The translations under genes and the position numbers were made by a program. Below, in pieces: positions 1 through 28,480 of a stretch of 28,480 bases of DNA. The stretch is from a virus: positions 1,071-29,550 of IMG/VR virus record IMGVR_UViG_3300030118_000218, one strand, 5' to 3'. The notes below the pieces were generated by a model that was not told the DNA's origin, searched no databases, and saw only the letters and a list, made by a program, of their open reading frames with translations. Each line of letters starts with the position of its first letter. Position 1 is the stretch's first letter.

Positions 1-344
1 GAAGCTCTGTGGCTATGCAATGGCTCGTGTCCAAAGATAGTTTCGTTCTCGTAGATATGAACTGACCTAGATAGTTTGTCACCATTTTTTAGTGTGACTT
101 GATAATAAACACTTAGGCTTCTTTCACGAACAGGAATAATCTCATCATAATTACTTCTATTGTAATTAAGTTCAATTTCCCAATCCATACCCGCAGATTT
201 AATATCATGCTTTATTCTAAGTGACGGGTCGTTTGGGTGTCTTAGTTCATCAGCAGGAATAACTTCCATTGTGACTTCACTCCAATTTTGCCCAATCTCT
301 TTTTCTAGTTCTTTTGTTATTTTGTTAAATAGTGAAAGTTTCAT
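1..344 (-). CDS. Hypothetical protein, 3' end cut by the window start
   Basis: A leftward reading frame starts at ATG 344 and stays open to the first base of the window, giving at least 114 residues beginning MKLSLFNKITKELEKEIG. A strong ribosome binding site (GGAGG, 5 nt spacing) decides the start. The sequence is mixed charged and hydrophobic with no membrane segment and no motif I recognise. It contains several Trp and Tyr residues and a stretch (GMDWEIELNYNRS) that suggests a beta-rich fold. It is the last visible gene of a three-gene leftward operon and follows the structured spacer at 394-458. Function unknown. I am confident it is a gene because of the RBS, the open frame and codon use like its neighbours. 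Confidence 0.75.
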   Translation of the reverse strand, partial: MKLSLFNKITKELEKEIGQNWSEVTMEVIPADELRHPNDPSLRIKHDIKSAGMDWEIELNYNRSNYDEIIPVRERSLSVYYQVTLKNGDKLSRSVHIYENETIFGHEPLHSHRA

Positions 345-393
345 TTCACCCTCCATTTCTTTTTTTTGTTTTTGTTAGTGATACTCATTTAAG

Positions 394-458
394 TATCTAT
401 CTGCACACCAGCGCACAAAGTGCTTCCCAACTAAATGGTTAAGATGTGCAGTTAGATA
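394..458 (-). other. Intercistronic RNA stem element A
   Basis: Positions 394-407 and 445-458 form 14-nt inverted arms with one A·A mismatch (minus-strand arms TATCTAACTGCACA and TGTGCAGATAGATA). The interior holds a small GCAC/GTGC hairpin (413-423) and a weak CCA/TGG hairpin (427-438), so the RNA could be a three-way junction. The element begins right after the TAA of the upstream gene (460-462). No U-tract follows, so it does not look like an intrinsic terminator. Its basal stem is nearly the same as that of element B (894-931). Confidence 0.55.
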
Positions 459-459
459 A

Positions 460-843
460 TTACCTGTATTCGTTAATCTCTTTGACTTCAACTTTTGTGT
501 GGTCTTGAGAATATCTTGTGATTGTAATCTCGCCTAAGATGAAGCAGTCGTTTGTGCTTCCCTCGTTATCCCAAAATCTATCACGCTCAACAGTAAATGT
601 TCTTGTTTGACCAACCTTTACTAAAGGTACGTTGCAGTTTTGGTTGCAAGTTAAATCTCTAACGCTGTGCAAGAATCTTGCAATGTCGTCAAGAGTGATT
701 TCATCACCATTGTAGAATTTGTCAATCTCTTGACCGAATCCTTTTGGTTGAAACCAGTTGCTAAAGCAACTCCACAAATTATCAAAGTCCATAAATGAAA
801 TTGATTCTCTTGTGATTTTTTTTCCGAATGTTTTTGTAGTCAT
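460..843 (-). CDS. Hypothetical acidic small protein
   Basis: A 127-residue protein reads leftward from ATG 843. An AGGGG site lies about 6 nt upstream and supports the start. It is rich in aromatic and charged residues and carries four cysteines near residues 26, 66, 70 and 100, but no clear zinc-binding spacing. There is no signal peptide or membrane segment. Its stop codon touches structured element A and its RBS follows element B, so it is the middle gene of the leftward operon. I do not recognise the family. Its position on the opposite strand from the structural genes suggests an early or host-interaction role, which is inference. Confidence 0.75.
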   Translation of the reverse strand: MTTKTFGKKITRESISFMDFDNLWSCFSNWFQPKGFGQEIDKFYNGDEITLDDIARFLHSVRDLTCNQNCNVPLVKVGQTRTFTVERDRFWDNEGSTNDCFILGEITITRYSQDHTKVEVKEINEYR

Positions 844-893
844 TGTTTACCCCTTTCAAGAGTATTTTGTTTTTTGTTTTGTTGATACCTAAG

Positions 894-931
894 TATCTAT
901 CTACCCACACTTGCGTATGGGCAGTTAGATA
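894..931 (-). other. Intercistronic RNA hairpin element B with GCAA tetraloop
   Basis: On the minus strand the arms 915-931 and 894-910 pair over 17 positions with a single A·A mismatch and close on a GCAA (GNRA) loop. Two of the pairs are G·U on the minus strand but would be A·C on the plus strand, which shows that the leftward RNA is the folded form. The basal sequence (TATCTAACTG with CAGATAGATA-type partner) matches element A. The element starts at the TAA of the gene at 933-1313. The 3' side is A-rich, not U-rich, so it may be a processing or stability element, not a terminator. Confidence 0.6.
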
Positions 932-932
932 A

Positions 933-1313
933 TTAGTTAGTGCGAACTCTACGAACGTTTCTAACTTGATTAGCTATTTCCTCAACTTCTTTGCGGTCAA
1001 CTGTTGACGCAAAGTTGTATTCAGGATTGACAAGAACGTCAAGCACTTTAGCAACCATGTCTAGCGCTTGACCCTCGCTCATTTGAAATGAGAAATAGTT
1101 TTTGTCAGTTTCCCATTTGTTTTCACCCTCGTATCCATATATGCCTACGAAGTTGTTGCCCTCGTCACTAGCATTTTCTACTGTTAGTGTTGAGCGAAAT
1201 ACACCAGCATTTGGATTACCATTTGCTGAGCTTCTTACTTTGTTTGACTCGCCATTGCTTGACCAAGTCTCGTAGTAGTTTCCGTCTACTTCTACGCTGT
1301 TATATACTTCCAT
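933..1313 (-). CDS. Hypothetical small protein
   Basis: I place the start at ATG 1313 (MEVYNSVEVDGNYYETW), which has an AAAGGGG site 7 nt upstream. A longer frame reaches back to 1397, but that extension runs through a strong hairpin (1354-1405) and has no RBS. The 126-residue product is hydrophilic and beta-rich in appearance, with a Ser/Asn/Gly-rich section near residues 18-35 and an Arg-rich C-terminus ending VRNVRRVRTN. No membrane segment or known motif is visible. It is the first gene of the leftward operon, with the same spacing and RBS style as the next gene. Function unknown. Confidence 0.75.
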   Translation of the reverse strand: MEVYNSVEVDGNYYETWSSNGESNKVRSSANGNPNAGVFRSTLTVENASDEGNNFVGIYGYEGENKWETDKNYFSFQMSEGQALDMVAKVLDVLVNPEYNFASTVDRKEVEEIANQVRNVRRVRTN

Positions 1314-1353
1314 TTTTTTTCCCCTTTCATAAGGATTGTTTTTTGTTAGTGGA

Positions 1354-1405
1354 ACTGATTGTTCCATAAGGCGCTCAATAAATGAACGCCCTAGCAAGAA
1401 TCAGT
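1354..1405 (-). other. Leader hairpin element C upstream of the leftward operon
   Basis: Outer arms 1354-1360 and 1399-1405 (ACTGATT/AATCAGT) are perfect complements. An inner stem pairs 1370-1377 with 1383-1390 around a 5-nt loop. One inner pair is G·U only on the minus strand, again pointing to the leftward transcript. It lies 41 nt before the start at 1313, in the expected 5' leader. A competing GGAAC/GTTCC hairpin on the 3' arm could allow two alternative folds. A regulatory role is inference. Confidence 0.5.
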
Positions 1406-1413
1406 ATGTTTGT

Positions 1414-1463
1414 TTGTTATTAGTTTTGCGTCTTAGTGTATAACTTGCTGTATAAGATTGTTT
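1414..1463. promoter_or_regulatory. Possible divergent promoter zone
   Basis: The plus strand shows TTGTTA (1414) and TTGCGT (1426), each about 19 nt before a -10-like box (TATAAC at 1439, TATAAG at 1451). The two boxes are a direct repeat, GTATAA, with 12 nt periodicity. Read on the minus strand the same repeat is TTATAC, which could serve as -10 for the leftward operon. The spacers are long and none of the matches is decisive. Confidence 0.25.
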
Positions 1464-1506
1464 GCGAAGTGGAAATGCAAAAGTTCTTGTGGTAGCGATT
1501 GATGAA

Positions 1507-1768
1507 ACTTTTAGTAAATTGTTTATCACTAAGTGTTGGTTGTAAAGAGCAACCTGCCGTCACGGGCAACCTCGTCCATTCTCAATATTTTCTTCACTCG
1601 TTTTGGTCGTACTAAACGAGCACCGTGTTTGCGCAATTTCGTAGACAGCGAAAAATCACTGGTAGCGCAAGCTGGTTGGACGGCTTTCACAGGGAAGCGT
1701 ACTGGGATTTTGACTGCGCAGGGGAACGACCCCGCCCGACAGTTTGCCCCTCAGCAGAGTGCCTCCAA
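1507..1768 (+). ncRNA. Candidate structured non-coding RNA or packaging site
   Basis: This block has no convincing ORF and is much richer in GC than its surroundings (111 of 210 bases counted over 1561-1770). It folds into successive stems: 1507-1515/1528-1534; 1538-1542/1550-1554; 1555-1558/1565-1568; 1597-1603/1614-1620; 1627-1634/1665-1672 with a nested 1637-1641/1649-1653; then a closing stem 1676-1684/1761-1768 (one bulge) that encloses 1683-1688/1693-1698 (ACAG loop, overlapping the closing stem by 2 nt) and 1721-1724/1730-1733. Two pairs are G·U on the plus strand only, which slightly favours a rightward RNA. Because it lies just before the terminase small subunit it could instead be, or contain, the cos/pac site. 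I do not recognise it as any named RNA class. Confidence 0.45.
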
Positions 1769-1799
1769 AATTTGTGTGTTTCTGTATGTCATGAGATGA

Positions 1800-1827
1800 A
1801 CTATAATCGTTAATTAATAATTAACAA
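1800..1827 (-). promoter_or_regulatory. Possible leftward promoter
   Basis: On the minus strand TTGTTA (1827-1822) is followed after 16 nt by TATAGT (1805-1800). A transcript would begin near 1793, just outside the structured block. The same site on the plus strand reads TATAAT (1802-1807) with no good -35. AT-rich sequence makes chance matches likely. Confidence 0.3.
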
Positions 1828-1963
1828 ATAAATAAATATAAATAATTCAGCGTTAATAAAGTAATAACCTTTTAAAACTTGCGCATATATGATTGCTAGT
1901 GGGCGTTTAGGAGCGTTTTAAGGGTTTCTATATTGTTTATCGCATAATTGCGCCTAAAGAGTA
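1806..1963. other. AT-rich non-coding stretch with a small repeated motif
   Basis: From about 1808 to 1890 the sequence is almost pure A/T (TAATTAATAATTAAC and similar), as at replication origins or strong upstream elements. At 1901-1925 it carries GGGCGTTTAGGAGCGTTTTA followed by AGGGT, with an internal near-repeat of GCGTTT. A related string occurs at 27101-27124 (CCCTTTAGAGCCGTTTTAAA followed by GGGG). No gene is visible here. Confidence 0.35.
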
Positions 1964-1969
1964 TATAAT
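1942..1969 (+). promoter_or_regulatory. Possible promoter of the rightward (late) genes
   Basis: A perfect TATAAT at 1964-1969 lies 29 nt before the terminase small subunit ATG. The -35 region is weak (GCATAA at 1942-1947 with 16 nt spacing). It is the only good -10 just ahead of the long rightward gene block. Confidence 0.35.
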
Positions 1970-1997
1970 AAAAAAAATAAAAAAAAGTTTGGAAAAT

Positions 1998-2441
1998 ATG
2001 TCAAATCAAGTCGAAAAAGAGTCCATAAGATACAAATTTGAGGACGAGCAAATATGGGCTAGATTATCGCAGGCCATATCTGTTGGCGCTTATATTGAGG
2101 ACGCTTGTGTATTTGCAGGAATAAGTTCTCGGCAATATAGACGTTGGCGTCAATTAGCAGAGCAGGGAGTTGAGCCTTACGCTTCCCGCTGGAGTGAAAT
2201 ACAAAAGAGTGAAGCTCAAGCAGTTGTTAGGAATTTATTTAATATCCAAAACGCAGCAAACTCTGGAACGTGGCAGGCGTCTGCTTGGATACTTGAGAGA
2301 AAATATCCAGAAAAATTTGCAAATAAAAACTTTGTTGAAGTTAGTAAGGGTAAAGAATTTGATGTTGAACTTTATTGGAGTGACGGAAATGTATTTGATG
2401 AAATGTCCGAAATGTCCGACATAAAAAAAGAGGAGGAATAA
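1998..2441 (+). CDS. terS: Terminase small subunit
   Basis: The 147-residue product binds phage DNA at the packaging site and hands it to the large terminase subunit. Residues 25-55 (AISVGAYIEDACVFAGISSR) form a helix-turn-helix typical of small terminase subunits, followed by QYRRWRQLAEQG as the recognition part. The C-terminal half (ASAWILERKYPEKF) matches the family pattern, and the acidic tail MSDIKKEEE is also common. I chose ATG 1998 with GGA 4 nt upstream over a TTG at 1989 that has no RBS. Its position directly before terL agrees. Family assignment is by motif and context. Confidence 0.8.
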   Translation: MSNQVEKESIRYKFEDEQIWARLSQAISVGAYIEDACVFAGISSRQYRRWRQLAEQGVEPYASRWSEIQKSEAQAVVRNLFNIQNAANSGTWQASAWILERKYPEKFANKNFVEVSKGKEFDVELYWSDGNVFDEMSEMSDIKKEEE

Positions 2442-2522
2442 TTGGACATATTTATAATGACTTATATTTGGCTTATTGTTTTTGTCATTGGTTGGTCTTT
2501 ACTTTATAACGGAAAGAAATAA
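2442..2522 (+). CDS. Single-pass membrane microprotein (26 aa)
   Basis: A TTG at 2442 directly follows the terS stop and sits 5 nt after a strong GAGGAGG site, which lies in the end of terS. The product is a 26-residue peptide with one hydrophobic helix (YIWLIVFVIGWSLLY) and a basic C-terminal tail NGKK. No enzyme motif can fit. Phages often carry such tiny membrane proteins with unknown roles. The strong RBS and clean stop next to the following gene make it a likely real gene. Confidence 0.6.
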   Translation: MDIFIMTYIWLIVFVIGWSLLYNGKK

Positions 2523-2524
2523 TT

Positions 2525-2587
2525 ATGTGGTTTGATGAAGTAATATTAGATGATTTAGATGAGGAGTTGGACTGTGTCCATATTTAA
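2525..2587 (+). CDS. Possible 20-residue acidic micro-ORF
   Basis: ATG 2525 opens a 20-codon frame (MWFDEVILDDLDEELDCVHI) with GGAAAG about 8 nt upstream. It overlaps the start of the next gene by 14 nt. The peptide is strongly acidic. It may be a real microprotein or a translational-coupling leader for the gene at 2574. Evidence is limited to RBS and position. Confidence 0.35.
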   Translation: MWFDEVILDDLDEELDCVHI

Positions 2588-2810
2588 TGAGGATTATGAA
2601 GCGTATATCAATGCAGAGTTTGTTGACATGGTCACGCAAGAAACTTGGAGTTTTCCAACGCCGTATTGGGAAGTTGATGAATCTGAGGACTTTTTTCCTG
2701 CTCCTATGCAGTCTAACTTTTTTATAGTTTTTCCAGCAGTCATTGAAGCGATTGATGACTTTATTGATAGACTAAAAAGAAACGGGGACAATGGAAACGA
2801 GTTTAGTTGA
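2574..2810 (+). CDS. Hypothetical protein
   Basis: I use GTG 2574 (MSIFNEDYEAYINAEFVDM), which has GAGGAG 7 nt upstream; an ATG at 2559 in the same frame precedes that RBS and is less likely. The product has 78 residues, is acidic, and has a hydrophobic stretch (NFFIVFPAVIEAIDDFI) near residues 51-67 that looks like an amphipathic helix, not a clear membrane span. It overlaps the terminase large subunit by 20 nt, so the two are likely translated together. I do not recognise the family. Confidence 0.6.
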   Translation: MSIFNEDYEAYINAEFVDMVTQETWSFPTPYWEVDESEDFFPAPMQSNFFIVFPAVIEAIDDFIDRLKRNGDNGNEFS

Positions 2811-4062
2811 TAGCACTTCTGCTATTCCTTTTAAAGTAAAATTACCAAAACTTCATAGCGGTCAAATAGATGTTGCTAAATCAAATGCACGTTTTAAAGT
2901 TCTTGTAGCTGGTAGGCGCTGGGGTAAAACAAGATTAGGTGTATGGCTCTGTATAGCAAAAGCAATGCAGGGTAAAAAAACTTGGTGGGTAGCTCCAACA
3001 TATTCTATGGCTAATGAGGGTTGGAAAGAAATACGCAGACTTGGTATTGATTATGGTGTTGTTGTTAAAGAGGGTGAGAAAACAATTTATACACCAACGG
3101 GTGGTTATGTGACTGTAAGAACAGCAGATAATCCAGACAGGTTGCGTGGTGCTGGTCTTGATTTTATTGTTCTTGATGAGTGTGCATATATTAAAGAGGA
3201 AACTTGGAAAGAAGTTTTAAGACCTACACTTACCGAACGTCAAGGCGGTGCTTTGTTTATCTCTACACCAAGAGGATATAATTGGTTTTCCAGAATATTT
3301 GATGAAGCAGAAAATCAAGAGGATTGGGAACGTTGGCAAAAACCAACCAATACAAATCCTTTAGTACCTTTAGCTGAACTTGATATAGCAAAAAAAGAAA
3401 TAGGAAGTTTTTTATATAGTCAAGAATATGAAGCACAGTTTATAGAGCAAACAGGTGGTCTTTTTAAGCCAGAGTGGTTTAAGTATTATAAGAAAAATGT
3501 TTATCAAGATTACAACGAAAAAGGATATCTTGAAACAAAAGTAATGTATTTATTTGATAATAAGCAAGTAAATCATAATGACCTGAGAATAATTACAACA
3601 GTTGACTTAGCAACTTCTACAAAAGAATCTGCTGACTTTACTGTTGTTTGTACTTTGGGTATTGATAAAAATCAAAATGTATTCGTATTAGATTTAATAA
3701 GACGAAAAATGGAAGCGCCTGATGTTTTAAAATTGCTTGAAGCTGTGTATGAAAAATGGTTGCCTAGTGTAATTGGAGTTGAATCTGCTGGGTATCAACT
3801 TGCATTAATTCAAATGGCTAAAAGGCAAACTTCATTACCTATTGTTAAATTAAAAGCAGATAGAGATAAATTTAGCAGGGCGTTGCCTTTGTCAGCAAAA
3901 ATGGAATCTGGAATAGTCTATTACCCTAATGATTCTGTGTGGTATAGTGATTTAGAAAAAGAGATGTTGCAATTTCCAGCTGGTGAGCATGACGACCAAG
4001 TTGACGCTCTTGCTTATGGTATTTTACAAACATCAACACGAGATAAATTTAGAGCATATTGA
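2791..4062 (+). CDS. terL: Terminase large subunit
   Basis: This 423-residue ATPase-nuclease pumps DNA into the prohead and cuts it. Walker A is AGRRWGKT at residues 40-47, Walker B FIVLDE at 124-129, and the coupling motif ISTP at 156-159. The C-terminal RNase H-like nuclease carries D271 (TTVDLAT), E330 (GVESAG) and D404 in EHDDQVDALAYG. All key residues are present and the length is normal for the family. The start ATG has GGGG 5 nt upstream. It follows terS and precedes the portal gene, the usual order. Confidence 0.95.
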   Translation: METSLVDSTSAIPFKVKLPKLHSGQIDVAKSNARFKVLVAGRRWGKTRLGVWLCIAKAMQGKKTWWVAPTYSMANEGWKEIRRLGIDYGVVVKEGEKTIYTPTGGYVTVRTADNPDRLRGAGLDFIVLDECAYIKEETWKEVLRPTLTERQGGALFISTPRGYNWFSRIFDEAENQEDWERWQKPTNTNPLVPLAELDIAKKEIGSFLYSQEYEAQFIEQTGGLFKPEWFKYYKKNVYQDYNEKGYLETKVMYLFDNKQVNHNDLRIITTVDLATSTKESADFTVVCTLGIDKNQNVFVLDLIRRKMEAPDVLKLLEAVYEKWLPSVIGVESAGYQLALIQMAKRQTSLPIVKLKADRDKFSRALPLSAKMESGIVYYPNDSVWYSDLEKEMLQFPAGEHDDQVDALAYGILQTSTRDKFRAY

Positions 4063-4071
4063 GGAGTTTAG

Positions 4072-5736
4072 TTGTCGGAGCGTAGAACACTTTACGATAT
4101 TTTGGGTATCAATAGGAATACACAATACAAAAGAAACACGGGTAATTCATTTATAAGAAGCGAACAGTCATTTAATAATGCAACTTTTATACAGGGCTAC
4201 GATACTTCTGCGGGCGATTGGGATTTAAAAAATCTAGGCAATGGCGAAAGCAACTCTGCTGTGACTTCTTGTTTGCAAGTTCTTGGTATTTCTTTTTCTG
4301 AAGCTGTATTAGAAGTATGCACAAAAGATGATAAAGGGGATAAAATGACTGTTCCTAATCACCCTTTGACTTTACTTATGCGTAGACCTAATCCGTATAT
4401 GAGCGGTGACGTAATTCAAAACTATATTATCAATGCAATGCACGTTCACGGCAACGCATATCTTTTAAAACAAAAAAATGAAGCAGGTGAACTTGTTTCG
4501 TTGTATCCGCTCATGCCTAGCATGGTGACACCAAAGGGAAGTGAAACTGAACTTATAACTCATTTTGAATATGAAACTGAACAAGAAACTTTTAAAATTG
4601 ATAATAAGGAAATAGTTCATTTTAAATTAGGGCTTGACCCAAATAATCATAAGCAGGGATATAGTCCATTAAAAACTGTTCTCAGGGAAATATTTGGTGA
4701 TGAATCTGCTGGTCAAATGGCTACTGCTCTTTTAAGTAATATGGGTGTTCCGTCTGTAATGATTACACCTAAAGATGATTTTGGATTGAGTGAGGAAGAA
4801 GCAAAGCAAATCCAAATGACATATCAACAAAAAGTATCTGGACGTAATAAAGGTAAGCCACTTGTTATAAGTGGTCAAATGCAAGTTGAAAGATTATCTT
4901 TTAGTCCAAAAGATTTAGATATAGGATTATTAAGACGAGTTCCAGAGGAAAGAATTTCTGCTGTTCTTGGTGTTCCTGCAATATTAGCTGGTCTAGGAGC
5001 AGGTCTTGAAAATGCAACATACTCAAACGCAAGAGAGCTTAGAGAATTTTTTACAGAAAATAAATTAATACCACTTTGGAAAATGGTTGCTGAGGAAATA
5101 ACCCAGCAAGTATTGTTGCCTGAATACGATACTTCAAACGTCACTTATGCTGAATATAATTTTTCTGAAGTAAGAGCTTTACAAACTGACCATAATGATT
5201 TGTTTACTCGTATGAACGTTGGCGTTCAGGGTGGTTGGGTCACAGTTGGCGAAGCAAGAAGTGCAGTAGGATTACCAACTGATGAATCTCAAAATTATTA
5301 TTTACAACCAATGAACGTTGTTAAAGAAAATCAAGACGCAACTGAACAAGATGAAGTTGAGGAAGTTGTTGAGGAGGAAACTCCTGCCGAAGTTGTTGAG
5401 AGTGAGGACGATATTGAAAATAGTTCTTACAGTTCAAAAGTTATAAAAAAGATTGAAAATCAATTTTGTGTCATAGCAGAGGATAGCGGAAAGAATATGG
5501 GTTGCTATCCAACAAGAGCTTTGGCTCAAAGACGTTTAGAACAAATTAGTAGGTATAGCGATAATCCAAAAGCAAGAGTAGGTAAAGATACTTTTACAAC
5601 TTTAGAGGAAGCACAAAAAAGAGCAGAGGAAATAGGTTGTAATGGTACGCACACCCATAAAGACGATAACGGGGATATGGTGTATATGCCCTGCGCTACT
5701 CATAATGAATATGAGCAAAGAATAGAAAATGGTTAG
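4072..5736 (+). CDS. Portal protein with a C-terminal Cys/His extension
   Basis: Residues 1 to about 420 form an HK97-type portal, the dodecameric ring at the packaging vertex. Family marks include HPLTLLMRRPNPYMSG, a long helical stem and VPAILAGLGAGLENATYSN. A Glu-rich linker (425-450) leads to two small C-terminal modules. The first, at about 460-495 (FCVIAEDSGKNMGCYPTRAL), looks like a small motif I have seen in other phage head proteins. The second, at 503-554, holds C523, H527, H529, C541 and H544 (IGCNGTHTH and YMPCATH) and could bind zinc. The start is TTG 4072 with GAGGAG upstream. At 554 residues it is longer than typical portals because of the extension. It overlaps the next gene by 8 nt. 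Confidence 0.9.
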   Translation: MSERRTLYDILGINRNTQYKRNTGNSFIRSEQSFNNATFIQGYDTSAGDWDLKNLGNGESNSAVTSCLQVLGISFSEAVLEVCTKDDKGDKMTVPNHPLTLLMRRPNPYMSGDVIQNYIINAMHVHGNAYLLKQKNEAGELVSLYPLMPSMVTPKGSETELITHFEYETEQETFKIDNKEIVHFKLGLDPNNHKQGYSPLKTVLREIFGDESAGQMATALLSNMGVPSVMITPKDDFGLSEEEAKQIQMTYQQKVSGRNKGKPLVISGQMQVERLSFSPKDLDIGLLRRVPEERISAVLGVPAILAGLGAGLENATYSNARELREFFTENKLIPLWKMVAEEITQQVLLPEYDTSNVTYAEYNFSEVRALQTDHNDLFTRMNVGVQGGWVTVGEARSAVGLPTDESQNYYLQPMNVVKENQDATEQDEVEEVVEEETPAEVVESEDDIENSSYSSKVIKKIENQFCVIAEDSGKNMGCYPTRALAQRRLEQISRYSDNPKARVGKDTFTTLEEAQKRAEEIGCNGTHTHKDDNGDMVYMPCATHNEYEQRIENG

Positions 5737-7387
5737 CGCTAGGGTAAAAAAAGCATTACAAAAAAAGGTTGATGACCATAATAAAAAGTATGGTGATGAC
5801 CCAAGAAAAAAAGCAACACTTCGTATGCTTATTGCTGTTTTTAAACGTGGTGTAGGAGCATACAATACAAATCCACCTAGCCGTTCTGCTCGTCCTACTG
5901 TGACTGGTGCAGACCAATGGGCGTATGCTAGGGTCAATAGTTTTTTGTATTGTTTAAGAACTTTAAAATTTAGGGGAGGAAAATTTGATACAGATTTACT
6001 TCCAAGCGCACACCCGTTGTCAAGTAAAAGTGCTGAACAAAAAGGTAAATATGATGACTTAGATTTTACTATTCCAAAAGGAGCAAAGGAGGAAGCAAGG
6101 CGTGGTCTTGATTGGGTAAAAGAATTTAGACGTGGAGGAACTTCTGTTGGGCGTGGCTCTGCAAGATATATTCTAAGTAATCAAACTGCTGGTGCAGAAA
6201 AAGTAAGACACATTGCAAAGTATTTTCCAAGACACGAAGTTGATAAACAAGCTGAGGGTTGGCGACCTGGAGAAAAAGGTTATCCAAGTAATGGTCGTAT
6301 TGCTTGGGCGCTTTGGGGTGGTGAAGCTGGTAAGTCATGGTCACAAAAATTAGTAAGGGCAATGAACAAAAGAGATAAAGAGGAAAAATTTAATTCTGCA
6401 CAAGAACTTATAGCAAGACGTGATGAGCTGCGGAAACATGATTGGGACTATCGCACAAATAGATTTAGAACAAAAGAAGCAAAAGATTTTTTATGGAAGC
6501 AATATGATGAGCAACTTGGTAATTGGGATTTCGTTTTGGCTTCTGAGTATTTTAAATTATTAAAAGGTCAAGTAAGACTTATAAATAAATATATTGCAGA
6601 GATTGGAAGTGAAACTGCAGGCGTTGAATCGATTATAGGAGCAGCGCTTGATAGAGAAGTTGATGAAAAATGGTATAAGACTTTAGAGCCAATATATTTT
6701 TCTATGGTATTTGACTTTACTTATGCGCAAGTTGAAACAATGTTGCCTAGTGATTTTAAAGATAATTCTACTTTTAGTCCTGCTGAACAAGAAGCTATAC
6801 AAAGAGCAAGACGTAGAAAACCAAGACAAGAAATAATTACTGAGGGTTTTCACCCCCGTAGGCGTGGTGGTGTTTCAATTCCTATTGATAGAACTGCATA
6901 TAATCCAAAGGCGTCAAAGTTTGTAGCTGATAGGTTAGATACATACATGCCTGAAATGAGTAAGACTATGAAAAAAAATCTCAATACAGCTTTGCGTAAA
7001 GCATTTGACGAAGCAAATGTTCTTGGGTTGACTGGTGCGAAACGTGAGGAGTATATTGCTAAAGGTATAAGTAAAGCGCTTGGTAAAAAGAATTTAGATA
7101 GAGCATTATTGATTGCAAGAACTGAGGGCTTGGCTTTGTCACAAGAGGGACAACTTTTAGGAATACAAGCATTGAATATTGTTGTGACAAAAGAGTGGTT
7201 AACTCAAAGGGACGGCAGAGTTCGTGACGCACATATTGCTGTTGATAAACAAGAAGTAGGGGAAAATGAAAATTTTAATGTTTCGGGGTATGCAATGAAA
7301 TATCCAGGAGATAGTAGCAATGGAGCGCCCGCAGGTCTAATATGTAATTGTAGGTGTAGTGTTATATACCACGAAAAGAAAGTGTAA
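5729..7387 (+). CDS. Two-part head protein with C-terminal MuF-like domain
   Basis: The C-terminal part (about 440-552) matches phage Mu gpF/SPP1 gp7 head-morphogenesis domains: ARTEGLALSQEGQ, then KEWLTQRDGRVRDAH, a GYAMKYPGD stretch and the final CNCRCSV. This family sits inside the head near the portal. The N-terminal 215 residues are a separate module (FKRGVGAYNTNPP, ADQWAYARVNSFLYCLR, GGKFDTDLLP, GYPSNGRIAWALWGGEAGKS) of unknown function that I recall from other phage head genes. A charged linker joins them. ATG 5729 lies inside the end of the portal gene, so the two are translationally coupled. It could assist head assembly or be ejected with DNA; that is inference. Confidence 0.8.
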   Translation: MVSARVKKALQKKVDDHNKKYGDDPRKKATLRMLIAVFKRGVGAYNTNPPSRSARPTVTGADQWAYARVNSFLYCLRTLKFRGGKFDTDLLPSAHPLSSKSAEQKGKYDDLDFTIPKGAKEEARRGLDWVKEFRRGGTSVGRGSARYILSNQTAGAEKVRHIAKYFPRHEVDKQAEGWRPGEKGYPSNGRIAWALWGGEAGKSWSQKLVRAMNKRDKEEKFNSAQELIARRDELRKHDWDYRTNRFRTKEAKDFLWKQYDEQLGNWDFVLASEYFKLLKGQVRLINKYIAEIGSETAGVESIIGAALDREVDEKWYKTLEPIYFSMVFDFTYAQVETMLPSDFKDNSTFSPAEQEAIQRARRRKPRQEIITEGFHPRRRGGVSIPIDRTAYNPKASKFVADRLDTYMPEMSKTMKKNLNTALRKAFDEANVLGLTGAKREEYIAKGISKALGKKNLDRALLIARTEGLALSQEGQLLGIQALNIVVTKEWLTQRDGRVRDAHIAVDKQEVGENENFNVSGYAMKYPGDSSNGAPAGLICNCRCSVIYHEKKV

Positions 7388-7393
7388 GGATAT

Positions 7394-8170
7394 ATGGATA
7401 AATTATTTAAAACTGTAAGCATGAAAGCAGTTGATGAAGTAGAGGGAAAAGTCGAAGCAGTCTTTTCAAATTTTAATGAAGTTGATAGTGACGGTGACGT
7501 TGTTTTACCTAATGCAATCAAGTCGGGTTATGGTGACAGAGGTGTTGCAATGGTTTGGGCGCATGATTGGAAACGTGTCATTGGTCGTGGTGAAATTGTT
7601 GATGACGGAACAAAAGCAATATTCAAAGGTCAATTTATTATGGATACCCAAGAGGGTAAAGACGCATACAATACTGTAAAAGCAATGGGCGATTTGCAAC
7701 AATGGTCTTTTGGCTATGAAGTTCTTGATAGCGAAAAAGGTATGTTTAAAAAAGATAGTGATACTGAAATAGAAGTTCGTTATCTTAATGATGTTAAAGT
7801 TTGGGAAGTTTCCCCCGTGCTTGTTGGCGCCAATCAAAACACTTACACTATGGCGGTCAAACAAGATAAACCAAAAGGAAAAAAGTTTAGCGAGGAAGTT
7901 GAGGACGTACTTACTACGTTGACTTCATTAGTTAAAAGAGCAAGGGAGCTTACTGCCCTTAGACTAAGTAAAGAAAAAACATTATCAGAGGAATCCACTT
8001 TGTTAATTTCTGATTTGCAAGACGCTTTGCAGGAAGCACATCAAGATATTGATACATTGCTTTCAGTAGCAGCGCCTGAAGAAGCAGAAGTTGAAACTAT
8101 TGAGGACGACACTGAATTGTTATTAGAAACAGAGCGGGTCTTAATGGAAACATTTGACCCAGAATTGTAG
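7394..8170 (+). CDS. Prohead maturation protease, HK97 family
   Basis: This serine protease (family S78) cleaves the scaffold domain of the capsid protein during head maturation. The catalytic residues are visible as H57 in VWAHDWKRVIGRGE and S105 in LQQWSFGYEV. The preceding FNEVDSDGDVVLP is also typical. The C-terminal 100 residues are Glu-rich and helical, a common scaffold-like tail. At 258 residues the length is usual. AAGGA lies upstream of the ATG and the capsid gene follows 6 nt after its stop. Confidence 0.9.
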   Translation: MDKLFKTVSMKAVDEVEGKVEAVFSNFNEVDSDGDVVLPNAIKSGYGDRGVAMVWAHDWKRVIGRGEIVDDGTKAIFKGQFIMDTQEGKDAYNTVKAMGDLQQWSFGYEVLDSEKGMFKKDSDTEIEVRYLNDVKVWEVSPVLVGANQNTYTMAVKQDKPKGKKFSEEVEDVLTTLTSLVKRARELTALRLSKEKTLSEESTLLISDLQDALQEAHQDIDTLLSVAAPEEAEVETIEDDTELLLETERVLMETFDPEL

Positions 8171-8176
8171 GAGATT

Positions 8177-9430
8177 ATGAGCAAATTAATAGAACTCAAA
8201 AAGGAACTACAAGAGCTTAGAGAAAATACTCTTAATGAATTTAAGGATATGGATTCTACTGGCTTTGATTCTGACGCAAAAGAAAATTGGTCAAAAAGAA
8301 ATGAGCGTATGGCGGAATTGGTTGAAACAATCAAAGAAGCAACTCAAATCGAAAATGAAAAAAAAGAAATGGAAGCTGGTATAGAAGCTGGAAAAGTTGT
8401 AGAGCCAAAAGCAATACATAATCCAAAATCTGAAGCTCCAGAGTATAAGTCATTAGGTCAATTATTCATGGAATCCGATTCTTATAAAGCGTATAAAGAA
8501 ACAGGTCAAAAGAATATTAAATCTGAACTCAAGTATGACCCTAGAGTTGAATTAAAAACTACTGTGACTGAATCTAACTTCCCGCCAAGCGTAGTTAGAA
8601 GTCCAAGAATCCAAGAGTCTGCACAGTTAGACCCATTTGTAATTCCAGCTTTGATAGATACAATCACTACTGACCAATATCAGTATAAGTATCTTGAGGA
8701 AACTACATATACTAACAACGCAGCTCCAACCGCAGAAGGAAACGCACTCGGTGAAAACGCATTAGCTTTCACTGAAAGAACAGAGGAAATCAGAAAAATT
8801 GGAGCATTTATTCCAATGACTGAGGAACTTCTTGCTGACGTTTCAGCAGCGCAGGGCTACATTGACAGTAGATTAAGATTTATGGTTAGACAAACCATAT
8901 CAGACCAAATACTAGGTGGCTCAGGTTCAGGAGTGAACTTGACTGGTATTTTGAATAAATCAGGTATCAACTCCTTTAACTTTTCATCATTCTCAGGAAA
9001 CTTGAAAAGAATAGGACAAATTTTTGAAGCCATTACGGAAATTCAAAAAGACGCATTTATGCAACCTGACGCAATCATTATGCACCCTAGCGACTGGTAT
9101 CAAGTAGTGACAGAAGTCAACGCTGTGACAACAAGTGGTTCATTGAATCCATTGTTTGTTGGAGCTGGTGGCTTTGGAAACGCAGTATCCCCAACACTAT
9201 GGGGACTTCCTGTTGTTCCGTCAACTGAACTATCTGCTGGTACTTGCCTCGTTGGTGTTTTTGGTGGCGGTCAAGCTATCCACATTGTCGCAAGACAAGG
9301 TATGGAAGTAGCTATGTCTGATTCTCACGATGAAAACTTCGTGAAAGATATCGTTGTTATGAAAGCAACTGTTCGTATGGGATTACCTATATACAGAGCA
9401 ACTGCTTTTGCAAAAATTACAAACTTCTAA
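8177..9430 (+). CDS. Major capsid protein, HK97 fold
   Basis: The 417-residue product forms the icosahedral shell. Residues 1 to about 100 are a charged coiled-coil delta domain (LIELKKELQELRENT) that acts as scaffold and is likely removed by the upstream protease. The core has the family pattern: FTERTEEIRKIGAFIPMTEE, the DAIIMHPSDWY stretch, LWGLPVVPSTEL, and the C-terminal HDENFVKDIVVMKATVRMGL. GGAG precedes the ATG. Its codons include more C-ending forms (AAC, ATC, TTC) than nearby genes, as expected for the most expressed protein. A strong hairpin follows at 9450. Confidence 0.93.
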   Translation: MSKLIELKKELQELRENTLNEFKDMDSTGFDSDAKENWSKRNERMAELVETIKEATQIENEKKEMEAGIEAGKVVEPKAIHNPKSEAPEYKSLGQLFMESDSYKAYKETGQKNIKSELKYDPRVELKTTVTESNFPPSVVRSPRIQESAQLDPFVIPALIDTITTDQYQYKYLEETTYTNNAAPTAEGNALGENALAFTERTEEIRKIGAFIPMTEELLADVSAAQGYIDSRLRFMVRQTISDQILGGSGSGVNLTGILNKSGINSFNFSSFSGNLKRIGQIFEAITEIQKDAFMQPDAIIMHPSDWYQVVTEVNAVTTSGSLNPLFVGAGGFGNAVSPTLWGLPVVPSTELSAGTCLVGVFGGGQAIHIVARQGMEVAMSDSHDENFVKDIVVMKATVRMGLPIYRATAFAKITNF

Positions 9431-9449
9431 GGAAACTTAGATTAAGTAT

Positions 9450-9497
9450 GACTTTGATAACTCGCTCTAGCTTTAACGGGCAGGGCGAGTTAAAGTC
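9450..9497 (+). other. RNA hairpin downstream of the capsid gene
   Basis: GACTT, a TGA bulge and TAACTCGC (9450-9465) pair with GCGAGTTAAAGTC (9485-9497), giving 13 base pairs around a 19-nt loop. It lies 20 nt after the capsid stop and ends just before the AGGAAAG site of the next gene. There is no U-tract, so it is more likely a 3' mRNA stabiliser, a processing site or a brake on downstream translation than an intrinsic terminator. Confidence 0.5.
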
Positions 9498-9510
9498 AGG
9501 AAAGAAAATT

Positions 9511-9699
9511 ATGAAATTAAAAAAAGATGTTTATGTAAATGATGAGGGTAAAATTGCTGAAGCTCCACATGGCGAACTACCAAAGGGTTGGAAAAAAGGC
9601 AAACTACTTGGAGCAGCTGGGCAAGAAGTATCTGACCTAACTGCAAAAGAGTGGGGACTCTCTAAAGCTAAAGCACCTGCTGAAAACAAAGGCAAGTAA
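9511..9699 (+). CDS. Small basic head-region protein
   Basis: I start at ATG 9511 (MKLKKDVYVNDEGKIAEAPH), with AGGAAAG 6 nt upstream; a longer frame from 9448 would run through the hairpin at 9450-9497. The 62-residue product is Lys-rich, begins with a short beta hairpin and ends in a loose KAKAPAENKGK tail. It sits between capsid and connector genes, where small decoration or head-completion proteins are often found. No specific family is recognised. Confidence 0.65.
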   Translation: MKLKKDVYVNDEGKIAEAPHGELPKGWKKGKLLGAAGQEVSDLTAKEWGLSKAKAPAENKGK

Positions 9700-9705
9700 T
9701 TAATC

Positions 9706-10320
9706 ATGGCTATCGTAAATGGCTACTGCACGTTAGCTGAATTAAAAACATATTTAGGGTTGAGCGGTAGCGGTCAAGATGACAATTTAGAAAATGCTAT
9801 TGAGGGCGCAAGCCGTGAAATAGACCAATACACAGGACGTATATTTTATCAAACTGATAGTCAAGATAATTTTTATACGCCAAACAATTTCTTTATACAA
9901 GAAGTTGATGACATTTCCTCTGCTAGTGGTCTTGTTGTTAAATTAGATACAACAGATGACGGAACGCATGATACAACTCTTGTTAAAGATACTGACTTTG
10001 CATTGTTGCCTGTAAATGTTTCTAACGCACTTGACCAATATCAACCTTATACACATATTAAAATTTTAGATAATCGTTCAAGTGAACGTTTTGACCCCGA
10101 TATATTTAACAACATAAAAGTCACGGCTCAGTTCGGTTTTAGTTCTGTTCCTGACGCAATAAAACAAGCAACGTTTTTACAAGCAACTAGATTATTTAAA
10201 CGTAAAGATAGTCCGTTCAGCGTTTATGGTAATCCTGAAACAGGCACTAGCGAACTGTTTAATAAGTTTGACCCTGACGCATTAAAACTTATAAAAGGTT
10301 ATTCAAAAAGAAAATTGTGA
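9706..10320 (+). CDS. Head-tail connector protein, HK97 gp6-like
   Basis: The 204-residue product probably forms the ring under the portal to which the tail attaches. The N-terminal pattern YCTLAELKTYLGLSGSGQDD, then IEGASREIDQYTGRIF, is characteristic of gp6-like connectors, as is the late VPDAIKQATFLQATRLFKRK helix. An insertion in the middle makes it longer than the classic 110-residue form. There is no strong RBS (only a GCAAGTAA stretch), so it may be coupled to the gene before. Its stop overlaps the next start by 4 nt. Confidence 0.8.
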   Translation: MAIVNGYCTLAELKTYLGLSGSGQDDNLENAIEGASREIDQYTGRIFYQTDSQDNFYTPNNFFIQEVDDISSASGLVVKLDTTDDGTHDTTLVKDTDFALLPVNVSNALDQYQPYTHIKILDNRSSERFDPDIFNNIKVTAQFGFSSVPDAIKQATFLQATRLFKRKDSPFSVYGNPETGTSELFNKFDPDALKLIKGYSKRKL

Positions 10321-10853
10321 GCAGTCAAGAAACAAGTTTTAAATTACTTGGCGCAAATCAACTTCGTAAAAGATTAGATTTAGCAAACCTTACGTTAAAA
10401 CCATTAAGAACTTATTACAACGCAACGGGTCATGTAGTTGTTAAACAAGCAAAAAAAGAAGCTCCAAAAGATACAGGAAAAATAAGAGCAGGTATTGAGT
10501 TTAAATCTTTAGGAACAAGAGGTCGTATTCCTGCTGGTGTTAAAGTTAAATCTACTGCACCTTATAGTTCTTACGTTCATGGCTTTATGCACAAACCATT
10601 TAGACAATCAAAACCATTTAATAGAACTAAACCTCACTGGCCACCTATCTCTGCAATCTCAGGTTGGGCGCAACGTAAAGGAATAAATCCATATTTAGTT
10701 GCAAGAGCTATTGCAAAAAAAGGTACGCCAATAATTCCTTATCTTAAAATGGGTTATAATAACACCAGACAGCAAAGACGTTTATTGTTAGCAGTTGCGC
10801 ACAAAGATATAGAACGTCAATGGAATAAAAGTAGAAAGAGATTAACTAAGTAA
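10317..10853 (+). CDS. HK97 gp10-like head-tail joining protein
   Basis: A 178-residue very basic protein with the HK97-gp10 pattern: ATGHVVVKQAKKEAPKDTGK, then IRAGIEFKS and a later YSSYVHGFMHKPF. This family joins connector and tail. The insertion RTKPHWPPISAISGWAQRKG and the C-terminal RQQRRLLLAVAHKDIERQW are common in the family. It starts with GTG overlapping the previous stop (GTGA), and its last base is the first base of the next ATG, so the genes are tightly coupled. Confidence 0.8.
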   Translation: MSSQETSFKLLGANQLRKRLDLANLTLKPLRTYYNATGHVVVKQAKKEAPKDTGKIRAGIEFKSLGTRGRIPAGVKVKSTAPYSSYVHGFMHKPFRQSKPFNRTKPHWPPISAISGWAQRKGINPYLVARAIAKKGTPIIPYLKMGYNNTRQQRRLLLAVAHKDIERQWNKSRKRLTK

Positions 10854-11260
10854 TGGCTAGTTTGACAAGCATAAGAAATGCAATAAGAACTAATTTAGCA
10901 AATATAACTTCTTTAACAGTATTTGGATTTGTGCCTGATAGTATTGAGCCTCCTACGGCTATTGTTGGTGTTGTCGAATCTGTTAATTATGATTTAACTG
11001 AATCTAGGGGAGCTGACCGATATGAAATACCTGTATTCCTATATGTGTCAAGAGTTGACGCACAGGATAGTCAAGAAACACTTGACGGGTTTTTGGCTAG
11101 CTCTGGAAGTAGTTCTGTTAAAACACAAATTGAGAGTGATATAACGTTGGGCGGTGTCGCTCAATCTGTTAGAGTAGTAGAAGCAGATAATTACGGAGTT
11201 TACACGATAAACAACATTGATTATCTTGGAGTAGAATTTACAGTTGAGGTGATAGCGTAA
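10853..11260 (+). CDS. Tail terminator/completion protein
   Basis: This 135-residue protein has the layout of small tail-terminator proteins, which cap the tail tube: an N-terminal helix (SLTSIRNAIRTNLANI), a proline-rich turn (DSIEPPTAIVGV), beta strands (YEIPVFLYVSRVDAQDSQE) and a final strand pair ending VEFTVEVIA. The order connector, gp10-like, terminator, tail tube is the standard one. ATG 10853 overlaps the preceding TAA. Assignment rests on fold-like pattern and synteny. Confidence 0.7.
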   Translation: MASLTSIRNAIRTNLANITSLTVFGFVPDSIEPPTAIVGVVESVNYDLTESRGADRYEIPVFLYVSRVDAQDSQETLDGFLASSGSSSVKTQIESDITLGGVAQSVRVVEADNYGVYTINNIDYLGVEFTVEVIA

Positions 11261-11437
11261 ATGAGTTATATAGCAAGAGTTAGTTTCATGACGAAAGATA
11301 AATCTTTTGAAGTTGGCGATATAGTTTTAGATAGTGATATTCCCAAAAAGAGCAAGAAATGGGTAATCGAACAGAGTATAGTAGTTAAAGCAGACAGTAA
11401 AGAAGCTAAGGAAATTTTTAAAGGTGAGGAAGAATAA
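11261..11437 (+). CDS. Small hypothetical protein (58 aa)
   Basis: ATG 11261 directly follows the terminator stop and opens 58 codons (MSYIARVSFMTKDKSFEVGD). The predicted protein is a short beta-rich domain with KSFEVGDIVLDSDI and a Lys-rich middle, ending KGEEE. Small proteins like this, with a 'VGD' turn, recur between tail-terminator and tail-tube genes in phages, but I know no function. No separate RBS is needed because it is coupled to the gene before; GAGG at 11246 is about 11 nt upstream. Confidence 0.6.
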   Translation: MSYIARVSFMTKDKSFEVGDIVLDSDIPKKSKKWVIEQSIVVKADSKEAKEIFKGEEE

Positions 11438-11511
11438 TGGGTAGCGGATACGGATACGGAAAAAAACCAAAAAGAAGCGGAAGCAGACGCAGACGCAGAG
11501 GTAAAAAATAA
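11437..11511 (+). CDS. Arg/Gly/Lys-rich microprotein (24 aa)
   Basis: ATG 11437 overlaps the previous TAA, and the microgene's own TAA overlaps the ATG of the tail-tube gene (both TAATG). The 24-residue product begins MGSGYGYGKKPKRSG and ends in an Arg/Lys cluster; about half of its residues are basic. GTGAGGAAG just upstream is a good RBS. The precise stop/start overlaps on both sides argue for a real gene. The charge suggests binding to DNA, RNA or the acidic capsid or tail lumen, which is inference. Confidence 0.6.
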   Translation: MGSGYGYGKKPKRSGSRRRRRGKK

Positions 11512-12227
11512 TGGCTTTTAAACATGGAAAAGATACAAAGGTATTTGTTAACAGTTCTAATTACAGTTCTTATTTTAATCAAGCTGACGCAAATAGAACT
11601 AGCGATATAGCTGAATCTACTGCATTTGGAAGTTCATCAAAAACTTATATAGCAGGTGAAAAAGACGGAACTGTTTCTCTTACAGGATTTTTTGACGCTA
11701 CTGCTGACGCTGTGCTTCAACCATTACTTGGCGGTAATGAATTAGATTTAGTAGTTGGTATAGACGGATTAGACACAGGCGATTACGCAACGTTCTTAAA
11801 AGGTAATATAAATAATTATGGAGTATCTAGTCCTGTTGGGGATATAGTTGCTACTTCTATTGATGTTCAATCCAATGAGGGTATGTGGAACGGGGAAGTC
11901 TTAGTTGCTTCTGCGTTTACAACCACAGGCGCACAGGGTAGCGCAAATGATAATGCAAGTTCTACAAGCAATGGAGCTGGTGCTTTTGTTATAGTCACAA
12001 GCGTTAGTGGAACTAGCCCTACTGGTGATATAAAAATTCAGCACAGCGCTGATAATGTCACTTATGCAGATTTAATAACTTTCACTCAAGCAACTGCGGC
12101 GACCAGCGAGGTCAAGTTTGTTGCAGAGGGAACAACAATAAACAGGTATATTAGAGTACATAATACGATAGGTGGTAGTTCAACTCCGACAATAAATGCT
12201 ATTGTAGGATTTGGAAGAAATAATTAA
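11511..12227 (+). CDS. Tail tube protein, long paralogue
   Basis: A 238-residue protein whose first 130 residues align with the next gene: MAFxHGK, DxAESTxxGxSxKTYIxG, KDxTxxLTG, DATADA and YxxSSPVGDxV are shared. This is the major tail-tube type of long-tailed phages. Residues about 135-238 are an extra Ser/Thr/Ala-rich beta domain (SGTSPTGDIKIQHSADNVTY) resembling surface-exposed lectin or Ig-like domains on tail tubes. It is coupled to the microgene before it. Whether both paralogues are in the tube, or one is a minor or C-terminally decorated form, cannot be told here. Confidence 0.75.
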   Translation: MAFKHGKDTKVFVNSSNYSSYFNQADANRTSDIAESTAFGSSSKTYIAGEKDGTVSLTGFFDATADAVLQPLLGGNELDLVVGIDGLDTGDYATFLKGNINNYGVSSPVGDIVATSIDVQSNEGMWNGEVLVASAFTTTGAQGSANDNASSTSNGAGAFVIVTSVSGTSPTGDIKIQHSADNVTYADLITFTQATAATSEVKFVAEGTTINRYIRVHNTIGGSSTPTINAIVGFGRNN

Positions 12228-12238
12228 GGAGAAAAATT

Positions 12239-12649
12239 ATGGCATTTGTTCACGGAAAAAATTCAGTATTCAAACTTGATAACGCTTCAGGGTCGTTAAC
12301 TGATATTTCTAGTTATGTAAACAATGTTGATTTTCCAGAAACAGCAGACGTTGCCGAAACTTCTACATTAGGAGCTAGCAACAAGACATATATTGTAGGA
12401 TTAAAAGATTCTACTCTAGGCTTGACTGGTTTGTGGGACGCAACTGCGGACGCTATTTTTGGTGCTGTGGTCGGTCAAAGTGCAACTCTATCTTTTGAAT
12501 ATTCCCCAGAGGGAACTTCAAGCGGTAAGGTAAAATACACTGGCGAAGCAATCTTAACAAACTATTCTATTTCAAGTCCTGTTGGTGATGTTGTTGGATA
12601 TTCAGCAGATTTACAAGTTAGTGGAGCAGTCACTCGCGGAACTCATTAG
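12239..12649 (+). CDS. Tail tube protein, short paralogue
   Basis: The 136-residue product (MAFVHGKNSVFKLDNASG) is a compact beta-rich tube subunit and the closest relative of the gene before it, but lacks that gene's C-terminal domain. Shared motifs include ADVAETSTLGASNKTYI, LTGLWDATADAIFG and NYSISSPVGDVVGYS. AAGGAG lies upstream of the ATG. It is followed by the tail chaperone genes, as expected of a major tail protein. It may be the main tube protein, with the long version a decorated copy. Confidence 0.78.
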   Translation: MAFVHGKNSVFKLDNASGSLTDISSYVNNVDFPETADVAETSTLGASNKTYIVGLKDSTLGLTGLWDATADAIFGAVVGQSATLSFEYSPEGTSSGKVKYTGEAILTNYSISSPVGDVVGYSADLQVSGAVTRGTH

Positions 12650-12671
12650 TAAATATTAAAAGGAGGTTTAT

Positions 12672-13004
12672 ATGAAAAGACTTAATGTTAATGATATTCA
12701 GGATTTGCCTGATGTTCCAACCAAAGAAATTGAGTTAAAAGACTGGAACGTTTCTATTCTTATTAAGGGTATAACCAAAGCAATGCAAATTGAGTTGGGA
12801 GCTATGCTTGATAAAAAAGACGTTTCAGCTTTTGATTACCAAAAAGAACTTTTGAAGCATTGTGTTGTTGAGCCTGTTCTTACTGATAAGGATATTGATA
12901 ACCTATATGAAAAAAACGCAAATACAGTTGATTTAATATTTGCGGAAATAAATTCTTTGAACGGAATTGGAGGCTCTGCTTCGGCAGACGAATTTCCAGA
13001 ATAA
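12672..13004 (+). CDS. Tail assembly chaperone, G-type
   Basis: This 110-residue protein has the lambda gpG-like pattern of tail chaperones, which coat the tape measure protein during tail assembly: a beta N-terminus (IELKDWNVSILIKGITKAM), then helices with LLKHCVVEPVLTDKDIDNLY. A strong AAAAGGAGG precedes the ATG. The end of the gene overlaps a second frame (12967-13182) in the +1 phase, and the junction reads TTT CCA GAA TAA at 12993-13004. It lies between tail tube and tape measure, where the G/GT pair always sits. Confidence 0.8.
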   Translation: MKRLNVNDIQDLPDVPTKEIELKDWNVSILIKGITKAMQIELGAMLDKKDVSAFDYQKELLKHCVVEPVLTDKDIDNLYEKNANTVDLIFAEINSLNGIGGSASADEFPE

Positions 13005-13182
13005 TCCAGATTTAAGATTTCAATTTCAACTCGCTAAAGACTTAGGTATGACTGTGACTGAGTTGCGTAGTAAAATGCCCTTAAAAGAATATAACCAATG
13101 GATTGGGTTGTATACTATGGAAAACGAGGAAAGAAATAAGCAAATAGCTATGGCGGAAGCACAAAGGAATAAACGTGGGTAA
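12967..13182 (+). CDS. Tail assembly chaperone, T part made by frameshift
   Basis: This frame is open from 12961 and encodes NNPDLRFQFQLAKDLGMTV, then ELRSKMPLKEYNQWIG, a pattern typical of the T half of G-T chaperones. It has no good independent start: TTG 12967 has no RBS. Relative to the G frame it is +1 (or -2). A +1 slip of the Phe codon at TTT-C (12993-12996) would give SADEF-QNNPD and a 169-residue fusion. A -2 slip near GGAGGC (12969) is an alternative. The T part ends by overlapping the tape measure start by 8 nt. Confidence 0.72.
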   Translation: MEALLRQTNFQNNPDLRFQFQLAKDLGMTVTELRSKMPLKEYNQWIGLYTMENEERNKQIAMAEAQRNKRG

Positions 13183-15565
13183 GAACGCAGATATTGCAAT
13201 TAATATAATTACTAAAGGTGTAAGCCGTGCAAAAAATTCTTTAAATGGTCTAAACGAAAAAGTAAAAGGATTATCAGGTTTTGCTAAAACAGCAGCGGTT
13301 GCTGTTGGTGTTGCTCTTGCTCAAGCCATAAGAGGTGCGGTCAAAGGTTTCATGGACTTTGATGACGCAATGACACAGTCCTTAGCAATCATGCAAACTA
13401 CTGTTCAACAACAAGAACAGATGAAAAGAGCAGCGCGAGATGTTGCAACAGAATTTAGAGTTTCAAACAAAGACGCAGCGGAATCGTTTTTCTTTTTAGC
13501 TTCTGCTGGATTAGACGCAGAGCAATCGGTAGCAGCTTTACCTCAAGTCACTAAGTTCGCCCAAGCAGGAATGTTCGACATGGCAACTGCAACTGACTTA
13601 GCAACTGACGCCCAATCTGCATTAGGTCTTACTGTTAAAGACGCGCAACAAAACTTAGAAAATCTAACCCGTGTGACTGACGTTCTTGTAAAAGCAAACC
13701 AATTAGCCAACGCTTCTGTTCAACAATTCTCTGAAGCATTAACGACAAAATCTGGAGCAGCGTTAAAGGTTGTAAATAAAGATATTGAGGAAGGTGTTGC
13801 TGTCTTAGCAGCGTTTGCCGATAGAGGTGTTAAAGGTGCTGAGGCTGGTGATAAGTTAAATCAAGTATTAAGAGATATTCCAAGAGCTACCGCAAAGAAC
13901 GGGGAGGAATTTAAAAAACTTGGATTAGAAATGTTTGACGCTGAGGGCAATATGAAAAATGTTGCTGACATAATTGAAAACTTAGATGAAGTTTTGAAAC
14001 CAATGTCTGATGAACTCAAAGCAAGTACGCTTGACCAACTTGGTTTAAATCGTGGTGTAGCTGACGCTGTAAAAATATTGAGTGGAGCTGGTGACCAGAT
14101 TAGAGAATATGAAAAAGCACTTAGGAGTTCGGGTGGTGCTACTGAGGAAGTTGCTGAAAATCAAATGGATTCTTTACGGGCGCAAACTGAGATTATGGGA
14201 AGTAAGTTTTCTGAACTTGGTTTAATAATTATGGATAAAGTTGCACCTGCACTTGAGGGAACTGTTGGTTTAATAAACACATTGCTTGACGGATTAATTG
14301 ATACAAGTGAAGAAGTTGAAGCAAGCGCAATTTTGTATGATGAACTTGCTAAGAAATATGGTATTACAACAACAGCAGTTCACTCTCAAAATGACGCATT
14401 GAACGACCAACTTATTGCAGAAAAAGAAGCAAGAGATGAAACAAAACGTCTTGTAGATATGTACGCAGAATATACAGACGGCATTTTATTTGCTGAAGCT
14501 GTGCAACGTGATATGCAAAATAATTTACATGAGCTTGATAGAGAAACTGCAAACTATACAAAAACAGTTGAGGATTCTACTGAAGTTGTAAATGAAAACG
14601 CAGAAGCAGAGGAAAAAGCAGCGAAAGCAAAAAGAGATATTGCATTACCAACTCTTAATCGTGTTATTGACGCAATGGAAAATCTTAATGACATTTATGA
14701 GGAGCAAGAGGATTTATTAGCAAAGCAAGAAAAAGCAAGTGAAAAAGTTGCGAAGTCACAAAATAGAGAAAAAGCATTAACAAGTCAAAGAGATTTTGCT
14801 TTACAGAAACTTATTGAAGCACAAGAGCAATCTAAAAAAGTCACAATAGAGGAAGAACTTGCAATTATCAAAGCTAACCAAAGGTTGCAAGAAGCTAAAG
14901 ATAATTTAGACGGAACAAGACAAAAACAAATTGAATATGAGATAGCGCAGAAAAAAGTTAATGAAGCTATTGAAAAATCTACCTCTGCAACTAGAGAAGA
15001 AATAGAAGCAAAAAATGATTATCAAAGAGCCTTAGATGATTTAGAAAGACAACAGCAAAAAACTGAGGAATTACAAAGGGCTTTGACTGAAGCTCAAAAA
15101 GAATATAATGACGCTACTGCTGAAACTCCTCTTAACTTAATGAAAATAGCTAACGCTAAAAAAGAATTAGATGACGCATTACAAAAACAATTAGAGCTTG
15201 GAACTTTTAATGAAGCACTAAATCAAATGGTAGATATGGGATTAGGAAGTTTTATGGAACTACGGCAGGGATATTTTGATATGATTTTTGCAATGAAAAA
15301 TGGTGTAGCCCCTAGCACTTCTAGTACGACTTCATCTAGTAGTGGGGATAAATTTGATACTGAGGGAAACATTGTTCCTGAAAATGAGTTTCCTGCTCCA
15401 CCTGTTAGTGATTTTGATGTAAGAAATAGAACACATGTTCCGCAGGGAAATAAAACTACAATTAATTTGAATATGCAGGGTATTGCATTAACGCAAATGG
15501 AAGTCACGGAATCTGTTGCTGAGGTTATAAGGCGTGCAAGAAACGAAGGATTGGACGTAGGGTAA
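13175..15565 (+). CDS. Tail tape measure protein
   Basis: The 796-residue product sets tail length and forms part of the DNA channel. Residues 1-350 hold the conserved core: an N-terminal helix, a hydrophobic segment (TAAVAVGVALAQAI), FDDAMTQSLAIM, FRVSNKDAAESFFFLASAGL and the LTKxSGAALK-like region. Residues about 480-670 are a long coiled coil rich in Glu, Lys and Gln. The C-terminus is a Ser/Thr-rich linker and a final helix. If 1.5 Å per residue applies, the tail would be roughly 120 nm. GTG 13175 has AAAGGA 6-7 nt upstream. Confidence 0.92.
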   Translation: MGKNADIAINIITKGVSRAKNSLNGLNEKVKGLSGFAKTAAVAVGVALAQAIRGAVKGFMDFDDAMTQSLAIMQTTVQQQEQMKRAARDVATEFRVSNKDAAESFFFLASAGLDAEQSVAALPQVTKFAQAGMFDMATATDLATDAQSALGLTVKDAQQNLENLTRVTDVLVKANQLANASVQQFSEALTTKSGAALKVVNKDIEEGVAVLAAFADRGVKGAEAGDKLNQVLRDIPRATAKNGEEFKKLGLEMFDAEGNMKNVADIIENLDEVLKPMSDELKASTLDQLGLNRGVADAVKILSGAGDQIREYEKALRSSGGATEEVAENQMDSLRAQTEIMGSKFSELGLIIMDKVAPALEGTVGLINTLLDGLIDTSEEVEASAILYDELAKKYGITTTAVHSQNDALNDQLIAEKEARDETKRLVDMYAEYTDGILFAEAVQRDMQNNLHELDRETANYTKTVEDSTEVVNENAEAEEKAAKAKRDIALPTLNRVIDAMENLNDIYEEQEDLLAKQEKASEKVAKSQNREKALTSQRDFALQKLIEAQEQSKKVTIEEELAIIKANQRLQEAKDNLDGTRQKQIEYEIAQKKVNEAIEKSTSATREEIEAKNDYQRALDDLERQQQKTEELQRALTEAQKEYNDATAETPLNLMKIANAKKELDDALQKQLELGTFNEALNQMVDMGLGSFMELRQGYFDMIFAMKNGVAPSTSSTTSSSSGDKFDTEGNIVPENEFPAPPVSDFDVRNRTHVPQGNKTTINLNMQGIALTQMEVTESVAEVIRRARNEGLDVG

Positions 15566-16828
15566 ATGACTGTTGCGTTCGATAGCAATGTTGACTTAAC
15601 AGTTGAAATAGGATTTGATTCTGAGCCTTTTGATAATTCACAAAGTTTTACTGACATTAGTCAATATGTAAGAAGCATAAATATATCAAGAGGTAGGTCT
15701 AATGAACTTGGACAATTTACAGCAGGTAGTTGTGAACTTATGCTTAGTAATGCAGATAATAGATTTAATCCAACGCAAACTACACATTATTACGATAGTG
15801 CAAATGGTAGGACAAAAATACAACCATTAAAAGTTGTTAAGGTCACAGCTACTTATGATTCTAGTGATTACTGTTTGTATTACGGACACCTTGACCAAAT
15901 CCCTGTTATGTATCCAGCTCGTGGTGCAGATAGTGTTGTAAGGTTTATGGCTATTGACGCATTTAAAATTTTTCAAGCACAGACTATTCAGTCAGTTGGT
16001 TGGCGTATAGGCAACGCAGGTTTTTCTGAGCTTGGTGTTTCTACCCGTATGGGCTATGACGATTCTGTTGAGCTTACTTCTGTTAGGCTTACAAGACTTT
16101 TAAATTCTATTGGGTATCCTGCTTCTCTTAGAGATGTAAACACAGGAACTTTAAATATACAACAACAAGCAGTCACAACTAATTTATTGACTGCAATGAG
16201 AGAGTGTGAAACAGCAGAAAATGCACAATTCTTTATTGCTTCTGACGGCAAAGCTACATTTAGAAACAGGAATTATAAACTTGCAAATACAAAAGCAGTC
16301 AACGTTCAGGCCACCTTTGACAATAGCGGTAGTAATTTGCCTTATCAAGATGTCGTGACCTCTTTTGATATTGATGAAGTTGCAAATGTATACACTTGGA
16401 ATAGGGACGGAGGCTCGGTGCAATACGCAGCTGACGCAGATAGCGTTCAACGTTATACAGCAAAGACTTCATCTGTGACTACTAAAAATACAAGTGACGC
16501 AAATGTTTTATCAATAATACAGCAAAAGTTAGGTGAAACATCTTTGCCTATTGAACGTATTGATTCTTTGACTATTAATCCTCGTGATAATACAGCTTTA
16601 TGGGAAAAAGTTCTTGGGTTAGAGTTTGGTGATAGAGTAAAAGTAAATATTACAAATCCAAATGCAAGTACCTTTTCTGATGAAGTTTGGATACAAAGTA
16701 TTAAACACAGTATTAATTCAGCAACTCAAACTTGGAATTATACATTAACCCTTAGTCCTGCTGGGTCGTCTATGTGGGTCTTGGGTCAAGCAAAACTTGG
16801 GGAGGGAACTAGATTTGCATACTTATAA
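15566..16828 (+). CDS. Minor tail protein, distal-tail/hub type
   Basis: The 420-residue protein follows the tape measure with no gap and likely forms the tail tip or hub. The start has the pattern TDISQYVRSINISRGRSNEL, GSCELMLSNADNRFNP and PLKVVKVTATY, which I know from minor tail proteins of actinophages and other siphoviruses. The middle (LLTAMRECETAENAQFFIAS) and the end (ALWEKVLGLEFGDRVKVNI, TWNYTLTLSP) match the same group. No enzymatic motif is evident. Assignment is by pattern and synteny. Confidence 0.75.
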   Translation: MTVAFDSNVDLTVEIGFDSEPFDNSQSFTDISQYVRSINISRGRSNELGQFTAGSCELMLSNADNRFNPTQTTHYYDSANGRTKIQPLKVVKVTATYDSSDYCLYYGHLDQIPVMYPARGADSVVRFMAIDAFKIFQAQTIQSVGWRIGNAGFSELGVSTRMGYDDSVELTSVRLTRLLNSIGYPASLRDVNTGTLNIQQQAVTTNLLTAMRECETAENAQFFIASDGKATFRNRNYKLANTKAVNVQATFDNSGSNLPYQDVVTSFDIDEVANVYTWNRDGGSVQYAADADSVQRYTAKTSSVTTKNTSDANVLSIIQQKLGETSLPIERIDSLTINPRDNTALWEKVLGLEFGDRVKVNITNPNASTFSDEVWIQSIKHSINSATQTWNYTLTLSPAGSSMWVLGQAKLGEGTRFAYL

Positions 16829-16860
16829 TGCTAATATAAGAAAGATACAAGAGGAGTTTT

Positions 16861-18126
16861 ATGCCGTCAGGTTTTAAAGTATGGTCAACTGGAGATTTAA
16901 TATCTGCTAGTGATTTTAATGATTACATCATGGAGCAAGTCATTATGACTTTTGCAAATGCAACTGCAAGAGATAGCGCAGTATCTAGCCCAGAGGAAGG
17001 TATGTTCTGCTTCCTGAAAGATACCAATGTATTGCAATTTTACAATGGAAGCAGTTGGGCTTCTTATATTGATGAGGGTGACATTACAGGGGTCACGATT
17101 ACAACTTCAGCAACTTCAGGTTTGTCAGGTGGAGCTACTGCTAGCTCTGGAGCGTTTTCAAGCACATTAGTTATAGCACCGAATAGTGCAACAACAGCAA
17201 CTCCTGTGACAGCAGACATTGTAAATTTTGGTGACGCTAGTGATAGCAACGCATTAAAAAAAGCAACGTTAAATGATTTACCAATATCAAGTGCTACTCA
17301 AACTGCTTTAGACGCAATTACAGCAGGAACAACAGCAATTAGAACTGATATTGCTGTGACTGTTGCTGATAATGGCTCAGGCTCACAAAATGAATTTTTT
17401 CTTGAGGGCGCACAAGATATGACACTAAACATTGTGACTGGTTTTAAATATCGTTTTGACCAATCCAATGCTTCAAACTCTGGACATATTTTAAAATTAA
17501 GCACAACTAAAGACGGAACTCATAATTCAGGAAGTGCTTACACCGATAATGTCACAACAACAGGAACACCTGGAAATGCAGGAGCTTATACACAAATTGA
17601 AGTAAAAGCAGATACACCTGAAAGACTTTATATATATTGCGTTAACCATGCAGGTATGGGTGGCGATACTCAACTTACTGCTGGTGGCTTCTCTGTTGAC
17701 GGAGGCGATATAAAAGGTACTACTGATATGAACGATAACGAATTACAAAAAGTAGTATTTACAGATTACGCAGAAAAAGATGTTGCAATATCTTATGGAA
17801 CAGATTTAGCTATTGATTTAGCAAACGGAAATACAGGGTCGGTCACTTTGACTGGTAATGTATCGGGTGGTATTGATTTTACAAACGTTCCAACGAACGG
17901 CACTTCTACTTTTACTTTGAAAATTACACAAGACGGAACAGGGTCAAGAACTCTTGACATAGATGAAATAACTGTAAACGGAGGAAGTCATGTCACAGGT
18001 CTAACACCGGGAAATGCTGGAGTGACTTTGACCACCGCTGCAAACTCAGTTGACTTAGTGACCTTTTTATTTTTTGACGCAGGAACACCATTAATTAACG
18101 CATTACTAGATTTTAAAAACAGTTAG
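16861..18126 (+). CDS. Tail fibre with an embedded cupredoxin-like domain
   Basis: The 421-residue protein begins with a short phage fibre segment (LISASDFNDYIMEQ; RDSAVSSPEEGMFCFLKDT; LQFYNGSSWASY), the 'uninformative text' type often at fibre N-termini. Residues about 163-269 form a separate domain with YRFDQSNASNSGH and LYIYCVNHAGMGG; H209, C260, H263 and M266 match the His-Cys-His-Met set of type-1 copper sites. A further beta region follows (SVTLTGNVSGGIDFTNVP). AGAGGAG precedes the ATG. I cannot show copper binding; the domain may be only structural. Confidence 0.7.
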   Translation: MPSGFKVWSTGDLISASDFNDYIMEQVIMTFANATARDSAVSSPEEGMFCFLKDTNVLQFYNGSSWASYIDEGDITGVTITTSATSGLSGGATASSGAFSSTLVIAPNSATTATPVTADIVNFGDASDSNALKKATLNDLPISSATQTALDAITAGTTAIRTDIAVTVADNGSGSQNEFFLEGAQDMTLNIVTGFKYRFDQSNASNSGHILKLSTTKDGTHNSGSAYTDNVTTTGTPGNAGAYTQIEVKADTPERLYIYCVNHAGMGGDTQLTAGGFSVDGGDIKGTTDMNDNELQKVVFTDYAEKDVAISYGTDLAIDLANGNTGSVTLTGNVSGGIDFTNVPTNGTSTFTLKITQDGTGSRTLDIDEITVNGGSHVTGLTPGNAGVTLTTAANSVDLVTFLFFDAGTPLINALLDFKNS

Positions 18127-18134
18127 GAGTTTTA

Positions 18135-19034
18135 ATGCCTTTAGGAGCAGGACGATTCGGTATGTTAGGTGGCGGAGCATTTAGTCCTGTTGTTGCTTCG
18201 GGCGGAACTACAAATACTTATACTGACGGAGGAGTTGAATACAAATCACACACGTTCACAGGTGGCGGAACTTTTTCTGTGACTGATGTTGGAAGTGAGG
18301 GTGAAGTTCAATTCATGGCTCTTGCAGGCGGTGCTTCTGGAGGTGGAGGTGGCGCTCCAGGGTCAGACGGAGGCGGTGGCGGTGGTGCTGGTGGTATGCT
18401 AGTTGAAACGCTTACCTTATCTGCAACTGGAAGCTACTCAATCGCTGTTGGTGGTGGTGGTGCAAGAACTCGTTGGCGTTCTGATTATGGGTCTGACGGA
18501 AGTGACAGCACTATATCTAATCCAAGTTCAACTGTTATAGCTAGGGCGTATGGCGGTGGTGGTGGAGGAAACTATCACGGAAGCGGACGTTCGGGTGGTA
18601 ATGGCGGAGGCGGAAGTCGAAGCGGGTCAAATGGTGGCTCAAGACAAAATGATACAACAAATTTTCCTAGCTCTGTTCAGGGCAATGCTGGTAATAAAGG
18701 TACTGGCGGTAATGGTGGTGGCGGTGGTGGTCGTGGCGCTACAAACGGAACTACTAATACAACGGCTACTGGTTATGGTGGCTCATCGGCAAATAATAAT
18801 TATTCAACAGGCTCCAATATCGCATATTCAGGTGGCGGTGGTGGAGGCGGATATGGAGGCTCAGGCACAGGCGGAGGAGCTGGTGCAGGAGGCGGAGGCT
18901 ATCATGGTGGCGGTGCGTCAATAGCAAACAGAGGCTCAGGTGGTGGTGGCGGTTGTTGTGGTGCAGATAATTGGGTGACTTCAGGAGGAGGCTCTAGCGG
19001 TCTTGTTGTCATTAGATATTTAACAGGAAACTAA
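18135..19034 (+). CDS. Glycine-rich tail adhesin
   Basis: About 40 % of this 299-residue protein is glycine. The first 60 residues (GVEYKSHTFTGGGTFSVTDV) and the last (SSGLVVIRYLTGN) are the conserved ends of the 'glycine-rich domain' fibre-tip family, and between them lie long Gly tracts interrupted by Ser and Asn. By analogy with T4-like gp38-type adhesins such tracts may form polyglycine-II sandwiches whose loops contact the host receptor. AGGAG precedes the ATG. Long low-complexity ORFs in other frames over this gene are shadows. It is a likely host-range determinant. Confidence 0.8.
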   Translation: MPLGAGRFGMLGGGAFSPVVASGGTTNTYTDGGVEYKSHTFTGGGTFSVTDVGSEGEVQFMALAGGASGGGGGAPGSDGGGGGGAGGMLVETLTLSATGSYSIAVGGGGARTRWRSDYGSDGSDSTISNPSSTVIARAYGGGGGGNYHGSGRSGGNGGGGSRSGSNGGSRQNDTTNFPSSVQGNAGNKGTGGNGGGGGGRGATNGTTNTTATGYGGSSANNNYSTGSNIAYSGGGGGGGYGGSGTGGGAGAGGGGYHGGGASIANRGSGGGGGCCGADNWVTSGGGSSGLVVIRYLTGN

Positions 19035-19037
19035 CGC

Positions 19038-19334
19038 ATGGCTCATTTTGCAGAATTAAATGATGATAATGAAGTTTTAAGAGTTGTTGTAATTAACAAT
19101 GACGACATTAATGACCCTGACAATGAAAGAGGATTATTAGCCGAGCCTGACGGGTTAACTTTTTTAGCAAGTCTTTATGGTGATGACTTAATCTGGAAGC
19201 AAAGTTCAATCAATGAAAACTTTAGAGGCACACATGCTATTGAGGGTGGAACTTACAATGAGGAATATGATATTTTTATTCCGCCTAATATTGAACTTGA
19301 TGAAAACGGGGATTATATACCGCCTACCGACTAA
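19038..19334 (+). CDS. Small virion-associated protein, 'MAHFAEL' family
   Basis: The 98-residue protein (MAHFAELNDDNEVLRVVVIN, then LASLYGDDLIWKQSSINENF and EYDIFIPP) belongs to a group of small proteins I know from marine phages, including cyanophages, usually next to structural genes. In longer relatives the C-terminus carries a Trp/Pro-rich stretch; here it ends early with NGDYIPPTD. Role unknown. It starts 3 nt after the adhesin stop. Confidence 0.65.
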   Translation: MAHFAELNDDNEVLRVVVINNDDINDPDNERGLLAEPDGLTFLASLYGDDLIWKQSSINENFRGTHAIEGGTYNEEYDIFIPPNIELDENGDYIPPTD

Positions 19335-19343
19335 AATTAGGTA

Positions 19344-20474
19344 ATGAAAAAATTAACTATTGTAGGCAAAGGTACTGCTGGAATTTTAGCAGTCAATCAT
19401 TTTGCTAACTATACAAATCCTGATGAATTAGAAATAGAGTGTTTTTACGATAGCAATAAACCTGAGCAAACTGTTGGTGAGGGAACTACTGTTGATTTTC
19501 CTGAAACATTAAATAAAACTTTAGGATTAGAGTTTCACGATATATTTTCTCAATGTAATGGTAATTTTAAAACAGGTATTCATTATATAGGTTGGGGTAA
19601 GCAAGATTACATGCACACGTTCCCAATGCCTAATGTTTCAATACACTTCAACGCTGTTATGTTGCAAAATCTTTTAATGAATAAAAATAAAAAAAGAGTA
19701 AAGTTTATTGATAAATCTGTAAAGCATGATGAATTAAATACAGATTATATTCTTGATTGTTCAGGCAAACCTGATGATGATTCTAGTTTTTATGAAGCTA
19801 AATATATTCCTGTTAATTCAGCAATGGTATATCAATGCAAATGGGATACTCCTCTTTTTTCACATACACTTTGTATAGCTGGTAAGTATGGTTGGATTTT
19901 TGGTATACCTTTGCAAGATAGAATAAGTTTTGGATATTTATTTAATAAAGATATAAATTATAAATCTGAAATAAACGCTGAACTTTTAGCTTTAATTGAT
20001 TCTTATAAGCAAACTCCAAATGATGAATACTTGTTATTAGAATTTAATAATTATTATCGCAAAGTAAATTTTACAGAAAAAGTTGCATACAACGGCAATG
20101 CTAGTTTTTTTCTTGAGCCAATGGAAGCTACAAGCATAGCAACCATAGATGACATTAATAGATTTACTTTTGATATTTTGTTTAATAGAAACGATTTAGA
20201 TTTTGTAAATTCAAAATATAATAAATGGTTTAAAGAAGTTCAAGATATTATTACTTTGCATTATTTAGCTGGTAGCAAATATAAAACTAAATTTTGGAAA
20301 CATGCAAAAAATTTAGCAACAGATTGTTATAACGATAAAAGTCAAATGTTAATTGACATTTTAAAAAATAAAAACAACCCATTATTTAATATAAATAATT
20401 ACGGAACTTGGGGATTAAATAGTTTTAACCAAAATATAGACGGGTTAGGTATAGACATTGAAACTATTTCATAA
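19344..20474 (+). CDS. Flavin-dependent tryptophan-halogenase-like enzyme
   Basis: These enzymes use FADH2, oxygen and halide to halogenate an electron-rich ring. The nucleotide-binding motif VGKGTAG is at residues 7-13. A FKTGIHYIGW segment carries K76, aligning with the catalytic Lys of PrnA/RebH. YGWIFGIPL (W184, F186, I188, P189) is a variant of the WxWxIP motif with Phe in place of the second Trp. FFLEPMEATSI (256-265) matches the conserved EPLESTSI site. At 376 residues it is shorter than PrnA (about 540). A cyanophage relative is reported to be active on small aromatic substrates. No reductase gene is visible nearby. The substrate here is unknown. Confidence 0.85.
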   Translation: MKKLTIVGKGTAGILAVNHFANYTNPDELEIECFYDSNKPEQTVGEGTTVDFPETLNKTLGLEFHDIFSQCNGNFKTGIHYIGWGKQDYMHTFPMPNVSIHFNAVMLQNLLMNKNKKRVKFIDKSVKHDELNTDYILDCSGKPDDDSSFYEAKYIPVNSAMVYQCKWDTPLFSHTLCIAGKYGWIFGIPLQDRISFGYLFNKDINYKSEINAELLALIDSYKQTPNDEYLLLEFNNYYRKVNFTEKVAYNGNASFFLEPMEATSIATIDDINRFTFDILFNRNDLDFVNSKYNKWFKEVQDIITLHYLAGSKYKTKFWKHAKNLATDCYNDKSQMLIDILKNKNNPLFNINNYGTWGLNSFNQNIDGLGIDIETIS

Positions 20475-21126
20475 TTACAAAAAAACAAAAATAGGATACA
20501 CATTTTTAAATGACACAAAAATAAGAGGCATAACTAAACCACCTGAACTTTTAAATAGTCCTAACTTTAACTGCCCTAGTATTACCAGCACAAATAATAG
20601 GATATTAGCAATCTACCCAAAGCTGTCCGCAGAATTTGAAATTAAAATTGATGAACACGCACACTTTGATTATGTAATAAATAAAAAGCACCATAAGTCA
20701 ACACAAAAAATGCATGACTTACTTTTAGATAGTGTTCTTTTAGAGCAAGTAAACGGCAAGTATCATTTTCAACTTGTTGGCGATATTTGTATTGTCACAG
20801 ACGATAAAGATTTAGAACTTCTTACTGTTGTTGCGCCTGATGTAAATAATAAAGATTGTAATTTTATTAATGGAGCATTTTATCCATACGCTTGGTTAAG
20901 ACCATTAAATAGTGCATGGGAAGTTAAAGACGGAAGCAAAATAATATTTGATAGGAATACACCTTTTATGTATTTAATATTTAATAAACCTGTTGAAATA
21001 AAATATGTTGAAAATGAAAATATAAAAAACTATCAAAAAGAAACTTTTGACATTGTAAATTATGGACTGGGCATAAAAGAATTATTTAAAAACACGTTAA
21101 GCCGTAGACCAAAAAAATTGCTATAA
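20458..21126 (+). CDS. Unknown partner of the halogenase
   Basis: The 222-residue product starts at a TTG inside the last codons of the halogenase (17 nt overlap), so the two are co-translated. It contains NSPNFNCPSI, SAEFEIKIDEHAHFDYV and NGAFYPYAWLRPLNSAWEV, with many aromatic residues and a beta-rich look. I recall similar genes in viral genomes near halogenases or oxygenases, but know no function. It has no transmembrane segment. It could be a substrate-presenting or dioxygenase-like accessory protein; this is inference. The C-terminus is basic (LSRRPKKLL). Confidence 0.6.
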   Translation: MKLFHNYKKTKIGYTFLNDTKIRGITKPPELLNSPNFNCPSITSTNNRILAIYPKLSAEFEIKIDEHAHFDYVINKKHHKSTQKMHDLLLDSVLLEQVNGKYHFQLVGDICIVTDDKDLELLTVVAPDVNNKDCNFINGAFYPYAWLRPLNSAWEVKDGSKIIFDRNTPFMYLIFNKPVEIKYVENENIKNYQKETFDIVNYGLGIKELFKNTLSRRPKKLL

Positions 21127-21127
21127 T
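21119..21127 (+). promoter_or_regulatory. Extended -10 promoter before the lysis block
   Basis: TGCTATAAT at 21119-21127 is a perfect extended -10 element. The ATG of the next gene follows 8 nt later at 21135, so a start of transcription there would give an almost leaderless mRNA. No good -35 is seen. Confidence 0.5.
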
Positions 21128-21134
21128 TTTGAGC

Positions 21135-21713
21135 ATGAAACTTGACGTTGTAAGAACACAATTTGGTAAAGACGCAACCAATGGTTTGCTGTTTATAGAC
21201 GGAAAATTTGAGTGTTATACACTTGAGGACGAATATAGAACAGTAAAAGTAATGCATGAAACTTGTATACCAGAGGGAGTTTATCCTATTGAATTTAGAA
21301 CTGTTGGAGGCTTTGACGCAAAATACACAAAAAGGTATGGTGAGGAATTTCATAAAGGTATGTTATGGATTAGAGGAGTTCCTGAGTTTGAATATATTTT
21401 AATTCATACGGGCAACACCGATTCTCATACATCAGGTTGTTTGCTGGTTGGTGAAACTCAACAAGATTTAGACAAAGGTAAAGACGGATTTGTTGGTGGC
21501 TCAGGTGACGCATATAAAAAAATGTATCCAAAAGTTAGGGACGCTTTATTAAATGGTGAGCAAGTTGAAATTAAATATTCAAAAATAAATTTAGATTCTA
21601 GTGAAACTAAAGTCTATCAAACAAAACCTAATCATATTGAGGAAAAAATTTCTGACATTAGCGGGAAACTGGAAATACTGATAGCTAAAATGGAGGGCAA
21701 GAATATAATCTAA
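21135..21713 (+). CDS. DUF5675 / L,D-transpeptidase-like protein (possible endolysin)
   Basis: The protein (192 residues from ATG 21135) shows the DUF5675 pattern: VVRTQFGKDATNGLLFIDG, ECYTLEDEYRTV, CIPEGVYPIEFR, then ILIHTGNTDSHTSGCLLVG. The last stretch (His, then SGC) resembles the active site of L,D-transpeptidases, which act on peptidoglycan. This family often lies next to phage lysis genes, as it does here, so a cell-wall role is plausible. The C-terminal 45 residues are Lys-rich and helical (ISDISGKLEILIAKMEGKN). I prefer ATG 21135 to TTG 21129 because the TATAAT box ends at 21127. Confidence 0.65.
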   Translation: MKLDVVRTQFGKDATNGLLFIDGKFECYTLEDEYRTVKVMHETCIPEGVYPIEFRTVGGFDAKYTKRYGEEFHKGMLWIRGVPEFEYILIHTGNTDSHTSGCLLVGETQQDLDKGKDGFVGGSGDAYKKMYPKVRDALLNGEQVEIKYSKINLDSSETKVYQTKPNHIEEKISDISGKLEILIAKMEGKNII

Positions 21714-21727
21714 CGGGGAGTCGCCCT

Positions 21728-21859
21728 ATCAAAATCTCTTGTCCAAAATGCAAAGCAAACTTATTGTATAACTTAAAACAGCAAAACTTTTTTTGTGGAA
21801 ATAAAAAGTGCAAAGATTACAACCGCCGACAATTTGGTGGTAATATCAAGAAAGAATAA
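21728..21859 (+). CDS. Zinc-ribbon microprotein with probable ATC start
   Basis: The frame encodes 43 residues beginning (M)KISCPKCKANLL and with CGNKKC in the middle: a CxxC ... CxxxxC zinc-ribbon layout. No ATG, GTG or TTG lies between the upstream stop in this frame and the first Cys pair. An ATC at 21728 sits 7 nt after a clear GGGGAG site and is where an ATG would be expected. The stop TAA is inside the RBS of the next gene. It may be a small nucleic-acid-binding protein. Confidence is limited by the unusual start. Confidence 0.45.
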   Translation: MKISCPKCKANLLYNLKQQNFFCGNKKCKDYNRRQFGGNIKKE

Positions 21860-21869
21860 GGAGCATATT

Positions 21870-22076
21870 ATTAAGAAAAATTATTGGTTATTCATTTTAA
21901 ATAAAGCATTTAGAACAGGTTTGCAATCCGCAATCTCATTATATTTAGCACAGTCCACAGGGATTATAAATGCAGATGTATGGGAATTAATTGGTGTTGC
22001 ATTTCTTACTAGCGCATTATCAGTAGTACAAAACGGATTGGAGCAATATAAACCTAAAACTACATTTGAGGACTAG
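21870..22076 (+). CDS. Holin-like membrane protein
   Basis: The core NYWLFILNKAFRTGLQSAIS, then ADVWELIGVAFLTSALSVVQNGL, is a small two-helix membrane protein typical of holins, which permeabilise the inner membrane to release endolysin. A frame from GTG 21795 exists but has no RBS and overlaps the zinc-ribbon ORF. AAGGAG (21858-21863) is 6 nt before ATT 21870, so translation may start at ATT, giving about 68 residues starting IKKNYW. The C-terminus is charged (EQYKPKTTFED). It lies right after the DUF5675 gene. Confidence 0.6.
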   Translation: MKKNYWLFILNKAFRTGLQSAISLYLAQSTGIINADVWELIGVAFLTSALSVVQNGLEQYKPKTTFED

Positions 22077-22289
22077 ATGAAAGCACAAGTAAATCTAGGA
22101 CAAATTTTGCAGGGTGGTTTAGCAGCTTTAGTCGGTTGGTTGTTTAAAACTGTTAATGACATGCAACAAGAAGTTGCAACTTTAAAAGCGCAAGTAATAG
22201 CTTATCAAGATTCTATTGCAGGTTTTAATCAAAATCTAATGGTAATAGAGGAAGTTATTAGGGAAATACTATTCAAGGTTGGTGGCTAA
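22077..22289 (+). CDS. Small membrane/coiled-coil protein
   Basis: The 70-residue product has one hydrophobic segment at about residues 8-24 (GQILQGGLAALVGWLFK) and then a helical heptad-like part (NDMQQEVATLKAQVIAYQDS). It starts 1 nt after the previous stop with GAGGAC upstream. The layout resembles small spanin or antiholin proteins, but there is no lipobox. Its TAA overlaps the ATG of the next microgene. Confidence 0.6.
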   Translation: MKAQVNLGQILQGGLAALVGWLFKTVNDMQQEVATLKAQVIAYQDSIAGFNQNLMVIEEVIREILFKVGG

Positions 22290-22327
22290 TGGACTGCTGT
22301 GGTGGTGGTTGCTGTGGCGGTAATTAA
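22289..22327 (+). CDS. 12-residue Cys/Gly-rich microgene
   Basis: ATG 22289 overlaps the preceding TAA, and its own TAA at 22325-22327 overlaps the next ATG (TAATG at both ends). The peptide is MDCCGGGCCGGN: four Cys and five Gly in 12 residues. AAGGTTGGTGG upstream supplies a possible RBS. Two Cys pairs could bind metal or form disulfides, or the ORF may serve only to pass ribosomes to the next gene. The exact stop/start linkage favours a real translated unit. Confidence 0.45.
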   Translation: MDCCGGGCCGGN

Positions 22328-22848
22328 TGCTTACCAAAATAAAAGATAATCTAGCTTTAATAGTCACGGGCATAACTTTGCTTGGCTCTATTGGAGCTGG
22401 GTATAATTCTGTTGTCAATATTGTTAATACTTTAACGGGTATTGATGAACGCATGAACTCTATTGAATATGAGTTTAATGTTTTAAAAGATAGCACTATG
22501 GTTTCTAATGACATTGCAATTTTATATGAAAAAATAAATCAGCTTGAGCAAGTTGCATACAACGCAGAATATTTAGAAAATGAATTAACAACTTTAAGAG
22601 CAAATTATCAAAATCTTGATAGTGAACTTAGAGATTTAGAGTGGAAGTTTGAGGATTTTCAAGCAAGATATATTTCTGAATTAAATAATCCGCCACAAGA
22701 TAGTCAAGAATATGAACTTATGAAATGGGAGTGGCAAGATTTATTGAAAAAAGTCACAACTCTAGAAAATAATCAACTTGAAACTTGGGAACTTGATAAC
22801 TTAAAAGATAGGATTACTTATCTTGAAGCGTATATGCACCAACACTAA
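22327..22848 (+). CDS. Membrane-anchored coiled-coil protein, spanin-like
   Basis: The 173-residue product has an N-terminal membrane segment (LALIVTGITLLGSIGAGY, residues 9-26) followed by a long acidic helical region with heptad repeats (IDERMNSIEYEFNVLKDS; LENELTTLRANYQNLDSE). A single N-terminal anchor with a long periplasmic-type coiled coil is the layout of i-spanins, which connect the membranes during lysis, although a Gram-positive host would not need one. No lipobox partner is obvious nearby. Role is inferred from shape and position. Confidence 0.55.
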   Translation: MLTKIKDNLALIVTGITLLGSIGAGYNSVVNIVNTLTGIDERMNSIEYEFNVLKDSTMVSNDIAILYEKINQLEQVAYNAEYLENELTTLRANYQNLDSELRDLEWKFEDFQARYISELNNPPQDSQEYELMKWEWQDLLKKVTTLENNQLETWELDNLKDRITYLEAYMHQH

Positions 22849-22850
22849 TT

Positions 22851-22937
22851 ATGTGTTTAGTAAATAAAAATCCTGACGGCTCTTTTGTTCAAATTTGTAA
22901 TTGTGAATATGGAAGTGAGTTTTGTAATGGCGGATAA
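22851..22937 (+). CDS. Small Cys-rich protein (28 aa)
   Basis: ATG 22851 opens a 28-codon frame (MCLVNKNPDGSFVQICNCEY, ending GSEFCNGG) containing four Cys. It starts 2 nt after the previous stop and overlaps the next gene by 11 nt. There is no strong RBS. The CNC pair and flanking Cys may bind metal or form disulfides. It resembles the 12-residue microgene in being Cys/Gly-rich. Evidence is position plus composition. Confidence 0.4.
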   Translation: MCLVNKNPDGSFVQICNCEYGSEFCNGG

Positions 22938-23112
22938 TGGTTATACCCAAAAAGAAATGTTAGCTTTGTTATTAGAGGGACAAAAAGATTTACACGGCAG
23001 GGTTGACGCTTTGCATGAAAAAGTTAACCAAAAAATATCAAGAAGTGAACTTTTAGCATGGACAACTGTTATAGCAGTATTAATTGCAGGATTAAGTCAA
23101 TACCTTAATTAA
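22927..23112 (+). CDS. Small tail-anchored membrane protein
   Basis: From ATG 22927 (GGAAGTGAG upstream) the product has 61 residues (MADNGYTQKEMLALLLEGQK): a helical N-terminal half with DLHGRVDALHEKVNQKIS and one C-terminal membrane segment (LLAWTTVIAVLIAGLSQYL). This C-tail-anchored shape is common for phage holin-like or haemolysin-XhlA-like proteins. It is the last gene of the small-protein run; a promoter-like sequence follows. A longer frame from 22885 has no RBS. Confidence 0.6.
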   Translation: MADNGYTQKEMLALLLEGQKDLHGRVDALHEKVNQKISRSELLAWTTVIAVLIAGLSQYLN

Positions 23113-23146
23113 TTTTCTAACTAAATACACATAGATTTAATATCAC

Positions 23147-23152
23147 TATTAT
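23147..23152 (+). promoter_or_regulatory. -10-like element just before the phosphoesterase
   Basis: TATTAT at 23147-23152 is followed 6 nt later by the ATG at 23159, which has no Shine-Dalgarno sequence. This is the spacing expected of a leaderless transcript. The -35 region is poor. Confidence 0.35.
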
Positions 23153-23158
23153 TTGCGT

Positions 23159-24358
23159 ATGAAAAAGAAAGACGTAAAGTCTTTAATAAAAAAACGACAG
23201 GACGTAAATCACAATATCGAGCTAGGTAATAATTACTATCCTAGCGGGTGGAAGCCCAATGTAAGTTTTGATAAATCCACAAACAGTGGAGGTATAACTC
23301 ATGTTCAACCTGCTGACAATAACTTTAAGTATCAACAACTTTTAGCAAGTTGGGGTTTTGACCCTGATGAATTTTATATAGACCAAGATACAATTAAATT
23401 TTCTACATGGGATACACAATTAAAAGGTGGAAAAATTGAGCAAATGTATGCGTTCAAAGCAATTATTAAACGTAAGCACCCTGAAAAAGATATTTATTTT
23501 GAAGCATTGCAAAAAGAAATAAAAAATAAAAAACCTATAAAAGTAAAACAAACTAAAGGTGATACAGCATATTTTTTCTTTTTAGCAGATTGGCAACTTG
23601 GAAAAAAAGACTGGGGTAGTTTGAAAACTGTTGAGCATATTCGTAAGGCAATTAAACAAGCAAAAATAAATATTAAAGAATTAAATAAAACTTGCACAAT
23701 AGATGAAATATATATTATTGGATTAGGTGACTTGATAGAAAATTGCTATGGGTTTTTTGACCACCAACCATTTAATATTGAACTTAGCAAAACTGAGCAA
23801 GAGCATTTAACTAGGGTTATGGTTTTAGAAGTTCTTGACGGCTTGTTGGGTCTTGCGCCAAAAATAATTTTAGGAGGAGTACCAGGAAATCATGGTGAAA
23901 ATAGAACAAGCAAAGGGCAAGTATCTACTAATAGATTAGATAACAGCGATACTGCTCAACTTCAAATTGTTGGTGAAATAATTAATGGGCGTGAAAGATA
24001 TAAGCATGTTCAAGTTGTTGTGCCTGACGATTATCATTTGGTTTTAGAAGTTAAAGGTATTCATATAGGTTTTACACACGGACACATGACAAGCGGTGGC
24101 GGTGACGCTTGGATTAAAATGGAAAAATTTTGGAAGGGTCAAATGTATGGTTGGCTTCCAATCGGTGGCGCTTCTGTTCTTGTTTCGGGACATTATCATC
24201 ATTTAAGAGTTGTTGAGCAAAAGGGTCGCACATGGATACAAGCACCCTCACTAGACCAATCTAACGAATTTACAGCAAGAACAGGATACGCAACTACTCA
24301 GGGCGTCTTGACTTTTACTGTTGATAAAAACGGGTGGGATAATTTACGAATTTTGTAG
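23159..24358 (+). CDS. Calcineurin-like metallophosphoesterase
   Basis: The 399-residue product carries the metal-binding motifs of this superfamily: ADWQLG (D144), GLGDLIEN (GD 190-191), GGVPGNHGE (GNH 243-245), an HGHM and SGHYHH near the end. The first motif has Gln where the usual DxH has His, a substitution I have seen in phage members. Such proteins are often phosphodiesterases or nucleases acting on DNA or nucleotides. The N-terminal 130 residues are Lys-rich with SWGFDPDEFYIDQDT, perhaps a DNA-binding part. There is no RBS, and the ATG may be leaderless. It may help degrade host DNA; that is inference. Confidence 0.8.
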   Translation: MKKKDVKSLIKKRQDVNHNIELGNNYYPSGWKPNVSFDKSTNSGGITHVQPADNNFKYQQLLASWGFDPDEFYIDQDTIKFSTWDTQLKGGKIEQMYAFKAIIKRKHPEKDIYFEALQKEIKNKKPIKVKQTKGDTAYFFFLADWQLGKKDWGSLKTVEHIRKAIKQAKINIKELNKTCTIDEIYIIGLGDLIENCYGFFDHQPFNIELSKTEQEHLTRVMVLEVLDGLLGLAPKIILGGVPGNHGENRTSKGQVSTNRLDNSDTAQLQIVGEIINGRERYKHVQVVVPDDYHLVLEVKGIHIGFTHGHMTSGGGDAWIKMEKFWKGQMYGWLPIGGASVLVSGHYHHLRVVEQKGRTWIQAPSLDQSNEFTARTGYATTQGVLTFTVDKNGWDNLRIL

Positions 24359-24378
24359 CAATATATTAATCATTAATT

Positions 24379-24384
24379 TATAAT
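24379..24384 (+). promoter_or_regulatory. -10 element before the KTSC gene
   Basis: A perfect TATAAT at 24379-24384 ends 5 nt before ATG 24390, which has no RBS. This is again the leaderless arrangement. The -35 is not recognisable. Confidence 0.4.
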
Positions 24385-24389
24385 TGAGT

Positions 24390-24575
24390 ATGGATATTAT
24401 AGCCATAGAAAATGACGGGACTAAGGTAAGGTTGGTTTTCCAAAATGGTGAGAATTTTGCATACAAGAATTTTCCCAAAGGTATAATTAGAGTTCTAGGG
24501 AACACAGATGATACACTTACTATTGAGCACGTTAATAAGTTGCACTCTTACAACGGAAACGCCAGCAGACTTTAG
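24390..24575 (+). CDS. KTSC-domain-like small protein
   Basis: The 61-residue product (MDIIAIENDGTKVRLVFQNG, then YKNFPKGIIRVL) resembles the KTSC domain, a short beta domain found in phage and bacterial proteins and often tied to nucleic-acid proteins such as lysyl-tRNA synthetase fusions; its role is unknown. I start at ATG 24390, 5 nt after TATAAT. The second half overlaps the beginning of the lysozyme-like gene by 68 nt in another frame. The C-terminal part differs from the usual family end. Confidence 0.55.
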   Translation: MDIIAIENDGTKVRLVFQNGENFAYKNFPKGIIRVLGNTDDTLTIEHVNKLHSYNGNASRL

Positions 24576-24918
24576 TCAATTCATATCTTGCCGTAGAGGA
24601 CAACAGCAAGTCAATGTTGTTCAAGATTGGCGACCCCTTATTGAAAAATATTTTGAGCCACAAGACGTTGATAAAGCTATGCGTATTATATTTTGTGAGA
24701 GTTCAGGCAGGTCTAATGCTGTTGGTAAAAATACAAACGGAACTAGGGACGTTGGTCTTTGGCAATTTAATGACGAAACTTGGCGCTGGTTAAAACCAAA
24801 ATTAAAAATACAAGATGATAGATTTGACGCAGAAACTAGCACGGCAGTTGCAAGTTGGCTTGTATACAATGACGGGTGGTTTCATTGGAATAGTAGTAAA
24901 CATTGTTGGGGAAAATAG
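24508..24918 (+). CDS. Lysozyme/transglycosylase-like secreted protein
   Basis: The 136-residue product begins with a signal peptide (MIHLLLSTLISCTLTTE) that includes a lipobox-like LISC. The body reads IIFCESSGRSNAVGKNTNG, then DVGLWQFNDETWRWL: the ESSG and GLWQFN motifs are those of transglycosylase and G-type lysozyme folds, with the Glu as the catalytic residue. It probably cleaves host peptidoglycan at lysis, or at entry. ATG 24508 (AGGG 8 nt before) lies within the KTSC gene. A start farther in would lose the signal peptide. A transcript starting at 24921 marks its 3' end. Confidence 0.75.
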   Translation: MIHLLLSTLISCTLTTETPADFSQFISCRRGQQQVNVVQDWRPLIEKYFEPQDVDKAMRIIFCESSGRSNAVGKNTNGTRDVGLWQFNDETWRWLKPKLKIQDDRFDAETSTAVASWLVYNDGWFHWNSSKHCWGK

Positions 24919-24920
24919 AG

Positions 24921-24926
24921 TATAAT
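24921..24926 (+). promoter_or_regulatory. -10 element of the ParB/modification block
   Basis: TATAAT at 24921-24926 is followed by TTTGTAGGAGG and the ATG of the first ParB-like gene at 24943. Unlike the three upstream cases, the leader keeps a strong RBS (AGGAGG). It is the only promoter-like sequence before the modification genes. Confidence 0.45.
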
Positions 24927-24942
24927 TTTGTAGGAGGTTTTT

Positions 24943-25545
24943 ATGTTAGAACTAAATGAAGTTGATATTGATACGTTGAAAGAATATCCTGATAATCCAC
25001 GTCAGGGCGACATTTATAAAATTAGTGAAAGTTTAAATCAGCACGGACAATATAGACCCTTAACTGTAAATAAAAGGGATATGACAATTCTTACAGGCAA
25101 TCACACTTGGAAGGCAATGAAACAATTAGGTTGGAAAACTTGTATTGTCACTTATGTAGATGTAGATGAAACTCAAGCAAAAAAAATTGTATTAGTTGAT
25201 AACAGGCTCGGTGATATTGCTGGTTATGATGATGAGCTTCTTAGCAAAATGCTACAAGAAATTGTTGATAGTGGCGATTATTTAGGCACAGGTTTTAACG
25301 CTAGAGAAATAGATGAACTTCTTGCTGGTGTTGACGATACTATTGATGATTTTGATACAGAGTTTGAGGAAGTAAAACCTGCAAAAGAAAAACAAGCAAT
25401 TCAAGAAATAGTTTTGTATTTAGATGATGAACAATTTGAGCGATATAAAAAATGGGTCAATGCTTTAGCAGATGAAATGAAATGTAATTTAACTGAAGCA
25501 ACTTATAACGCTGTGAAATATACTTTTGATGAACTTGGCTTATGA
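24943..25545 (+). CDS. ParB-like nuclease/DNA-binding protein 1
   Basis: The 200-residue product has the ParB N-terminal domain: NPR at 18-20, QHGQYRPLTV, TGNHTWKAMKQLGW and VLVDNRLGDIAGYDDELL. In chromosome partitioning this domain binds CTP; in phages it is common as a nuclease or NTP-using accessory to DNA modification. The C-terminal part (about 105-200) is acidic and helical. AGGAGG precedes the ATG. It overlaps the next, related gene by 4 nt (ATGA), a tandem duplication with divergence. The function in this phage is unknown. Confidence 0.75.
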   Translation: MLELNEVDIDTLKEYPDNPRQGDIYKISESLNQHGQYRPLTVNKRDMTILTGNHTWKAMKQLGWKTCIVTYVDVDETQAKKIVLVDNRLGDIAGYDDELLSKMLQEIVDSGDYLGTGFNAREIDELLAGVDDTIDDFDTEFEEVKPAKEKQAIQEIVLYLDDEQFERYKKWVNALADEMKCNLTEATYNAVKYTFDELGL

Positions 25546-26204
25546 AAACTGTAAAGCTAAAAGATTTAAAACAATACGGAAGCAATCCACGAATCGGCAA
25601 TGTTGATTTAATTGCTGAATCTTTAAAAGAAAATGGACAGTTTAGACCATTAATTGTAAATAAAGATAACACAATTCTTGCAGGAAATCATACTTACCTA
25701 GCAATGAAGCAGTTGGGTTGGACTGAGTGTGACGTTCATTATATTGATGTTGATAAAAAACAAGCAAAGAAAATCGTTCTTGTTGACAATAGGTTAAATG
25801 ATGTAGCTGGTTATGACAGCGAACTTATAACTGAAATGCTAACTGATTTAATGTTGGCGGGTGAACTTGTTGGTACTGGTTTTACTGAGGACGAAGTTGA
25901 TGACTTACAAGCAGAATTTGATGAAGTTGTTATAACTGAGTTTGAGGAATTTGAGGGTGGCTACGCTCTTAGTGATGAGGAAATTGAAAATATAAAAGAA
26001 CGTAGAAAAAATAATACAGGACGTAATGACGGCAAAGCATTAAAAGATATACCCGTAGCTTTACAAGAAAAAAGATATTATGAATTTAGAGATATGGTTT
26101 TAAAAATATCACAAGAAAAAAAATTAAACTCTACAGAAGCAATATTATTCTGTTTAGAATATGCATTTAAAAACAAAAAGCCACGTTTTAAATTTTTCAA
26201 GTGA
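25542..26204 (+). CDS. ParB-like nuclease/DNA-binding protein 2 (paralogue)
   Basis: The 220-residue product shares NPR (15-17), ENGQFRPLIVNKDNTILAGN and VLVDNRLNDVAGYDSELI with the gene before it. It differs by an extra Lys/Arg-rich C-terminal part (LKDIPVALQEKRYYEFRD; LNSTEAILFCLEYAFKNK). Both therefore come from one duplication. It starts inside the ATGA overlap and ends 4 nt into the glycosyltransferase. A role in loading or guiding DNA-modifying enzymes is possible, but this is inference from position. Confidence 0.75.
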   Translation: MKTVKLKDLKQYGSNPRIGNVDLIAESLKENGQFRPLIVNKDNTILAGNHTYLAMKQLGWTECDVHYIDVDKKQAKKIVLVDNRLNDVAGYDSELITEMLTDLMLAGELVGTGFTEDEVDDLQAEFDEVVITEFEEFEGGYALSDEEIENIKERRKNNTGRNDGKALKDIPVALQEKRYYEFRDMVLKISQEKKLNSTEAILFCLEYAFKNKKPRFKFFK

Positions 26205-27079
26205 AACTTGCAATACCAACTTTAAATAGACCCGAAGCAATATCAACTCCGTTTCTTGATGTCTTTAGAGGTTATGACATTTATATAATTTTTCATACTG
26301 AATTAGATAAGAAAAAATATGAAGCAGTTCATGACTTGTCTGATTTTAAATTAATTGTGACTGGTATTGAGCCTGTAAGTGACGGAACGGGTAAAGCAAA
26401 ACAAATAGAATATTTTTTAGATAATTATGTAAACGATAATGAGTGGATTATTTTTGCTGATGATGATGTGTATTCTGTTGAGGGTCTTGTTAATAATGAT
26501 GAATTTAAAAAAGATAAATTAAAATCTATATCTCAAGACTGGTTTGATTATTATGACAATAAAATTTTTACAGATAGAGTTCTTGAATTAATTGGTAAAG
26601 CAAATTCTATTAATGCACACATGGTCGGCTTTCAAGTTTCACGGAATTGGTTTTATGCAAGAAATAAATATAGGTATAGAGGTTATGTAATGGGTGGCTT
26701 GTATATGTGGAAAAAAGATAAAAATTTTGTAATTGACTATCCGTATGTTGCTATGGAGGATATGCACTTCTCAGCAATGCAAGTTGTTCATTATGGTTGT
26801 GTTCTTTTGTGTGATTACTTTTGGGCAAATTGTGGATATTTTAATAATGGAGGACTAGGAACTAAAAGTGAAAGAAAAAATAATCATCTTTACGCAATGA
26901 AATATTTATCAAAGAAGTATGTAGGACTGTTAAAACCAAAAATTAAAAAGGATAAATATCCTGATTTGAGGTTTTCTACTATGAACGAGGCCACCTTTCA
27001 AACGTGGTGGAGCAAATATAAAGAATTTAGAAAAAACTATACTTTTGATGATAAGACTATGAATTGGGTAAAAGACTAG
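26201..27079 (+). CDS. TET-associated-type glycosyltransferase
   Basis: The 292-residue product has a GT-A layout: MKLAIPTLNRPEAI at the start, GTGKAKQIEYFLDNY, then EWIIFADDDV with the metal-binding DDD at residues 87-89, and later YVMGGLYMWKKD and YPYVAMEDMHFSAM. Its pattern and its place two genes before a TET/JBP dioxygenase fit the TET-associated glycosyltransferases predicted to sugar-modify 5-hydroxymethylpyrimidines in phage DNA. It starts at GTG 26201, overlapping the ParB-2 stop (GTGA). Substrate and sugar are unknown. Confidence 0.75.
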   Translation: MKLAIPTLNRPEAISTPFLDVFRGYDIYIIFHTELDKKKYEAVHDLSDFKLIVTGIEPVSDGTGKAKQIEYFLDNYVNDNEWIIFADDDVYSVEGLVNNDEFKKDKLKSISQDWFDYYDNKIFTDRVLELIGKANSINAHMVGFQVSRNWFYARNKYRYRGYVMGGLYMWKKDKNFVIDYPYVAMEDMHFSAMQVVHYGCVLLCDYFWANCGYFNNGGLGTKSERKNNHLYAMKYLSKKYVGLLKPKIKKDKYPDLRFSTMNEATFQTWWSKYKEFRKNYTFDDKTMNWVKD

Positions 27080-27100
27080 TGTTTATAGGGTTTATACATG

Positions 27101-27150
27101 CCCTTTAGAGCCGTTTTAAAGGGGTGTTTATCTCAGTCAGGCACTACTTG
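27101..27150 (+). other. Structured intergenic element
   Basis: CCCTTTA (27101-27107) pairs with TAAAGGG (27117-27123), extended by ACA/TGT pairs on both sides. A second GGCA/TGCC hairpin follows at about 27140-27152. The T-rich run after it is weak, so a terminator is possible but unproven. The same TTTAG-AGC-GTTTTAA-GGG string, in a different arrangement, occurs at 1901-1925. Confidence 0.4.
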
Positions 27151-27170
27151 CCCTAACGAAAGGACAATAA

Positions 27171-27341
27171 ATGATTGATATAAATGAAATGATTTCAATA
27201 ATAAAAGAAATTGATATTGGAAAATACACGCAAGAGGAATATAGGGAAGTTGTGGATTCGATTACTGTAAACTTCAAAGCCAAATGGTATGATGAGCTTT
27301 ATGACCAAAAAGGTTGGCGAGAATTTGGGGGACAGAGTTGA
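27171..27341 (+). CDS. Small acidic hypothetical protein (56 aa)
   Basis: ATG 27171 has AAAGGAC about 7 nt upstream and opens 56 codons (MIDINEMISIIKEIDIGKYT), ending EFGGQS. It is helical and acidic with several Trp and Tyr. Its stop overlaps the start of the dioxygenase (TTGA), so the two are coupled. It may be a small partner of the dioxygenase. No family is recognised. Confidence 0.65.
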   Translation: MIDINEMISIIKEIDIGKYTQEEYREVVDSITVNFKAKWYDELYDQKGWREFGGQS

Positions 27342-28201
27342 TTGATATTAGGTTGCGCTCAAAAATTTCTGAAAAAGAACTTGAGCAAAAGATTGGAAAA
27401 ATCTTAACTGATAATGATTACAATATTTTAATTACGAAAGATACAACTGTGCGATTTCCTAATGGGCAAGTTGGAGCAATATATTTAAAAGAAGCAATTC
27501 CAGAAAATTTATCAACTGATAGTTATGAAGTATTGCATAGTTTAAAAAGTCATCAAACATCTAATAGGGGTATGGCTAGTGGGCTTCCAAGATTAAAACG
27601 GAATAGCGGCGGAACAAGAACTGATACTGCAAAAAGTATTTCCTCAGCAATAATTGGAAGTTTAGACCCTGTTGGTATGCAACAGTATTGTAGGTTGACT
27701 GCGTTTTCTGCAAAAGATTTTAAAAAATATGAGAGCCTTTTTCCGTTGTTTGTTTATATAGGTGAGCAAATGAAAAAGTATGCACCCGAAAGATACAACG
27801 CTCAAATGGAATTTGTTAATAGAACGAATAAGGATTGGGTAATACCAAATACACCTTTTACAACTATTACAGTAAATAATTCTTATCCTACTGGTGTTCA
27901 TACTGATAAGGGCGATTTAGATGAGGGCATTTCTACATTGGCTTGTATTAAAAAAGGTGATTGTCAGGGTGGCTATTTAGTTTTACCAGAATATAGGATT
28001 GCATTTAAAATGGGTGATAGAGATTTATTAATATTTGACGCTCATCAATATCATGGAAATACAAAATTAGAAATGAATAGTGATGACGCAGAGCGAATTA
28101 GTATTGTAAGTTATTACAGAACAAAAATGGAAAACTGCGATAGCGCAGATGAGGAGTATGAAAAAAGGTTAAGGTATGCCGAACGAAAAATTAAGAGATG
28201 A
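27338..28201 (+). CDS. TET/JBP-type Fe(II)/2-oxoglutarate DNA dioxygenase
   Basis: The 287-residue enzyme would oxidise the methyl group of modified pyrimidines in DNA. Iron ligands H188 and D190 lie in GVHTDKGDLDEG; the distal His is H239 (or H236) in LIFDAHQYHGN; R253 in ERISIVSYYR would hold 2-oxoglutarate. The GGYLVLPEYRIAF strand pattern is that of the JBP/TET group. I place the start at TTG 27338 after TGGGGGACAGAG (5 nt spacing) instead of an earlier TTG at 27314, because it overlaps the upstream stop and has an RBS. The neighbouring glycosyltransferase supports DNA hypermodification. No DNA methyltransferase is in view. Confidence 0.85.
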   Translation: MIDIRLRSKISEKELEQKIGKILTDNDYNILITKDTTVRFPNGQVGAIYLKEAIPENLSTDSYEVLHSLKSHQTSNRGMASGLPRLKRNSGGTRTDTAKSISSAIIGSLDPVGMQQYCRLTAFSAKDFKKYESLFPLFVYIGEQMKKYAPERYNAQMEFVNRTNKDWVIPNTPFTTITVNNSYPTGVHTDKGDLDEGISTLACIKKGDCQGGYLVLPEYRIAFKMGDRDLLIFDAHQYHGNTKLEMNSDDAERISIVSYYRTKMENCDSADEEYEKRLRYAERKIKR

Positions 28202-28480
28202 TAATAGTTGGGACGTAGAAAATGAAACGTATGATGAATTTAAAGTTCGTAGGTCAGCAGGTCGTAGCGGTATGGGACAAAGCAACAGCAAAACTAGGCA
28301 AGCTGGTCGATGTGATAATACTGGAGATTACAAGAAAAATTGTGATTGCAGGAAATGCATTAATAGACGAAGTAGAGCAAAGGGAAGAAGAAAACAAAAC
28401 CTAGCCCGTAAGAAATTAGGTATTAAAGATAATAGATTTCACGGAGCAGACGCTCACGAGGAAAATTGGGCTACTGGTCT
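28176..28480 (+). CDS. Cys-rich, basic protein cut by the window end (nuclease-like)
   Basis: ATG 28176 overlaps the dioxygenase by 26 nt, with AAGG just upstream, and stays open to 28480 (101 codons). The sequence has CDNTGDYKKNCDCRKCINRR, a probable zinc site, followed by a basic KGRRKQNLARKKLG part and HGADAHEENWATGL. The EENW ending and basic Cys-rich head recall small phage resolvase- or VRR-NUC-like nucleases, but this is a weak match. A competing frame at 28222-28404 lacks an RBS and motifs. Continuation beyond the window would settle the family. Confidence 0.55.
   Translation, partial: MPNEKLRDDNSWDVENETYDEFKVRRSAGRSGMGQSNSKTRQAGRCDNTGDYKKNCDCRKCINRRSRAKGRRKQNLARKKLGIKDNRFHGADAHEENWATG

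Follow-up and report, generated by a model that had tools for sequence, protein, structure and literature searches.

A marine phage carries, between its fibre and lysis genes, a short viral flavin-dependent halogenase (FDH) homologue whose gene overlaps that of a partner from a DUF6065/phrog_7084-like family, and in related phages the same slot contains members of this partner family alone, with a halogenase, or with 2OG-Fe oxygenase-like enzymes. The partner family has a probable dUTPase-like (beta-clip) fold, and we refer to its members as beta-clip genes. What recurs in the slot is the beta-clip genes, whereas the halogenase or 2OG-Fe oxygenase can be exchanged, a pattern that suggests an exchangeable kit for the chemical modification of some component of the phage surface or of the host surface. 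Halogenases have already been reported in cyanophages (PMC3037559, PMC2984593, PMC10452541), and halogenating phages are thus not new as such; the new part is a slot with common partners and swappable enzymes.

A short halogenase homologue in the late region

The window, by which we mean the whole stretch of 28,480 nt that was analysed, covers positions 1,071 to 29,550 of IMG/VR record IMGVR_UViG_3300030118_000218 (29,550 bases in total). The halogenase homologue is a 376-aa open reading frame (ORF) with an ATG start at 19344..20474, and its partner, a 222-aa ORF of the A1 type with a TTG start, lies at 20458..21126, the two overlapping by 17 nt (20458-20474). Upstream, a 421-aa tail fibre protein (16861..18126; phrog_693 tail fiber, E 5e-16) is followed by a 299-aa Gly-rich, putatively adhesive protein (18135..19034; PF21722 Gly_rich_2, E 5e-11; phrog_2295, E 8e-32) and by a 98-aa phrog_7759 ("MAHFA") protein with no assigned function (19038..19334; E 3e-19; neighbour cluster c1). 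Downstream lie a 194-aa DUF5675 protein on the right side of the slot (21129..21713; PF18925, E 1e-28) and a 93-aa holin-like protein (21795..22076; phrog_443 lysis/holin, E 1e-4), all seven genes being on the plus strand. An earlier, sequence-only reading of this DNA had located both ORFs and their overlap correctly and had placed the halogenase between fibre and lysis genes, as these matches bear out.

Elsewhere in the window, a weak match to the transposase helix-turn-helix HTH_Tnp_1 was found at 1989-2441 (+; E 2e-5), and a TET/JBP 2OG-Fe oxygenase is encoded 7 kb downstream of the slot (27314-28201, +; PF12851, E 1.3e-26). Ahead of it, two ParB-like proteins are encoded (24943-25545 and 25542-26204). 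The ParB-like pair and the TET/JBP gene may form a phage DNA base-oxidation module. A TET/JBP pathway common to slot phages was considered and rejected, as no TET/JBP gene was found in 27 related records by a search that does detect the window copy.

The identification of the 376-aa ORF as a halogenase is supported by its matches to PF04820 (E 3.3e-38, 132 bits vs. a cut-off of 21), to phrog_2928 (E 5e-70) and to 30 FDH sequences from the PDB. In addition, its AlphaFold model (AF2, 63 sequences; mean pLDDT 95.8) aligns to solved FDHs across almost the full length, with Z 41 to SttH and AbeH (VIA). The FAD site is kept, with the GxGxxG motif present as GKGTAG (8-13) and G8, G10, and G13 each found in 62 of 63 short FDHs. 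According to a HMMER profile alignment with PrnA, in which the residue numbers were set by hand, the predicted catalytic lysine K76 (62/63) pairs with K79, and E261 (61/63), the second Glu of an EPMEATSI motif at residues 258-265, pairs with E346. W184 and F186 pair with W272 and W274, H91 and F93 with H101 and F103, and W356 was paired with PrnA W455 by way of a RebH alignment. Thus, the FAD site, the lysine, and the EPMEATSI motif are all as first proposed, E258 can be listed with E261, K76, W184, and F186 among the key halogenase residues, and the aromatic clamp of PrnA is retained as H91 (59/63), F93 (60/63), and W356 (59/63).

The first reading had also singled out WIFGIP (184-189) in place of the WxWxIP motif. 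The substitution is present, but it is not an oddity: with W184 in 63/63 and F186 in 62/63 of the short viral FDHs, WIFGIP is the norm of the clade, and, being clade-wide, the deviation gives no sign of altered function. WxWxIP has served as a criterion for FDH membership, and the protein does not have it; since this motif or its variants are missing from a number of FDHs (PMC8407142), it is not strictly defining, and its absence does not exclude the protein as an FDH. We therefore regard the 376-aa protein as a genuine FDH homologue from a short, virus-only clade in which it is well conserved, and from homology it would be expected to halogenate.

The substrate pocket differs from that of PrnA. 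Y443, Y444, and E450 of PrnA are part of the Trp4 tryptophan-binding motif (PMC8269204) and clamp the backbone of tryptophan; the matching positions of the short enzymes, 344, 345, and 351, are variable (63 sequences, profile alignment), and the 376-aa enzyme does not class as a free-tryptophan halogenase by this clamp. The short clade also has ~53 internal and ~65 C-terminal residues fewer than PrnA, where the segments ~104-156 and ~474-538, as read from the alignment, are without counterpart in it. Given both losses, the pocket would be an open one that takes an aromatic group other than free tryptophan. FDHs without the Trp4 motif have been reported to be active on indole and not on tryptophan (PMC8269204), and the natural substrate here is probably a ring within a larger substrate rather than free tryptophan. 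As for the cofactor, no flavin reductase is found nearby, as had been noted: a PF01613 search was negative in the 29.5-kb record and in 27 related records (search control positive in 13/14 genomes), so the host would have to supply the reduced flavin.

Several known enzymes resemble this protein. VirX1, the FDH of cyanophage Syn10 (PDB 6qgm), is of the same PF04820 family and fold (VIA Z 31), and its catalytic lysine, K79 (PMC8407142), is at a place equivalent to K76, but VirX1 is longer (531 aa vs. 376 aa). The bacterial FDHs BrvH, Xcc4156, and MibH share the fold (VIA Z 39, 40, and 35), and the Trp4 motif is also missing from BrvH (PMC8269204), whereas all three are ~500 aa long and have other gene neighbours; MibH acts on a lanthipeptide Trp, according to the title of its structure entry. 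The "tryptophan halogenases" of the cyanomyoviruses S-ShM2, Sf-CH8, and S-RIM4 are likewise short FDHs (30-45% identity), and those of S-ShM2 and S-RIM4 lie close to tail fibre genes, as here, but no overlapping beta-clip gene was found for them; S-RIM4 does have a beta-clip relative, a long way from the halogenase and beside ribonucleotide reductase genes. To our knowledge, no beta-clip neighbour is known for VirX1.

The overlapping partner and its family

The partner had been called unknown by the first reading, and this is the part of its description that changes. Its own Pfam, PHROG, NCBIfam, and PDB searches gave no match, as did tblastn in 50,697 phage records, and a peptide scan with its own sequence found nothing. 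Orphan status was nevertheless rejected, as many relatives emerged when the copy from locus L004, alignments, or another type of relative served as the query. HMM iteration from either partner-type (A1) or phrog_7084-type (A2) seeds converges on an identical set of 139 ORFs, and we therefore assign the partner, from these profiles, to a DUF6065/phrog_7084-like superfamily. The link to phrog_7084 stands on this iteration, since hhalign of an early, shallow partner alignment against the phrog_7084 alignment gave no match. Similarity to DUF6065 is seen in 7 of 34 superfamily members, with a best E of 0.0012, and the window partner is without several residues conserved among A2-type members. One Cys, one His, and one Asp (C63, H106, and D164 in L048 numbering) are invariant in the A2-type alignment A6; in the wider set, the Cys alone is kept by all 34 members. 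The clearest counterpart of the partner is in L004, where it overlaps the halogenase by 23 nt and likewise ends in RRPKKLL. A search of a paper library found no paper naming DUF6065.

The probable dUTPase-like fold is one to which model and profile evidence points weakly. The AF2 model of the partner (pLDDT 69) gives VIA Z 6.3 to dUTPases, a range where unrelated folds score too, and a Foldseek search of the partner against the PDB gave no match below E 0.001. Similarity to PF00692 (dUTPase) is found in 2 of the 34 members and is weak (best E 0.019), and the residue at the position of the catalytic Asp of dUTPase motif 3 varies in the slot proteins, in an alignment of ~10% identity. The partner may have a role in handling the substrate. 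DUF6065-like beta-clip relatives with ribonucleotide reductase or thymidylate synthase genes in their vicinity also occur in cyanophage S-RIM4 (L132 4950-5744) and in the haloarchaeal viruses HSTV-2 (L130 5848-6717) and HJTV-2 (L131 5860-6696).

Enzyme exchange in the slot and the spread of short halogenases

Gene order in the related phages usually runs from the tail genes through the Gly-rich protein and the phrog_7759 protein to the slot, and on to lysis genes with DUF5675 and an exonuclease. The Gly-rich protein is at the equivalent place in most of the related slot loci, and the phrog_7759 protein is the usual left border of the slot. The slot itself may contain one to four beta-clip genes and nothing else, a halogenase flanked by beta-clip genes, or a beta-clip gene accompanied by one or two genes that resemble 2OG-Fe oxygenases. 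Pfam searches matched the slot oxygenase of L174 to PF13640 (E 8e-6) and gave a weak similarity to Asp/Arg hydroxylase for the insert of L147 (E 0.006), and BLAST placed the remaining oxygenase-like genes in clusters represented by sequences with matches to 2OG families. A methyltransferase suspected by eye in the slot of L152/L155 was not confirmed by Pfam. After the removal of near copies, 16 of 37 beta-clip loci have a halogenase, adjacent in 14, although these counts are biased, the halogenase having been the route to some of the loci. The partner does not belong to this enzyme alone, as its relatives fill the slot where there is no halogenase at all. In L005 (393-5824), several 2OG-Fe oxygenase-like ORFs surround a halogenase, with a phrog_7759-like protein encoded upstream.

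At least 571 stretches in a scan of viral contigs encode relatives of the short halogenase, and 84,980 bacterial and archaeal genomes yielded eight loci, all of them on contigs from metagenome-assembled genomes, which makes the short form look essentially viral. When 79 short FDHs were placed in a tree, those touching beta-clip genes formed one 17-row clade (15/17 with the flank, support 97/68) with a nested 14-row subclade (support 100/99). As for the two rows without the flank, the sequence of L001 stops within the halogenase, and L046, a close relative (61-62% identity), has the halogenase but truly lacks the partner. None of the other 62 rows has an adjacent beta-clip gene; a few have one some kilobases away. 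The overlap of the two genes persists despite large sequence divergence.

The wider neighbourhoods are diverse. Among 66 non-redundant short FDHs, 26 have fibre, adhesin, or tail-chaperone genes no more than three genes away, 14 others are found with 2OG oxygenases, and 26 with neither, so that 40/66 are not near fibre genes. In another phage group (L094, L100, L103, L116, and L117), a collagen-like fibre, a tail assembly chaperone (PF16778-type), and the halogenase stand in a row. Short halogenases can also be repeated: three ORFs lie within ~4.5 kb of one phage contig (L109 1569-5860, L110 5001-9292, L106 1539-5830), and tandem pairs occur in L070, L081-L083, and L093.

Possible targets of the halogenase

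The best explanation, which we put forward tentatively, is that the enzyme halogenates an aromatic group belonging to a larger substrate at a surface, and that the beta-clip protein is the partner that handles this substrate. With host-supplied FADH2, O2, and a halide from seawater, hypohalous acid would be generated at the flavin and transferred to K76; the target of halogenation would be an electron-rich aromatic ring, held by H91, F93, and W356 and polarised by E261. The ring would probably be on a surface component, such as the neighbouring tail adhesin, the phrog_7759 protein, or a host surface polymer, and the beta-clip protein may present the substrate that carries it. The genomic context, between adhesin and lysis genes, favours a surface target. 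The intact active site, the variable Trp4 positions, the presence of the lanthipeptide Trp halogenase MibH among the structural matches, the clade-linked coupling to beta-clip genes, the enzyme swap, the proximity to fibre, adhesin, or tail-chaperone genes in 26/66, and the lack of a flavin reductase in the record and 27 relatives speak for this explanation. Against it are L046, the many beta-clip arrays without a halogenase, and the 40/66 short FDHs away from fibre genes; the first two mean that neither gene needs the other. The beta-clip relatives of S-RIM4 and the haloarchaeal viruses, near thymidylate synthase or ribonucleotide reductase genes, also speak against it, as a nucleotide role fits them better, and so do the low model confidence and Z score behind the partner fold.

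It is also possible, if doubtful, that the enzyme makes a small halogenated metabolite in the infected cell, antibiotic-like or signalling, and that the place beside the adhesin is an insertion site tolerant of accessory genes. Away from fibre genes, other short FDHs do have 2OG oxygenases and carbamoyltransferases as neighbours, and a cluster of this kind in jumbo cyanophages has been read as a system for a halogenated metabolite or for capsule decoration (PMC7824862). VirX1, characterised in vitro, takes many small aromatics (PMC8407142). However, the neighbours of the present clade are beta-clip proteins and tail genes, with no biosynthetic cluster, and the overlap with the beta-clip gene has been kept as the sequences diverged.

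Two more specific surface schemes seem unlikely. In one, the enzyme would halogenate an aromatic group of the host envelope late in infection, the target being the receptor and not the adhesin, which might block superinfection or keep progeny from being lost on debris. This agrees with the place of the gene, between those for receptor binding and for lysis, and with the exchange of halogenase and 2OG oxygenase, as expected of a diversifying surface chemistry, but an FAD enzyme would have to act in the cytoplasm, prior to the export of its target. In the other, similarly improbable, dUTPase-fold carriers would present part of the receptor-binding tail to a swappable halogenase or 2OG-Fe oxygenase, and the phage would diversify its own adhesin, here at aromatic side chains. 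The Trp/Tyr content of the adhesins was discarded as evidence, as the difference in Trp per 100 residues (0.89 in halogenase loci vs. 0.46 without) is confounded by the relatedness of the loci.

An incidental pairing, with the halogenase a decaying passenger, is very unlikely: a single beta-clip gene is left in the window and in L004, and none in L046, but every catalytic residue is intact and conservation is strong across the clade. Least probable of all is a nucleotide or DNA base modification, in which dUTPase-fold proteins would bind a pyrimidine nucleotide and the halogenase would make a 5-halopyrimidine; the weak dUTPase similarity of the partner family, its relatives beside nucleotide genes, and the downstream TET/JBP oxygenase are set against a variable motif-3 Asp, the lack of TET/JBP genes in the 27 related records, and a slot located among late genes.

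We know of no natural substrate for viral halogenases such as VirX1. The stable, overlapping partner family, together with the enzyme swap at a fixed place beside the adhesin, provides a concrete lead on the targets of these enzymes and a reason to examine the surface molecules of phage and host for halogen. For the DUF6065-like family, it would be the first functional context.
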